From Alistipes sp. (GTDB lineage Bacteria > Bacteroidota > Bacteroidia > Bacteroidales > Rikenellaceae): DNA of 57,797 nt. The translations under genes and the position numbers were made by a program. Where the stretch lies: positions 1 through 57,797 of the forward strand of contig JAGBUB010000032.1 in NCBI GenBank assembly GCA_017631035.1, given 5' to 3'. A model generated the notes under the pieces. The model was not told the origin of the DNA, made no database searches, and saw nothing but the letters and a program-made list of their open reading frames with translations. Positions within the stretch are counted from its first letter, which is position 1. Every line of letters begins with the position of its first letter. Positions 1-57,797 of this stretch are shown here, one piece after another.

Positions 1-279
1 CTGATGGTCGGACTTGGCGAGAGCGATGATGAAGTATTGCAGACACTTAGAGACCTACGCGATGTAGGTGTCGAGATTGTAACGCTTGGTCAGTATCTTC
101 GACCCTCTCTGGAGCATTATCCCGTTGCGGCGTATATCACTCCTGAGAAATTCGAATGGTACCGACTTCAGGCTCTTGAGATGGGCTTCAGTTATTGTGC
201 AAGTGCACCTATGGTGCGCTCGTCATACCTAGCTGATGCAGCATTGGAGAGCGTAAAGCGTAAAGTTGCCGAGCAGTAG
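1..279 (+). CDS. lipA: Lipoyl synthase, 3' part (LipA)
   Basis: C-terminal 92 codons of a radical SAM lipoyl synthase, which inserts two sulfurs into protein-bound octanoyl groups to make the lipoyl cofactor of 2-oxoacid dehydrogenases and the glycine cleavage system. The window opens inside the gene in frame 1, so the CxxxCxxC cluster is outside. Visible family motifs are MVGLGE near the start, TLGQYLRPS in the middle and the terminal APMVRSSY segment, which carries the conserved Ser that ligates the auxiliary 4Fe-4S cluster in this family. lipB follows 92 nt downstream on the same strand; lipA-lipB linkage supports both calls. Confidence 0.95.
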
Positions 280-371
280 GAGGGGAGGAGATTTGGATAA
301 GTGCAGTTAGCCACAATTGTAACTTGTCCGAGGCTTCAACCGATCCTCTTCGGCGCAAAGCTTTTGGCTAA

Positions 372-1070
372 ATGAAGGGGGTATTGTACAAAGATTTAGG
401 CCGTATGGGCTACTCCGAGTGCTGGGATTTACAGCGTTCGTTGTTCGATTGTGTGCTCGATGCAAAACGCACGGGCGAGGTTGCCGACAATCTTTTGGGG
501 CACGAAGCCGGTTGGCTTCTTCTTGTAGAACATAATCCTGTTTACACATTAGGCAAAAGCGGTAAGGACGAGAATATGCTCGTCTCGGAGGCCTATTTGC
601 GCTCTATCGGAGCCGAATTTTTCCACATCGACCGAGGTGGCGACGTGACCTTTCACGGCCCGGGTCAGATAGTGGGTTACCCCATCCTCGATTTGGAGCA
701 GTTGGGCATCGGCCTGAGAGAGTATATCGACTCCATCGAGGAGGCCATCATCGGCGTGTGCCGAGAGTGGGGCATCGAGGCTGGTCGTGTGGCCGGCGCC
801 TCGGGCGTATGGATCGATGGCGACACTTCGCGAGCAAGAAAAATTTGTGCCATTGGCGTTAAGTCGAGCCGATATGTTACTATGCACGGCTTTGCCCTTA
901 ATGTGGCTACAGATTTGAAGTATTTTAACCATATCAACCCCTGCGGATTTGTGGATAGGGGTGTTACGAGCCTCGAGCGCGAGTTGGGCCACGAGGTGGA
1001 CTTCGAGCAGGTTAAGATGCAGGTTGTTAAACATTTAAGCGAAAAATTAAAAATTGAAATATATAAATAA
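372..1070 (+). CDS. lipB: Octanoyl-[ACP]:protein N-octanoyltransferase LipB
   Basis: 232-residue octanoyltransferase that moves octanoate from acyl carrier protein to lipoyl-domain lysines, the step before LipA. The RGGDVTFHGPGQ substrate-pocket motif, the catalytic Lys157 (in RKICAIGV) and the catalytic Cys191 (in NPCGFVDRG) are all present. Length fits the family. The ATG at 372 is chosen because the alignment-like N-terminus (YKDLGRMGYSECWDLQ) starts immediately after it. A short GTG-initiated frame (301-375) ends with a TGA overlapping this ATG, so translational coupling is possible but unproven. recJ begins 14 nt after the stop. Confidence 0.96.
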   Translation: MKGVLYKDLGRMGYSECWDLQRSLFDCVLDAKRTGEVADNLLGHEAGWLLLVEHNPVYTLGKSGKDENMLVSEAYLRSIGAEFFHIDRGGDVTFHGPGQIVGYPILDLEQLGIGLREYIDSIEEAIIGVCREWGIEAGRVAGASGVWIDGDTSRARKICAIGVKSSRYVTMHGFALNVATDLKYFNHINPCGFVDRGVTSLERELGHEVDFEQVKMQVVKHLSEKLKIEIYK

Positions 1071-1084
1071 TAAAATTGTAAGTT

Positions 1085-2848
1085 ATGCCTATAGAGAAGC
1101 GATGGGTAGTGCGTGCCCGTGGCGATCAACAGGTGGTGGAGCGTTTGGCTACTCACCTTAGAATGTCACCGGTTCTCACAAACCTACTTGTGCAACGAGG
1201 CATAGACACCGTAGAAAAGGCTAACAAATTCTTTAACCCGCAGCTCTCGGACCTGCACGACCCGTTCCTGATGAAGGATATGGATCGCGCAGTCGAGCGT
1301 ATCGAGCGCGCCGTCGCAAACAACGAGATGATTATGGTTTATGGCGACTACGACGTGGACGGTACAACGGCCGTGGCTCTGGTTTATAAGTTTTTGAAGC
1401 AGATAGGTCATAAGAACCTTGTTTTCTACATCCCCGATCGTTATAACGACGGTTACGGCATATCGGTCAAGGGTATTGACTTCGCCGCCCGCAAGGGTGT
1501 TACGTTGGCCATTGCTCTGGATTGCGGTATCAAAGCCGTAGAAAAGGTTGTTTATGCGAAGCAGAAGGGTGTTGATTTCATCATCTGCGATCACCATCTC
1601 CCAGCCGACGAGATTCCCGCGGCTGTGGCTGTGCTGGATCCTAAACGCAACGACTGCAACTATCCATTCAACGAGTTGTCGGGTTGTGGCGTAGGATTCA
1701 AACTCGTGCAGGCCTATGCGCAGAGACACGGTATTCCGTTCAAGGATATCGAGCATCTGCTTGATCTGCTCGTGGTAAGTATTGCGTCCGACATCGTGCC
1801 GCTTACGGGCGAGAACCGCATCTTGGCCTACTATGGTCTGGAGCGATTGAACCGTATGCCCTCGTCGGGCCTTGGGTCGATAATCAAGATTTGCGGTCTC
1901 GACCGTCAAACCATCACTATCGACGACATTGTATTTAAGATTGGTCCGCGTATCAATGCCGCAGGTCGTATGCGTATGGACGAGAACGACGAGAATGCCG
2001 CTCCGAGTGGTGGCTTTGCCGCTGTGGAGCTTCTGGTCGAGGGTAACGAGAAGCAGGCTCGCGAGTTCTGCGACGTTATCGACTCGTACAATCAGGATCG
2101 CAAGCACATCGACCGCAGCGTTACGCAGGAGGCTCACGACTACATCGAGTCGAACCCCCACCTGAAGAACCGTAAGTGTACGGTTATCTACAATCCCAAG
2201 TGGATGAAGGGTATCGTGGGTATCGTTGCCTCGCGCCTTATCGAGACCTACTACCGTCCTACGGTGGTGCTCACTATGAGCAATGGTTTCGTTACGGGTT
2301 CGGCACGTTCGGTGCCAGGCTTCGATTTGTATCAGGCCGTTGAGTCGTGCTCGGACTTGCTCGAGAACTTCGGTGGACATATGTACGCTGCAGGTCTTAC
2401 TATGAAGCCCGAGAATGTGGAGGCGTTCAAGGAGCGTTTCAACACCTATGTTGAGAAGAATATCGATCCGCAGATACTTGTTCCGCAGGTCGATATCGAT
2501 AGCGAGTTGCTCTTCTCGGACATCACGCCCGCGTTCCACCGCCAGCTCAACAGCTTCCAGCCCTTCGGGCCGGGTAACACAGCGCCTGTGTTTGCCACCT
2601 ATAGCGCCAGCTCGCACGGCGAGGCTAAGTTGGTGGGAGCCGATATGGAGCATTTGCGTATGGACTTGGTGCAGAAGCAGAAGCCTAACACCTCGATTCA
2701 GACCATCGCCTTCCAGCAGCCCACGCACTACGAGTGGGTACGCTCGGGTCGTCCCATCGATGTGTGCTACCAGATTGTGGAGAACCACTACCGAGGAACG
2801 GTAACTACGCAGTTGCGTATTAAGGATATTAAACCTGTAGTTAAATAA
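1085..2848 (+). CDS. recJ: Single-stranded-DNA-specific exonuclease RecJ
   Basis: 587-residue DHH-family 5'-3' ssDNA exonuclease used in recombination, mismatch and base-excision repair. Motif I (GDYDVDG, with Asp88 among the metal ligands) and the DHH motif (CDHHLP) are intact, followed by the DHHA1-type motif with GGHMYAAG and a C-terminal OB-like domain. Length is typical (about 570-590). It lies 14 nt downstream of lipB, so the two may be cotranscribed. A 534-codon antisense frame lies across it; that is a composition artefact. Confidence 0.96.
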   Translation: MPIEKRWVVRARGDQQVVERLATHLRMSPVLTNLLVQRGIDTVEKANKFFNPQLSDLHDPFLMKDMDRAVERIERAVANNEMIMVYGDYDVDGTTAVALVYKFLKQIGHKNLVFYIPDRYNDGYGISVKGIDFAARKGVTLAIALDCGIKAVEKVVYAKQKGVDFIICDHHLPADEIPAAVAVLDPKRNDCNYPFNELSGCGVGFKLVQAYAQRHGIPFKDIEHLLDLLVVSIASDIVPLTGENRILAYYGLERLNRMPSSGLGSIIKICGLDRQTITIDDIVFKIGPRINAAGRMRMDENDENAAPSGGFAAVELLVEGNEKQAREFCDVIDSYNQDRKHIDRSVTQEAHDYIESNPHLKNRKCTVIYNPKWMKGIVGIVASRLIETYYRPTVVLTMSNGFVTGSARSVPGFDLYQAVESCSDLLENFGGHMYAAGLTMKPENVEAFKERFNTYVEKNIDPQILVPQVDIDSELLFSDITPAFHRQLNSFQPFGPGNTAPVFATYSASSHGEAKLVGADMEHLRMDLVQKQKPNTSIQTIAFQQPTHYEWVRSGRPIDVCYQIVENHYRGTVTTQLRIKDIKPVVK

Positions 2849-2873
2849 AAATTGTCTAATTGGGTTGTTTTGT

Positions 2874-2940
2874 CGTTACGCTTGTCCTCGAAAACCTCAT
2901 TTGCGCCAAGCAAACTGCGGTTTCTCGGACTACGCACCGC
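2874..2940. repeat. Imperfect-palindrome intergenic repeat, copy 1
   Basis: The recJ-rnpB spacer holds a GC-rich imperfect inverted repeat (arms near 2884-2896 and 2919-2930). Its left arm starts CGTTACGCT, then a few variable bases, then CTCGAA and CCTCA. The same left-arm pattern occurs at 42702-42728 between two carbohydrate genes, again as half of a large stem. No ORF is credible here. Function is unknown; it resembles a REP-like or extended-hairpin element. Confidence 0.5.
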
Positions 2941-3045
2941 CGCGATTAAGTGAGAGCAGAGACTGCTTGTAGGCTATGCCGAACGGAGCGGTGAAAAGGA
3001 ACTTAAGCCTTGAAATAGCCTCCGTTATACAATTTTGGAGTATAA

Positions 3046-3393
3046 TTGCAAGTACGCTCTATCGCTGCCCGCAAGGGGAGAGGAAAGTCCGAGCAACACA
3101 GAGCGCCGCACGAGTTAACGGCTCGACGTTCGTAAGGGTGTAGTAGCGTAACAGAGAATGACCGCCTGCCTTCGGGTAGGTAAGGGTGAAAAGGTGGGGT
3201 AAGAGCCCACCGCGGCGGCAGCAATGTTCGCCGGCCGTACGCCTTGCGGGTTGCAAGACCGTGTATACCGACAATTAAGGGTTGCTCGTCCAATGTCGGG
3301 GGGTAGGTTGCTAGAGGCTGCGGGTGACCGCAGTCGTAGATAAATGATAGAGGCCTCTGAGGAGGTACAGAACTCGGCTTATAGTATTTGCAA
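3046..3393 (+). ncRNA. rnpB: RNase P RNA (M1-type)
   Basis: Catalytic RNA subunit of RNase P, which trims the 5' leader of tRNA precursors. The near-invariant 5' core (GAGGAAAGTCCGAGC) lies around 3078-3092, and the conserved 3' element (ACAGAACTCGGCTTAT) at 3367-3382. The ends are set by a 10-bp P1 helix that I can pair directly: 3046-3055 with 3384-3393 (one G-U pair). Length (348 nt) suits a bacterial type A RNA. It is followed at once by a strong terminator. The protein partner gene rnpA is at 24762. Confidence 0.96.
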
Positions 3394-3399
3394 TGACTT

Positions 3400-3440
3400 G
3401 AGTCCGCTCGACTGATATGTCGGGCGGACTCTTTGTCTTT
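3400..3440 (+). terminator. Rho-independent terminator of rnpB
   Basis: 13-bp GC-rich stem (3400-3412 with 3419-3431, one G-U) with a 6-nt loop, followed by a T-rich tract. It starts 7 nt after the P1 helix of rnpB. Confidence 0.9.
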
Positions 3441-3448
3441 ATATGGTT

Positions 3449-3462
3449 GAGGTGCGCACCTC
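3449..3462. repeat. 14-bp perfect palindrome
   Basis: GAGGTGCGCACCTC, just past the stop codon of the minus-strand rubrerythrin-like gene and after the rnpB terminator. It has no T-tract on either strand, so it is not a convincing terminator; role unknown. Confidence 0.4.
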
Positions 3463-3465
3463 GGA

Positions 3466-4125
3466 TTATTCGAATGTTCTGAACTCCTCCACGGCTGTCA
3501 TACATAGCGGACAGTAGTCGGTGAAGAGCTCGGCGTTGGATATGGCGCCACACGTCGGGCATACTCGGTAGGGCGGAATGCTCTTTTCTCTTTGCGAAGT
3601 GAAGGTCTCTAGCGTGCTGCGCAGGATTGCTATCTGCGCTATGTCGCTGGCGTCGCACCACGTTATGATGCGTGCTATGTAGCGGTTGCCGTCGCCAATG
3701 GCGCGATGCAGACACTGCACGGTGAGCTGGTCGTGGAGCGAGTGCTTCTCCTCGAGTGCGAGGTTGAGATGTGTTGGTATGTCGTGCAGCGACGTGGTCG
3801 CCACCACGGGGATATGAAACCTGCCACCCAATGACTCTATGGCCTTGCGGCAGTTCTCGCACTGCACGTTGTCGGCAAAGGAGAGAGCACGGAAGAGCGC
3901 CGCCTGCGAAGGCAGGGAGTCGAGTTCGGCTCGGTGAGCATAGTCGTTGTAGCGCCGACTCTGCCGATACTTGGCACGCCCCAACTCGTTGAGCTCCTGC
4001 AGAGCGTCGTACCAGAGGTAATCGGTTGGCTCGGCATCGCGTCGTATGCCGCTTACGTAGGCCATTCCCAGAGCCATAGAGGCTACTATGAAGGCGATGA
4101 TGAAGGGTATTCTTATTAGTTTCAT
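3466..4125 (-). CDS. Membrane-anchored rubrerythrin-like protein
   Basis: 219 residues. An N-terminal hydrophobic segment (about 5-25) suggests a signal peptide or inner-membrane anchor. The middle is a ferritin-like four-helix region related to Bacteroidota rubrerythrins (segments like AALFRAL and RYIARIITWCDAS). The C-terminus is a rubredoxin-like knuckle with CPTCG (Cys189, Cys192) and CPLC (Cys205, Cys208). Rubrerythrins reduce peroxide with a diiron centre; here the position where the family has SExxHA reads ADNVQC, so the diiron ligands look changed. Peroxidase activity is therefore uncertain. A longer frame on the same strand (3311-4141) is Arg-rich and not coding-like. Confidence 0.75.
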   Translation of the reverse strand: MKLIRIPFIIAFIVASMALGMAYVSGIRRDAEPTDYLWYDALQELNELGRAKYRQSRRYNDYAHRAELDSLPSQAALFRALSFADNVQCENCRKAIESLGGRFHIPVVATTSLHDIPTHLNLALEEKHSLHDQLTVQCLHRAIGDGNRYIARIITWCDASDIAQIAILRSTLETFTSQREKSIPPYRVCPTCGAISNAELFTDYCPLCMTAVEEFRTFE

Positions 4126-4173
4126 ACCCCTTGCAGAGCATAAATTGTGCCCAACCGTGGCATTGAATGCGAT

Positions 4174-4200
4174 AAAAAAAGCGGAGGAAAACTCCTCCGC
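4174..4200 (-). terminator. Terminator of the secreted esterase gene
   Basis: 8-bp stem (GCGGAGGA with TCCTCCGC) and AAAC-type loop; on the minus strand it is followed by seven T residues. It lies 22 nt after the stop of the gene at 4222-5055. Confidence 0.88.
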
Positions 4201-4221
4201 CTCATATCTGTTGTAGGTATG

Positions 4222-5055
4222 TTATTTGCTAGAGAGCAGCGCTTTGCCCAAAAACTCTGCGCTCTTGCTTGCCACCTGCTCAATCTCCTTCGAGAAGCCG
4301 TGGTCGGCTCTGTCGATAATCACCAATTCACTCTTGGGCCACGTCTGGTGGAAACGCTCGCCGTAGGTGTAGGGTACTACGCGGTCGCCCGTGCCGTGAA
4401 TGATGAGTGCAGGGCCCTGATACTTGGCCGCAGTCTCATAGATAGGTAGTGAGAAGGCTGTGCGGATATACTCTGCGCCGAGTGTCCGGCCTCGGAAGAG
4501 TTCCACGCCCTCGCCCGGATTGAAGGGATCGTAGGTCGCACCCATCGTGCTACCACGAATGGCGTCGTCACGCAGTACGGCCGCAGGCGCCAGCAGAACA
4601 ACCGCCTTAATCTTCTTTGCGCCCAGGTCACCTGCTGTCATAGCTGCCACAACACCACCCTGCGAGTGACCCGTGATGGCGATGCCATCGACGTATGGCA
4701 GGTTGCTAACGTACTCAATCACCTTTTTTGCATCTACAATCTCGTTGGGCACGGTCATATCCTGAAAACGACCCTCACTCTGGCCGTGGCCGTTGAAGTC
4801 GAAACGTATTGAGGCGATGCCCTGCTGTCGGAGTAGCTCGGCAATCTGCTTCTCGAGCGCACCCTCCTTGTTGCCCATAAAACCGTGGCAGAGCAATACC
4901 ATCGGGCAACGCTCTCCCGCCTTGAGCTCGGGCTTGAGGATAACGCCCTGCAACTTGCCGTGGTCGCCATCGATTGTCACCGTCTCTGATTGTGCATAGA
5001 CGCTTGTCGCCACTACCGCAAAAAGCATTGTGGCCAATAACTTTAACTTTCTCAT
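4222..5055 (-). CDS. Secreted alpha/beta-hydrolase (feruloyl/cinnamoyl-esterase-like)
   Basis: 277 residues with a clear signal peptide (MRKLKLLATMLFAVVATSVYAQ, cleaved near residue 22). The alpha/beta-hydrolase fold shows the oxyanion HGF segment (LLCHGFMGNK), the nucleophile elbow GHSQGG (Ser131), an acid near GTGDRVVP and the late His in DRADHGF. This layout matches bacterial cinnamoyl/feruloyl esterases and serine aminopeptidase S33-type hydrolases; ester hydrolysis in the periplasm is the likely activity, and the substrate cannot be read from sequence. It is monocistronic, with its own terminator and a candidate promoter box at 5105-5112. Confidence 0.88.
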   Translation of the reverse strand: MRKLKLLATMLFAVVATSVYAQSETVTIDGDHGKLQGVILKPELKAGERCPMVLLCHGFMGNKEGALEKQIAELLRQQGIASIRFDFNGHGQSEGRFQDMTVPNEIVDAKKVIEYVSNLPYVDGIAITGHSQGGVVAAMTAGDLGAKKIKAVVLLAPAAVLRDDAIRGSTMGATYDPFNPGEGVELFRGRTLGAEYIRTAFSLPIYETAAKYQGPALIIHGTGDRVVPYTYGERFHQTWPKSELVIIDRADHGFSKEIEQVASKSAEFLGKALLSSK

Positions 5056-5104
5056 AGAGGTATAATTTATGGTTGTAGTCTTCGCCTAATGGCCGAAGGT
5101 GGTA

Positions 5105-5112
5105 CAAATTTA
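5105..5112 (-). promoter_or_regulatory. Candidate -7 box for the esterase gene
   Basis: Minus-strand TAAATTTG matches TAnnTTTG, about 50 nt upstream of the ATG at 5055. No TTTG is present at the expected -33 distance, so support is partial. Confidence 0.4.
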
Positions 5113-5129
5113 CGACTTTTCTACAAAAA

Positions 5130-5169
5130 ACAAGAGTGCAACGCGTCCATATTTGTATGCGTTGCACTC
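5130..5169 (-). terminator. Second terminator-like hairpin downstream of rpmH
   Basis: 12-bp stem (AGAGTGCAACGC with GCGTTGCACTCT) with a 14-nt loop, followed on the minus strand by TTGTTTTTTG. Its T-side sequence and the first bases of the stem closely resemble the terminator at 5230-5268. Confidence 0.7.
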
Positions 5170-5189
5170 TGCACCACGGAGCGTAGCGA

Positions 5190-5219
5190 CCGAAGTCCCC
5201 TCCAAGGAGGGGATTTCGG
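5190..5219. repeat. Compact GC-rich hairpin element
   Basis: Near-perfect inverted repeat: CCGAAGTCCCCTCC pairs with GGAGGGGATTTCGG across a 2-nt turn, followed by a run of nine G residues reaching 5226. It sits between the two rpmH-downstream terminators and has no T-tract of its own. It looks like a small intergenic repeat rather than a terminator. Confidence 0.5.
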
Positions 5220-5229
5220 GGGGGGGTAA

Positions 5230-5268
5230 AAAAACAAGAGGGGAACGCGTCCGTTCCCCTCTTATTTT
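5230..5268 (-). terminator. Terminator of rpmH
   Basis: 12-bp stem (5236-5247 with 5252-5263), 4-nt CGTC loop, T-rich on both sides (minus strand TTGTTTTTTTA). It lies 19 nt after the rpmH stop. Confidence 0.88.
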
Positions 5269-5286
5269 TCTGACTTAATCAGAAAA

Positions 5287-5448
5287 TTAAGCATACTTGA
5301 ATGTTGACTCATCTGATACGGTCAACTTCTTGCGTCCCTTTGCACGACGCGCTGCCAACACCTTGCGGCCATTAGCAGTAGCCATTCTCTGACGGAATCC
5401 GTGCTTGTTGATTCTCTTGCGACGAGAAGGCTGGTAAGTTCTTTTCAT
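5287..5448 (-). CDS. rpmH: 50S ribosomal protein L34
   Basis: 53-residue basic ribosomal protein, start [18 protein letters not shown], the family signature. The frame stays open upstream to 5496, but L34 proteins start at MKRTYQPS, so the ATG at 5446-5448 is chosen; an in-frame ATG two codons earlier (MAMKRT) is an alternative. In many bacteria rpmH is next to rnpA; here rnpA is about 19 kb away in another gene run. It has its own promoter and terminator. Confidence 0.96.
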
Positions 5449-5526
5449 TGCCATAACGATATCGTTTTTTGTGTTTGTTTCACATATTCGCGCCAACTAC
5501 ATAACTAACATAGTCTTTGCGAGGGG

Positions 5527-5558
5527 CAAAGGTAAGACCTTTTTTTCGATTTATCAAA
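5527..5558 (-). promoter_or_regulatory. Promoter of rpmH
   Basis: Minus-strand TTTG (5555-5558), 20-nt spacer, then TACCTTTG (5527-5534): a full match to the Bacteroidota -33/-7 consensus. Leader to the rpmH ATG is about 70 nt. Confidence 0.75.
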
Positions 5559-5652
5559 ATATTTACGAACAAAAATGCTCTTTTGCGCCCCTTTTTGCCT
5601 TTTTGTCAGGCTCGGCAAGCCCTTTTTTTATCTTTGGGGAGTGGTTTTGGGC

Positions 5653-6210
5653 CTACATATCCTTAAAAAGATCCACCTCGCCACGCTCCACCTTGCCGTA
5701 CATAGCGGCCAGTTCGGCCACCACGGGCGACACCAGTTCGATGGTATCCTTAATGGCCTCGGCACGCTTCACGTCGCCCTTGATGCGATAGAGCATAGCG
5801 GCGTAGAGTGCGCGGAAAGCGAGTTCGGTGTCCGATATATCCTCCTTCTTTACCATCTCGCGCAGGTGTGGCAGCTGCGGAGCCAGCGTTGAGAAGGTCT
5901 TGCGGTAGTGCTCGCCAATGGGGTTGTGCATCAGTTGCAGATGCAGGTTGTGCATATCGCCAATAAGGTGCAACGTGTGCTCGAGATGACCACTCTCCTC
6001 CTTGCCCTCCTTGCGTAGCAGGTTTACTATATCCATATACCATAGCAGGAACAGATGCTTCTGCTCCTCCTCCACCTGTCGAGGTGCCACGAGCTGCGAG
6101 TAGATGGCCTCGGGGCTGAACTGCAGTGCTCGGAGCAAATCCTCCAACTGCCATAGGTAGAGTATGTACTCGGCTATGTTCTCCTTTCGTTTTGCTTGTG
6201 CTATATCCAT
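5653..6210 (-). CDS. DUF4924 family protein
   Basis: 185-residue soluble, mostly helical protein. The N-terminus (MDIAQAKRKENIAEYILYLWQLED) is characteristic of the Bacteroidota family DUF4924. No signal peptide, membrane segment or catalytic motif is visible, and function is unknown. It is the last gene of a minus-strand run after RluA-type synthase, dtd and the nuclease, separated from the nuclease by a 72-nt gap that contains an AT-rich repeat. Confidence 0.85.
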   Translation of the reverse strand: MDIAQAKRKENIAEYILYLWQLEDLLRALQFSPEAIYSQLVAPRQVEEEQKHLFLLWYMDIVNLLRKEGKEESGHLEHTLHLIGDMHNLHLQLMHNPIGEHYRKTFSTLAPQLPHLREMVKKEDISDTELAFRALYAAMLYRIKGDVKRAEAIKDTIELVSPVVAELAAMYGKVERGEVDLFKDM

Positions 6211-6216
6211 ATTGGT

Positions 6217-6249
6217 AAATTCAAAATTTATAATTCAAAATTCAAAATT
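6217..6249. repeat. AAATTCAAAA-type AT-rich repeat, copy 1
   Basis: Tandem AATTCAAAA units around a TTTATAATTC core. Related copies lie at 42817-42858 and 49183-49207, always in intergenic DNA. Confidence 0.6.
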
Positions 6250-6282
6250 GCAGGAGCTTTCTCTCTTTGCTCTTTCATCTCC

Positions 6283-7293
6283 CTACAGTCCCCAATCTGA
6301 AGTCACTGCCTCGCTCTCGGGGGCATTGGGTACATTCTTGAAAAAGTCCACACCCGTTAGGCGCTCCAGCTCGTCAATCGAAATCAACTCCTTGGTCGAA
6401 GGCTTGCGTCCCGATGCCGAGCGGTGGCCTACGATAAAGGCTGCGCACTTTAACTCTCCACTCTTGCATTCACCGACTCTGCGACCGCTGTTGCCAGCCT
6501 TGGTGCGTAGCAGAGCCTTGTAGAATGCTGTGGGCACACCCACCTGCTTCTGGTCGTTCTTGTTGGTTGTCGTGCGGGGCTCGATTACGGTACCGTCGCT
6601 GTCGGTGAAGCTGTCGTATATTGCACCCGTAACTACATAGAGTGTGTCGGCACACACCTGCTTGTCGACAAAACGCTCCAGATGGTTCCACGCTCCACTT
6701 GCCGAGTTGAATCCCTGCTGAATCTGCGGAGCAATGTTGGTCACATAGAATGTCTGGTTGTTCATCTCGCGTGAGGCGTTACGCTCGGCCGAGCCGAGTA
6801 TGTGTCCTCGAGTATATTCGCCATACGAGCGGTTGAGCCTTATCTGTATGTCGATGGGCAGTGTAGGGTCGTAGTCGTAGTTGTCCACTCGCTTCACCTC
6901 ACCCTCGTAGGCGCGGTGCAGGGGATATGCCACCCATAGTGGCGAGTGGTGGCGACTGCTGTAGCATACGGTGTAGTTACGCATCTGCTCGTCGCACATA
7001 TGGCTCGTTATGTACTGCTCATCGCTCGCTTCGGCCTCGGGTAGCTCGGCCCAGCCCAGGTATTGCGACTTTGCTGGTGCGGATACCTCTTTGGGGCTGT
7101 TAGCCTCTTTGTTCTCGGTGCTCTCTGCGCTCTGGGCTATGGGTGCACTCTGCTGGGCGGTGGCCGATGGCTCTATGCTTATGGCTTCAGCGGGAGAGTT
7201 CTCGCGCAGATAGTTTACGACGAGCATAATCGCAATAACAATGGCGTAGATGATGGCTCGCCGACTGCTTAGCCTCTTTGTTCTTCTTCTCAT
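6283..7293 (-). CDS. Membrane-anchored DNA/RNA non-specific endonuclease
   Basis: 336 residues. A basic N-terminus and one hydrophobic segment (about 12-28) anchor or export the protein. A low-complexity Ala/Glu/Ser linker follows to about residue 75, then a beta-beta-alpha-metal nuclease domain. The active-site motif is YTRGHILGSAERN (His164, in place of the usual DRGH), with the metal-binding Asn region TFYVTNIAPQ and a later N..W..LE motif. Such enzymes cleave DNA and RNA without sequence preference, with Mg2+. The acidic residue before RGH is Thr here, a common variant. It starts 2 nt after the dtd stop codon, so it is coupled to dtd. Confidence 0.87.
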   Translation of the reverse strand: MRRRTKRLSSRRAIIYAIVIAIMLVVNYLRENSPAEAISIEPSATAQQSAPIAQSAESTENKEANSPKEVSAPAKSQYLGWAELPEAEASDEQYITSHMCDEQMRNYTVCYSSRHHSPLWVAYPLHRAYEGEVKRVDNYDYDPTLPIDIQIRLNRSYGEYTRGHILGSAERNASREMNNQTFYVTNIAPQIQQGFNSASGAWNHLERFVDKQVCADTLYVVTGAIYDSFTDSDGTVIEPRTTTNKNDQKQVGVPTAFYKALLRTKAGNSGRRVGECKSGELKCAAFIVGHRSASGRKPSTKELISIDELERLTGVDFFKNVPNAPESEAVTSDWGL

Positions 7294-7295
7294 TG

Positions 7296-7748
7296 TTACT
7301 CCTTGTTGCGTGAATCAATCCATATCGTTACGGGGCCGTCGTTCACAAGCGCGACCTTCATATCGGCTCCAAACTCGCCCGTTGCGACTTTCTTACCCAG
7401 TGCCTGCTCAACCGACTGCACAAACTTCTCGTACATCGGACGTGAGATAGCCTCGCCAGCGGCGCGGAAGTATGAGGGGCGGTTGCCCTTCTTTGTCGAG
7501 GCGTGCAGGGTGAACTGACTCACCACCATCACCTCGCCTTCGATTTGCTGCACGTCGAGATTCATCACTCCCGCCTCATCGTCGAAGATGCGCAGGCGAA
7601 GCAACTTGCCTGTCAGCCAATCGATATCCTCCTGTGTGTCGGCCTCTTCGATGCCAACCAGCACCATCAGTCCCTTGCCTATCTGGGAGTGTACACGGCC
7701 CTCGATCGTTACCGATGCCTCAGTTACGCGTTGAATCAACAATCTCAT
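7296..7748 (-). CDS. dtd: D-aminoacyl-tRNA deacylase
   Basis: 150-residue DTD enzyme that hydrolyses D-aminoacyl-tRNA (and mischarged Gly-tRNA-Ala). The N-terminus MRLLIQRVTEASVTIEG, the SQFTL motif and the C-terminal NDGPVTIWID (Gly-cis-Pro motif) are intact. The frame extends 9 codons further upstream, but the family starts at MRLLIQRV, and that ATG sits 2 nt after the stop of the upstream pseudouridine synthase gene. Confidence 0.95.
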   Translation of the reverse strand: MRLLIQRVTEASVTIEGRVHSQIGKGLMVLVGIEEADTQEDIDWLTGKLLRLRIFDDEAGVMNLDVQQIEGEVMVVSQFTLHASTKKGNRPSYFRAAGEAISRPMYEKFVQSVEQALGKKVATGEFGADMKVALVNDGPVTIWIDSRNKE

Positions 7749-7750
7749 AG

Positions 7751-8434
7751 CTACATACTCTCGAAAAACTCCCACAAATTATCCTTCGGTGCCGAGGCCG
7801 TGATGCTCACCTGCTCCTTGCGTACGGGGTGCAGGAACTCCACACGGCGTGAGTGCAACGATATGCCACCATCGGGATTAGAACGCTTGGCTCCATACTT
7901 CAAATCGCCCTTGATGGGGCAACCAATCTTCGAGAGCTGGGCGCGAATCTGATGATGACGACCTGTGAGTAGCTCCACCTCCACCAGTGTGTAGCGTGCC
8001 GAGCAACCCAGCACGCGGTAGTTGAGCATAGCCTTCTTGCCATCGGCCTTGGGCTTGTCGTAGGCGCGTGAACGGTTTGTGCGGCCGTCGCGCACGATGT
8101 AGTGTGTAAGCGAACCCTCCTCCTGCGCGGGGCGTGCCTCGACAATGGCCCAGTAGGTCTTGCGAATCTCACCCGAGCGGATCATCTCGTTCAGGCGTGT
8201 TAGGGCCTTCGATGTCTTGGCAAATACCACAGCACCACTCACGGGGCGGTCGATGCGATGCACCACGCCAAGAAAAACATCGCCGGGCTTGTGGTCGCGC
8301 ACCTTAATCATCAATTTAATATCGTTCTCCAGCGCCTCCTCCGTTTCGCGGTCGGGCTGCACCAAATCGCCACAGCGTTTATTCACCACGATAATGTGGT
8401 TGTCTTCGTAAAGTATATCTTTTGGGTGTATCAT
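7751..8434 (-). CDS. RluA-family pseudouridine synthase
   Basis: 227 residues without an S4 domain. The catalytic motif is HRIDRPVSG (Asp62; the family consensus is HRLDxxTSG), followed by KTYWAIV and the ELLTGRHHQIRAQL motif. It isomerises uridine in rRNA or tRNA; specificity (RluA-, RluC- or TruC-like) cannot be assigned by eye. First gene of the run with dtd, nuclease and DUF4924. Confidence 0.9.
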   Translation of the reverse strand: MIHPKDILYEDNHIIVVNKRCGDLVQPDRETEEALENDIKLMIKVRDHKPGDVFLGVVHRIDRPVSGAVVFAKTSKALTRLNEMIRSGEIRKTYWAIVEARPAQEEGSLTHYIVRDGRTNRSRAYDKPKADGKKAMLNYRVLGCSARYTLVEVELLTGRHHQIRAQLSKIGCPIKGDLKYGAKRSNPDGGISLHSRRVEFLHPVRKEQVSITASAPKDNLWEFFESM

Positions 8435-8454
8435 AAACTTGGTTGTATATAATA

Positions 8455-8889
8455 TTATATCCTAAATAATAAGATTCCTTCAGATATAATCGTACTAATT
8501 TCAGATTCCGCACTCTTTGGATAAATAGGGTGAAGGCTTTTGTTTAATTGAGGACATAACCAATGACAACTTTCTATTTTTTCTTCTTCCATTTCTTCTA
8601 AATGCAGTAATTCCGCTCCCGTAATATCTGTTTTAATGCCTATTGGATTTTGACAGTACATATATGTATTGATATTGATTTCTGCATATGTATTCGAATA
8701 ACTATATCCATCTACTTGTTTCTCAATAGTTTTAATGCTTGTTACTGGATAATAATACATTTTCCCATTTCTCTCTTTTACTACAAAACAAGATATAAGT
8801 CTTGGATTTACTACTTTATTTGGGTATTTATCAGAAAGAGCTTCTAAAACATTAGATATGTAATCGCTTAGATAATATGCACATCTCAT
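8455..8889 (-). CDS. AT-rich orphan hypothetical protein
   Basis: 144 residues, not recognised. No signal peptide or membrane segment. It is Tyr/Asn/Ile-rich with codon use and base composition clearly more AT-rich than its neighbours, as is the flanking DNA up to about 9010. The fold may be alpha/beta with alternating hydrophobic strands (MYYYPVTSIKTI). It lies alone between the pseudouridine synthase gene and cdd. Likely a horizontally acquired single gene; an immunity- or defence-related role is possible but nothing in the sequence shows it. Confidence 0.55.
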   Translation of the reverse strand: MRCAYYLSDYISNVLEALSDKYPNKVVNPRLISCFVVKERNGKMYYYPVTSIKTIEKQVDGYSYSNTYAEININTYMYCQNPIGIKTDITGAELLHLEEMEEEKIESCHWLCPQLNKSLHPIYPKSAESEISTIISEGILLFRI

Positions 8890-9006
8890 CTTATTAGTTT
8901 TTTATTGTTTTACCGAATTATTTAATGCTTTTTGAAGTTATTAATTTGTATTTTAACACATTATATAGACATATTGACAGTAGTACAATTATTAGTATAC
9001 TTTGCC

Positions 9007-9462
9007 TTATAACATAAAAGTAAACGGTAACAGACTCTCGGCACTCTCCACCGTTGTGGCTGTTCCGCCTCCCGCCATAATGATGCGTATGGGACTCTGC
9101 TGACGCCGCTCCGCATCCAGTATCACCTGCCGACACGCTCCGCAGGGGTAGCACTCCCTCTCCGAGGGGTCGGAGGCAATGGCAAGGGCCTCGATGGGGT
9201 CTGTGGCGTAGTTCGTAGCGTAGTAGTGGAGCAGTGACCGTTCGGCACACATACCCGAGGGGAACACCTCGCTCTCGCAGTTCGCGGCCGTGATGATCTC
9301 GCCGCTAAGCAGTCGTGCCGCCGCACCTACCCTAAAATGTGAGTAGGGAGCGTAGGCTCGAAGGGTGGCCTCGGTAGCCGCCTCGACAAGGGCTCTATCC
9401 TCTGTGGGTAGTGCCTGCAAGGAGTCAAACTGCTCGTAGATAATCTCTTTTTGCTGTCTCAC
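9007..9462 (-). CDS. cdd: Cytidine deaminase
   Basis: 151-residue zinc hydrolase that deaminates cytidine and deoxycytidine to uridine forms in pyrimidine salvage. Zinc ligands and catalytic Glu are seen in CAERSL (Cys72, Glu74) and PCGACRQ (Cys107, Cys110), the homotetrameric cytidine deaminase pattern. The FRVGAAARL substrate segment is present. It is transcribed away from the PfkB kinase gene from a paired promoter region. Confidence 0.94.
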   Translation of the reverse strand: MRQQKEIIYEQFDSLQALPTEDRALVEAATEATLRAYAPYSHFRVGAAARLLSGEIITAANCESEVFPSGMCAERSLLHYYATNYATDPIEALAIASDPSERECYPCGACRQVILDAERRQQSPIRIIMAGGGTATTVESAESLLPFTFML

Positions 9463-9481
9463 TTTCGCTCTTTTCTTTTTG

Positions 9482-9512
9482 CAAATATACTACAACGCAC
9501 GGCGAGAACAAA
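9482..9512 (-). promoter_or_regulatory. Promoter of cdd
   Basis: Minus-strand TTTG (9509-9512), 19-nt spacer, TATATTTG (9482-9489): full Bacteroidota consensus, 20 nt before the ATG. Confidence 0.8.
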
Positions 9513-9519
9513 ATTTATT

Positions 9520-9551
9520 TTTGCGATTAACAAAACACTTTTCTATATTTG
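9520..9551 (+). promoter_or_regulatory. Promoter of the PfkB kinase-deformylase pair
   Basis: TTTG (9520-9523), 20-nt spacer, TATATTTG (9544-9551). It faces away from the cdd promoter; the two -33 elements are only 7 nt apart, so transcription of the pair may be mutually exclusive or jointly controlled. Confidence 0.8.
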
Positions 9552-9617
9552 TACTCATAAAATGAGAGTAATAACTTTTTATAGATAAGTAAAGTAACAA
9601 AAAATAGAGATTTTTCG

Positions 9618-10511
9618 ATGGAATCAACAAATCAAATGGTTATTGTCGGCCTGGGCGAGGTTCTTTGGGATATGCTCCCCGACGGCAAAAAAATAGGTGG
9701 CGCACCCGCCAATTTCGCATATCACATTTCGCAGTGCGGCTTCCCTACATATCTGGTCAGTGCCGTAGGTCGTGACGAATTGGGTGAGCAGATTCGTGAC
9801 ACGCTCTCAGTGGCAGGTCTTAATGTTCTGCTTCCTGTTGTGGAGCAGCCCACAGGTACCGTCGACGTTGAGCTCGATGGCGAGGGTGTTCCTCAGTACA
9901 CCATCCGCGAGAATGTGGCGTGGGATAATATCCCCTTCACTCCCGAGGTGGAGGCGCTGGCTAAGCGCACCGCTACGGTTTGCTTCGGCACATTGGCACA
10001 GCGAGGCGAGCAGTCGCGCAAGACCATCGAGGCTTATCTTGCCGCTATGCCCGAGGAGGGTGTTAAGGTGTGCGATATGAACCTGCGTGGCAACTACTAC
10101 TCGAAGGAGGTTATCGAGTCATCGATGCGCGTGAGCGATGTTGTGAAGGTAAATAGCGAGGAGCTCGTTGAGATTTGCCGTGTGTTGGGTGTAGAGTTCA
10201 CCGACCAGCATCTGGTGGCTCGCGACTTTATCGAGCAGTATAAGCTTGAGATGTTTATCGTGACTTGCGGCACCGAGGGTAGCTTCGTATATTGCGATGA
10301 CGAGAATGCATCGTGCCTGCCCACTCCCTCAGTTGAGGTGGTCGATACGGTAGGTGCTGGCGACGCCTTCACTGCAATCTTCGTTGCCGGTATGTTGGGT
10401 GGCTTGGAGGTGCGCTGGGCGCATATGTTGGCTGTTGAGGCAGCGGCATACGTCTGCACACAGGCCGGAGCAATGCCTGTCTTGCCCGACGATATTAAGG
10501 AGCGTATCTAA
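9618..10511 (+). CDS. PfkB-family sugar kinase (fructokinase-like)
   Basis: 297 residues. PfkB signature 1 is the GGAPANFAYH region near the start and signature 2 is DTVGAGDAF (243-251, catalytic Asp249). The N-terminal GLGEVLWDMLPDG is typical of bacterial fructokinases (ribokinase superfamily). ATP-dependent phosphorylation of fructose or a related ketose is likely. The peptide deformylase gene starts 2 nt after its stop, so the two are cotranscribed. Confidence 0.87.
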   Translation: MESTNQMVIVGLGEVLWDMLPDGKKIGGAPANFAYHISQCGFPTYLVSAVGRDELGEQIRDTLSVAGLNVLLPVVEQPTGTVDVELDGEGVPQYTIRENVAWDNIPFTPEVEALAKRTATVCFGTLAQRGEQSRKTIEAYLAAMPEEGVKVCDMNLRGNYYSKEVIESSMRVSDVVKVNSEELVEICRVLGVEFTDQHLVARDFIEQYKLEMFIVTCGTEGSFVYCDDENASCLPTPSVEVVDTVGAGDAFTAIFVAGMLGGLEVRWAHMLAVEAAAYVCTQAGAMPVLPDDIKERI

Positions 10512-10513
10512 CG

Positions 10514-11119
10514 ATGAAACGATTGCTCATAATGATGGCGACCTCTTTGGCTATGATGGGCTGTGGCGAGAGTTTTACCTCGGCTGAGCGTGAAGTGATT
10601 TGCCAGGGCGAGGGCATAATGCGTGTGCTGAGTATTGACAACGAGGCCGACTCGTTGTTCCTGCGCGAGGAGTCGTTACCCGTCAGCGAGTCGATGTTGC
10701 AGACCGAGGAGTGGACTCTTTTGCGTGAGCGTATGTTGCTCACGGTGCAGGACCCCGAGGCTACGGGTGTAGGCATAGCTGCTCCGCAGGTGGGTATCCA
10801 TAGAAATGTTGTCGCTGTGCAGCGCTTCGATAAGGAGGGTGAGCCGTTTGAGTTCTTCATCAACCCCGAAATTATTGAGCACGTGGGCGAGCGGGCCGAT
10901 GGTGGCGAGGGATGCCTATCGGTGCCCGAACTCTATGGCAATGTGAGTCGCTGGCAAGAGATAGTGCTTCGTTATCGTGACGAGGAGTTCGTCGAGCACA
11001 CCGAGCGCATCGAGGGCTTCACAGCCGTTATCTTCCAGCACGAAGTGGATCACCTCTCGGGGCGTCTCTTTATCGACTACCTGTCGGCAGAGGCCCTTGA
11101 TGAGGCTATCGAAGAGTAA
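10514..11119 (+). CDS. Peptide deformylase with lipoprotein-type N-terminus
   Basis: 201 residues. All three deformylase motifs are intact: GIAAPQVG (87-94), EGCLSVP (132-138, metal ligand Cys134) and HEVDH (176-180, ligands His176 and His180, catalytic Glu177). Deformylases remove the formyl group from nascent protein N-termini in the cytosol. This one begins MKRLLIMMATSLAMMGCGES, a good lipoprotein signal with Cys17 in the lipobox, which would export it. Met36 (10619) aligns with the usual start of cytosolic deformylases, so either the long start is real and the enzyme is extracytoplasmic, or translation starts at 10619. The 2-nt spacing to the kinase gene favours the long start. The 3' end overlaps the convergent barrel gene by 14 nt. 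Confidence 0.88.
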   Translation: MKRLLIMMATSLAMMGCGESFTSAEREVICQGEGIMRVLSIDNEADSLFLREESLPVSESMLQTEEWTLLRERMLLTVQDPEATGVGIAAPQVGIHRNVVAVQRFDKEGEPFEFFINPEIIEHVGERADGGEGCLSVPELYGNVSRWQEIVLRYRDEEFVEHTERIEGFTAVIFQHEVDHLSGRLFIDYLSAEALDEAIEE

Positions 11120-12365
11120 ATCGTAATCCGATATTCAAACTAAAGTCTAAGGGACGCTCATTGTAGAGCGTCTCTATTTTTGTGCCATTGGCGAAGCGAT
11201 AACCAACGCTCGGCTCGGCATATATGGCTACCGTAGGCCATAGGTTGAACTGCGCACCTGCGGCTGCATTTATCGACCACTGCAACTCCTTTACCTTTAC
11301 GTCGCTACGTTGCGAATCAGCCTTCTCACCATCGAGGAAGTAGTTTGTGCGCGACGAGCCGGCGATGCTCTTCTCGACCATTCCTCCACCCGATACATAG
11401 AATGTGAAACGGTTCGACTGCCATATATTGTACACTGCGTTGAGCGGTATGCCCAGGTAGTGCAACGAGGTGCGCTCGTCGAAGTAGTTGGCCTTGTCGC
11501 CAATGGTGGTCTCGGATGTGAGTTTTGTGTAGGTCACACCACTCTCGATGGCCCATCTGTCGGTGATGTTGAAACGCAGCAGGGCTCCCACTCTCACGGG
11601 CAGGTGGTGATGGCGGTCGGTAGTGATTGTATGTTCGTTATCATAGGTCACAAAGTCGGTCGAACCTTGCGAATAGTTGGCTTTTACACCCTGAAGCACC
11701 GAGTTTACTACAAACACCGACTGCGAACTATGGTTGCTCTGACCTATGGGTAGGCCCGATGCCTGCAGACTGGCCATAAGGCCTCGAGTGCTGCGACGCT
11801 TGGTGGGCGTTGCCTGAAATATGCTTCTTGACGTAGGCTCTGCGGTGCGCTGACGAGCTACGCTATTTTGCTGAGTTGTAGCCTTTTGCGGTGTCTCAGT
11901 CTTTTGTGGTGCCGATGGTCTCTCCTCCACAGTGGTTGCGCTTTGCTCAAGCGAGGTAGTTCGTGGGGTGTCGTCGATTGTAGCCGTAGGAGCGTCGGCC
12001 ATTACGGGCAGGGTGGTTGCTATATGTTTCGCTGCGGGTGCAGGCTCTGCGACCTCTGCAGGTGTTACCTTGTCGGCCTCTGGCTCGGGTTGTGACTCTA
12101 CCATTGAGGGTGTGTTGAGGGCGAGCATAGCCTCACCTACGGTTGGCTCCTCAACATCGAGCAGTATATATCCCGCGGCAACGGCAACAGCTACCACGGC
12201 GGCTACTGCTGTGCGTCGCACCCATAACGGTACGATGCGAGCCTGCGGTGCAGGGGTCTGCGTCGCGGGCATAGCGCTCATTATGTCGTCAAAAAGAGCC
12301 TTGGGAGCCTCCATCTCGTACTGCTCCATACGTTGGCGTAGCTCTTCACTCCAATCTTTACTCAT
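11106..12365 (-). CDS. Envelope-spanning beta-barrel protein, putative anti-sigma partner (Dma-like)
   Basis: 419 residues in four parts: a cytoplasmic N-terminus (1-45; WSEELRQRMEQYEMEAPKAL, the pattern seen in Bacteroidota proteins encoded after ECF sigma genes), one transmembrane helix (about 47-69), a Pro/Ala/Thr-rich linker (about 70-210), and a C-terminal outer-membrane beta-barrel of the PF13568 kind (about 215-419, ending in a Phe/Leu/Arg strand). Its start overlaps the stop of the upstream sigma factor gene by 4 nt (ATGA). Dual-membrane-spanning anti-sigma factors with this architecture are known from Bacteroides thetaiotaomicron (Dma family, linked to vesiculation). Assignment here is by architecture and context. 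Confidence 0.78.
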   Translation of the reverse strand: MSKDWSEELRQRMEQYEMEAPKALFDDIMSAMPATQTPAPQARIVPLWVRRTAVAAVVAVAVAAGYILLDVEEPTVGEAMLALNTPSMVESQPEPEADKVTPAEVAEPAPAAKHIATTLPVMADAPTATIDDTPRTTSLEQSATTVEERPSAPQKTETPQKATTQQNSVARQRTAEPTSRSIFQATPTKRRSTRGLMASLQASGLPIGQSNHSSQSVFVVNSVLQGVKANYSQGSTDFVTYDNEHTITTDRHHHLPVRVGALLRFNITDRWAIESGVTYTKLTSETTIGDKANYFDERTSLHYLGIPLNAVYNIWQSNRFTFYVSGGGMVEKSIAGSSRTNYFLDGEKADSQRSDVKVKELQWSINAAAGAQFNLWPTVAIYAEPSVGYRFANGTKIETLYNERPLDFSLNIGLRFTLR

Positions 12366-12919
12366 AGTGTTGTCGTTTTTTGCGAGTTATACTCCTTAAT
12401 CATACGTGCCAGCAGGGCTTTGGCACGGTGTAGTTGCGAGGCCGATGTGCTCTCGGTGATTCCTAACCGCTCGGCTATCTCGCGATGCCCCAGTCGCTCG
12501 AATACATATAGGTTGAATATGGTGCGGTATCCTGTGGGCAGTTGTCGTATCAGAGCGTGTATCTGCTCGATGGCTATGTTATCCGTTGGCGGGTCCTCCT
12601 CCTCTTCTCTAATGTCGGGCAGGGACTCCAGCGGTATGCTCTTTACTTTCTGCTTTAGGTGGTCGAGGGCTACGTTCACCACAATGCGTACCATCCACCC
12701 TCGTAGCGCACCTTCGCCTCGGCTCTCAAATCGCGATATCGAGGAGAATATCTTCACAAATCCCTCCTGCAACACATCGCGTAGCAATGTGTCATCCACA
12801 TAACGCGACGCTACGGCCGTCAGATAACCTATGTGACGGTCGTAGAGTTCCTTCATAGCCGTGCTCTCGCCCTCTTTGATGCGGGTTATGAGTTCGGCCT
12901 CTGTCGCGTGGTGTGTCAT
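12362..12919 (-). CDS. ECF RNA polymerase sigma factor
   Basis: 185 residues: sigma region 2 (about 25-90, with DVLQEGFVKIF and the WMVRIVVNVALDHLK segment) and region 4 (about 130-180, helix-turn-helix GHREIAERLGITESTSASQLHRAKALL). It has no extra domains. It overlaps the downstream barrel/anti-sigma-like gene by 4 nt, so the two form a regulatory pair. Confidence 0.93.
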   Translation of the reverse strand: MTHHATEAELITRIKEGESTAMKELYDRHIGYLTAVASRYVDDTLLRDVLQEGFVKIFSSISRFESRGEGALRGWMVRIVVNVALDHLKQKVKSIPLESLPDIREEEEDPPTDNIAIEQIHALIRQLPTGYRTIFNLYVFERLGHREIAERLGITESTSASQLHRAKALLARMIKEYNSQKTTTL

Positions 12920-12945
12920 ATCGTGAGAGGGCAGTTTCGAATCTC

Positions 12946-13677
12946 TTACTTAAGCTTGAGTGTGGGGCGTACGGCTGCCGATGAACCCGATGAGGGGCTG
13001 TCCTGACGGGTGCAGTAGTCAAATTCAGCCGTCTTCTCGCCTGAGAATGAGTCCCACTTAAGAGTAAGCTTTACGGTCTGGCCCTCGGTGTCGGGCAAGG
13101 TGTTGAGGCGGAATGCTACCAAGCCATCGTACATATCACCACGGTGGTCGCCGTGTGCGTCGTGGCGGAAACGTACCTCGTAGGGGTTCTCGGGATTCTC
13201 GGCCACGAGGTTTACGTGGTGAGGCTGTCCCGTGTTGCTTGAGATGGTGCGGAAGCGAAGTGTAAGGTAGCCATCCTCGACAATTGTCACCCAGTCGTCG
13301 ATGATCTCAACGGGGTCGTCGCCATAGAACTCCTCGGTTGCGCCCTTGATTATAGTCGGCTTGGTCAGAATGTCGTCCATCCAGGTAAGGCGTACAGCCT
13401 TGTCGTAGGGTGCGGGATCCTCGTTTACCTCGGTGTAGTATACCAATGCACGTACCTCCTCGCTACCATAGGGCGAGCCCTTCATATTTACGGGCTTGAG
13501 GGTTGTATTCTCATCGAGCTGCATATAGAATGAGTTGGCATCAACGGGCTTTACGGTAACAAGGGCGGTGGGGAACATTGCGCCCGGATTGTCGTCGTCG
13601 TGCACGTCGCACGATGTGATAAAAGATGTAGCAAAAAGGGCTACGGCCATCATAAGTGTAAGTCGGAAACTCTTCAT
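12946..13677 (-). CDS. NigD-like lipoprotein
   Basis: 243 residues from the chosen start MKSFRLTLMMAVALF, which gives a normal lipoprotein signal with lipobox Cys near residue 23 (FITSCDVHDDD). The frame is open 19 codons further upstream, but that extension is not signal-like. The body resembles the NigD family (OB-like N-terminal and beta-sandwich C-terminal domains), exported lipoproteins common in Bacteroidales and first named from a Prevotella bacteriocin locus; function is mostly unknown. It is 26 nt upstream of the sigma factor gene on the same strand. Confidence 0.8.
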   Translation of the reverse strand: MKSFRLTLMMAVALFATSFITSCDVHDDDNPGAMFPTALVTVKPVDANSFYMQLDENTTLKPVNMKGSPYGSEEVRALVYYTEVNEDPAPYDKAVRLTWMDDILTKPTIIKGATEEFYGDDPVEIIDDWVTIVEDGYLTLRFRTISSNTGQPHHVNLVAENPENPYEVRFRHDAHGDHRGDMYDGLVAFRLNTLPDTEGQTVKLTLKWDSFSGEKTAEFDYCTRQDSPSSGSSAAVRPTLKLK

Positions 13678-13793
13678 AAATCTATTTTTTTTAGTTAATT
13701 TTACTTTTGTTTGAGTAGGGATTTCTTCACTCATCTATACATTAAACGCCGGAATGAGGAAATCTTGCATCGCAATATAAAATTTTTTTGTGT

Positions 13794-13801
13794 TATCTTT
13801 G
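13794..13801 (+). promoter_or_regulatory. Candidate -7 box for lnt-folC
   Basis: TATCTTTG, 17 nt before the lnt ATG at 13819, implying a very short leader. The -33 element is not convincing. Confidence 0.5.
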
Positions 13802-13818
13802 CAATAAATATAAGATTT

Positions 13819-15366
13819 ATGCGACAAAGATTATTATGCGTACTCCTCTCCGTCGGCCTGCTCTCGTTTGGCTGGCTCGGAGGTAACGGTCTTACGCTCT
13901 TGGTAGCGTTGGTACCCTTATTATATATAAGTGCTTCGCTTGGCTCATCGTCACGCGACTGGTGGCGTATGGCAGGATGGGCAGCTCTCACCTTCGTGGG
14001 CTGGAATGCAGCCACCGTGTGGTGGATATGGATTGCCACTCCTGTGGGTCCGTTGGCTGCAACGTTCTTCTCGACGATGTGGAATATGCTGGCCTTTATG
14101 CTCTTCCACTATGTGTCGAAGCGTGCCCCTAAGAGTGTCGCCTACACGGTGCTGGTGGCAGCGTGGGTGGCAGCCGAGTATCTCTACACCTACACCGAGG
14201 TTATCTCCTTCCCGTGGCTTACGCTGGGTAATGGTTTCTCGGGCGATGTGTGGGCTGTGCAGTGGTACGAATATACAGGCGTTATGGGTGGCTCTATGTG
14301 GGTGATGCTCAGTAATATAGTGGTGTACGAAGCCCTGCTGCAGCGCTCCTTGGCCTCTCGCATCAGAGCCCTGGCTGTAATTATTCTGCCTTTGGTGGCA
14401 TCGCTCTGCATCTATTTCACCTATAGCCCTAATACCGAACGAGCAAAGGTGGCGGTTATCCAACCTAACGTTGATTGTTATGACGAAAAGTTCAATAACA
14501 CTTCGCAGAAGCAGTTCGACAACTTGGTGGATCTGATTTCGCAGACCCCCTCCGATGCGCAGATTATAGTTATACCCGAGACGGCTCTCCCCTCGACCTA
14601 CGATGAGGACGAGCCCATTACAGCGAACGAGGAGTTGCTACGTTTCAGTGTGCTGGTGGGTGATAGTCACCCCTCGGCTATGATGACCATAGGTGCTACC
14701 TCGGTAAAGAGCTATGATACCGACTATAAGCCCACACCTACGGCGCGCGAGTCGTGGGGTATGTACTACGATGTCTATAACTCGGCTCTGGCCATTGGTA
14801 GCGATAAGGACTACCTCCACCATAAGATGCGTCTTGTAATCGGTGTCGAGGCTATGCCGCTATTCTTTAATTCGTTCATCGACTTGGGCGGCATATCGGG
14901 ACAGTTGGGGCGTAACGACAAGGCCACCGTATTCGAGAAGAATGGCCTTAAGGCTGGCCCTGCCATATGCTACGAGGGACTCTATGGCGAGTGGTTTGCC
15001 CGCTTCGTTAGGGAAGGTGCCGAGGTTATGCTGGTTATGTCGAACGATGGCTGGTGGGGCAACACCCCCGGACACCGTCGTCTATTCGACTTCTGTCGCC
15101 TCCGAGCCATCGAAACCCGCCGTGCGGTGGCACGTAGTGCCAATACCGGAATTTCGGGATTTATCACCTCGCGAGGTGATGTCGATCAGCGCCTTGAGTG
15201 GGACGAACGAGGCGTATTGGTGCAGGATGTTGAGCGCTCGACGCGCAGTACTATGTATGTTCTCTATGGCGACTGGGTAGGACGTATGGCATTGCTTGTA
15301 ACGTTCCTTGCCGTGATGTACTTTACGGCCTATCGCATACGTCGTAGAAACCATTTGGTAGATTGA
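13819..15366 (+). CDS. lnt: Apolipoprotein N-acyltransferase
   Basis: 515 residues from MRQRLLCVLL. The frame is open from 13711, but the upstream part is polar and overlaps the NigD-like gene's promoter side, and the -7 box sits inside it. The N-terminal half has about six to seven membrane helices; a periplasmic nitrilase-like domain follows. The triad is visible: Glu254 (VIPETALPS), Lys336 (HHKMRLV) and Cys384 (GPAICYEG). It adds the third acyl chain to lipoproteins in the inner membrane. folC begins 1 nt after the stop. Confidence 0.94.
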   Translation: MRQRLLCVLLSVGLLSFGWLGGNGLTLLVALVPLLYISASLGSSSRDWWRMAGWAALTFVGWNAATVWWIWIATPVGPLAATFFSTMWNMLAFMLFHYVSKRAPKSVAYTVLVAAWVAAEYLYTYTEVISFPWLTLGNGFSGDVWAVQWYEYTGVMGGSMWVMLSNIVVYEALLQRSLASRIRALAVIILPLVASLCIYFTYSPNTERAKVAVIQPNVDCYDEKFNNTSQKQFDNLVDLISQTPSDAQIIVIPETALPSTYDEDEPITANEELLRFSVLVGDSHPSAMMTIGATSVKSYDTDYKPTPTARESWGMYYDVYNSALAIGSDKDYLHHKMRLVIGVEAMPLFFNSFIDLGGISGQLGRNDKATVFEKNGLKAGPAICYEGLYGEWFARFVREGAEVMLVMSNDGWWGNTPGHRRLFDFCRLRAIETRRAVARSANTGISGFITSRGDVDQRLEWDERGVLVQDVERSTRSTMYVLYGDWVGRMALLVTFLAVMYFTAYRIRRRNHLVD

Positions 15367-15367
15367 T

Positions 15368-16663
15368 ATGAACTATAGCCAAACCATTGAATACCTGTTT
15401 GCTACGACGCCATCGTTTCAGGCCGTCGGAGCCGATGCATATAAGCCCGGACTGGAGCGCGTGACAGAGTTTTGCCGCCTGCTGGGTAACCCCCAAAACA
15501 ACTATTTGACCATTCACGTTGCCGGCACCAATGGCAAGGGCTCGACCTCACATATGCTTGCTTCGATACTCCAGCACGCGGGCTATCGAGTAGGCCTGTT
15601 CACATCGCCCCACTTGCGCGATTTTCGTGAGCGTATGCGTGTCGATGGCACTATGATTTCGGAGCGAAGGGTGGTTGATTTTGTGGCCGAGCACAAGGAG
15701 CAGATGCTCAAACTCGGACTCTCGTTTTTTGAGATTACTACGGCTATGGCCTTCAACTTTTTCGCCGAGAGCGACGTCGAGGTAGCTATTATCGAGACAG
15801 GGTTGGGTGGTCGTCTCGATGCCACCAACATCATAAAGCCCATACTCAGCATTGTAACCAATATCGGTCTCGACCACACCGAATTTTTGGGCAATACCCT
15901 GCCCGAGGTGGCTCGCGAGAAGGCGGGTATAATCAAGCAGGGCGTACCTGTGGTGTTGGGCGAAGCCTCTGAGGAGTATAACGGTGTATTTGAGGAGCGT
16001 GCCGAGGCTCTCCGTTCGCGAGTTATCTATGCCGAGCGAGAGATTGAACTCCTCGAGCAGTGTCCCTGCAACGAGGGGCAGATGTTCCGCATCGAACGGC
16101 AGCGGGATAATCATCGCTTCACCTTTATTCTCGACTTGGCTGGCGAGTACCAGAATCACAACGTGCTGACGGTGGCCGCAGCCGTCGATTATTTAGATCG
16201 TCATACCTCCCTTACCATTAGCCGTTATGCCTTCCTTGACGGTATGGCTACGGCGGCTGTGTCAACCCACCTGTCGGGTCGCTGGCAGATTATCGCCCGC
16301 AAGCCTTTGGTGGTGTGCGATACGGGGCATAATGCTCACGGTGTCAGGTATGTAGCCGACCAGTTGCGTTCGCTGGCCACATCCTATGCCAATATCTATT
16401 GTATACTCGGTTTTGCTCGCGACAAGCAGATTGACGATGTGTTGGGACTCTTCCCCCAGCAGGCTCACTTTATCTTCACACAAGCCTCCACACCACGAGC
16501 GTTGCCGGCTGAGGAGCTGGCCGCCAAGGGCGCTACGGCGGGCCTTAAGGGTGAGGTGATAAAGTCGGTGCGCGAGGCCTATGAGTGGGCGCGAGCCAAA
16601 GCTCAGAATGACGATGTTATTTTTATCGGTGGAAGCAATTATGTCGTTGCCGAGATAATGTAA
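15368..16663 (+). CDS. folC: Bifunctional folylpolyglutamate/dihydrofolate synthase
   Basis: 431-residue Mur-ligase-family enzyme that glutamylates dihydropteroate and folates. The P-loop is in HVAGTNGKGSTSHML, followed by the FTSPHLRDFRERM omega-loop segment and the ETGLGGRLDATN and GLDHTEFLG motifs. Length is normal. Cotranscribed with lnt. Confidence 0.95.
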   Translation: MNYSQTIEYLFATTPSFQAVGADAYKPGLERVTEFCRLLGNPQNNYLTIHVAGTNGKGSTSHMLASILQHAGYRVGLFTSPHLRDFRERMRVDGTMISERRVVDFVAEHKEQMLKLGLSFFEITTAMAFNFFAESDVEVAIIETGLGGRLDATNIIKPILSIVTNIGLDHTEFLGNTLPEVAREKAGIIKQGVPVVLGEASEEYNGVFEERAEALRSRVIYAEREIELLEQCPCNEGQMFRIERQRDNHRFTFILDLAGEYQNHNVLTVAAAVDYLDRHTSLTISRYAFLDGMATAAVSTHLSGRWQIIARKPLVVCDTGHNAHGVRYVADQLRSLATSYANIYCILGFARDKQIDDVLGLFPQQAHFIFTQASTPRALPAEELAAKGATAGLKGEVIKSVREAYEWARAKAQNDDVIFIGGSNYVVAEIM

Positions 16664-16720
16664 TAAGGTGTTGTACATCAGCGCGTTTTGCCTATGGATT
16701 GCACCCCGAAATAATACAAA

Positions 16721-16748
16721 AAAAGAGTATCCTTCGGGATACTCTTTT
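16721..16748. terminator. Bidirectional terminator between folC and DUF3467
   Basis: 12-bp stem (AAAAGAGTATCC with GGATACTCTTTT), TTCG tetraloop, T-tracts on both strands. It serves convergent folC and the DUF3467 gene. Confidence 0.92.
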
Positions 16749-16778
16749 TCTTTTTCCGGAAGCCTTGCGGGCACCCTG

Positions 16779-17096
16779 CTACGCATTACCCATAGGGCCC
16801 ATATTCATTATGGGATCATCTGCCGAGGGCATATTGCGATGAATCTCAATCTTTGCAAAATTACTCTCGTAACGGGTTACATTCTCCTGCAACGAAAGCA
16901 GCAGGCGCTTGGCGTGTTCGGGGGTCAGTATGATGCGACTCTTGACGTTGGCCTTCTGCAGTCCGGGGAGTGCGGTGGCAAAGTCGATGATAAACTCCGA
17001 GGGCGAGTGCGAAATGATAGCCAAGTTGGAGTAGTGTCCCTCGGCTACCTGCTCGGGTAGGTTAATTTCCAAGCCTTGTTTCTGAAAGTCTGCCAT
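16779..17096 (-). CDS. DUF3467 family protein
   Basis: 105 residues. The core (AEGHYSNLAIISHSPSEFIIDF, then VKSRIILTPEHAKRLL) is the DUF3467 signature found widely in Bacteroidota. Small soluble protein of unknown function. Monocistronic, ending at the shared terminator with folC. A -7-like TATTTTTG lies at 17119-17126. Confidence 0.9.
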   Translation of the reverse strand: MADFQKQGLEINLPEQVAEGHYSNLAIISHSPSEFIIDFATALPGLQKANVKSRIILTPEHAKRLLLSLQENVTRYESNFAKIEIHRNMPSADDPIMNMGPMGNA

Positions 17097-17275
17097 AACT
17101 TATTTTTTAATACGAATACAAAAATACGATTAAATGCAACCTGGTGTGGGGTGGCGAAGTTAAAGTTTTCGATAATTTATTAACATTCTGCGAGTTTTAG
17201 CCACTCTCGCAGGCAATAATCACGCCACACGGTGCGATTATGGGTGTGGGGCTTTAATATTTCATATTAAATTCC

Positions 17276-17283
17276 TAACTTTG
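17276..17283 (+). promoter_or_regulatory. Candidate -7 box of the 17311-25392 gene run
   Basis: TAACTTTG with TTTA (17253-17256) 19 nt upstream, close to the -33 TTTG. It lies over a TTG that could otherwise be read as the start of the LysE-type gene, which argues for the ATG at 17311. Confidence 0.55.
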
Positions 17284-17310
17284 CACCTTGGAATTGAACT
17301 CAGCGGGAGT

Positions 17311-17973
17311 ATGATTGTAACAGCATTGGATATTTTCATTCGTGGTATGGGTGTTGGCTTGGCCTCGTCGATTACGGTGGGTCCTGTAGCCGTGTTGTGC
17401 ATCCAGCGCACATTGAGCAAGAATCGCCAATCGGGCTTGGCCTCGGGTTTGGGCGTTGCGTCGGCCGATATGATTATGGCCATCATCGCATTCTTCTTCT
17501 ACTCGATGTTGCAGACCCAGATTGAGGAGTACAGTGCCATTCTGCAAGTCATAGGCGGTATATTTGTGGTCATAGTGGGTGTTTACATCTTTTTCCAGAA
17601 CCCCGTGCCACAGATTCGTAAGAACCGTGCCGGCAAGAGCAACCTGTGGCAGGACTACTCGTCGATGTTTGTCTTCACGCTGGCCAACTTTGTGGTGGTT
17701 ATCCCCTATCTTTTGGCCTTCTTCGCTATGTTCAATGTGGGCCTTCAGGCCGATGGCGATATGGCGTCGCTGTTGCGTAGTTCGATGACCATCCTCGGCT
17801 TCTTTGCCGGTGCCGTTGCGTGGTGGGTGGGCCTTACGCTTACCATCGACTACTTCCGCCGCCGCTTCCGCCCACGCCATATGCTCACCATCAACCACGT
17901 GGCTGGAGTGATTATCGGCGTGCTGGGTGTATATACGATTATTTCAACCTTTTTTGATATTCTTCCCAAATAA
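17311..17973 (+). CDS. LysE/RhtB-type membrane exporter
   Basis: 220 residues starting MIVTALDIFIRGM, with about six membrane helices. The GVGLASSITVGPVAVLCIQRTL segment resembles the LysE family G-x-x-x-GP motif near the N-terminus. Members export amino acids or other small metabolites; substrate unknown. Start chosen at the ATG because the alternative TTG at 17281 falls in the promoter. Its stop overlaps the cmk ATG by 1 nt. Confidence 0.8.
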   Translation: MIVTALDIFIRGMGVGLASSITVGPVAVLCIQRTLSKNRQSGLASGLGVASADMIMAIIAFFFYSMLQTQIEEYSAILQVIGGIFVVIVGVYIFFQNPVPQIRKNRAGKSNLWQDYSSMFVFTLANFVVVIPYLLAFFAMFNVGLQADGDMASLLRSSMTILGFFAGAVAWWVGLTLTIDYFRRRFRPRHMLTINHVAGVIIGVLGVYTIISTFFDILPK

Positions 17974-18674
17974 TGGAACAAACCACTAAAAAGATAATTA
18001 TCGCCCTCGACGGCTTCTCGTCGTGTGGCAAGAGTACATTTGCCAAGGCTATCGCTGCCCGCCTGGGCTATATCTTCATCGACACAGGTGCTATGTATCG
18101 TGCCGTTACGCTTTATGCTCTGGAGCAGGGTGCTATCGGTGAGAATGGCGTCGACGAGGCAGCTGTGGTGCAACTCTTGCCCCAGATAAATATCTCGTTC
18201 CGCTTCAACGCAGAGCGTGGCGCCAGCGATGTATATGTCAACGGAGAGCTGGTCGAGGATAAGATTCGCTCTATCGAGGTGAGCAATGCCGTGAGCAGCG
18301 TGAGCTCGATTGGTGCCGTACGCGAAAAGCTGGTTGCTATGCAGCAGCAGATGGGTCGCGAGCGAGGCGTTGTGATGGATGGTCGCGATATCGGCACGGT
18401 GGTATTCCCCGATGCCGAACTCAAGATATTTATGACGGCTGAGGCCACCGTGCGTGCCCAGCGTCGCTATGCCGAGCTTACCGCCAAGGGCGACAATGTC
18501 ACCCTGGAGGAGATCCTAGAGAATGTCATCTCGCGCGACAAGGCCGATATGGAGCGTGCCATCTCGCCTCTGCGTCAGGCCGAGGATGCTGTGGTGCTCG
18601 ACAATAGCCATATGAGTGTCGAGGAGCAGATGGCGTGGTTTATGGAGCGATACGAGGCTATAGTAAATGCATAA
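17973..18674 (+). CDS. cmk: Cytidylate kinase
   Basis: 233 residues; phosphorylates CMP and dCMP. The P-loop is GFSSCGKST (about 14-22), followed by DTGAMYRAVT, the DGRDIGTVVFPDA motif and the lid region with RAQRRYAEL. The P-loop begins later than usual because of a short N-terminal extension. It is in a run with ispH, 3 nt apart. Confidence 0.95.
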   Translation: MEQTTKKIIIALDGFSSCGKSTFAKAIAARLGYIFIDTGAMYRAVTLYALEQGAIGENGVDEAAVVQLLPQINISFRFNAERGASDVYVNGELVEDKIRSIEVSNAVSSVSSIGAVREKLVAMQQQMGRERGVVMDGRDIGTVVFPDAELKIFMTAEATVRAQRRYAELTAKGDNVTLEEILENVISRDKADMERAISPLRQAEDAVVLDNSHMSVEEQMAWFMERYEAIVNA

Positions 18675-18677
18675 CCT

Positions 18678-19544
18678 ATGTATGTCGAGATAGATAAAAA
18701 TTCGGGATTCTGCTTTGGCGTGGTGCAGGCCATTTCAAAGGCCGAGACGGCGCTTCGCGAACTTGGTGGCGAGGTCTACTCGTTGGGCGATATTGTCCAT
18801 AACCGAGTGGAGGTGCAGCGCCTCGAGGAGTTGGGTCTGCGGACAGTTACTCACGACGATATGCCCAATCTGCAGGGCCGCGACCTGTTTATTCGAGCCC
18901 ACGGTGAGCCTCCCACGACCTACCGTCGTGCCGAGGAGTTGGGCATTCGCATTATCGATGCCACGTGTCCCGTTGTGGCGCAGTTGCAACGCAAGGTGGT
19001 GGCGGCGCACGAGCAGATGGCCGCAGTCGATGGTCAGGTGGTAATCCTTGGCAAGCGAGGTCACGCCGAGGTTGTGGGCCTGGCGGGTCAGGTCGACAAA
19101 CCCACCATCGTGGTGGAGCGTGAGGAGGATTTGCAGCAGATTGACTTCTCGCGTCCGATATTTTTCCTCTCGCAGACCACGCAGAGCTTGGCTCTGTTCT
19201 GGTCGCTGGCCGAGCGTATGAAGAGCCTTGTTGTCGACGAGGCGATGCTTACGGTGGATGATACCATCTGCCGCCGAGTATCGAATCGCGAGAAGGCGCT
19301 CAGCGAGTTTGTCACACGCTTCGATGTGGTTATCTTTGTTTGTGGCAAGAAGTCGAGCAATGGCCGTGTGCTCTTCAACGTATGTAGCCAGCACAATGCC
19401 CGCTGTTACAATATCGAGGAGGAGAGTGAGTTGCAGGCCGAGTGGTTCGACCAGTGCGAGAGTGTGGGCATATGCGGTGCAACCTCTACACCTGCGTGGC
19501 TTATGGAGCGTGTGGCTACAACGATTAGAGAGAAATTTGTTTAA
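18678..19544 (+). CDS. ispH: 4-hydroxy-3-methylbut-2-enyl diphosphate reductase
   Basis: 288 residues; the last enzyme of the methylerythritol phosphate pathway, making IPP and DMAPP. The three Fe-S ligands are visible at Cys12 (GFCFGV), Cys97 (ATCPVV) and Cys198 (DDTICRR), with GKRGHAEVVG and ICGATSTP also present. Located directly after cmk. Confidence 0.96.
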   Translation: MYVEIDKNSGFCFGVVQAISKAETALRELGGEVYSLGDIVHNRVEVQRLEELGLRTVTHDDMPNLQGRDLFIRAHGEPPTTYRRAEELGIRIIDATCPVVAQLQRKVVAAHEQMAAVDGQVVILGKRGHAEVVGLAGQVDKPTIVVEREEDLQQIDFSRPIFFLSQTTQSLALFWSLAERMKSLVVDEAMLTVDDTICRRVSNREKALSEFVTRFDVVIFVCGKKSSNGRVLFNVCSQHNARCYNIEEESELQAEWFDQCESVGICGATSTPAWLMERVATTIREKFV

Positions 19545-19564
19545 TTGAAATAAAACTTTTGATT

Positions 19565-20014
19565 ATGAGATATTTAGTGCGTTCGGCAAAATATTTTGCT
19601 GCTTTCTGCGTTTTGTATGTAGCTATTATCTGGATTAGCGTTAAGACCACCTCGTCGATGGACGTGAGCGTATGGGATTACATCGTTGCCACCTTTGCCA
19701 CCACACGAGGCAAATTGTTGGGTGTGGCCGTAGTGGTGTTGTCGGCACTCTATCCCCGTATGGGCTTTATGACGCGTCAGGTGCAGTGCGATATGACCGA
19801 GGAGCGTGATTTTATCCTGAGCATTTTTGCTGTGGCTGGCTTCACGCTTAAGGAAGAGAGCCAGGGCCGTATGGTCTTCAGGGCTGATAATATCCTGAGC
19901 CGCATCGTAATGTTGTTCGAGGATGAGATTGTAGTCGAGCAGAATGGTCCGAAGCTCGACATTACGGGCATTCGCCGCGCTGTGGCGAAGGTTATCTACC
20001 GTATGGGCCTATAG
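19565..20014 (+). CDS. Small membrane protein of unknown function
   Basis: 149 residues starting MRYLVRSAKY (a TTG two codons upstream is less likely). Two hydrophobic segments (about 11-29 and 52-66) are followed by a soluble C-terminal domain of about 80 residues. No recognised family. Position between ispH and the S41 protease in a tightly spaced run suggests cotranscription rather than a known role. Confidence 0.72.
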   Translation: MRYLVRSAKYFAAFCVLYVAIIWISVKTTSSMDVSVWDYIVATFATTRGKLLGVAVVVLSALYPRMGFMTRQVQCDMTEERDFILSIFAVAGFTLKEESQGRMVFRADNILSRIVMLFEDEIVVEQNGPKLDITGIRRAVAKVIYRMGL

Positions 20015-20030
20015 TGTAAAGCAAACGAGG

Positions 20031-21695
20031 ATGAAAAGAGAGAGAAAATATGGCCTAGTGGTGCTGGTTGCGGCTGTTGTTGCGACGGGCGTGTGGGCTA
20101 TGCGCGACGACTTCGGTCTGGGACGCAATATGGAGATTATGGTCAATATGATGCGCGAGCTATCGGTGCAGTATGTCGACGAGCTGTCGCCCGACGAGCT
20201 GATGCAGGATGGTGCCGTGGGTATGGTGCGTAATCTCGATCCCTACACCGAGTTTATGTCGGAGTCGGCAATGACCGATTTCGAGGTGCAGGCCACGGGT
20301 AAGTATGGCGGTATTGGTGCGACTATTCGTATGAAACGCGACAGTAGTGGCGTTGTCATCGCACAGCCCTACAAGGGTACTCCGTCGGATAAGGCCGGCT
20401 TGAAGATTGGTGACAAGTTCGTCACAATCGATGGCGAGGATGTTACCCGCGCCACCACCGAGCAGGTGTCGTCGAAACTCAAAGGCACTCCGGGCACAAC
20501 CGTTCGTCTGGGTGTTAAGCGTCTGATGACCGGTCAGGTCGAGGAGTTTGAGATTGAGCGTGCGCGCATCTCCATCTCGGGCGTACCCTATGCAGGCTAT
20601 GTGGCCGATGGCATAGGCTATATCCGCCATAGCGACTTCTCGGATGGCTGCTACGACGATATGCGAGCCGAGCTCGAGCGTCTGCGACAGGCGGGCGAGC
20701 TGAAGGGCCTCATTCTGGACTATCGCGACAATGGCGGTGGTAGTGTGGCCGAGGCGGTGAAGATTCTCTCGATGTTTCTGCCCAAGGGCTCCGAGGTGGT
20801 GAAGATGAAGGGCCGCACCGAGCGTGCCTCACACACCTATGTCACCGAGTCGAATCCCGTGTTGCCAGATCTTCCGCTTGTGGCACTTGTCAACTCTTCG
20901 TCGGCCTCGGCCTCGGAGATCGTTTGCGGTGCGTTGCAGGATATGGACCGTGCCGTGCTTATGGGCCAGCGTACCTATGGCAAGGGCTTGGTGCAGAGTG
21001 TAGTGCCGCTGGGCTATGAGAACTATCTGAAGCTCACTACCGCAAAGTATTATATCCCCTCGGGTCGTTGCGTGCAGCGCATCAACTATCAGGGCTCGGG
21101 CCGCGACGAGGATATCCCCGACTCGCTCATTACCGAGTTCCGTACGCGCAATGGCCGTAAGGTATACGATGGTAAGGGCCTGATGCCCGACGTGAAACTC
21201 GATACGGAGTATATCTCGACCTTTGCTGTGGTGTTGTACAATATGGGTTATATCGAGGATTTCCTCGACGAGTATATGCGTCGTCACCCCTCGCAGACAA
21301 TCGACAACAAGACATTCAATATCTCCGATGCCGACTATGCCGACTTTGTTGAGTTTATGTCTGACAAGGAGGTCCCCTACCAGTCGCAGACACGTCTGGC
21401 GCTGGAGATGTTGCAGCGCACCTCGAAGCAGGAGCGTTACGACGATGACTTTGCCGAGGAGATGGCTCTGCTGGAGTCGAAACTCAAGGACCAGAAGATG
21501 GATAACCTGCAGAACTATCGTGCCGAGATTGAGAATTTGCTCAATGCCGACATCGTTCTGCGCCACAACTACCAGCAGGGTGTAGTGGAGTATAATATCG
21601 CACGCGATAGTATGGTTATGCAGGCCATCGATATGTTGCGCGATAGTGAGCGTTACACTCGTATATTAAAGGAGCAGGATACAGAGAAAAACTAA
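20031..21695 (+). CDS. S41 C-terminal processing peptidase
   Basis: 554 residues from MKRERKYGLVVLVAAVV. The frame is open from 19944 but the earlier part overlaps the previous gene. One N-terminal membrane/signal segment, a PDZ domain (about 85-165, YGGIGATI to the GEDV region), then the S41 core with the catalytic Ser in the SSSASASE stretch (about residue 293) and Lys318 (TYGKGLVQS), the usual 25-residue spacing. Processes or degrades periplasmic proteins from their C-termini. A long helical C-terminal tail follows the core. Confidence 0.92.
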   Translation: MKRERKYGLVVLVAAVVATGVWAMRDDFGLGRNMEIMVNMMRELSVQYVDELSPDELMQDGAVGMVRNLDPYTEFMSESAMTDFEVQATGKYGGIGATIRMKRDSSGVVIAQPYKGTPSDKAGLKIGDKFVTIDGEDVTRATTEQVSSKLKGTPGTTVRLGVKRLMTGQVEEFEIERARISISGVPYAGYVADGIGYIRHSDFSDGCYDDMRAELERLRQAGELKGLILDYRDNGGGSVAEAVKILSMFLPKGSEVVKMKGRTERASHTYVTESNPVLPDLPLVALVNSSSASASEIVCGALQDMDRAVLMGQRTYGKGLVQSVVPLGYENYLKLTTAKYYIPSGRCVQRINYQGSGRDEDIPDSLITEFRTRNGRKVYDGKGLMPDVKLDTEYISTFAVVLYNMGYIEDFLDEYMRRHPSQTIDNKTFNISDADYADFVEFMSDKEVPYQSQTRLALEMLQRTSKQERYDDDFAEEMALLESKLKDQKMDNLQNYRAEIENLLNADIVLRHNYQQGVVEYNIARDSMVMQAIDMLRDSERYTRILKEQDTEKN

Positions 21696-21701
21696 TTACA
21701 G

Positions 21702-22877
21702 ATGAAGTTTTCGGGACTTAAAATATCGTTCCGCAGTCGTATCGTAGTCATCGTCATCGGTGTGGTTTTGGCCGCACTGTCGCTGGTCTACACCTATAAA
21801 CTTGCCGACATTCTGCGTCAGAAGGAGCAGAATGACGTTAATTTGTGGGTGGCTGCGATGGAGCGTGTGAGCCGTGAGGCCTTTGGCAACTATCTGGTCG
21901 ATCCGCTCATCTCGCACATCGTGAGTACGCATAACAACATCCCCTTCATTATTACCGATGAGGATCTCAACCTTGTGATGAGCAACCGCATCGACGAGGA
22001 TATCCTGAAGGACCCCGAGCGCTTCCGCCACAAACTCAACGAGCTGACCGAGGAGAACACTCCCCGCACGGTGCATCTAATGTGGCCGAGCAACCGTAGC
22101 CACATTATCTTCTATGGCCGCTCGGACCTGCTTACGGCGCTCTACTACTTCCCCTATGTGCAGTGGTTGATAATCTTCATATTCCTTATATTTACTTATA
22201 TAGCCTTGCAGTCCACCAAGCAGGATGAGCAAAATCGTGTATGGATTGGTCTGGCGAAGGAGACTGCCCACCAGTTGGGTACACCCATCACTTCGCTTCT
22301 GGGCTGGACCGAGGTGCTGCGCTCGATGGAGGTCGATGCGGCCGCTGTCGATGAGATGAATAAGGATCTGGTACACCTGATGAAGATTGTTGATCGCTTC
22401 TCGAAGATTGGCTCCGAGACAGTGCTTACGCCCAATAGCGTGAACGAGGTGGTAGGTGAGACGGTGATGTATTTCCACAAGCGTGTGCCTCGCAATGTGA
22501 CACTCTCGTATAATGGTCTTGCTATGGCTCCCGTGAAGGCCAACCTTAATGTGGCACTTTTCGAGTGGGTCGTTGAGAATCTGATGAAGAACTCACTCGA
22601 CGCTATGCAGGGTCACGGCGAGTTGGAGGTGCACCTCTCATCGAACGACAAATATGTATTTATCGATGTGAGCGATACGGGCAAGGGTATTCCGAAGAGC
22701 AACTGGAAACGTATCTTCGACCCCGGTTTTACAACCAAGACCCGTGGCTGGGGCTTGGGCCTCTCGCTTGCACGCCGTATTGTCGAGGATTACCACTTCG
22801 GCAAAATTGCTGTGGCCAAGAGTGAGGTGGGCCGTGGCACCACAATCCGTATAACGCTTAAACAGATCTTTGAATAA
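21702..22877 (+). CDS. Membrane sensor histidine kinase (orphan)
   Basis: 391 residues: membrane helix (about 13-32), periplasmic region of about 110 residues, second membrane helix (about 147-167), HisKA-like helix with phospho-acceptor His190 (KETAHQLGTP), then a HATPase domain with N box (ENLMKNSLDAM), G1 (DTGKGIP), F box (FDPGFTTKTRGW) and G2 (GLGLSLA). No response regulator gene lies nearby, so its partner is elsewhere. It starts 6 nt after the S41 protease and overlaps the next gene by 1 nt. Confidence 0.92.
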   Translation: MKFSGLKISFRSRIVVIVIGVVLAALSLVYTYKLADILRQKEQNDVNLWVAAMERVSREAFGNYLVDPLISHIVSTHNNIPFIITDEDLNLVMSNRIDEDILKDPERFRHKLNELTEENTPRTVHLMWPSNRSHIIFYGRSDLLTALYYFPYVQWLIIFIFLIFTYIALQSTKQDEQNRVWIGLAKETAHQLGTPITSLLGWTEVLRSMEVDAAAVDEMNKDLVHLMKIVDRFSKIGSETVLTPNSVNEVVGETVMYFHKRVPRNVTLSYNGLAMAPVKANLNVALFEWVVENLMKNSLDAMQGHGELEVHLSSNDKYVFIDVSDTGKGIPKSNWKRIFDPGFTTKTRGWGLGLSLARRIVEDYHFGKIAVAKSEVGRGTTIRITLKQIFE

Positions 22878-23869
22878 TGTCCCTCCAGCTTGATTCACTC
22901 TCTCGATCGGGTCTTGATACCCTCTCTGAGCGTGCGCTTCGTCGTCTGACGGATCGCTGGACGGGCGAATTGCACCCTGCCGATTCGTTGGCTACTCTTC
23001 CCGAGGATGGTCAGGTGGCTTCGGCTGAGACCTTTCGCACGATTGTCGAGGGGTGGCAGCGTTCGCGCGAGGTATATCACGATGGCACCGTCGAGATGGT
23101 TATGGGTAGCAGCTCGCATCTTGCCGATGGTGTTGCCGTAGGCGATGCGCTATCGCCCGCGCTGGCCGTTGCGGAGACTCAACTTGGCTCGGGAGCGTGG
23201 TGGTCGGCTGTGGAGTGGAGCGGCGAATTGTACAATTTGTTGGCAGTATTGCTCTTTTTGTACTATATATATTGTCTTTATCGCTATTATGACGATGTGG
23301 TGGCTCTGCTCGAGACCATTTTTAGTCGTCAGTCGGCATCGTCGGGACGTGTTGGCGAACGACGCCGAAGCGATATCTTCTACGGCTCGCTGGGAAAGTT
23401 GTTTCTGCTGGGAGTTTGCTTTGTGAGTGTGCTGACTGTGGGTGCATTTATGCACTACGATGTGCCCGTGCCGCAGTCGCTCATTATCTATCTGCCATTC
23501 GCCGTAGTGGCTCTGTTTCTGATGATTATCCTTGTGCAGAACCTGTTGCTGGGTCTTGTGGGAGTTGTTACACACTCGCTGGGTGAGGTGGCGGCACTGC
23601 TACGCATACGATTGTCCTACTTTGTGTTGGCTACGCTGTTGGCCGCACCGCTGTTGCTTGTTGCGATGGTGGGGCAGGGTGTCGATTATCGTGTGTGGCT
23701 CAACATTGGTTTTATTGCCATCGCTGTGTCAGTAATTTTGTTTGTGAGAGAGAGTATAGGCTTCTTTATTTCTAAAAAAGTTTCGATTTTGCATTGGATT
23801 TTGTACCTTTGCACCGTCGAAATTTTGCCGCTTAGTCTGTTATGGCAGGTGGCGGTTCGCCTGAGGTAG
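22877..23869 (+). CDS. DUF4271 membrane protein
   Basis: 330 residues. A soluble N-terminal part of about 110 residues precedes five to seven membrane helices. The C-terminal stretch KKVSILHWILYLCTVEILP is the signature of DUF4271, a Bacteroidota family. In many Bacteroidota this gene sits beside a hemD-like gene, as here; its function is unknown. It overlaps the histidine kinase by 1 nt. Confidence 0.88.
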   Translation: MSLQLDSLSRSGLDTLSERALRRLTDRWTGELHPADSLATLPEDGQVASAETFRTIVEGWQRSREVYHDGTVEMVMGSSSHLADGVAVGDALSPALAVAETQLGSGAWWSAVEWSGELYNLLAVLLFLYYIYCLYRYYDDVVALLETIFSRQSASSGRVGERRRSDIFYGSLGKLFLLGVCFVSVLTVGAFMHYDVPVPQSLIIYLPFAVVALFLMIILVQNLLLGLVGVVTHSLGEVAALLRIRLSYFVLATLLAAPLLLVAMVGQGVDYRVWLNIGFIAIAVSVILFVRESIGFFISKKVSILHWILYLCTVEILPLSLLWQVAVRLR

Positions 23870-23886
23870 TAATATAATAGAAAGTA

Positions 23887-24747
23887 ATGGTTAAGAAAGT
23901 ATTGGTTTCACAGCCGCGTCCTGCGGTTATTGAAAAGTCACCTTTTTACGATTTATCGACGAAGTATAGTGTAGAGGTTGATTACAAGCCCCTGATTAAA
24001 GTTGTAGGAGTAACATTGAAAGAGTTTCGTGCTCAACGCATCGAGATACTCGACCACACTGCTGTGATATTCACCTCACGCACGACTGTGGATAGTTTTT
24101 TCAAGATATGCGAGGAGGCTCGCATAACCGTTCCTGAGACAATGAAGTATATTTGCAACACCGAGGCTGTGGCTCTCTACTTGCAGAAATACATTGTCTA
24201 TCGCAAGCGTAAGATATCTTTTGCCGACGGCACATTCACTAATCTGTTGGAGCTCATCATCAAGCACAAGAGCGAGCGTTTCCTGCTTGCACTTAGTGAG
24301 CCTCACAAGCCCGAGTTGCCCGACACATTGGCAAAATTGAAGATGAATTTCGACCCCGTAATCTTGGCGCGTACCGTTGCGGCCGATATGACCGACGTAA
24401 CACCCGCCGACTACGACGTGATGGCGCTCTACTCGCCTTCTGATGTGAAGAGCGTTATGGAGCACTTCTCGGTGGAGCAGTTGCCCATCATTGCTACCTT
24501 CGGTGAAGCTACCCTGCGTGAGGCGCTGGAGGCCGGTATGAAGGTTAAGGCGTCGGCACCCTCGCCCGAGGCACCCTCGATGGCCAAGGCCCTCGACCTC
24601 TATATCGCAAAGGTAAAGAAGGGAGAGGATGTAGCCGAGGTGGAGATTCATACCGACGACGCCAAGGAAGAGTTTATCCGCACCCAGCAGAACAAGCTTG
24701 CCAAGAAGAGCCGCGTGCGTACAACCACCACAACCACAAAGAAATAA
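23887..24747 (+). CDS. hemD: Uroporphyrinogen-III synthase-like protein (HEM4 domain)
   Basis: 286 residues. Two-lobed HEM4-type protein: VLVSQPRP at the start, VIFTSRTTVDSFF in the first lobe, YDVMALYSPSDVKSV and PIIATFGEAT in the second. Uroporphyrinogen-III synthase closes hydroxymethylbilane in haem synthesis. These Bacteroidota proteins diverge strongly and some of their owners need external haem, so true enzyme activity is not certain. The last 40 residues are charged and end in a Thr/Lys repeat (low complexity). Followed 14 nt later by rnpA. Confidence 0.75.
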   Translation: MVKKVLVSQPRPAVIEKSPFYDLSTKYSVEVDYKPLIKVVGVTLKEFRAQRIEILDHTAVIFTSRTTVDSFFKICEEARITVPETMKYICNTEAVALYLQKYIVYRKRKISFADGTFTNLLELIIKHKSERFLLALSEPHKPELPDTLAKLKMNFDPVILARTVAADMTDVTPADYDVMALYSPSDVKSVMEHFSVEQLPIIATFGEATLREALEAGMKVKASAPSPEAPSMAKALDLYIAKVKKGEDVAEVEIHTDDAKEEFIRTQQNKLAKKSRVRTTTTTTKK

Positions 24748-24761
24748 CCATAAATAGCGTT

Positions 24762-25175
24762 ATGCCCGATTTTACTCTCCCACGCTCCGAGCGCCTGCGT
24801 TCGTTGAAGGCTATCCGTCGTATGTTTGGCGAGGGTAAGAGTGGCTTTGTCTACCCCTATAGATTTATCTATCTCGTTCATTCGCCCGAGCAGGCCGACT
24901 CTCAGGCGCACGAGGAGCCCGCGCACGAGCGCTGTGTGAATGTGATGTTCTCGGTGCCCAAGAAGTTCCACAAGCGCGCCAACCGTCGCAACCTGTTGAA
25001 GCGTCGCACGCGAGAGGCTTATCGACTGGGCCGTGAGACAATGTGCGAGAAGATTGCCCAGAGCGGATGCAGTGTCGATATGGCATTCATCTATTCAACC
25101 AAGGAGTGCCACACCTATAAAACCATCAACAATGCAGTGCAGCGAATTATGGCGCAAGTCGCAGAGCATCTTTAA
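24762..25175 (+). CDS. rnpA: Ribonuclease P protein component
   Basis: 137 residues, basic. Start [22 protein letters not shown] is typical; the RNR signature is present as [18 protein letters not shown]. Binds the 5' leader of pre-tRNA and supports the RNA subunit encoded at 3046. Overlaps yidD as in many bacteria, but rpmH is not adjacent. Confidence 0.95.
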
Positions 25176-25392
25176 GCGAGTGATGACCTGGCCATTGCTG
25201 TTACTGGTTCGATTTTACCAGTATTGCATCTCGCCCTTCACGCCACCCTCGTGTCGCTATGTGCCCACCTGCTCGCAGTATGCTATCGAGGCGCTTCGCA
25301 AGTATGGCCCGCTGAAGGGTTGCTGGCTAACACTCAAACGCTTGTTGCGTTGCCATCCGTGGGGAGGCAGTGGCTACGACCCTGTGCCGTAG
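25132..25392 (+). CDS. yidD: Membrane protein insertion efficiency factor YidD
   Basis: 86 residues if started at ATG 25132 ([20 protein letters not shown]), 69 if started at ATG 25183 ([14 protein letters not shown]). The longer form is chosen because the Trp/Lys-rich stretch before the helix resembles Bacteroidota homologues; the overlap with rnpA is 44 nt. The YidD core is clear: [29 protein letters not shown], and the terminal [13 protein letters not shown]. An amphipathic inner-membrane protein that aids YidC/Sec insertion. Confidence 0.9.
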
Positions 25393-25413
25393 CGCGAAAC
25401 ATACTATGATATA

Positions 25414-25450
25414 AACCGCATCAGTCAGCCGTGATTGATGCGGTTTTTTT
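25414..25450 (+). terminator. Terminator of the long gene run
   Basis: 10-bp stem (AACCGCATCA with TGATGCGGTT), 12-nt loop, seven T residues. It ends the run that starts at 17311. Confidence 0.9.
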
Positions 25451-25769
25451 CGCTACGCTTTGTGCGGATAACCGAAAAAGACCAGAATATAGTGGCAATA
25501 GCCGCTGAAAAAATTGGGCCAAAATGAGCCAAAACCAATAAAATGGCACTAATTTGATGGTAAATAGCTATTTATTTAAGCGGAAATGGTATTTTTTGAA
25601 AAACTATTGATACTTTTGTAGCATAATCCGCCTTAAACGTGGAATATCAGGGCATCAACGATAGTCAAAAAAATGTCGCGTAAATAAGTACTATTGACGT
25701 AGCCCGACATATTAGACTATAAACTTTGCAGCAGCCGCTAACGAGTGGTTGCAAAATGTGTGTTGTAAA
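25451..25769. other. 319-nt intergenic region before the BASS transporter
   Basis: No credible ORF or RNA gene seen. AT-rich. A -7-like TACTTTTG is at 25611-25618, but the nearest TTTG is only 12 nt upstream, so it is a weak promoter candidate with a leader of about 150 nt. A second weak candidate (TAAACTTTG) is near 25719-25727. Confidence 0.5.
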
Positions 25770-26723
25770 ATGAGAGAACAATTAGAAGCTCTGAATGGCA
25801 TCACCATCAATTTTGGTGAAGGAGGAATGATGATTGTAAATATCATCCTTGCGTTCGTAATGTTTGGCGTGGCTCTGGGTATTAAGCCACAAACCTTCAA
25901 AGATGTATTTACTAAACCCAAGTCGGTTATCGTGGGTGTGTTGTTGCAGTGGGTGGCTCTGCCTGCCGTAACCGTTGCCATCGCTTTGGCGCTCAGCCCC
26001 GTCATCACTCCGATGATTGCTCTCGGTATGATTCTGGTAGCGTCGTGTCCGGGTGGTAACATCTCCAACTTTATGTCGGCACTCTCGAAGGGAAACATCG
26101 AGTTGTCGGTGTCGATGACCGCCATCACCACTGCCGGAGCGCCCTTCGTTACCCCATTTAACTTCTTCTTCTGGGGCTCGCTCTACAGCCAGGTCATCAG
26201 TATCAAGAGCGATATCCCTACGCTGGTAATCCCCTTCTTCCCTATGTTGGAGCAGATCCTTCTTCTGCTGGGTGTGCCCATCTTCCTGGGCCTTCTCTTC
26301 TCGCGTTATTTCCCCAATGCGACAAAGAAGATTACCAAGCCCGCACAGATGCTGTCGATTATCCTCTTCCTGGGTATGGCGGCAGTTTCATTCTCGCAGA
26401 ATTTCCAGCTTATTTTGGATAATATCTTCTACGTATTCTTCATCGTGCTCATCCACAATGCCAGCGCATTGGGTGTGGGTTACCTTGGAGGAACATTGGC
26501 AAAGGTTCCCCTGCGCGACCGCCGTTCGCTGACCTTGGAGACAGGTATTCAGAACTCTGGTTTGGGATTGGTGTTGCTCTTCAACTCCGCTATCTTCCCT
26601 GCCGAGATATGGCACGGTCACTATGGTGGTATGCTCTTCATCACAGCGTGGTGGGGTATTTGGCACATTGTATCGGGTTTGAGCGTGTCATTCCTCTTCC
26701 GTCGCAGTCCCATTGCCGAGTAA
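25770..26723 (+). CDS. Bile acid:sodium symporter (BASS) family transporter
   Basis: 317 residues from ATG 25770 (MREQLEALNG); a TTG at 25749 is rejected. Eight to ten membrane helices. The family motifs ASCPGGNISNFMSALSKGN and ETGIQNSGLGLVL correspond to the conserved crossover regions that bind sodium and substrate. Substrate may be a bile acid or another organic anion; it cannot be told from sequence. The acyltransferase gene follows 10 nt later. Confidence 0.9.
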   Translation: MREQLEALNGITINFGEGGMMIVNIILAFVMFGVALGIKPQTFKDVFTKPKSVIVGVLLQWVALPAVTVAIALALSPVITPMIALGMILVASCPGGNISNFMSALSKGNIELSVSMTAITTAGAPFVTPFNFFFWGSLYSQVISIKSDIPTLVIPFFPMLEQILLLLGVPIFLGLLFSRYFPNATKKITKPAQMLSIILFLGMAAVSFSQNFQLILDNIFYVFFIVLIHNASALGVGYLGGTLAKVPLRDRRSLTLETGIQNSGLGLVLLFNSAIFPAEIWHGHYGGMLFITAWWGIWHIVSGLSVSFLFRRSPIAE

Positions 26724-26733
26724 TAGAACTATT

Positions 26734-28062
26734 ATGGCTCATCAAAGAAAGATTCAAGACTACAATCCGTGGTACAATTTATTGCGCCACTACGTTGACC
26801 TTGTCCTCAAACTCTCATACCGTACCGTGCGCTATGTGGGTTACGACAAGATTCCTCAGGATGGAGCGGTGATTTACGCTCCTAACCACACCAATGCCCT
26901 GATGGATGCGTTGGTCATTCTGGCTATAGACCGCAAACCCAAGGTGTTTGTGGCACGTGCCGACATCTTCCGTAAACCCATTCTGGCAAAGATCTTCACC
27001 TTCCTGCGCATTATGCCCATTATGCGCCTTCGAGATGGTGTTGACGAGGTGAAAAAGAACTATGAGACCATCAAGCGTTCGGTGGATGTGTTGCGCGACA
27101 GAGTCCCCTTCTGCATCTTCCCCGAGGGACAGCATCAGGCCAAGTACTCGTCGTTGCCACTATCGAAGGGTATCTTTCGCATTGCCTTCCAGGCGCAGGA
27201 GTTGATGCCCGATGTGCCTCTGTACATCGTTCCTGTGGGTATTCGCTATGGTAGTTTCTTCCGTTTCCGCTCGACGGTGCGTGTGGCTATCGGCGACCCT
27301 ATCAATGTGGGAGAGTTCATCGCGTCGCAGGGTGATGCCACTCCGCAGGAGCAGATGAATATAATGCGTGATGTGCTTGCTGAGCGTATGCGTGAATCGA
27401 TCTTCTACATCCCCAATGACGACGATTACGATGCTACTTACGAGATATGCGCAGCGGTTGTCAAGTCGCGTGCCAAGGAGTTTGAGCGCGAGAGCGATGG
27501 CAGTCGTGTAAACCGTCTCGATGCACACTTCAAGGCAAACAACTCTACCGTTCAGCGTATCGCACAAATCAAGGAGCAGCACCCAGAGAAGGCTGCCGAG
27601 TTGATGCGTCTGGGTCGTGAGGCGGCTACTATTCGTCGCTCGAACAGAATCAGCCTGGCGTCGGTCTCTATCAAGTATCCTATACTCTCGCGTATCCTGA
27701 AGGGAATATTCCTCATTGTGGCTCTGCCTTATTGCGTGCCCGTGTCGATTCTTACCTTGCCCCTCAAGGCCGTGTGCGGATTTATCTTCACCAAAATCAA
27801 GGATTTTGCATTCCGCAACTCGGTGCGTTTTGTGGTTAACTTGGTGTTGTGGCCTTTGCTGATGATTCTTTACTCGGTAATTGCCTATCTTTTCCTGCCG
27901 TGGCAATGGGCTCTGCCTGTGGCGCTCGCCCTGTTGCCCGCACCAATTGTGGCACACGAGACGTGGCGTTTGATTCGTCTGGTTATTTCGGACTTTAAGT
28001 TGTTAACGAATAGTGATTTGCGTGGCAAGTATGCGCAGATTAGAGATATAGTATTAAAATAA
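26734..28062 (+). CDS. PlsC-like glycerol acyltransferase, long form
   Basis: 442 residues from MAHQRKIQDYNPWYN. Motif I of the LPLAT superfamily is NHTNALMD (HX4D) and motif III is FPEGQH. It acylates lysophosphatidate or a similar acceptor at the membrane. The family core is about 220 residues; this protein carries an extra 200-residue C-terminal part with two to three membrane helices (about 330-420), a form common in Bacteroidota. Likely cotranscribed with the BASS gene and the Omp85-type gene. Confidence 0.87.
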   Translation: MAHQRKIQDYNPWYNLLRHYVDLVLKLSYRTVRYVGYDKIPQDGAVIYAPNHTNALMDALVILAIDRKPKVFVARADIFRKPILAKIFTFLRIMPIMRLRDGVDEVKKNYETIKRSVDVLRDRVPFCIFPEGQHQAKYSSLPLSKGIFRIAFQAQELMPDVPLYIVPVGIRYGSFFRFRSTVRVAIGDPINVGEFIASQGDATPQEQMNIMRDVLAERMRESIFYIPNDDDYDATYEICAAVVKSRAKEFERESDGSRVNRLDAHFKANNSTVQRIAQIKEQHPEKAAELMRLGREAATIRRSNRISLASVSIKYPILSRILKGIFLIVALPYCVPVSILTLPLKAVCGFIFTKIKDFAFRNSVRFVVNLVLWPLLMILYSVIAYLFLPWQWALPVALALLPAPIVAHETWRLIRLVISDFKLLTNSDLRGKYAQIRDIVLK

Positions 28063-28075
28063 AACCTTACCAAAT

Positions 28076-29518
28076 ATGAGAAAGATTGTTTTGACCGTAA
28101 TGCTTGCTTTGGTATCGTTGTCGTACGTCGGTGCGAAGGATAAGAAGGCTGTAACAAACGATAAGGGAGAGATCATTAAGACGGGCTACAACTTCGGCCC
28201 TCTGCCCGCCGTAGCATTCGATGCCGATAAGGGCTTCCAGCTCGGCGCACTGCTCAATATCTACGACTTTGGCGATGGCTCGACCTATCCCAATACACGC
28301 CAGCAGTGGTATTTCGAGGCTTCGTTCTTTACCAAGGGCTCGCAGTTGTTCGTAGTGTCGTACGACAATCGTTTTTTGATTCCCGGTGTACGTTGGTCTT
28401 CTACCCTTACACTTACCAACGATAAGGCTATGGACTTCTATGGCTTCAACGGTTATATGTCATACTACGACCACGAGAAGGTGGCTGCAGGTAAGGATAA
28501 GGGTAATCACACCGATTATATCTATACGCCCAAGTATCGTGTAAACCGCCTTGCAATGCTCTTCAAGACCGACTTTACGGGTAATCTATGGCAGAACAAG
28601 TTGTTCTGGGAGGCTGGTTATCACCTCAGCTACATCAAGCAGGGTTACAAGGATAAGCAGGCGCTGAACCTCGATAAGATCAATAAGAATAAGGAGGATT
28701 ATAAGATGTTCCCCGCCGATGAGACTCCCATCTTCGATATGTATCGTGAGTGGGGTATTATCTCCGAGGATGAGGCTTGGGGTGGATGGAACAGCACCGT
28801 GCGTTTGGGTCTGTTGTTCGACACTCGCGATAAGGAGGGCGCTCCCTCGCGTGGTGTATGGGCCGAGGCTCACGCAACTATTGCTCCCAAGTGGTTGGGC
28901 ACGACAAATCCCTACTACCGCTACTCGGCAACATTCCGCCACTACCTGCCCATCGTGAAGAACGATATTCTTACCTTCGCCTATCGTTTGAACTATGAGG
29001 GTACAATCGGCGAGTCGGCTCCCTACTATGTTTTGCCCTTTATCACTGTTATGGGTCCCTCGTATGACCGCGATGGTATGGGTGGCTACCGCACAATCCG
29101 TGGTTTGATGCGTAACCGTGTGCAGGGTCTCGACGTTGCATCGTACAATGCCGAGTTGCGTTGGCGTTTTGTGAATTTCACATTGTGGAATCAGAACATC
29201 GCCTTCGGCCTCAGCGCATTCAGCGATGGTACTATGGTCACTCGCAATTACGATATGTCGTTCCAGCGCACTGACGTGGGTACACCCGAGTACACAGCTG
29301 CAAAGGCCGAGTATGACGAGTATATGGCTCGCTCGGGCAATCGCACCTCTGACCGTCCTCACATCACCGTGGGTGCAGGTTTGCGCTTCATTATGAACCA
29401 GAATTTTATCGTGGCCTTCGAGTATGGCTTGCCCATCAGCAAGTTCAGCAAGGATGAGTTCATCAAGAATCAGGATGGCGATGGTGCGTTCTACATCAAC
29501 ACCGGCTTCTTGTTCTAA
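28076..29518 (+). CDS. BamA/TamA-type outer-membrane barrel protein without POTRA domains
   Basis: 480 residues with a signal peptide (MRKIVLTVMLALVSLSYVGA). The rest is one Omp85/surface-antigen barrel: aromatic-rich alternating strands, an RDKEGAPSRG strand-turn, the GGYRTIRGLMRNR motif (the Omp85 substrate-loop RGF/RGY-like signature) and a C-terminal Phe. No POTRA repeats, so it is not BamA itself. It lies 13 nt after the acyltransferase gene; a role in lipid or protein traffic at the outer membrane is inference. Confidence 0.82.
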   Translation: MRKIVLTVMLALVSLSYVGAKDKKAVTNDKGEIIKTGYNFGPLPAVAFDADKGFQLGALLNIYDFGDGSTYPNTRQQWYFEASFFTKGSQLFVVSYDNRFLIPGVRWSSTLTLTNDKAMDFYGFNGYMSYYDHEKVAAGKDKGNHTDYIYTPKYRVNRLAMLFKTDFTGNLWQNKLFWEAGYHLSYIKQGYKDKQALNLDKINKNKEDYKMFPADETPIFDMYREWGIISEDEAWGGWNSTVRLGLLFDTRDKEGAPSRGVWAEAHATIAPKWLGTTNPYYRYSATFRHYLPIVKNDILTFAYRLNYEGTIGESAPYYVLPFITVMGPSYDRDGMGGYRTIRGLMRNRVQGLDVASYNAELRWRFVNFTLWNQNIAFGLSAFSDGTMVTRNYDMSFQRTDVGTPEYTAAKAEYDEYMARSGNRTSDRPHITVGAGLRFIMNQNFIVAFEYGLPISKFSKDEFIKNQDGDGAFYINTGFLF

Positions 29519-29529
29519 TGGATAATATT

Positions 29530-29564
29530 AAAGCTGTTACAACCTTGTGTTGAACAGCTTTTTT
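29530..29564 (+). terminator. Terminator of the BASS-acyltransferase-barrel run
   Basis: 9-bp stem (AAAGCTGTT with AACAGCTTT) and T-tract, 11 nt after the barrel gene's stop. Confidence 0.85.
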
Positions 29565-29661
29565 GTATTTGGAGTGTGTCTTCTGATTTGTATTAATATA
29601 TACAATGAGGTTGTTATACGATAGTTTATTCTTGAATTGTTAAATATAAAAGTGAATCAAT

Positions 29662-30414
29662 ATGGGACTTAGTTCTAATATCCTTTGGCATCAAACAAAT
29701 CATTATGGTTTTAGAGAAATTTTAAAAACAAGGCAATTGAAATGTTCTTATTGCCTAGAAACTTTTTTGCAAGAACAAGGGGTTAAAGTTGGTTTCCCGA
29801 TGATTAGTCTTAGTGATATTCCTCTTGCAGATATAAGTGAATATCTTGATCAGTATGATGGCTATTTATTTGGTTTTTCAAGGGAGTGGGTTATTAAAAA
29901 TAATTTTAATCCAGTATGGTATTGTGAAAAGACCAATCTAGCTACAACACAGCATAAAAAAATGATATTTGATAAGTTGAAAAGAAAAGGACAGGTGGAT
30001 GATAATATCGTAAAATTGCTTTTTTACTATGGTGCTTATATGAAAGATATAGAAGGGGAGTTGGAAGTCAAAAGTAAGAATTTAAAATATAAGAAATATC
30101 GTTTTTATGATGAGCGAGAGTACCGATATGTGCCAGATTATAATGTTTTGTTAGCAAAGGGACTAGATCAATATTTAACCCCAGAAGAATATGACAATTA
30201 TAAAGCGACCAATGGTAATACTTTGATCAATATTAGTTTGCCATTTTCTTATGATGATCTAAAAGTCATTATAGTTAAAACAGAAAATCAAGTAAGGATA
30301 TGGAAAAGACTCCTAAAACATACGGATATTCATATCTTTTCACATAATGAGATAAAGCAAAGTATCATAGGGATAGGACATCAAATCGAGGGTGAGAGAC
30401 TCCATAAGAAGTAA
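29662..30414 (+). CDS. AbiGi-like abortive-infection protein (solo)
   Basis: 250 residues. The pattern ILWHQTNHYGFREILKTRQL, then PMISLSDIPL (47-55), GYLFGFSREW (67-76) and NFNPVWY (81-87) matches my memory of the AbiGi family (annotated as the antitoxin half of the lactococcal AbiG abortive-infection pair). A YDEREYRYVP segment follows. No membrane segment. The gene and its flanks are visibly AT-rich against the surrounding core genome and it is isolated between two terminators, which suggests recent gain. No AbiGii-like partner is adjacent. Family call is from motif recall, not a search. Confidence 0.65.
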   Translation: MGLSSNILWHQTNHYGFREILKTRQLKCSYCLETFLQEQGVKVGFPMISLSDIPLADISEYLDQYDGYLFGFSREWVIKNNFNPVWYCEKTNLATTQHKKMIFDKLKRKGQVDDNIVKLLFYYGAYMKDIEGELEVKSKNLKYKKYRFYDEREYRYVPDYNVLLAKGLDQYLTPEEYDNYKATNGNTLINISLPFSYDDLKVIIVKTENQVRIWKRLLKHTDIHIFSHNEIKQSIIGIGHQIEGERLHKK

Positions 30415-30417
30415 TCA

Positions 30418-30498
30418 TGGCTATAATGTTATTTGAAAATATTGTTGCTAAAGTAAACGGGGTTATTAATCCTAATAAGATACAAGCAAATAGGTGAA
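30418..30498 (+). CDS. Possible 26-codon ORF after the AbiGi-like gene
   Basis: ATG at 30418, three nt after the previous stop, running to a TGA at 30496-30498 (starts MAIMLFENIVAKVNG). It may be a remnant of a lost partner gene or chance. The terminator stem overlaps its end. Confidence 0.25.
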
Positions 30499-30529
30499 TG
30501 TTATACTCTTAGCGTTCACCTATTTTTTT
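30488..30529 (+). terminator. Terminator of the AbiGi-like gene
   Basis: 11-bp stem (AAATAGGTGAA with TTCACCTATTT), 16-nt loop, T7 tract. It closes the AT-rich island before the convergent DUF819 gene. Confidence 0.88.
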
Positions 30530-30585
30530 GATATTGAATACAAGTCTACTTATGCGAATTGTGTTGGATTTGTTTGTGAGATAGG

Positions 30586-31752
30586 TTATAATAACGTCAG
30601 CAATTTGGCCATCAGCACGCCAAGATGATTTCCCACGGCATAACCCACTATGCCGGCACCGAGGCCTGTCACGAGTGCATTCTTGTTACGCATAGCGGCC
30701 GACACCATAGGCACGAACGGAGGCGAGTTGATAAAAGCCACCGACGAGATAACCATCGAGTCGGCATCGACACGCATTATGCGGCACAGCAGAGCGTGCA
30801 GCGCCAGCGAGAGGAAGACCGCCACTACCATAAAGGCAAACTGGTTGATTCCACCCGCCAGGTCGAGGTTCGAGAAGTTGGCCATCGAGGCTATGGTCAT
30901 ACTAAAGATATATATCAGATACATACCCGCATCGTAGCTCACATCCAGCGTGCGTATGCGCTTGATGAACGAGCAGGCCACACCAAGTGTAGTGAGCAGC
31001 AGGATAAACACCACCATAAACCACCCCTCGGGCACGAGCAGAGCCACACCACCCGCAATGGCGGCCACCGCAAGCGTATAGCCGAGCACCTTGGCCATTT
31101 GGCGTACGCCCTCTCGGCTAAGCAGACGGCTGTAGGGGTTTTGCTGCGAGAGTTCTATCTGTCGGTCAATCTCCAGCTTATCATCAGTCGTGAGCGTGCT
31201 CTCGCCCTGCTTGTAAAGGCGGCGGAAGGCACGAATGCCAAAACTGAATAGGAAGATAAAGTAGGCGAACGAGATGATTATGTCGTAGGAGTTAATCAGC
31301 ACGTAACTCTCGCTGTTGATGCGGAAGATGGCCTGTAGTGCTGCGGCGTTGAGTGTACCACCCGTATACATACCTGTGATGATTCCGCCTATCTGGGCAC
31401 CTTGCTCAATATGACGACCAAAGAGCATATATCCCACCACTACGGCTGCGGCTACCGACAAAAATCCGCTTGTGACAATCTTTATCTGCTGACGCACCTC
31501 GCCACGCGAGAAGGTGCAGCCGAAGAGCATCATCGGGATGGCGAGCGGAATGAGGATGTTGGGCAAAAGATCCTGCACCGAGGCAATCGACGAGGGGATG
31601 AAGGGCAGGTTGCCAAATATCATACCCACAGCATAGAGCACCATAATGGGTCCCAGCTTGCCAAGTAACGGCACACGACGGCAGAGCCAAATCACACCTG
31701 CGGGCGTGAGGCAGAAGATTATTGTGATTAGGGCGTTCCAGAGTAAATCCAT
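30586..31752 (-). CDS. DUF819 family membrane transporter
   Basis: 388 residues with about ten membrane helices. GMYTGGTLNAAALQAIF and AFINSPPFVPMVSAAMRNK are the twin conserved segments of DUF819 proteins, which resemble anion/permease folds. Substrate unknown. Starts 12 nt after the asnA stop, so the two are probably cotranscribed. Confidence 0.85.
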   Translation of the reverse strand: MDLLWNALITIIFCLTPAGVIWLCRRVPLLGKLGPIMVLYAVGMIFGNLPFIPSSIASVQDLLPNILIPLAIPMMLFGCTFSRGEVRQQIKIVTSGFLSVAAAVVVGYMLFGRHIEQGAQIGGIITGMYTGGTLNAAALQAIFRINSESYVLINSYDIIISFAYFIFLFSFGIRAFRRLYKQGESTLTTDDKLEIDRQIELSQQNPYSRLLSREGVRQMAKVLGYTLAVAAIAGGVALLVPEGWFMVVFILLLTTLGVACSFIKRIRTLDVSYDAGMYLIYIFSMTIASMANFSNLDLAGGINQFAFMVVAVFLSLALHALLCRIMRVDADSMVISSVAFINSPPFVPMVSAAMRNKNALVTGLGAGIVGYAVGNHLGVLMAKLLTLL

Positions 31753-31764
31753 ATGGTGGTCGTG

Positions 31765-32805
31765 TTAGATGAGAGTCATTCCGGCCTCCTTGCAGGCAAG
31801 ACGCATATCGTCGGGCCAGATGCTCGACTGAGTCTCGCCCACGTGTGCCTTGTGCAGCAGAATCATACACAGACGACTCTGACCAATACCTCCGCCTATT
31901 GACTGTGGCAACTCGCCCGCCAGCAAACGGCGGTGGAAGTAGAGTTCACGGCGCTCCTCTTTGCCACTCTGGTGCAACTGACGCTCCAGCGCCTCGCTAT
32001 TTACACGAATACCCATCGATGAGAGCTCGATCGAACGCTCAAGAATAGGATACCATATAAGCAGGTCGCCATTAAGTCCCGCAAGACCTGTCTTGGGCGA
32101 AATGGTAGAGTAGTCGTCGTAGTCGGGGGCACGACGGTCGTGGCGCTCGCCATTGCTCAACTCGCCTCCGATGCCGATGATAAATACCGCTCCGTACTCC
32201 TTGCAGATGGCATCCTCGCGCTCCTTGGCACTGAGCGTGGGGTAGCGTTGCAACAGCTCCTCGGCGTGAATGAAGGTAATCTGCTCGGGCAGGAAGGGGC
32301 GAATCTGCGGATAAGTCTCGCAGATGTGGTACTCGGTGCGCAGGATTGCTCCATAGATGCGCTCAACGATGCGCTTGAGGTACTCCACCGTGCGACTCGA
32401 CTCGGGCATCACACGCTCCCAGTCCCACTGGTCGACGTAGAGCGAGTGGAGGTTGTCCAGCTCCTCGTCGGCACGAATGGCGTTCATATCGGTAATGATG
32501 CCGTAGCCCTCGGCCACCTCATACTCAGCCAGCGTCACTCGCTTCCACTTGGCCAGCGAGTGTACCACCTCGGCCTCGGCCTCGCCCATATCCTTGATGG
32601 GGAACGTAACGGGGCGCTCGGTGCCGCTCAAATCGTCGTTCATACCCAGGCCCTTGAGTACAAACAGCGGTGCTGTCACACGACGAAGGCGTAGTTCTGT
32701 TGAGATGCTGCTCAAGAAGAAATCCTTAATCTGCTTGATGGCAATCTCGGTCTGCTGAAGGCTCAGGGCGGCTTCGTAGTTGCGAGGTATGATTAGTTGA
32801 CTCAT
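31765..32805 (-). CDS. asnA: Aspartate-ammonia ligase
   Basis: 346 residues, ATP-dependent asparagine synthesis from aspartate and ammonia. Class II aaRS-like fold; recognised by MSQLIIPRNYEAALSLQQTE, the LRLRRVTAPLFV strand and the C-terminal GGGIGQSRLCMILL motif 3. The frame extends 12 codons upstream, but the MSQL start matches the family. A candidate -7 box lies 34 nt upstream. Confidence 0.96.
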   Translation of the reverse strand: MSQLIIPRNYEAALSLQQTEIAIKQIKDFFLSSISTELRLRRVTAPLFVLKGLGMNDDLSGTERPVTFPIKDMGEAEAEVVHSLAKWKRVTLAEYEVAEGYGIITDMNAIRADEELDNLHSLYVDQWDWERVMPESSRTVEYLKRIVERIYGAILRTEYHICETYPQIRPFLPEQITFIHAEELLQRYPTLSAKEREDAICKEYGAVFIIGIGGELSNGERHDRRAPDYDDYSTISPKTGLAGLNGDLLIWYPILERSIELSSMGIRVNSEALERQLHQSGKEERRELYFHRRLLAGELPQSIGGGIGQSRLCMILLHKAHVGETQSSIWPDDMRLACKEAGMTLI

Positions 32806-32838
32806 ATATTTCGGGGTTTCAAATTTGCTATATAAAGA

Positions 32839-32846
32839 CAAAGATA
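32839..32846 (-). promoter_or_regulatory. Candidate -7 box for asnA
   Basis: Minus-strand TATCTTTG; no clear TTTG at -33. Confidence 0.5.
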
Positions 32847-33062
32847 GTGTAATTTTTTGCTTCTTTTGCTACTTCGCATCCATAATCCGCCAAATTTGGT
32901 TGCGATTTTGCTAGTGCGGGCGCTTTTGGCGATAGGTGAGCAGCATAATGGTCTTGGCAGACAAAATGCATATCTTTAATATCAGGGGATATATCAGCAC
33001 GACATATTGTTGTATATAATATCTCCGCAGGGCTCTGTAGTGCCGATTTTCCGCGCTATAAA
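32847..33062. other. Intergenic region between asnA and the rhamnosidase
   Basis: Part of a 340-nt divergent spacer. No ORF or hairpin of note; candidate promoters flank it (32839-32846 minus, 33063-33094 plus). Confidence 0.5.
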
Positions 33063-33094
33063 TTTGCGAAATCGTGTGATGTTGAGTAACTTTG
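33063..33094 (+). promoter_or_regulatory. Promoter of the rhamnosidase gene
   Basis: TTTG (33063-33066), 20-nt spacer, TAACTTTG (33087-33094). Leader to ATG 33146 about 45 nt. Confidence 0.72.
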
Positions 33095-33145
33095 TTTATG
33101 AGTTTGGCAGTGCCTATCGCTTGAACAACTTTAACTAAAATCAAT

Positions 33146-35716
33146 ATGAAGAAATTTTCCCTTTTAACACTTTTTGCGGCAGTGGCAATTGCCGTGTTTG
33201 GAATCAGTTGTGGCTCGCCCGCTGCTACCGAGGTTGGCGTGAAGACCGACGCTCTGGCTGATGCGGCGTGGGAGTCGTCACAGTGGATTTCGGCAGTCGA
33301 TGCACCCGTATTGACAAGTCGCCCCGAGGGTGACCGTGCAGCCGATGGCGCAAGCTGGTTTGTATCAACCGTCAAGAACGAGCAGAAGGTAACATCTGCC
33401 AAGTGGATGACCACATCTTTGGGCGTATATGAGATCTATCTCAACGGTCAGGCAGTGGGCAATGAGTTCCTCAAGCCTGGCTTTACCGATGTTCGCAAGA
33501 CACGTCGTTCGTTTACCTACGATTTGACCGAGGCCTTCAACACAGGCGCTGGCGCAGAGAACGTGCTCTCGGCACAGGTTACTCCCGGCTGGTGGGCCGA
33601 CAAGATCGTGACAACCAACACCAGCGGTGGTATGTATGGCAAGAAGCCTGCTTTCCGTGCTGTATTGGAGCTCACATTTGCTGACGGCTCAAAGAAGCTC
33701 TATGGTACCGACCTCGAGAACTGGAAGGCTGGCGTAGCAGGTCCCGTGAAGCACGCGGCTATCTTCGATGGCGAGGAGTATGACGCTCGCGAGATGATGG
33801 GTTATGAGGTTGCTGAGGCTCTTTCAAAGCCCGAGATTAACAACGAGTTCAGTGGCGAGATTCTGCCTACAGGCGGTGCCGAGATCTACCTTCGTAAGGA
33901 TTTGACCCTCTCACCCGTTGAGGCTTACATCTGGAAGGATGTCGAGGGTGCCAAGGCTGATGAGTATGGTAAGGTGGTTATCGCAAAGCGCTTTGCCGCT
34001 GGCGAGCCTATGACCGTTAAGGCGGGCGAGACTCTGGTTGTTGATTTCGGTCAGAACAGTGCAGCTGTGCCTTCGTTCGTATTCAAGGCTGCCGAGGGCG
34101 TAACACTTACTTGCCTTCCCGGTGAGCTTTTGAACGATGGAAATGGTGCACACTCACGCAGTATGGATGGTCCCGAGGGTAGCCTCCACCGTGAGAACTT
34201 GCGTATGGCCCAGAGCGGTATGATTCTTACTTACACCTTCGCCGGTGACAAGGATTATGTATCATATCACCCCACACATACATTCTTCGGCTACCGTTAT
34301 GTGTCAATCACTGCTACGGGCGATGTAACTATCAAGTCGATTGAGTCTATCCCCGTGACCTCTATTGCTGAGAATTTGGAGACTGGTAAGATCTCTACAG
34401 GCGATGAGTCTGTCAATAAGCTCATCTCTAACACATATTGGGGTCAGCTCTCTAACTACCTCTCTGTTCCTACCGACTGTCCTCAGCGTAACGAGCGTTT
34501 GGGCTGGACTGCCGATACTCAGGTATTTGTAGAGACAGGTACATTCTTCGCCAACACACTTCAGTTCTTCCACAAGTGGATGCGCGATATGCGCGACAGC
34601 CAGAACGAGCTCGGTGGCTTCCCCGGTGTTGCTCCCTATGCTCAGTATGGTAACGAGAAGATGCGTCTTGGCTGGGCCGATGCTGGTATCATCGTACCTT
34701 GGACCGTATGGAAGCAGTTTGGTAATACCGATATTATTAACGATAGCTGGGATGCGATGGATCTCTTTATGAACCACATCTACCAGACCAAGTATAACCA
34801 CGAGTCACTCATCGCCGAGAATGGCAACTATCAGTGGGCTGACTGGCTCAGCTACGAGCCTCTGGAGACTTGCGGTGGCTTGCACGTCGCAAACGGCAAG
34901 ATTATGCCCGAGGCTATCTCATACTGGAACTATCTGAGTGCTTCATACTGGGTTATCGACGCCAATTTGATGGCCGATATGGCAAAGGCAACAGGTCGCG
35001 ATGCTGCCAAGTATGAGCAGATTGCTGCCGAGGGTAAGGCTTATATTATGAAGAACTTCCTCAATGCCGACGGTACATTCAAGACAGCTATCCTGAACAC
35101 TATGCAGACTCCTGCTCTGTTCGCTTTGAAGAACAAGCTCGTTGAGGGTAAGGCTAAGGAGGATATGATTGCACGCTTGCGTCAGAACTTCGCCGACCAC
35201 GACAACTGCTTGCAGACTGGTTTCTTGGGTACATCTATCCTGATGGCTACACTCACCGAGAATGGTATGGAGGATATCGCCTATGAGCTCCTCTTCCAGC
35301 GTAAGAACCCCAGCTGGCTCTACTCTGTGGACAATGGCGCTACAACCATCTGGGAGCGTTGGAACTCATATATGCTCGACAAGGGTATGGGTCCCAAGGG
35401 TATGAACAGCTTCAACCACTACGCTTACGGTTGTGTATGTGAGTGGATTTGGGAGACTGCTGCAGGTATTGCTGCCGATCCCGCACAGCCTGGTTTCAAG
35501 CATATCATTATGCGTCCCATCCCCGACAAGCGTTTGGGTCACATCACTGCCGAGTACAACTCTGCTGCCGGCCTTATTAAGAGTGCTTGGAAGTATGAGG
35601 GCGACAAGTGGATTTGGGAGTTCACCATCCCCGAGGGTGCAACAGCTACTGTAACCCTTCCCGGTGAGACCGAGTCGAAGACATACCAGAGCGGTACATA
35701 CACCGTTACAAAGTAG
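33146..35716 (+). CDS. GH78 alpha-L-rhamnosidase, lipoprotein
   Basis: 856 residues. Lipoprotein signal with lipobox Cys22 (VFGISCGS), so surface- or periplasm-anchored. An N-terminal beta-sandwich region (about 40-200; LGVYEIYLNGQAVG, PGFTDVRKTRR) and further beta domains precede the (alpha/alpha)6 catalytic domain. Its signature PTDCPQRNERLGWTAD (with Asp444) is the GH78 active-site motif. A C-terminal beta domain (about 770-856) ends the protein. It releases terminal alpha-L-rhamnose from plant glycans or glycosides. Single gene with its own promoter and terminator; no SusC/D pair nearby. Confidence 0.92.
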   Translation: MKKFSLLTLFAAVAIAVFGISCGSPAATEVGVKTDALADAAWESSQWISAVDAPVLTSRPEGDRAADGASWFVSTVKNEQKVTSAKWMTTSLGVYEIYLNGQAVGNEFLKPGFTDVRKTRRSFTYDLTEAFNTGAGAENVLSAQVTPGWWADKIVTTNTSGGMYGKKPAFRAVLELTFADGSKKLYGTDLENWKAGVAGPVKHAAIFDGEEYDAREMMGYEVAEALSKPEINNEFSGEILPTGGAEIYLRKDLTLSPVEAYIWKDVEGAKADEYGKVVIAKRFAAGEPMTVKAGETLVVDFGQNSAAVPSFVFKAAEGVTLTCLPGELLNDGNGAHSRSMDGPEGSLHRENLRMAQSGMILTYTFAGDKDYVSYHPTHTFFGYRYVSITATGDVTIKSIESIPVTSIAENLETGKISTGDESVNKLISNTYWGQLSNYLSVPTDCPQRNERLGWTADTQVFVETGTFFANTLQFFHKWMRDMRDSQNELGGFPGVAPYAQYGNEKMRLGWADAGIIVPWTVWKQFGNTDIINDSWDAMDLFMNHIYQTKYNHESLIAENGNYQWADWLSYEPLETCGGLHVANGKIMPEAISYWNYLSASYWVIDANLMADMAKATGRDAAKYEQIAAEGKAYIMKNFLNADGTFKTAILNTMQTPALFALKNKLVEGKAKEDMIARLRQNFADHDNCLQTGFLGTSILMATLTENGMEDIAYELLFQRKNPSWLYSVDNGATTIWERWNSYMLDKGMGPKGMNSFNHYAYGCVCEWIWETAAGIAADPAQPGFKHIIMRPIPDKRLGHITAEYNSAAGLIKSAWKYEGDKWIWEFTIPEGATATVTLPGETESKTYQSGTYTVTK

Positions 35717-35736
35717 TTTTCTACAGATAATTTTGG

Positions 35737-35768
35737 GCTGCACTTCATTCGAGGTGCAGCTTTTTTTT
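35737..35768 (+). terminator. Terminator of the rhamnosidase gene
   Basis: 8-bp stem (GCTGCACT with GGTGCAGC, one G-U) followed by eight T residues. Confidence 0.88.
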
Positions 35769-35919
35769 GCTCCTTGGGTGAAACCGAAAAGTGGCTGCCA
35801 CGAATATGGTTGCACGGCTGATGGGTGTGCTGTTGTGTGGTGTGGGATTTGTTGCAGCGGGCGCTAAGGATGTTTGGCCTGCGCTTGCGAGAGAGTAGGT
35901 AAGGGTATAAAACAAAAAA

Positions 35920-35937
35920 AGATGTCTTTCGACATCT
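35920..35937 (-). terminator. Terminator of tRNA-Glu
   Basis: 7-bp stem AGATGTC/GACATCT with TTTC-type loop; on the minus strand followed by TTTTTTTGTTTT. It lies just after the tRNA 3' end. Confidence 0.8.
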
Positions 35938-35944
35938 TCTTTAG

Positions 35945-36016
35945 TAGTGGATAGGGGATTCGAACCCCTATGTCATGCGTGAGAGGCATGTATCCTAGCC
36001 CTTAGATGAATCCACC
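35945..36016 (-). tRNA. tRNA-Glu (anticodon CTC)
   Basis: Cloverleaf seen on the minus strand: acceptor GGTGGAT/ATCCACT (first pair G-U), D arm with AAGGGCTAGGA, anticodon stem CATGC/GCATG around loop CTCTCAC, T arm with GGGGTTCGAATCCCC. The anticodon CTC reads GAG. The CCA end is not encoded. It has its own promoter and terminator. Confidence 0.93.
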
Positions 36017-36033
36017 GTTTTGTTTTGACACTG

Positions 36034-36064
36034 CAAATATACGGCAAAAAATTAACTCTGCAAA
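36034..36064 (-). promoter_or_regulatory. Promoter of tRNA-Glu
   Basis: Minus-strand TTTG (36061-36064), 19-nt spacer, TATATTTG (36034-36041), 17 nt before the tRNA 5' end. Confidence 0.78.
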
Positions 36065-36188
36065 TTTTTACACAAAAAAAATGCAAAAAATCGCATTTTT
36101 GTCTCTCCAAGAGCTAAGATGCCTCTTTTTTGCAGCCTTCAGCCATCCAAATGAGGTGTAAAATTACGAATGCTTGATATATTTTTAG

Positions 36189-36196
36189 TATATTTG
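36189..36196 (+). promoter_or_regulatory. Candidate -7 box for the TIM-barrel lipoprotein gene
   Basis: TATATTTG, 54 nt upstream of the ATG at 36251; no clear -33 TTTG. Confidence 0.5.
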
Positions 36197-36250
36197 TCAT
36201 AATGGGTCCTCGGGACAGTATGAAAAACTTACTGCTAACAAGAACAAAAT

Positions 36251-37375
36251 ATGAAAAGAAAGGATTTTATCGTCCAGACTGCCGTTGGCCTGGCCGCTTT
36301 AGGAGTTGGAATCAGTTGCTCGCAACAGAAAAAAGTCTCTATTCCAAAGTTCGGACCCCAGACTGCGACTGCCCCGAATGGGGATATTCGCTCCCTGCTG
36401 CTGCATCTGGGTCGCAATATGTGGTGCGACTACCCCAGCGTGCTTATGGGCGACACCTTCATTGAGGGCTCAAAGACTCTGGTTCGTAAACCATATACAA
36501 ACATCGTGTGGACCGACGAGCGCTGGCGTTATACTGTAGATTATGCGGCTAAGGCGGGCATCAATATGATTGTCATCGACCTGGGCGAGGGTCTGTTCTA
36601 TCCCAGCCATCCCGAGTTTGCCATCGAGGGTACGTGGAGTGTCGAGAAGATGCGCGAGGAGATTGCATATATGAATAGCCTGGGCATCGAGGCCATCCCC
36701 AAGTTGAACTTCTCGACTACGCATAACGGCTGGATGTGCGATTATACCCATATGGTGTCGTCGCAGCCCTACTATCGTATGTGCGAAGAGGTGATCAGCG
36801 ACGTGATGGAGATCTTTGGTCATCCACGATTCTTCCATATTGGTATGGATGAGGAGCGAGCAAATTTCCTCGAGGGCGAGCAGTCGCATTATATCTGCGT
36901 GCGTAAGGGTGATGTGTGGTGGCAGGATTTTCTGCATATCGTCCGTACGGTGGAGAAGCACGGCGCGCGTGTTTGGATGTGGAGCGACTACTGCTGGTGG
37001 AATGAGGATTTCTATGAGCGTTGCCCCAAGAGTGTGATTCAGCAGAACTGGTTCTATGACGAGAAGTATGGTGGCTTCGACATTGAGACCAACACAACGT
37101 CAAATGTCAGAATCTTGAAAGCCTACGTCAAGCTCAACGAGGCTGGTTTCGATCAGGTTCCCTGCGGCACCAATTGGGTAGGGCAGACACGTCGTGAGCT
37201 CGGTGTAGGTGCCGACGATGTGATTGGCAAGTTGGTGCAGTTTGGTCGCAGGACCATCCCCAAGGAGCGCCTTATGGGCTTTATGATGGCTCCGTGGGAG
37301 TTGGATGTGGATCAGGAAGGACCTTTCAAGAAGGTGTTGCGAGGCATCGACCTTATGCAGGAGGCAATGAAATAG
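36251..37375 (+). CDS. Exported GH20-like TIM-barrel protein
   Basis: 374 residues. N-terminal signal MKRKDFIVQTAVGLAALGVG with a lipobox-like GISC (Cys23), the same tetrapeptide as in the rhamnosidase. The barrel shows INMIVIDLGEGL, IPKLNFS and HIGMDEE (196-202), the last resembling the Asp-Glu catalytic pair of GH20 (HxGGDE). WMWSDYCWW and QNWFYD look like later barrel strands. It may be a glycosidase, but the GH20 insertion domains are missing, so the substrate is unknown. Monocistronic; convergent with the DUF1080 gene. Confidence 0.68.
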   Translation: MKRKDFIVQTAVGLAALGVGISCSQQKKVSIPKFGPQTATAPNGDIRSLLLHLGRNMWCDYPSVLMGDTFIEGSKTLVRKPYTNIVWTDERWRYTVDYAAKAGINMIVIDLGEGLFYPSHPEFAIEGTWSVEKMREEIAYMNSLGIEAIPKLNFSTTHNGWMCDYTHMVSSQPYYRMCEEVISDVMEIFGHPRFFHIGMDEERANFLEGEQSHYICVRKGDVWWQDFLHIVRTVEKHGARVWMWSDYCWWNEDFYERCPKSVIQQNWFYDEKYGGFDIETNTTSNVRILKAYVKLNEAGFDQVPCGTNWVGQTRRELGVGADDVIGKLVQFGRRTIPKERLMGFMMAPWELDVDQEGPFKKVLRGIDLMQEAMK

Positions 37376-37446
37376 TGCGCACAAGGCGTAATGATATGGG
37401 GCGGTGCTGGGTTATGTCGGGCTGCCCCATTTATATATAAGTATAG

Positions 37447-37482
37447 AAAAACTGCCCGGCCTTACGGCTGGGCAGTTTTTTA
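37447..37482. terminator. Bidirectional terminator between TIM-barrel and DUF1080 genes
   Basis: 10-bp core stem (AAAACTGCCC with GGGCAGTTTT) with inner GC pairing and T-tracts on both strands. Confidence 0.9.
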
Positions 37483-37515
37483 TTTTTGAGCCTTGCGAGG
37501 CTCGTCAATCATATA

Positions 37516-40305
37516 TTACAACTCCTTCACGCGGATGTTGCGGTACTTGATACCCTCGCCGTGACCGCACAAACCGATGTGACCCTTCTTGTTGAAGAGG
37601 CCGGGGTGGTTGAGCTTATCCACTGTGTAGGGGTTCTTGTCGCTGCCATCGGGAGCCACGTTGTGGCCCTTGGTAGCGGTGCGGATGTTACCATCGACGA
37701 TAACCTGACCATCAACTGTTACGGTGATGCGGTCGCCCTTCACGCGAATCTCCTCCTGGTGCCACTCGCCAAGTGCGCCCCACTTGATGCGCTTTGCGGG
37801 GATGATACCGTATACCGAGCCGTGTACCTGATACTCGCGCAGGTTCTTGTAGATGGGTGAGTCGTGGTGCAACACCTGAATCTCCATACCGTGATATGCA
37901 GCATCTACGCCCATAGGGGTACGGATACCGATACCGTTGTTCACGCCGTCGCGGTCGAAGCAGAACTCAAAGCGCAGAACGAAGTCGGCATACTCCTTCT
38001 TGGTGTAGAGGTTACCTGTTGTGCCATAAGCAGCGGTAACATACATATAACCATCCATAGGCTGGTAAGCCTCCAGGTTACCTGTCCACGCGTCCATATT
38101 TTGGCCGTCGAACAAAAGCTCGAAGCCCTCCTTGCGCTCCTCGTCAGAGAGGGGAGTGAGGATTGAGTATGAGCCACGCTCCTTGTTGGCGTTGATGAAG
38201 TTCTCGATATCCTTGCGCTTGTATACAGCGTCGCCATCGTTTACAGTTGCGGCAACCTTCTCCAAGAGCTCCTTCACCTCTACCGAGTAGAACTCGGGGT
38301 GCTTGGTAGCAATCTCGAGCACGGTGTTAGCCGATGCCTGTGCTGTAGCCTCGTCGTCCATATACTCGGCGGCGAGCATCATAGCCTGATATACCTGTGT
38401 GGGTGAGAGACCCTTCAACGCCGCGTTCTTGTTTGCTACCGAGGGGTTGGTCTCCAACGCCTTGCGGTAGAGCATATACTTCTGGTCGTTGTTGCGCTCC
38501 GATGCGCTCACGAGTGCGATATAACGTGCAATAGCCTTATCCTTGAGAGCGGGAGTGGTGGTAGCCACCTCGTACATAGTCTCAATCATCGAGTCGTCGC
38601 TAATCAGACACAAGCTCTCAAATGCTACGCCATCGACATTGCCAGCCTTGAAGCCCTCGACGATGGGGGCAATAGCCTCCTTTGCGCCTGTGGCTGCGAG
38701 GATGGGGTAGTAGAGGTGCTTCTTTGCACCAGCCTTGGCCATACGAGCCTCGACCATCTTAACCTGCTCGGCGGGAGCCTTCTCCTGAATAGCCTTTGTG
38801 ATGGCGGGAGCCATATCCTTACCCTGCTCGAGGAGGTTGCACAATGCTGCGAAGTTAGCCTCGGTTGCATTTGTTGTAAGGGCGGGAATAGCGCTGTCGT
38901 CGCCACCATTGTCAACCCATACCAATACCTTCGATGCCGAAGCGGTGATGCGGCGCTTAGCCAATACCTGCTTTGCGATGGCACGAGCCGAAGAGTTGGT
39001 GTCCATCACGCGAACGAACTCGTCGTTAATTGAGCCGTTGAACGAGAGCAGGCCATCGACCAAAGCCTTGTTTACAGCCTCGCTGTTCTCCTTCTGCATA
39101 CGAGCGGTGAGGGCCTTCAACGCTACGTCGCCACCAATCTTCGATGCGGCAGCGATAGCTGTAGCGGCAACATCGTCGTTTGTGCAAGCTACATAGGGAG
39201 CAATAGCTGAAATCTGCTTCTCGGCGTGGTTAGCACCGAGCCAGCTCAGGATGTCGATACGAGCCTCTACGCTTGCCTTGGGCAGCGCAGCTGCGATAGC
39301 GGCATAGGTTGCATCGTCGGCAAACTGCTCGGCAACACGCATTGCGCCGTAGCGGTAGTCGCGACAATCCTCCTTCAGAGCCTTCACTACAAGTGAAGTG
39401 ATGTCGGCGCCCTTAATCTGAGCCAACAAATCAAGACCTGCGATGCGCACGTTGGGCTTCTCAACCTTCAGAAGCTGCTTGGCAGCCTTCATAACGGCCT
39501 TCTCGTCGTGCTTGAGAAGGTGACCATTCAATAGACGGATATATGCACCGTAAGCATTTGTAGAGTCAAATGTGTAGCCTGCCTCCTTGGCTGCAGCGGC
39601 CAAAACCTTAGCCGAGGGCTCGCCACCCCAAGCACCCAGGGCAGTGTAAATCTGAGTCTTAAGCTCGGGTGTAGCACCATTCAACCACTCGATCAGAATG
39701 GGCTCGCCATCGTGGAAGTGGCTCTTATATGATGCAATCTGTGCGAGCAACACCTTGCTGATGCCGTTCTCGGCCTGCTCTGCCATAAGGTGCTCCACAG
39801 CGTGGTCGGTGCCCTTAACTGAAGCCAAAGCGCGAGCGGCGAAGTTTGCCATATAGTCATCCTTGAGGTACTCAGCAAAGAAGTGAGCATCGTCGCCTGT
39901 AGCACAAATCTGCAGGGCGGTCATAAGGAATGCCTTGTTGGGGTTGTTGGTAGTCTTCTTGATGGCAGCCTTCAAACCAGAGCGAACGCCCTCACGGTGA
40001 GCGGCACCCTCCTTGGTTACGAACGATGCAACGCCATTTACGGCATACTCGACGGGTGAGTTGTTCACACCCTCGGCCATAGGCTCCAACATCATCGAGA
40101 GCATCTCAATACCCTCGGCGCCCGTAGCGGCCAACTCGGCCATCACCTGATTGTATACGGCGGGAGTCTGGGCGGGCATCTGCGCCAGAGCGTCCGACAC
40201 GATGGTCGATGTGGCGCGGTTGCGGTTGTCCTGCGCGTTCACAGCCACGAGTGGCATCACGAGCAGGGCGAGAATTATAAGAAATCTTTTCATTGTAGTC
40301 ATCAT
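37516..40305 (-). CDS. Exported helical-repeat protein with C-terminal DUF1080 (3-keto-disaccharide hydrolase family) domain
   Basis: 929 residues (925 if started at the second ATG, 40293). Signal peptide ending near AVNAQ. Residues about 30-700 are an Ala-rich array of helical, HEAT-like repeats. The C-terminal 200 residues (from about 725, GFELLFDGQNMDAWTG to YRNIRVKEL) are a jelly-roll of family PF06439, whose members act on 3-keto-glycosides or bind sugars. The residue pattern NGIGIRTP, MEIQVL and YQVHGSVYGI is typical. It starts 12 nt after the stop of a Tat-exported Gfo/Idh/MocA oxidoreductase, a pairing that fits oxidation at C3 of a sugar followed by cleavage. Confidence 0.85.
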   Translation of the reverse strand: MMTTMKRFLIILALLVMPLVAVNAQDNRNRATSTIVSDALAQMPAQTPAVYNQVMAELAATGAEGIEMLSMMLEPMAEGVNNSPVEYAVNGVASFVTKEGAAHREGVRSGLKAAIKKTTNNPNKAFLMTALQICATGDDAHFFAEYLKDDYMANFAARALASVKGTDHAVEHLMAEQAENGISKVLLAQIASYKSHFHDGEPILIEWLNGATPELKTQIYTALGAWGGEPSAKVLAAAAKEAGYTFDSTNAYGAYIRLLNGHLLKHDEKAVMKAAKQLLKVEKPNVRIAGLDLLAQIKGADITSLVVKALKEDCRDYRYGAMRVAEQFADDATYAAIAAALPKASVEARIDILSWLGANHAEKQISAIAPYVACTNDDVAATAIAAASKIGGDVALKALTARMQKENSEAVNKALVDGLLSFNGSINDEFVRVMDTNSSARAIAKQVLAKRRITASASKVLVWVDNGGDDSAIPALTTNATEANFAALCNLLEQGKDMAPAITKAIQEKAPAEQVKMVEARMAKAGAKKHLYYPILAATGAKEAIAPIVEGFKAGNVDGVAFESLCLISDDSMIETMYEVATTTPALKDKAIARYIALVSASERNNDQKYMLYRKALETNPSVANKNAALKGLSPTQVYQAMMLAAEYMDDEATAQASANTVLEIATKHPEFYSVEVKELLEKVAATVNDGDAVYKRKDIENFINANKERGSYSILTPLSDEERKEGFELLFDGQNMDAWTGNLEAYQPMDGYMYVTAAYGTTGNLYTKKEYADFVLRFEFCFDRDGVNNGIGIRTPMGVDAAYHGMEIQVLHHDSPIYKNLREYQVHGSVYGIIPAKRIKWGALGEWHQEEIRVKGDRITVTVDGQVIVDGNIRTATKGHNVAPDGSDKNPYTVDKLNHPGLFNKKGHIGLCGHGEGIKYRNIRVKEL

Positions 40306-40317
40306 TAATGGGTTAGG

Positions 40318-41613
40318 TTAAAATGTCCAGGGAGCACGCATAGGCTGGTCGATCAGTGCGTTGGCTGCATCGTCGCCAATGAACTGCAACTTCACGGGGT
40401 CGAACTCCAGTGTGCGGTTAAGACGCAATGCGCACAGACCCATATTCACGATTGTAGCCGAACGGAAACCGTTGATCTCGTTCAGAGCGAACTTCTCGCG
40501 GTTGTGGATACACTTGATGAAGTCGGTGTTCTGAGGCTCGGGATCGGGCAACTCCGAGAGCAAATCCATAATGTTGTGTGCGGGCTGACCATTGAGCTCT
40601 ACGCGGAATCCCTGATAAATCTTACCCTTGGGACCCTCGATGTAGGGAGCTGTGGGGTCGCCGTGCTCCTCACCCTGCAGGATGATCTGGCAACCGTCGT
40701 CATAGGTGTATACAATCTTGCGCCAAGTGCCGATAGCATCCCAGTGCTGCTCGGGAGCATCTACCTCCACCTTGATGGGCGATGTGTTGTCCTTGCCCAG
40801 AATGTACTGCACGGGGTCGATGTAGTGCTGGCCCATATCGCCCAGACCACCACCATCGTAGTCCCAGTAACCACGGAAGGTCTGGTGAGTACGGTGCTCG
40901 TTGTAGGGCTTGTAGGGTGCCGGACCGAGCCACAAATCGTAGTCGAGATTCTTGGGAACGGGCTGCTCAACAAGGTTCTCCTTACCTACCCAGAAGAATT
41001 TCCAGTTAAAACCAGTGTAGCCCGAGATGGTCACCTTCAAAGGCCAACCCAGAAGACCGCTGTCAACGAGCTTCTTCAGGGGCTGAACTGTAGTACCCAA
41101 GCCGTAGAAGGTATCCTTGAATCGGAACCAGGTGTTCAAACGGAAGATACGGCCATTCTGGCGTACTGCCTCCATTACTCGCTTACCCTCGCCGATGGTA
41201 CGCGTCATAGGCTTCTCGCACCAGATGTCCTTGCCAGCCTTAGCAGCCTCAACGGCCATAAGTCCGTGCCAGTGGGGAGGAGTTGCGATGTGAACTACGT
41301 CGACGTTGGGGTCGTTGATCAAATCGCGATAGAGGTGATAACCCTTTACGGTCTCATTGAGGCGCTCCTTCGACAGACGCACACCCTTCTCAAGGTGCAA
41401 ATCGTCAACGTCGCAAACTGCTACCAAACGGCACTTCTCGTCGCTTGAGAAGTGGTTCTCGCTGAAACCGATACCACCCATACCGATGATACCCTTGGTC
41501 AATTGATCGTTGGGGGCAATGTGACCCGGACCTCCGAGTACGCGGCGCGGAACGATGGTCAGCGCAGCCAAACCACCCAGAGATTTTAGAAATTCTTTTC
41601 TGTTGATTGCCAT
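40318..41613 (-). CDS. Tat-exported Gfo/Idh/MocA oxidoreductase
   Basis: 431 residues. N-terminus MAINRKEFLKSLGGLAALTIVPRRVLG is a Tat-type signal (NRKEF). The Rossmann domain follows (GIIGMGGIGFS, CDVDD) with WCEKPMTRTIGEGKRV, the EKP motif whose Lys is catalytic, and the sugar-binding domain with DYDGGGLGDMGQHYIDP. It probably oxidises or reduces a sugar at C3 with tightly bound NAD(P) outside the cytoplasm. First gene of the pair with the DUF1080 protein. Confidence 0.88.
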   Translation of the reverse strand: MAINRKEFLKSLGGLAALTIVPRRVLGGPGHIAPNDQLTKGIIGMGGIGFSENHFSSDEKCRLVAVCDVDDLHLEKGVRLSKERLNETVKGYHLYRDLINDPNVDVVHIATPPHWHGLMAVEAAKAGKDIWCEKPMTRTIGEGKRVMEAVRQNGRIFRLNTWFRFKDTFYGLGTTVQPLKKLVDSGLLGWPLKVTISGYTGFNWKFFWVGKENLVEQPVPKNLDYDLWLGPAPYKPYNEHRTHQTFRGYWDYDGGGLGDMGQHYIDPVQYILGKDNTSPIKVEVDAPEQHWDAIGTWRKIVYTYDDGCQIILQGEEHGDPTAPYIEGPKGKIYQGFRVELNGQPAHNIMDLLSELPDPEPQNTDFIKCIHNREKFALNEINGFRSATIVNMGLCALRLNRTLEFDPVKLQFIGDDAANALIDQPMRAPWTF

Positions 41614-41812
41614 AATATGTTATTTTTAACGTGTTTTGTCCATTTCGGGAAATTCCCTTTCGAGGAGTATATTCGTTGTAAAGTTACGCTTTTAATTTCG
41701 AACCTCAAAATTTTATACTTCGTATAATTGCAATTTCCACTATTTATCTGCTATTTTGCACGAGAGTGTAATTGTCGGGTGTGGGGAATTATGATTTTCG
41801 GGAAAAAGTCAT

Positions 41813-41820
41813 TATCTTTG
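41813..41820 (+). promoter_or_regulatory. Candidate -7 box for the SDR-uxuA genes
   Basis: TATCTTTG 40 nt before the SDR ATG; -33 element not clear. Confidence 0.5.
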
Positions 41821-41860
41821 TTATGATGGCATAAAAGTAACAACCATAAAAAATATTGCA

Positions 41861-42673
41861 ATGAAAGATCTTTTTTGTGTAAAGGATAGAGTCATCGTCA
41901 TCACCGGCGCTACAGGCGTGCTGGGTGCATCGATGGTCGAGCATTTTGCCGAAGAGGGTGCCCGTGTGGTTATCCTCGGCCGTAATCGTGAGGTGGGCTC
42001 ACGCCTTGAGAGTGAGGCCAAAGCTAAGGGCGGTGATGCGCTCTTCTTGGAGTGCAACGTGCTTGATAAGGCGTCGCTGGAGAGCTGCTACGACTCGATT
42101 ATGGAGGCCTATGGCCGCATCGATGTGCTTATCAATGGTGCAGGAGGTAATCAGGCTGGAGCAACCGTTCCGCCCGATAAGACTATCTTCGATCTTGATA
42201 TCGATGCTGTAAAGCAGGTCGTGGAACTCAACCTATTTGGTACTATTCTGCCTACGATGGTATTCGTAAAGGCTATGGTGGCTCAGGGTGGTGGCTCGAT
42301 TATCAATGTCGCCTCGGAGGCGGCTTTGCGTCCCCTTACTCGTGTGGCGGGCTATGGCGCAGCAAAGGCGGCTGTTATAAATTGGACAAAATATATGTGT
42401 GGCGAGTTGGCCATAAAGTTTGGCGAGGGCTTCCGCGTAAATGCCATTGCACCAGGCTTCCTCTTGACCAACCAGAATCGCGACCTCTTGACTAATCCCG
42501 ATGGCTCACTCACTCCGCGTGCCGAGACCATCATCGCACATACACCGTTCAAGCGCTTTGGTGAGCCCGAGGAGCTGCTCGGCACACTGCAGTGGCTGGC
42601 ATCCGATGCTTCGAAGTTCGTTACGGGCACGCTGACCGTTGTGGATGGCGGTTTTGATGCATTCTCAATCTAA
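41861..42673 (+). CDS. SDR-family D-mannonate oxidoreductase (fructuronate reductase)
   Basis: 270-residue short-chain dehydrogenase. The TGATGVLG nucleotide-binding motif, NGAGGNQ, catalytic Ser/Tyr/Lys region (NVASEAAL, then YGAAKAAV: Tyr-x-x-x-Lys) and the C-terminal VDGGFDAF are intact. SDR enzymes of this kind next to uxuA in Bacteroidales replace the classic UxuB and interconvert fructuronate and mannonate with NAD(P)H. Function is inferred from the neighbour uxuA; the residues only prove an active SDR. Confidence 0.85.
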   Translation: MKDLFCVKDRVIVITGATGVLGASMVEHFAEEGARVVILGRNREVGSRLESEAKAKGGDALFLECNVLDKASLESCYDSIMEAYGRIDVLINGAGGNQAGATVPPDKTIFDLDIDAVKQVVELNLFGTILPTMVFVKAMVAQGGGSIINVASEAALRPLTRVAGYGAAKAAVINWTKYMCGELAIKFGEGFRVNAIAPGFLLTNQNRDLLTNPDGSLTPRAETIIAHTPFKRFGEPEELLGTLQWLASDASKFVTGTLTVVDGGFDAFSI

Positions 42674-42693
42674 TAAAACCCACCTAAAAAGGT

Positions 42694-42775
42694 GATTTTT
42701 GCGTTACGCTCCTTCTCGAATCCTCACATACGCTTAGTATGCTACGTATTCTCGAAGTTCGCAAGCCTAAAAATC
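42694..42775. repeat. Imperfect-palindrome intergenic repeat, copy 2
   Basis: Large stem between the SDR gene and uxuA: outer arms GATTTTT (42694-42700) and AAAAATC (42769-42775), inner imperfect arms around CTTCTCGAA and TTCTCGAAG. The left half (CGTTACGCT, CTCGAA, CCTCA) matches the element at 2874-2940. A short hairpin (CACC/GGTG, 42681-42694) touches its 5' edge and could act as a weak terminator. Confidence 0.55.
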
Positions 42776-42816
42776 CCTCTTTTTATGTGAGTTTTAGGAA
42801 TGTTATGGCAAAGGAC

Positions 42817-42858
42817 TTTTGCATTTTGAATTATGAATTTTGCATTTTGAATTATGAT
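42817..42858. repeat. 21-bp tandem duplication overlapping the uxuA start
   Basis: Two copies of a 21-bp unit (TTTTGCATTTTGAATTATGA plus one base), identical except for the last position. The second copy contains the ATG of uxuA (42854-42856). The same 24-nt core occurs in reverse at 49183-49207. Confidence 0.8.
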
Positions 42859-44029
42859 ACTTTGTACCCAATCGTGGCGTTGGTACGGACCCAACGACCC
42901 CGTATCGTTAAGCAATATACGTCAGGCGGGAGCGACCGACATCGTTCACGCCCTGCACCACATACCCAATGGCGAGGTGTGGCCCATCGAAGAGATTCGT
43001 GCACGCCAGCAGATGATAGCCGATGCAGGCCTTCGTTGGAGCGTTGTGGAGAGTGTCCCCGTACACGAACATATCAAGACGCAGACAGGTGATTTTCAGC
43101 AGTATATCGACAACTACAAGCAGTCGATTCGCAACCTTGCCGCTTGTGGCATCCACTGCATAACCTATAACTTTATGCCCGTCTTGGATTGGACTCGTAC
43201 CGACCTTGCCTACGAGGTGGAGGATGGCTCGCGTGCCCTGCGCTTCGAGCGAGCAGCCTTTATGGCCTTCGACCTCTTTATCTTGCGTCGCCCTGCGGCC
43301 GAGAACGAGTATTCGGCCGATGAGAAGGCTGTGGCGAAGACTCGCTTTGATGCGATGTCGGACGAGGAGCGTGAACGCCTCACTCGCAATATGATTGCAG
43401 GTCTGCCAGGCTCGGAGGAGAGTTTTACCGTCGAGCAGTTCCAGCAGGCGCTCGACCGCTATGCCAAGATCGATGCCGAGCAGTTGCGAAGTAATCTGAT
43501 TTACTTCTTGCAGGAGGTCTGCCCTGTGGCCGATGAGTGTGGCTCGCAGATGGTTATCCACCCCGATGATCCCCCATATCCTATTCTTGGCTTGCCCCGC
43601 ATTTTGTCTACGGCCGAGGATTTCCGTCGCCTTATTGAGGCGGTACCCAATCCCTCGAATGGCTTGTGCCTATGCACGGGCTCGTTTGGCGTGAGAGCCG
43701 ACAACGACCTGCCCCAGATGATGCGCGAGTTTGGCGAGAGAGTAGGCTTTGTTCATCTGCGCTCTACGCGACGCGATGCAGATGGTAATTTCCAGGAGGA
43801 TAATCACCTGGAGGGCGATGTGCCTATGTATGAGGTGATGCGTGCCCTGCTCGAGATTCAGCAGAAGTATGGTCGCAGCATACCTATGCGTCCCGACCAC
43901 GGCCATCAGATGTGCGACGACCTGGAGCGTAAGTCAAATCCTGGTTATTCGTGCTATGGCCGTATGCGAGGCCTTGCCGAGTTGCGAGGTTTGGAGATGG
44001 GAATTGCCTACTCTATTTACAATAAATAG
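42854..44029 (+). CDS. uxuA: Mannonate dehydratase
   Basis: 391 residues; dehydrates D-mannonate to 2-keto-3-deoxygluconate. [20 protein letters not shown] and [12 protein letters not shown] at the N-terminus, [15 protein letters not shown] (metal-binding His), and the C-terminal [11 protein letters not shown] are all family hallmarks. Start at 42854 gives the normal N-terminus, and this ATG lies in a repeat; a five-codon upstream frame (ATG 42833) ends 6 nt before it. Acts between the SDR enzyme and KdgK. Confidence 0.96.
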
Positions 44030-44042
44030 GATTTACCTAAAC

Positions 44043-44078
44043 AAAAAAAGGTTGCCCGAAAAGAGGCAACCTTTTTTG
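44043..44078. terminator. Bidirectional terminator between uxuA and the MFS gene
   Basis: Long stem: AAAAAAGGTTGCC with GGCAACCTTTTTT, T-tracts on both strands. Confidence 0.92.
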
Positions 44079-44094
44079 TTTGCAGTAAACTTCG

Positions 44095-45537
44095 TTACAG
44101 CTTAATAGGCTTATACTGTGGTACAAATGCCTTCATTGCCATCCAGCTGATGAGGTATGCCACGGCACAGAACGAGAAGGCAATCATATAACCTGCCTCG
44201 ATACCGGTGTAACCCATGAATGCCATATTGCTCTGCTCGGCAAAGTCGAACAGACGACCAGCGCCCAGCTGAATGCAGAACGAGCCCACGCCACCTGCCA
44301 TACCGCCAATACCTGTGATTGTTGCAATCATCGACTTGGGGAACATATCGCCCACGGTCGAGAAGATATTTGCCGACCACGACTGGTGAGCCGCCGCTGC
44401 AATACCGATAAATACGATGGGGAACCAGTATGAGTACTGCGACAGAGGCTGTGCCAAGAGTGCAAACAAGGGGAAGAATGCGAAGATAAGCATCGCGCGC
44501 ATACGACCCGCATAGGGGTTCATCTTGTATTTTTCGATGAAGATTGTAGGCAGATAACCACCTAATACCGAAATCATTACAATGAGATACAACACACCGA
44601 GTGCCAATTGGAACTCGAAGCTTGTAGATGACATTCCGCAGGCGTTCTTCAGGTACGATGGCATCCAGAACAGGTAGAACCACCACACGCCATCGGCAAT
44701 AGCCTTACCCGAAATAAAGGCCCACGTCTGACGATAGCCAAAGCACTGCCAGAGCGACACCTTGGGTGCGGCAGCCTTCTCGGCGGCATCCTTTGCGGCT
44801 GCGGCACGCTCCTCCTCGCTGTCGGAGTTGATGTACTCCAACTCGGCCGCATTCACTTTGGGGTTCTGATCAGGTTTCTTATACATAAACTGCCAGAAGC
44901 CCATCCACACAAATCCCAGCGCACCGATGATGATAAAGGCGGCCTCCCAGCCAAACTTTGCGGCAAGGGTGGGGATGGTGAAGGGGGCGAGCAGTGCGCC
45001 CACTGTTGTTCCAGCATTGAAGATACTTGTTGCGTAGGCACGATCCTTCTTGGGGAAGTATTCGGCTGTGGCCTTGATAGCAGCAGGGAAGTTACCAGCC
45101 TCACCGATGGCCAATACGCATCGGGCCATAATGAAGAGCGTGAGCGAGATGTGGGCTATGCGAGCCACCAAGTCGACATTGCCGATGGCCGAGCGCAGAG
45201 CCTCCGCGTCGGGGAGTCCTACGGCCCACTCGGTAGCCACACCGCACAAGGCGTGTACGCAGGCTCCGATCGACCAGATGAAGATACTCCACATATAGCC
45301 CTTCTTGGTGTCCAGCTTATCGACTATGCGACCCGCAAAGAGCATACCGATGGCGTAGACCAGCGAGAAGATACCCGTAACGAGTCCGTAGTGGGCGTTT
45401 GTCCAGTGAAATTCGGGGCGAATGAAATCCTCCCAGGTCAGCGACAGCACCTGACGGTCGAGGTAGTTAATGGTCGTTGCGAAGAAGAGCAGCGAGCATA
45501 TAACCCAACGATAGGAGGTAGGTTTGTTCTGGTTCAT
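44095..45537 (-). CDS. MFS hexuronate transporter (ExuT-like)
   Basis: 480 residues, 12 membrane helices. The INYLDRQVLSL motif in helix 1, the RCVLAIGEAGNFPAAIKATAEYF segment and NAGTTVGALLAP are typical of the anion:cation symporter branch that includes ExuT and GudP. Likely imports glucuronate or galacturonate. The central loop (about 225-260) is unusually Ala/Glu/Lys-rich. Last gene of kdgK-eda-MFS. Confidence 0.88.
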   Translation of the reverse strand: MNQNKPTSYRWVICSLLFFATTINYLDRQVLSLTWEDFIRPEFHWTNAHYGLVTGIFSLVYAIGMLFAGRIVDKLDTKKGYMWSIFIWSIGACVHALCGVATEWAVGLPDAEALRSAIGNVDLVARIAHISLTLFIMARCVLAIGEAGNFPAAIKATAEYFPKKDRAYATSIFNAGTTVGALLAPFTIPTLAAKFGWEAAFIIIGALGFVWMGFWQFMYKKPDQNPKVNAAELEYINSDSEEERAAAAKDAAEKAAAPKVSLWQCFGYRQTWAFISGKAIADGVWWFYLFWMPSYLKNACGMSSTSFEFQLALGVLYLIVMISVLGGYLPTIFIEKYKMNPYAGRMRAMLIFAFFPLFALLAQPLSQYSYWFPIVFIGIAAAAHQSWSANIFSTVGDMFPKSMIATITGIGGMAGGVGSFCIQLGAGRLFDFAEQSNMAFMGYTGIEAGYMIAFSFCAVAYLISWMAMKAFVPQYKPIKL

Positions 45538-45555
45538 ATTCGTAGGTTTAAGTTG

Positions 45556-46230
45556 TTACTTCTTTCTAGCTTCTGCAATGATGTCGAGCGCTGCGCGACA
45601 CTTTTCTGCAATGGCGCTCCAGTTGCCTGCTGCGATATCATCTTTGGGGAAGAGCTTCGAGCCCATGCCCACCACGGTAACACCCGCCTTGAACCAAGCT
45701 GTGAGGTTGTCACGCTCGGGCTCCACGGCTCCCGTAGCCATAATCATCGACCACGGCATAGGCGCCAGCACATTCTTCACGAACGACGGTCCACCTACGT
45801 TGCCTGCGGGGAATATCTTCACCAAATCGCAGCCGGCCTCCTGCGCCTGACCTATTTCAGTCACCGATCCACAGCCGGGAGTGTAGGGCACACAGCGGCG
45901 GTTGCAGAGCTTGGCCACCTCGGCATTGAACATAGGGCCTACCACGAAGTTGGCACCCAGTTGAATGAAGAGTGCAGCCGTGGGGGCATCCACTACGCTA
46001 CCTACACCGAGAATTAGCTCGGGGCACTCTGTCTTTACCCAACGGCTCAGCGCGCCAAATGTCTCGTGGGCAAAGTCACCACGGTTGGTAAACTCGAAGG
46101 CGCGAACGCCACCCTCGTAGCAAGCCTTGATGACCTGCTTCGATATCTCAACATCGGCATTGTAGAACACGGGCACCATACCGGTGCTCATCATTGCCTG
46201 AAAAACCTCTATCTTTGAAAATCTCGCCAT
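45556..46230 (-). CDS. eda: 2-dehydro-3-deoxy-phosphogluconate aldolase
   Basis: 224-residue class I aldolase that splits KDPG into pyruvate and glyceraldehyde-3-phosphate. Schiff-base Lys138 lies in [10 protein letters not shown]; the Glu motif (FEFTNRG) and [10 protein letters not shown] are present. It is 18 nt upstream of the transporter gene and 26 nt after kdgK. Confidence 0.93.
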
Positions 46231-46256
46231 ATCTTTGCTCTTTAATCTTTCATCTT

Positions 46257-47297
46257 TTATCTTGCCACACGTCCCGAGCCGTCGCCCTTCATCAGATTCT
46301 CTACCTCGGCTACGCTCACCAGGTTAAAGTCGCCATAGATAGTGTGCTTGAGGGCCGAAGCAGCAACGGCAAAGCGCAGGGCGCGGTCGTCGTCGCCCTT
46401 GTACTCACGAAGGCCGTAAATAAGGCCACCCATAAATGAGTCGCCACCGCCCACGCGGTCAACGATATGTGTGATATCGTAGCGGGGTGATGAGTAGAGT
46501 TTTTCGCCATCGAACAGCACGCCACCCCAAGTGTTGTGGTTAGCGTTGATTGAGCCACGCAGGGTGATGATAATCTTCTTCGCACGCGGGAAACGCTGCA
46601 TCATCTGACGGCATACACTCTCGAAGGCCACCTGCTCGACCTGACCTCCCGTAGCGGCAGCGTCGAAGCCCTCGGGCTTGATGCCGAATACTCGCTCGGC
46701 GTCCTCCTCGTTGCCAAGAATCACATCGCAACACTCCACCAGCGAGGGCATAACCTCCGAGGCGGTCTTGCCATATTTCCAGAGATTCTTGCGGAAGTTA
46801 ATGTCGCACGATACCGTCACGCCCAAGCGGTTTGCCGCACGGCACGCCTCCAGGCATACCTCGGCAGCCGAGGCGCTGATGGCGGGTGTGATGCCTGTGA
46901 AGTGGAACCAGTCGGCACCCTCCAGAGCCTTGTCCCAATCGATCATTCCGGGCTCGATTGTCGATATTGAAGAGTGCGCACGATCGTAGACCACCTTGCT
47001 CGGACGAGCTACCGCACCAGTCTCGAGGAAGTAGATGCCGAGGCGCTCGCCTCCATATATGATTTGCGATGTGCCAACGCCATAGCGACGCAGCTCACCT
47101 ACGCACGCAGCTGCGATATCGTTCTGTGGCAGGCGTGTGATGAAGTCCACCTCTACGCCATAGTTGGCCAACGATACGGCCACGTTTGCCTCGCCACCAC
47201 CGAATGTGGCCGAGAGCATATTGCTTTGCTGAAAACGCAGGTTGTCGGGTGTTGCCAGACGCAACATAATCTCACCAAATGTAACAACTTTACTCAT
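46257..47297 (-). CDS. kdgK: 2-dehydro-3-deoxygluconokinase
   Basis: 346 residues starting [14 protein letters not shown] (the frame begins two codons earlier, MNMSK). PfkB family: [12 protein letters not shown], and [13 protein letters not shown] with the catalytic Asp. Phosphorylates 2-keto-3-deoxygluconate to KDPG, feeding Eda. A TAACTTTG box at 47301-47308 nearly touches the start codon; if used, the mRNA would be almost leaderless. Confidence 0.92.
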
Positions 47298-47383
47298 ATT
47301 CAAAGTTAATTTTTGTGTCGGTTTATAAACACTCTTACAAAACTAACAAAAAATGCAAGAAAACGAGCATATATCGAGAATAA

Positions 47384-47427
47384 AAAAAGCATAACAAAAG
47401 GCTTTTACAACTTTTGCTATGCTTTTT
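47384..47427 (-). terminator. Terminator of the glycosyltransferase-sigma pair
   Basis: 10-bp outer stem (AAAAAGCATA with TATGCTTTTT) plus inner CAAAAG/CTTTTG pairing; T-tract on the minus strand. One arm overlaps the sigma gene's stop codon (47417-47419). Confidence 0.82.
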
Positions 47428-47986
47428 CTCCCTCTCCCTCCAGAATAAGGTTGCACATTCGCTCGCGAGCACGGTGTATTTGAGTTTTGACGGTGCCCAT
47501 TGGCAGATGCAGCTTTTCGGCTATCTCGTCGTAGGTGTAATCCTCCAAAAAGCGCATCGTGAAGAGGCGGCGGTAGTGCTCGGGCAGGCAGTTTATGTAG
47601 TTCTCTATCTGTGTGCGTTGCTGTTGGCGAATCATACTCTCCTCGGGCGATGGGGTGCTGGCAATCGGGGCTGAGAACTTCTCGTCGATGGAGAGGTCGT
47701 CCTGACGGCGACGCTCGAAGTCGATGTGTGTGTTGCGGGCGATGGTGTATACCCACTGGCCAAAGGTGAACTCGGCCGAGTAGCGGTGCAGATTTACATA
47801 TACCTTGATGAAGGTCTCCTGCAACAAATCCTCGGTGTCCTCGGTTGAGGTCGAGCGTTGCAAAAACAGTCGACGTATGGCATCTGAGTATCGGTTGAAC
47901 AGATACTCGAAGGCCATATCATCACCCCCGAGCGAGAGCTCTACAAGGTGCTTGTCGTCGGCAATTATGTAATCGGCTATTTCCAC
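47417..47986 (-). CDS. ECF RNA polymerase sigma factor
   Basis: 189 residues: region 2 (DLLQETFIKVYVNLHRY, then FGQWVYTIARNTHIDFERRR) and region 4 (YTYDEIAEKLHLPMGTVKTQIHRARERM). No anti-sigma gene lies downstream. It starts 10 nt inside the end of the glycosyltransferase gene, an unusual partner. Confidence 0.93.
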   Translation of the reverse strand: MEIADYIIADDKHLVELSLGGDDMAFEYLFNRYSDAIRRLFLQRSTSTEDTEDLLQETFIKVYVNLHRYSAEFTFGQWVYTIARNTHIDFERRRQDDLSIDEKFSAPIASTPSPEESMIRQQQRTQIENYINCLPEHYRRLFTMRFLEDYTYDEIAEKLHLPMGTVKTQIHRARERMCNLILEGEGEKA

Positions 47987-49134
47987 GCTGTGCTATCCTT
48001 TTGCAACATTACTATGCGGGTGTATAACAGCATCAAGGGGTTAAAACAATCGAAGATAAAGTAGCGCAATGCAACTCCCTGCTCGCCAACTCGTTTGGCG
48101 ATGGAGCGGGCGCGGAGCACAACGGCAATATAGCGCACCAGAATCAGAAGCAGGGCCGCAGCCTTAAACTCCAGCGGCATAACGGCAATGGCTGTAAGCG
48201 CGCTCAGTGCAAAGAGTATCTGACTGCCGATCTCCCACTCGGCAGCGTTGCGGGCTGCGTGCGGGTAGAAACGGTATGCCTCGCCGTAGTGGTGCAGGTG
48301 TGAAATCCACCACTTCAGGCCGCCCCACTGATGCTCGATAACCCGGCCCTTGGGGATAAGCACTACGCTGGCGTTGTTGTCGTGGGCGATGCTCTGAATG
48401 AAGAGGTCGTTCTCGCCGATGGTCATATTGAGGTGTGTAAAACCCTTGACTCCGAAGTAGAGACTCTTGGTGAAGCCGATGTTGTGGCGTGAGCCACGAT
48501 AAGTCTTGCCCTGCACGGCGCGTGCGAGCCACCAGGTGGAGATTTGCATACGCGACATACGTATGAGGTAGTTCACCAGACCCGGAGTCTGCTCCACCGA
48601 TGTGTAGCCGAGTACAATCTCGCCACGCATAAAGGCCTTGCCCATCATCGCCAGCCACTGCTCTGAGGCAGGGACAGCGTCGGTTGTGGTGATGAGTATA
48701 TGCTCGTTGTGAGCCGACTTGATACCCACGTTGATGGCCATCTTTACAGAGATGGGGAAACGGGGGTTGTATTGTATTTTTGTAACCAGCAGATTGGGCC
48801 AGCGCAGACGCATATTCGAGAGCTCCTCGAAGAAGTCGTTGTCGCTGCCAACGTACACCACAACAATCTCATATGTAGCATTATAGCGCTGCGACATAAG
48901 CAGCGGAAGACGCTCGTCCATAAAGGTGTAATCCTCGGCAAAAAGAGGTACTACAACCGATACGGGAGGCTCTTCGTTGAGGCGCTTGCGACGACGCGAA
49001 TTGCGGAAATTTGCCACACGGCCATAGGCTACAATGTGGTAGTAGAGTTGCACAAAAAACAGCACCAAAATCGCTGCGGCCAAGGCCGTGCCCTGCCATC
49101 CGTAGTGCTGAATGATATAATCGAGGTATTGCAT
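47977..49134 (-). CDS. Membrane glycosyltransferase, family 2
   Basis: 385 residues from ATG 49134 (MQYLDYIIQHYGW); a TTG three codons earlier is rejected. One N-terminal membrane helix (about 15-35), a GT-A domain with VSVVVPLFAED, ITTTDAVPAS (DxD-like region) and ENDLFIQSIA, then three C-terminal membrane helices. Processive or membrane-tethered synthesis of a surface glycan is likely; the acceptor is unknown. It overlaps the sigma gene by 10 nt. Confidence 0.87.
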   Translation of the reverse strand: MQYLDYIIQHYGWQGTALAAAILVLFFVQLYYHIVAYGRVANFRNSRRRKRLNEEPPVSVVVPLFAEDYTFMDERLPLLMSQRYNATYEIVVVYVGSDNDFFEELSNMRLRWPNLLVTKIQYNPRFPISVKMAINVGIKSAHNEHILITTTDAVPASEQWLAMMGKAFMRGEIVLGYTSVEQTPGLVNYLIRMSRMQISTWWLARAVQGKTYRGSRHNIGFTKSLYFGVKGFTHLNMTIGENDLFIQSIAHDNNASVVLIPKGRVIEHQWGGLKWWISHLHHYGEAYRFYPHAARNAAEWEIGSQILFALSALTAIAVMPLEFKAAALLLILVRYIAVVLRARSIAKRVGEQGVALRYFIFDCFNPLMLLYTRIVMLQKDSTAWK

Positions 49135-49158
49135 AAATTTCAAAGTCTAAACAAAATA

Positions 49159-49166
49159 CAAAGATA
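49159..49166 (-). promoter_or_regulatory. Candidate -7 box for the glycosyltransferase-sigma pair
   Basis: Minus-strand TATCTTTG, 25 nt before the ATG at 49134. Confidence 0.5.
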
Positions 49167-49182
49167 CTAAATAAAATGCTAA

Positions 49183-49207
49183 ATTCATAATTCAAAATGC
49201 AAAATAG
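49183..49207. repeat. AAATTCAAAA-type AT-rich repeat, copy 3
   Basis: Reverse complement shares a 24-nt core with the unit at 42817-42840. Between the divergent glycosyltransferase and tgt genes. Confidence 0.75.
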
Positions 49208-49348
49208 AGGGTAAATAATCCTCTTTGTTGTGCCTTGTTTGCGACTTAAATTGCGGCAGATGTGCGGTGGGTCTGTGCTTATGCGGTTTGGTAGGCTGTG
49301 AAAAGTGTTTTTCCTGCACGAAAAATCTTATTTTTCACAGAAAAATAG

Positions 49349-49356
49349 TACCTTTG
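49349..49356 (+). promoter_or_regulatory. Candidate -7 box for tgt
   Basis: TACCTTTG, 18 nt before the tgt ATG; no clear -33 TTTG. Confidence 0.5.
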
Positions 49357-49374
49357 CTTGATTAATTATTGTTT

Positions 49375-50505
49375 ATGAAATTTACACTTCAACATACCGC
49401 TCCTGCGTCGAAGGCACGTGCAGGTCTTATCGAGACCGATCACGGCCCTATCCAGACGCCAATTTTTATGCCCGTAGGTACCGCTGCGGCAATGAAGGGA
49501 ATCTTTCATCGCGACGTGAAGGAGGATGCCCGTGCACAGATTATTCTGGCCAATACCTACCACCTCTACCTTCGTCCGGGTATGGATATCATTGAGAAGG
49601 CTGGCGGTGTGCACCGTTTCTCAACGTGGGACGGCCCGATGCTCACCGATAGTGGAGGCTTTCAGGTATTCTCGCTTGCCGACTGTCGCAAACTCAAGGA
49701 AGAGGGTTGCCACTTCCGCTCGCATATCGACGGCTCGAAGCATCTCTTCACACCCGAGAGTGTGATTGACACCGAGCGCACCATCGGAGCCGATATTATG
49801 ATGGCCTTCGACGAGTGCCCTCCGGGCGATGCCCCCAAGGAGTATGCCGCCAAGTCGCTGGCACTGACCGAGCGCTGGCTCGATCGTTGCTTTAATCGCT
49901 ATCATCAGACAAGCCCCAAGTGGGGTCACTATCAGTCGCTCTTCCCCATCGTGCAGGGTTGTTCGTATCCCGACCTGCGTGCCAAGGCAGCCGAGAATGT
50001 GCAGCAGTACGATGCCGACGGCTATGCCATCGGAGGTTTGGCCGTGGGTGAGCCTACCGATGTTATGTACTCGATGATTGAGGTGGTAAATGCCGTTCTG
50101 CCCGAGAATAAGCCCCGCTACCTTATGGGTGTGGGTACGCCTATCAACATTCTGGAGGCTATCGACCGCGGTGTGGATATGTTCGACTGTGTGATGCCTA
50201 CACGCAATGGCCGCAATGGTCAGATTTTTACCAGCGAGGGCACAATCAACCTTAGAAACAAGAAGTGGGAGGATGACTTCTCGCCGCTCGACCCCAATGG
50301 CGCAAGTTTCGTTGACAAACTCTATACGAAGGCCTATGTTCACCACTTGGTGGTATGCAAGGAGATGCTCGCAGCACAGATTGCCTCGCTGCATAACATT
50401 GCATTCTATCTGTGGCTGGTGGGTGAGGCTCGCAAGCATATCATTGCTGGTGACTACTCGCAGTGGAAGAGTATAATGGTCGAGAAATTGGGACGCCGCC
50501 TGTAG
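49375..50505 (+). CDS. tgt: tRNA-guanine transglycosylase
   Basis: 376 residues from ATG 49375 (MKFTLQHTAP). Exchanges G34 for preQ1 in queuosine tRNAs. TDSGGFQVFSL with the catalytic Asp and CVMPTRNGRNGQIF with the second Asp region are present; the zinc-binding Cys/His cluster is near VCKEMLAAQIASLHN. First gene of a tightly spaced plus-strand run. Confidence 0.96.
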   Translation: MKFTLQHTAPASKARAGLIETDHGPIQTPIFMPVGTAAAMKGIFHRDVKEDARAQIILANTYHLYLRPGMDIIEKAGGVHRFSTWDGPMLTDSGGFQVFSLADCRKLKEEGCHFRSHIDGSKHLFTPESVIDTERTIGADIMMAFDECPPGDAPKEYAAKSLALTERWLDRCFNRYHQTSPKWGHYQSLFPIVQGCSYPDLRAKAAENVQQYDADGYAIGGLAVGEPTDVMYSMIEVVNAVLPENKPRYLMGVGTPINILEAIDRGVDMFDCVMPTRNGRNGQIFTSEGTINLRNKKWEDDFSPLDPNGASFVDKLYTKAYVHHLVVCKEMLAAQIASLHNIAFYLWLVGEARKHIIAGDYSQWKSIMVEKLGRRL

Positions 50506-50542
50506 TGTGAGTGCCCTGAAGCATTTTGCAAAAAGATAAACG

Positions 50543-51655
50543 ATGAAGGAAAAATTGAAATTATCGTGGCCGGGATATAAAATTCTCGACCGTTACATAT
50601 TGGGCAAGTTCCTCGGAACCTACGCCTTCGCCATCGCTATGATTACGGTGATTCTGGTGGTCTTCGACTACGCCGAGCGTGTCGATAACTTCACCGAGTC
50701 GCACGCACCGTGGTCGGCCATTATCTTCGACTACTACATCAACTTTATTCCCGATTTCATCAACCAGTTCAGTGGCTTGTTCACCTTCATCTCGGTAATC
50801 TTCTTCACCTCGAAGATGGCCTACCAGACCGAGATTGTGGCTATGCTCTCGGGAGGAGTGAGTTTCCGTCGCCTGATGTGGCCCTATTTTCTGGGTGCGC
50901 TGGCCATTATGTTGCTTTCGCTCTCGCTTAATCTGTGGGTTATACCTCAGTCGCAGGTGGCCTGCGTTAAGTTCCGTCAGACCTACTTCAAGAAGTATAA
51001 AAACGAGCAATACGACCGCCACATATATCGCCAGATAGAACCTGGCGAGTTTGTCTATGTGCGAGGCTTCAACACCTCGAACAAAGCGGCATATCTTGCC
51101 ATCGAGCGTTTCGAAGGCACGGCCATTGCCGAGACTCTGGAGGCTTCCGACGTGTCGGTTGATCCCGAGACAGGTCGCTGGAAGGCTCAGCGCTACATCA
51201 TCCGTCGCACCGATGCCGAGGGTAAGGAGACATTCGAACAGTTGCGCGACCTGGATACGCTAATTAATCTCGACGTGAAGGAGCTCGGCCGTATCGAGCA
51301 GACAGTGTCGACGATGAAGATTGGCGAGTTGAACCGCTTCCTGGAGCAGCAACGTACCAAGGGCTCCGACTCGATTAACTTGATTGAGGTGGAGCGCCAT
51401 ACTCGCTATGCATACCCCTTTGCTACGTTTATCCTGACGCTTATCGGCGTGTCGCTCTCTTCGCGCAAGGTGCGTGGAGGTACGGGTCTGCATATCGGTA
51501 TAGGCATTATGCTCTGCTTCTCGTACATTATGCTCAACCGTCTGTTCGAGGAGTTTGCCAAGAGTGGAGGCCTGCCCGTAGGTTTGGCAGTGTGGCTCCC
51601 AAATATAATATTTACCATTGTAGCAATACATCTTTACCGAAAAGCACCTAAATAA
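50543..51655 (+). CDS. LptF/LptG family LPS-export permease
   Basis: 370 residues: six membrane helices, three at each end, flanking a periplasmic beta-jellyroll-like region (about 140-275). The start DRYILGKFLGTYAFAIAMIT is typical of YjgP/YjgQ proteins. Part of the LptB2FG transporter for lipopolysaccharide. Overlaps mqnE by 1 nt. Confidence 0.9.
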   Translation: MKEKLKLSWPGYKILDRYILGKFLGTYAFAIAMITVILVVFDYAERVDNFTESHAPWSAIIFDYYINFIPDFINQFSGLFTFISVIFFTSKMAYQTEIVAMLSGGVSFRRLMWPYFLGALAIMLLSLSLNLWVIPQSQVACVKFRQTYFKKYKNEQYDRHIYRQIEPGEFVYVRGFNTSNKAAYLAIERFEGTAIAETLEASDVSVDPETGRWKAQRYIIRRTDAEGKETFEQLRDLDTLINLDVKELGRIEQTVSTMKIGELNRFLEQQRTKGSDSINLIEVERHTRYAYPFATFILTLIGVSLSSRKVRGGTGLHIGIGIMLCFSYIMLNRLFEEFAKSGGLPVGLAVWLPNIIFTIVAIHLYRKAPK

Positions 51656-52731
51656 TGGAAAAGTGGGAAGAGATATTGACCCGTGTGGCCGAGGGCGAAC
51701 GCCTCACTTCAACCGATGCCTTGACTTTGTGGCAGGATGCCCCGTTGTGGCGTTTGGGCGAGGTGGCTGTTATGCGCAAGCGCGCGAAGAGTGGCGATAG
51801 GGTCTTCTATAATAAGAATTTTCATATCGAGCCGACCAACATATGCGTCTTTAATTGCAAGTTCTGCTCCTATCGTCGTCCCAGAGGCAGTGCCGAGGCG
51901 TGGGACTATACACTCGAGCAGATTGAGGATAAGGTACGCAGCTATGAGGGTAAGGGCGCTACCGAGATGCATATCGTGGGCGGTGTGCATCCCGACCACG
52001 ACCTCGATTTCTACTGCGAGCTCATCCGTCGTGTGAAGGCTATCCTGCCCACAGCAGCCGTGAAGGCCTATACAGCCATCGAGCTTTCGTATATGATTAA
52101 AAAGTCGGGCCTCACCACGGCCGAGGGTCTTAAGCGCCTTATCGAGGCGGGTATGGAGGCCATCCCTGGTGGTGGAGCCGAGATTTTCGACGAGGAGTTG
52201 CGCTCGCAGATATGCCCCGACAAGGGTTCTACGGCCGAGTGGTTCGAGGTGCATCGCACGGCTCACGAGTTGGGCCTTAAGACCAACGCTACGATGCTCT
52301 ATGGCCATATCGAAAAGGTGGAGCACCGCATCGATCACTTGATGCGTCTTCGCGAGTTGCAGGACGTAACGGGTGGCTTCAATGCATTCATCCCGCTGAA
52401 GTATCGTAACTTTGGCAACTCGATGTCCGAGATTGGCGAGGTGCCCATCGTCGATGACCTGCGTACGCTTGCTATGAGTCGCCTTATTTTGGACAATGTG
52501 CCCCACATCAAGGCCTATTGGGTGATGTATGGCAAGCAGACTACCGAGATGGCTCTCTCGTTTGGTGCCGACGACATTGATGGCACGATTGAGGACTCGA
52601 CCAAGATATACTCAATGGCGGGTGCTGCCGACCAGCGTCCTACGATGAGTGTCGATGAGATGCACGCGATGGTCGAGCGAGCTGGTTTCCGCGCCGTGGA
52701 GCGAGATACACACTATAACGAAATTGAGTAA
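51655..52731 (+). CDS. mqnE: Aminofutalosine synthase
   Basis: 358-residue radical SAM enzyme with CVFNCKFC (Cys64, Cys68, Cys71) in the family-typical NFHIEPTNIC context. Joins 3-[(1-carboxyvinyl)oxy]benzoate and SAM in the futalosine route to menaquinone. VKAYTAIEL and PGGGAEIFDEELRSQI point to MqnE rather than MqnC. No other futalosine gene is in the window. It lies between the LptF/G permease and a PASTA gene. Confidence 0.88.
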   Translation: MEKWEEILTRVAEGERLTSTDALTLWQDAPLWRLGEVAVMRKRAKSGDRVFYNKNFHIEPTNICVFNCKFCSYRRPRGSAEAWDYTLEQIEDKVRSYEGKGATEMHIVGGVHPDHDLDFYCELIRRVKAILPTAAVKAYTAIELSYMIKKSGLTTAEGLKRLIEAGMEAIPGGGAEIFDEELRSQICPDKGSTAEWFEVHRTAHELGLKTNATMLYGHIEKVEHRIDHLMRLRELQDVTGGFNAFIPLKYRNFGNSMSEIGEVPIVDDLRTLAMSRLILDNVPHIKAYWVMYGKQTTEMALSFGADDIDGTIEDSTKIYSMAGAADQRPTMSVDEMHAMVERAGFRAVERDTHYNEIE

Positions 52732-52743
52732 ACAAGATAACCT

Positions 52744-53757
52744 ATGGAGAAAAGAAATAGAAGAAAACCTCAGCCAAAGGGCGCCGCAGCGTTGCTTGCA
52801 CGCCTCAAGGCGTCACCCATCATCTATCACGCAGTGCTCATCGTACTGACCGTGGTGGCCATATTGGTTGCATCGAGCATCCTGATGAATGTGGTAACCC
52901 GCCACGGCACTCACCGCACGGTGCCCGACTTTACGGGTATACGCATTGGCGATGCTGTGCGTCTGGCCGACGACGAGCGTCTAGAGATCATCATCAACGA
53001 CTCACTCTTCGTACCTGCCTACGAGGGTGGCATCGTGCTCGACCAGCTGCCCAAGGGGGGTGTTGAGGTTAAGGCGGGCCGCAAGGTCTATGTTACCATC
53101 AACTCGGTGCGCCAGAAGATGGTGCAGGTACCCTATGTTGCAGGCCGTTCACTGCGTCAGGCAAAAAATATGCTGGAGGTGGCAGGCCTTGGTATCGAGC
53201 GTCTGGTCTATGAGGAGGATATAGCAACGAACTATGTGCTGGCCGAGCTAGTCGATGGTCGTGAGCTTACTCCCGACTCGAAGATCGAGATTGAGATGGG
53301 TTCGGGCGTTGTGCTCAAAGTGGGTGTCGAGCCCGAGAAGAACTCCGTTATCGTTCCCAAGGCCATTGGTCAGGGCCTCGAGGCCGCCAAGAGCCGATTG
53401 TGGGAGCAAGGCTTGAACATTGGCAAGATAAATTTCGATGAGGGTATCAACCTTATGAATCAGAAGGATGCCCGCGTCTATCGTCAGTCGTTGCATCACA
53501 ATAGCGGTGCATCGCTCGGCGACGCTGTCGATTTGTGGCTCACGCTCGACGTGAAGAAGGTCGACAATAGCAGTGCCAGCTCCGACAAGCGTGCTCAGGA
53601 GTTGGAGCAGGAGCGTCTGGAGGCAGAAAACCACTTGCGTGACTCGCTTGAGCAGGCCGAGACAGCCAATAACGCTGGAGGTATTTTGCGTTCATTGTTC
53701 GGAGGCTCGGAGCAGAGCGAGGAGGTGACTGAGACTGATGAGGATGAGTTTTTCTAA
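52744..53757 (+). CDS. PASTA-domain membrane protein
   Basis: 337 residues: short basic cytoplasmic tail, one membrane helix (about 28-50), three PASTA-like repeats (about 58-128, 130-198, 200-275; TVPDFTGI, VPYVAGRSLRQAKNML, VPKAIGQGLEAAKSRL) and a charged C-terminus. PASTA domains often bind peptidoglycan, but there is no linked kinase or PBP domain. It is followed by rluD 6 nt later. Confidence 0.87.
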   Translation: MEKRNRRKPQPKGAAALLARLKASPIIYHAVLIVLTVVAILVASSILMNVVTRHGTHRTVPDFTGIRIGDAVRLADDERLEIIINDSLFVPAYEGGIVLDQLPKGGVEVKAGRKVYVTINSVRQKMVQVPYVAGRSLRQAKNMLEVAGLGIERLVYEEDIATNYVLAELVDGRELTPDSKIEIEMGSGVVLKVGVEPEKNSVIVPKAIGQGLEAAKSRLWEQGLNIGKINFDEGINLMNQKDARVYRQSLHHNSGASLGDAVDLWLTLDVKKVDNSSASSDKRAQELEQERLEAENHLRDSLEQAETANNAGGILRSLFGGSEQSEEVTETDEDEFF

Positions 53758-53763
53758 ACCCCA

Positions 53764-54846
53764 ATGAAGATGAGTGAAGAGTACAAAGAGATAAAAGATA
53801 TCGAGGATATTGATATAGCCGAGGGCGAAGGTGCCGACGAAATGTTCGAGCACTTTGCCATCACGGTGGATAAGGGTCAGAAGATGCTCCGACTGGATAA
53901 GTATCTGGTCGACCGTATGGAGCACTGCTCGCGTAACCGCATACAGACTGCGGCCGACAGTGGCAACATTCTGGTAAATGGCGTTGCGGCCAAGTCCAGC
54001 TACAAGGTAAAGCCGCTGGACCGCATTACACTCGTTATGCCCTATCCCAAACGCGAGATCGAAATTATTCCCGAAGATATTCCTCTGAACGTTGTGTATG
54101 AGGACGACGACCTGATAATCGTCAACAAGGAGGCGGGTATGGTTGTCCACCCGGGTTGTGGTAACTATAGCGGTACGCTGGTAAATGCCCTGACTCACCA
54201 TCTCAAGGATTTGCCTCTGTTTCAGGAGGGCGATATGCGTGCAGGATTGGTGCACCGCATCGATAAGGACACCTCGGGCCTGTTGGTTGTAGCCAAGAAC
54301 GAACGTGCGCACGCACGCCTTGCCAAGCAGTTCTTCGACCACACTATCCACCGCCGTTATGTGGCGTTGGTGTGGGGTAATTTGGAGGAGGACGAGGGTA
54401 CCATCACGGGTAACATCGGCCGCAGCCCGAAGGACAGGTTGCAGATGTATGTCTTTGCTGATGGTTCGGATGGCAAGCACGCCGTTACGCACTATAAGGT
54501 GCTCAAGCGCTACGGCTATGTTACGTTGGTTGAGTGCCGCTTGGAGACGGGCCGCACGCACCAGATTCGTGTTCATATGTCGTGGCAGGGACACCCTCTG
54601 TTCAACGACTCACGCTATGGTGGCGACCGCATCCTGAAGGGTACCACCTTCTCAAAGTATAAGCAGTTTATCGAAAATTGTTTTTCGCTCCTGCCTCGTC
54701 AGGCACTGCACGCCCGCTCGCTCGGCTTCGTGCATCCAACAACGGGCAAGGATATGTACTTCGAGAGCGAACTGCCCGAGGATCTGCTCTCGGTGATTGC
54801 CAAGTGGGATGGCTATGTTGCTGCCCGTAAATTGGAAGAGGAGTAG
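53764..54846 (+). CDS. rluD: RluD-type pseudouridine synthase
   Basis: 360 residues. An acidic N-terminal stretch of about 25 residues, then an S4 RNA-binding domain (about 38-100; LRLDKYLVDRM), then the catalytic domain with HRIDKDTSG (Asp167) and ETGRTHQIRVHM. RluD modifies 23S rRNA at helix 69. An in-frame ATG two codons in (MSEEYK) is an alternative start. Confidence 0.9.
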   Translation: MKMSEEYKEIKDIEDIDIAEGEGADEMFEHFAITVDKGQKMLRLDKYLVDRMEHCSRNRIQTAADSGNILVNGVAAKSSYKVKPLDRITLVMPYPKREIEIIPEDIPLNVVYEDDDLIIVNKEAGMVVHPGCGNYSGTLVNALTHHLKDLPLFQEGDMRAGLVHRIDKDTSGLLVVAKNERAHARLAKQFFDHTIHRRYVALVWGNLEEDEGTITGNIGRSPKDRLQMYVFADGSDGKHAVTHYKVLKRYGYVTLVECRLETGRTHQIRVHMSWQGHPLFNDSRYGGDRILKGTTFSKYKQFIENCFSLLPRQALHARSLGFVHPTTGKDMYFESELPEDLLSVIAKWDGYVAARKLEEE

Positions 54847-54893
54847 AGAGTTAAAAGAGTTGCGATAGATTCTTTTGTGAAAAATTACTAAAA

Positions 54894-56696
54894 ATGGCTT
54901 TTTTACCAACTACCATAAAGGAGGTGCGTGCCTTGGGATGGGATTATATCGATGTAATCCTCTTCACGGGTGATGCCTATATCGACCACCCTGCATTCGG
55001 TGCGGCCGTCATCGGTCGTCTGCTCGAGGCCGAGGGCTATCGTGTCGCTATCGTGCCGCAACCCAACTGGCGCGACGACCTGCGCGACTTTACCAAGCTG
55101 GGCGCTCCGCGTCTTTTCTTCGGTGTCTCGGCAGGTGCTATGGATTCGATGGTAAACCACTATACGGCCAACATACGTCTGCGCAGCAACGACGCCTATA
55201 CGGCCGGTGGCAAGGCTGGCTTTCGCCCCGACTATGCCGTAACGGTATATACGCAGATTCTAAAACGCCTCTATCCGCACATCCCCGTAGTTGTGGGAGG
55301 TATCGAGGCCTCGCTTCGTCGCCTTACGCACTACGACTATTGGAGTAATAGCCTCAAACCATCGGTGCTGGTGGAGAGTGGTGCCGACCTCTTGATTTAT
55401 GGTATGGGCGAGAGGGTAGTGCAGCAGGTGGCCAAGGCTATGCGTAATGGCTACAACGCCAAACTCTTAAGAAAGATAAATCAGGTGGCATTCCTTGCCG
55501 ACAAGAGTTATGTTGAGCGCCTCGACCCCGCCACCACCAAGTTCCTGCACTCGTTCGAGGAGTGCGATCAGAGCAAGCGAGCCTTTGGCGAGAACTTCGT
55601 TGAGGAGGAGTTGCTCAGCAATGTTATGGAGCCCACGACAACACTCGTCGAGCGTGTGGGCGAAAAATATGTAGTCGTAACACCACCCAACTCCACTCTT
55701 ACGACCGAGGAACTCGACCATTCGTTCGATCTTCCCTATGAGCGTGCGCCCCATCCCCGCTACAACGGCAAGGGCGACATCCCTGCGTGGGAGATGATCA
55801 AGCACTCGATAAATATCCACCGTGGTTGCTTCGGTGGCTGTGCCTTCTGCACCATTTCGGCTCATCAGGGTAAGTTTATCAATTCGCGCAGCGAGCGTTC
55901 TATCCTTGCCGAGGTGGAGAAGGTTGTAAAGATGCCCGACTTCCGTGGTTACCTCTCTGATGTGGGAGCACCATCGGCTAATATGTATCGTATGGGAGGC
56001 AAGAACGAGGCGGCCTGTCGCAAGTGCCGTCGCCCGTCGTGCCTGCACCCCAAGATTTGCCCCAACTTGAATAACGACCACCGCCCACTGCTGGCTCTCT
56101 ACGAGAAGATTCGTGCGGTGAAGGGTATCAAGAAGGCCTTTATCGGTAGCGGCATACGCTACGACCTGTTCGACGACACGCCCTATCTGGAGACCGTGGT
56201 CAAGCACCACACCTCGGGCCGATTGAAGGTTGCACCCGAGCATACCGAGCCCCACGTTTTGGATTTGATGCGTAAGCCTCCGTTTGCGATGTTCGAGCAG
56301 CTGAATCGCGATTTCCGCTCAGTGTGCGAGCGCAACGACCTGCGCTATCAGCTTATACCTTATTTTATATCGTCACACCCCGGTTGCCGCGAGCAGGATA
56401 TGAGTGCGCTGGCCGACAAGGTGCTTGGCCGTCTGCACTTCGACCTGGAGCAGGTGCAGGATCTCACGCCGACGCCTATGACCTTGTCGTCGGTTATGTT
56501 CTACACGGGCGAGAACCCCTACACGGGCGAGAAGGTATTCGTGGCTCGCTCGCAGGAGGATAAGCGCCGACAGAAATCCTACTTCTTTAAGGATAACCGC
56601 ACGCCCGCGCGTCCGCGACAGACATCGCGACAGACACCGCAACAAAAAAACGCCTCCCCAAAGGGAAAGCGCATAAATAAAAAAAGAGTGCCTTAG
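54894..56696 (+). CDS. YgiQ family radical SAM protein
   Basis: 600 residues. N-terminal UPF0313 domain (MAFLPTTIKEVRALGWDYIDV) and a radical SAM core with HRGCFGGCAFC (Cys312, Cys316, Cys319). A second Cys-rich segment CRKCRRPSCLHPKICPN is typical of YgiQ. The C-terminal 40 residues are basic and low-complexity. Biochemical role unknown. The stop codon lies in the loop of the downstream terminator. Confidence 0.93.
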   Translation: MAFLPTTIKEVRALGWDYIDVILFTGDAYIDHPAFGAAVIGRLLEAEGYRVAIVPQPNWRDDLRDFTKLGAPRLFFGVSAGAMDSMVNHYTANIRLRSNDAYTAGGKAGFRPDYAVTVYTQILKRLYPHIPVVVGGIEASLRRLTHYDYWSNSLKPSVLVESGADLLIYGMGERVVQQVAKAMRNGYNAKLLRKINQVAFLADKSYVERLDPATTKFLHSFEECDQSKRAFGENFVEEELLSNVMEPTTTLVERVGEKYVVVTPPNSTLTTEELDHSFDLPYERAPHPRYNGKGDIPAWEMIKHSINIHRGCFGGCAFCTISAHQGKFINSRSERSILAEVEKVVKMPDFRGYLSDVGAPSANMYRMGGKNEAACRKCRRPSCLHPKICPNLNNDHRPLLALYEKIRAVKGIKKAFIGSGIRYDLFDDTPYLETVVKHHTSGRLKVAPEHTEPHVLDLMRKPPFAMFEQLNRDFRSVCERNDLRYQLIPYFISSHPGCREQDMSALADKVLGRLHFDLEQVQDLTPTPMTLSSVMFYTGENPYTGEKVFVARSQEDKRRQKSYFFKDNRTPARPRQTSRQTPQQKNASPKGKRINKKRVP

Positions 56697-56710
56697 CACT
56701 CTTTTTTTTT
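56679..56710. terminator. Bidirectional terminator between ygiQ and rimM
   Basis: 11-bp stem (AAAAAGAGTGC with GCACTCTTTTT), loop CTTA that contains the ygiQ TAG, T-tracts on both strands. The stem overlaps the last codons of ygiQ. Confidence 0.9.
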
Positions 56711-57218
56711 ATATCTCCAACAGACCTTCGGGAAGCATCATCTTTATCTTGCGACGCTCGAAGTCGATGCGCACGATGAACTCCTCGGCGGCGGGGATGA
56801 GTCGCTCGCCCCCTCCGAAGTCGATGCCGAAGAGCGGATTCATATCGCTGTCGTAGTAGTCGGTTACCACGCCACGCATCTTGCCCACCTCGACGGCGAA
56901 GCCAATCAGGTCCTCCATATAGAACTCATCGTCGTCCACGTCCTCCTCCTCGGCAATAAAGAGCTCCTTGCCCACCAGCTCCTCGGCACGGCGCTTGGTG
57001 TCGAAGTCGGCAAAGCGCACGTTGGCGCCTGCCACGCCTCGGCGCTCGAAGTGTTCGCAGTAGAGGGGCACGGCCAGCGAGTCAATCTCGACAAAGAGAG
57101 GCTCCTCCAGCGGGTTGAAATCCTCGGGGAAGGTGGTGTAGAGCGTTACGGATACGCCACCCGATGATATATCACCAAAGAGACGTCCCACGCGAGCCAC
57201 AGCAATCATATTTTCCAT
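56709..57218 (-). CDS. rimM: 16S rRNA processing protein RimM
   Basis: 169 residues, 30S maturation factor that binds S19. N-terminal RimM domain (AVARVGRLFG, YCEHFERRG, RAEELVGKELFI) and C-terminal PRC-barrel (LIGFAVEV, GVVTDYYDSDMNPLFGIDFGG, LIPAAEEFIVRID). Encoded downstream of rpsP, the classic order, but with a terminator-like hairpin in the gap. Confidence 0.92.
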   Translation of the reverse strand: MENMIAVARVGRLFGDISSGGVSVTLYTTFPEDFNPLEEPLFVEIDSLAVPLYCEHFERRGVAGANVRFADFDTKRRAEELVGKELFIAEEEDVDDDEFYMEDLIGFAVEVGKMRGVVTDYYDSDMNPLFGIDFGGGERLIPAAEEFIVRIDFERRKIKMMLPEGLLEI

Positions 57219-57240
57219 ATCGGCATTGAGTTGTAGTTTA

Positions 57241-57268
57241 CAAAAAAGGCTGCCAAAAATTGACAGCC
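57241..57268 (-). terminator. Terminator or attenuator between rpsP and rimM
   Basis: 7-bp stem (GGCTGTC with GGCAGCC on the minus strand, one G-U) and T6, 24 nt after the rpsP stop and 22 nt before the rimM start. Confidence 0.78.
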
Positions 57269-57292
57269 CCGTGTGTTTTGAAGAAGTGAGAA

Positions 57293-57797
57293 TTACTCTG
57301 CAGCCTCCTCAGTTGCCTCAGCACCCTCGGTCTCGGCAGCAGCAGCCTCAGCAGCGGCAGCAGCCTTAGCAGCAGCGATTGCAGCAGCACGCTCCTCCTT
57401 AACCTTAGTCTCAGCAGCGAGTGCAGCCTTCTCAGCAGCCTTAGCGTCAGTAGCGAGCTTGTTAACCTTAGCGGCGATCTTGCTCTCCTTCTCACCAAGC
57501 CACTTGTTGAACTTAGCCTCAGCGTCGCTCTCAGAGAAAGCGCCCTTAGCTACGCCACCCAACAAATGCTTCTTGTACAGAACACCCTTGTACGAGAGAA
57601 TAGCTCGACAAGTATCGGTAGGTTGTGCGCCCTTGAGTAACCAATCCAAAGCACGGTCGAACTTCAGATCAATTGTAGCAGGATTCGTGTTGGGGTTGTA
57701 TACACCCAATTTCTCGATAAACTTACCATCACGTGGCGCTCTGCTATCTGCGGCAACGATGTGGTAGATGGGAGCACCCTTCTTACCGTGACGTGCC
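57293..57797 (-). CDS. rpsP: 30S ribosomal protein S16, 5' end missing
   Basis: Runs off the window. About seven N-terminal codons are missing; the first complete codons read [20 protein letters not shown], the S16 signature. The S16 core (about 80 residues) is followed by a C-terminal tail of about 90 residues, rich in Ala, Lys and Glu, ending [11 protein letters not shown]. Such tails are usual in Bacteroidota S16. Confidence 0.95.

Follow-up and report, generated by a model that had tools for sequence, protein, structure and literature searches.

The 57,797-nucleotide contig of an Alistipes sp. analysed here (JAGBUB010000032.1; hereafter the window) carries a stand-alone gene of the AbiGi family that was laterally acquired as a one-gene insertion of about 1 kb at a variable site. 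AbiGi is known as half of the two-gene system AbiG, and most of the homologues that we sampled stand without the second gene, AbiGii, and keep an N-terminal H-x-T motif that is lost in the paired form. From this pattern of sequence conservation, we propose that the acquired gene may encode a self-sufficient, enzyme-like defence effector and that the two-gene AbiG would be derived, a reading to which we assign a probability of roughly 45%.

A one-gene insertion between convergent core genes

The gene's reading frame starts with ATG, is intact, and encodes 250 amino acids that include the motifs SDIPL, GFSREW and NPVWY. Across ~1 kb around it, GC content falls from ~0.50 to 0.30, confirming the single AT-rich gene with AbiGi-like motifs that an earlier note on this DNA had described. 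At 0.256, its GC3 is the lowest of the 48 non-overlapping ORFs of at least 150 codons in the window, the next value being 0.467. The locus comprises the following elements:

28076..29518, + strand: upstream core gene, 480 aa (ORF; homologue in relatives)
29530..29564, + strand: hairpin with T-run at the end of the upstream core gene (from folding; outside the pattern-scan list)
29566..30585, no strand: AT-rich acquired segment, ~1 kb, between two convergent core genes (from GC content and empty sites)
29662..30414, + strand: solo AbiGi-family gene (PF10899, PADLOC AbiGi and phrog_13416 profile matches)
29689..29697, + strand: H10-x-T12 motif (LWHQT; position computed from residue numbers 10-12)
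30112..30126, + strand: E151-x-E153-Y-R155 motif (DEREWR in the family consensus; placed by residue numbers 151-155)
30417..30497, + strand: 26-codon ORF without evidence of a gene remnant; overlaps the terminator stem
30488..30525, + strand: intrinsic terminator, most likely of the AbiGi gene (pattern scan and folding)
30586..31752, - strand: downstream core gene, 388 aa (ORF; homologues across the genus)

Judged by eye from its sequence, the product of the upstream gene reads as an outer-membrane barrel type. The downstream gene we take to be DUF819-like.

The earlier note had placed the gene between two core-gene terminators, of which the upstream one stands. The hairpin at 29530-29564 folds stably (-15.3 kcal/mol, z -4.75 for a 46-nt stretch), is followed by T's, and is clearly a core-gene terminator. 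The second hairpin, at 30488-30525, carries a T-run, is the sole terminator returned by the pattern scan, and folds at -35.2 kcal/mol (z -5.09 for a 121-nt stretch). Because the flanking genes are convergent, we assign it most likely to the AbiGi gene itself. We rejected the 26-codon ORF, previously put at 30418-30498, as what is left of a second gene: it extends into the stem of the terminator, and its length is within chance at the local composition. By hand calculation, a stop-free run of 26 codons has a ~12% chance of arising at 30% GC, and the ORF is therefore not evidence of a remnant.

Homologues of the downstream gene occur in 52/101 genomes of the genus, own included. For the comparison of flanks we fetched 30 of these loci, again with our own among them, and three besides the window have both flanks together. 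In all three of these same-genus genomes, where the upstream gene is 70-77% identical, the site is empty: the two frames lie 72, 92 and 102 bases apart (stop codons included), separated by one hairpin and no gene. In 10 relatives with longer flanks the upstream gene is absent at that place, leaving the site unreadable there (L239 has a 32% paralogue). Because its GC3 is the lowest of the 48 ORFs and the site is empty in three same-genus genomes, we conclude that the AbiGi gene was acquired as a single gene. The site is thus variable across relatives, as had been suspected; the opposite outcome, presence at the same site in all relatives with matching codon use, did not occur, the gene being absent in three and its GC3 sharply different. 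PF10899 was found in 4/268 genomes of the taxonomic family and, over cut-off, in 14/393 genomes of the order and 9/395 of the phylum, own included.

Within 29480-30640, direct and inverted repeats are short and chance-like, the terminator aside, and we found no mobile element. Neither an integrase nor repeats bounding the insert were seen in the window, whose one tRNA gene lies ~5 kb from the AbiGi gene.

The protein belongs to the AbiGi family by profile

The window protein matches PF10899 (AbiGi) with 75.4 bits (E 7.7e-21; cut-off 22.4), its residues 29-205 aligning with profile positions 6-184 of 185, so that the failure of profile similarity that could have undone the earlier assignment did not arise. 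It scores 95.6 bits with the PADLOC AbiGi model and 105.4 bits with phrog_13416, a family of unknown function. With the NCBIfam equivalog NF042957 (AbiGI), whose cut-off is 300 bits, it reaches 28.5. Because it passes PF10899 and PADLOC and falls far short of NF042957, we class it by these profiles as a member of the AbiGi family that is not an AbiGI orthologue.

In an alignment of 108 proteins, P46, M47, D52, W76, P84, Y87, K128, E151, E153 and R155 are invariant, and the window protein has them all; H10, T12, E33, F50 and Y65 are nearly invariant. The window protein deviates at F50, C51 and W154, such that the family's CFCDIPL reads SLSDIPL and its EREWR reads EREYR, and is 19-31% identical to the 107 other aligned proteins, paired ones included. 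Sequence searches returned no credible relative of solved structure, and the window protein, searched by itself, has no match among virus contigs and phage records. Mean-field covariation over 143 sequences (Neff 127, 242 columns) yielded some plausible strand pairs, but the sequences are too few to call a fold.

Solo genes are usual in the homologue sample

No AbiGii-like ORF lies beside the window gene, in agreement with the earlier note. PF16873 (AbiGii) has no match in the gene's own draft genome, which is 57% complete, and passes its cut-off in none of the 268 genomes of the taxonomic family, 13 of which gave weak matches (E up to 1, the best at 0.0018); as a positive control, the same profile detected AbiGii in 3/3 records known to have it. 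Near the other three AbiGi genes of the genus (L005, L006 and L007), the stretches examined contain no AbiGii.

We searched the family alignment against GTDB genome contigs (80 loci) and IMG/VR (35 loci), and looked for AbiGii near the homologues using a profile that had been grown from the copy in Niallia. Counting non-duplicate loci with at least 1.2 kb of downstream DNA, AbiGii lies beside 0/67 genome-contig, 7/27 virus-contig and 1/20 other loci. The genome-contig loci are the 80 most similar, out of 223, to L041, which is of the solo type, and the sample leans solo accordingly. Downstream DNA of at least 1.2 kb was available in 114/136 loci, and the class that we call unpaired includes loci where it is too short to exclude a partner. 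Genes flank AbiGi on both sides at 68 genome-contig loci; at 46 of these no same-strand gene lies within 60 bp, and AbiGi stands transcriptionally alone. Solo is the usual state of AbiGi in this solo-leaning sample, and the stand-alone copy is not the exception that it had been taken for.

Two further arrangements were noticed. At L047 (70-2193), AbiGi is followed after 6 bp by a gene of 396 aa that matches SIR2_2 below threshold and is a possible different partner. On three Enterococcus faecalis plasmids (L253, L256 and L257), a Fic-family gene is followed ~45-85 bp on by an AbiGi/AbiGii pair, the second gene of which is annotated only as hypothetical in L257.

An N-terminal motif separates unpaired from paired proteins

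In a first count, position 10 was a histidine in 133/133 proteins without AbiGii and in 0/8 with it. The split persists in a non-redundant set of 143 proteins, kept after four fragments of under 205 aa and four near-duplicates had been removed before counting; this set takes in the lactococcal AbiG plus enterococcal and streptococcal pairs. Here H10 is found in 129/129 unpaired proteins versus 0/13 paired proteins with letters there, and position 12 is a threonine in 126/129 versus 1/13. Paired proteins instead have N, T, R or K at position 10 and usually M at position 12. By contrast, both groups retain, with few exceptions, E33, D52, Y65, P84, Y87, K128 and E-x-E-x-R, the last of these in the common form E-x-E-[WY]-R. 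Of the 14 paired proteins, six (L253-L258) had been looked for specifically as pairs. Among them, L257 has a partner identified as AbiGii from place and length only, and L258, which has an IS256-like transposase gene just upstream, lacks its N-terminus, positions 10 and 12 included.

A FastTree phylogeny built with columns 10-12 masked unites 14/14 paired proteins, the lactococcal AbiG included, in one clade (support 0.999); homologues with an AbiGii partner, whose existence the earlier note had raised, thus do occur and form a single clade of 14. With the root at the midpoint, the paired clade sits within a group of 131 (0.857), where a single solo protein is its sister (0.899). Because all paired proteins fall in one clade, the loss of H-x-T may have been one event. 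Two-gene AbiG looks like a derived branch, a direction that depends on the midpoint root and its modest support. The window protein lies outside the paired clade and keeps H10, T12 and the E-x-E-x-R set; its tree neighbour is L045 (0.934), a 420-aa protein encoded near a transposase-like gene.

Among the closest known systems is AbiG of Lactococcus (PF10899 plus PF16873), the AbiGi protein of which is homologous to the window protein and shares with it E33, D52, Y65, P84, Y87, K128 and E-x-E-x-R. In contrast to the lactococcal system, the window gene has no adjoining AbiGii and sits outside the paired clade, and where the window protein has H-x-T, the lactococcal copy (L254) reads N-F-M. The solo AbiGi genes of Bacteroidota, Proteobacteria and other phyla (e.g. 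E. coli WP_001272932.1) are likewise single genes with the same residue set, and are carried on chromosomes, plasmids and virus contigs. Among them the window copy is divergent in its SLSDIPL and EREYR motifs.

As given in the excerpt of Dy et al. 2014 (PMC3985639), lactococcal abiGi and abiGii were cloned singly in E. coli and neither inhibited growth. This result does not test the solo form, because the lactococcal AbiGi is the paired form without H-x-T. The same excerpt remarks that many AbiE homologues carry the AbiG name in databases. An excerpt of a review of mycoplasma islands (PMC7466169) places abiGI and abiGII in a vpma locus, and those of PMC3710099 and PMC9252829 have AbiG only in their reference lists. 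Among the literature matches listed, none is a study of, or holds activity data on, solo AbiGi.

AbiGi is likely a remote relative of DUF2971

Apart from AbiGi itself, only one Pfam family, DUF2971, is found repeatedly in AbiGi proteins, matching 24/108 members at E up to 10 (best 0.02), whereas the next family matches 2. A profile built from 37 DUF2971 proteins exceeds 5 bits on 48/143 AbiGi versus 2/180 other proteins, and one of these 180 nominally unrelated controls, which scores 95 bits, is probably a true DUF2971 protein. The same profile exceeds 5 bits on 1/143 shuffled and 10/143 reversed AbiGi sequences. In the reverse search, 12/37 DUF2971 proteins exceed 5 bits with the AbiGi profile versus 1/180 controls. 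The hhalign comparison places the N-terminal and E-x-E-x-R motifs in the same order in both families, without significance, and by eye we recognised collinear motifs (LYKY/LYHYT..IL, HY(G)..IGF, V.Y, K and E.E.R). Taken together, these sequence comparisons make a remote homology of AbiGi and DUF2971 likely. The window protein itself scores 11.8 bits (E 0.64) with DUF2971 (PF11185), below the cut-off of 22. Among the literature matches listed, one genome reannotation names DUF2971, and we found none that joins it with ADP-ribosyltransferase.

As a separate observation, L225 (G707:C1:537073-537363) matches DUF2971 with 30.0 bits, over the cut-off, and AbiGi with 19.5 bits, below it, at the same place.

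H/R-x-T and glutamate motifs have roles in the DarT/ADP-ribosyltransferase superfamily. By eye, AbiGi resembles these proteins in its N-terminal 'H/R-x-T ... L..IL' motif and in a later glutamate motif. Homology to them is unsupported by profile, the matches being no better than controls. The DarT profile (PF14487) exceeds 5 bits on 1/143 AbiGi versus 2/180 controls, which is essentially negative; the AbiGi profile does so on 1/10 DarT proteins (L201, 7.4), and hhalign gives P 0.12 for AbiGi versus DarT. AbiGi scores with the DarT profile lie slightly above those of controls (Mann-Whitney p 1e-9 versus unrelated and 0.003 versus reversed proteins), but their median is -0.5 bits, and the values take no account of relatedness. 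The window AbiGi differs from DarT further in that no DarG-like partner was seen by it and no clear profile similarity links the two.

How a solo AbiGi may act

The mechanism that we favour draws on the pattern of conservation and on carriage. The gene inserted between the two convergent core genes as a one-gene cassette, most likely with its own terminator. In its product, the polar set H10, T12, E33, D52, Y65, Y87, K128, E151, E153 and R155 would form a putative active site, and once triggered by a phage or another element, the solo protein is predicted to stop growth or block replication. The weakest step of the proposal is its chemistry, which might be ADP-ribosyltransferase-like, as hinted by the N-terminal 'LFHFT...L..IL' motif and the later glutamate motif. 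In two-gene AbiG, AbiGii would have taken the toxic role, and AbiGi, having lost H-x-T, would have become its partner or antidote. The H-x-T split makes a prediction: solo copies, unlike paired ones, should be active by themselves and require H10.

A wider version of this proposal concerns the whole family, and we consider it more doubtful. AbiGi proteins would at heart be single-gene, enzyme-type anti-phage effectors with a putative H-x-T ... E-x-E-[WY]-R active site, possibly NAD-using and in one superfamily with DUF2971. Two-gene AbiG would be a branch whose first motif was lost on pairing with AbiGii, and the 'antitoxin' label, where applied to solo copies, would have things the wrong way round.

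That label, which Pfam and NCBI both give to the AbiGi family, invites a different reading of the window gene as an orphan antitoxin, either left over or spreading freely as an antidote against the AbiGii toxins of phages and plasmids. AbiGi/AbiGii pairs are indeed known on plasmids and virus contigs, and AbiGii is not found in the genome itself, an absence weakened by its 57% completeness. No cognate toxin gene was seen near the window gene. Yet paired and solo proteins form separate groups, split at H10 without exception, and with AbiGii over cut-off in none of the taxonomic family's 268 genomes there would be little to be protected from. The earlier note had left the choice between a different type of defence system and an orphan antitoxin; the former is now the better supported and the latter the weaker, because solo proteins keep the H-x-T motif that 13 paired ones have lost, and we judge the antitoxin reading unlikely. 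A non-defence accessory enzyme, metabolic or regulatory for example, that shares the AbiGi fold within a DUF2971/AbiGi superfamily seems to us more improbable again. The remote relation to DUF2971, itself of unknown function, and the divergence of the window protein, at most 31% identical to the 107 others, would fit such an enzyme; patchy presence, foreign composition, occurrence on plasmids and in virus contigs, and positions next to defence genes all speak against it.

Such positions also raise the prospect that AbiGi is a guest or accessory gene of a resident restriction, Avs or similar system, for instance as a backup when restriction is blocked. In the same genus, L005 has AbiGi between a methyltransferase-like and a 196-aa gene in what reads by eye as a type III restriction-modification operon, and L006, again by eye, has it in one stretch with an hsdM-like start. 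L120 has AbiGi just upstream of a type I specificity gene, and E. coli copies lie beside avs4. However, we saw no defence gene adjoining AbiGi in the window, whose ORFs and neighbours were judged by eye, and of 148 neighbour genes scanned around genome-contig AbiGi, any one Pfam family (E up to 1e-8) matches at most 3 and any one PADLOC family (E up to 1e-10) at most 2. These 148 were drawn at random, up to a size limit, from 250 eligible genes, those above 1300 aa being skipped, and were compared with 118/118 far controls; all are longest-ORF calls, some of which may be false. Near and far genes both match many PADLOC models, and no enrichment of defence genes near solo AbiGi was shown. A guest role therefore strikes us as a minority prospect for the window gene, and we keep the self-sufficient effector as our preferred reading.

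Settings of AbiGi elsewhere

The solo AbiGi of plasmid pEC0430-1 has a homologue in 377/5426 complete E. coli genomes, at 354 chromosomal and 45 plasmid places. If solo AbiGi acts alone, this common gene would be a misnamed and little-studied defence protein. The E. coli gene adjoins avs4 in all three copies that we opened, two on chromosomes and one on a plasmid, and AbiGi and Avs4 are perhaps a moving unit. On the two chromosomes, AbiGi and avs4 occupy the soxRS-pdeC-yjcB site, and the plasmid is of IncF type (L248, L250 and L061). In L248 (9001-9822; NZ_AP019189.1 4382361-4383182), an integrase gene lies further along from the AbiGi gene and its avs4 neighbour.

Within the genus, the AbiGi gene of L005 (1288-2720) overlaps its upstream gene by 4 bp and ends 1 bp before the methyltransferase-like gene, and that of L007 stands, by eye, beside a leucine-rich-repeat gene.

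L249, a replicon that looks like a phage-plasmid, carries a relative 69% identical to the E. coli solo AbiGi, and 26 bp downstream of it (L249 6962-9021) is a 403-aa gene with a sub-threshold HSDR_N match. L249 and L260 (3395-4249) are enterobacterial plasmids that look like phage-plasmids (DNA ligase, PhoH or tRNA genes, a YafO-type toxin gene), and they have AbiGi and no AbiGii.
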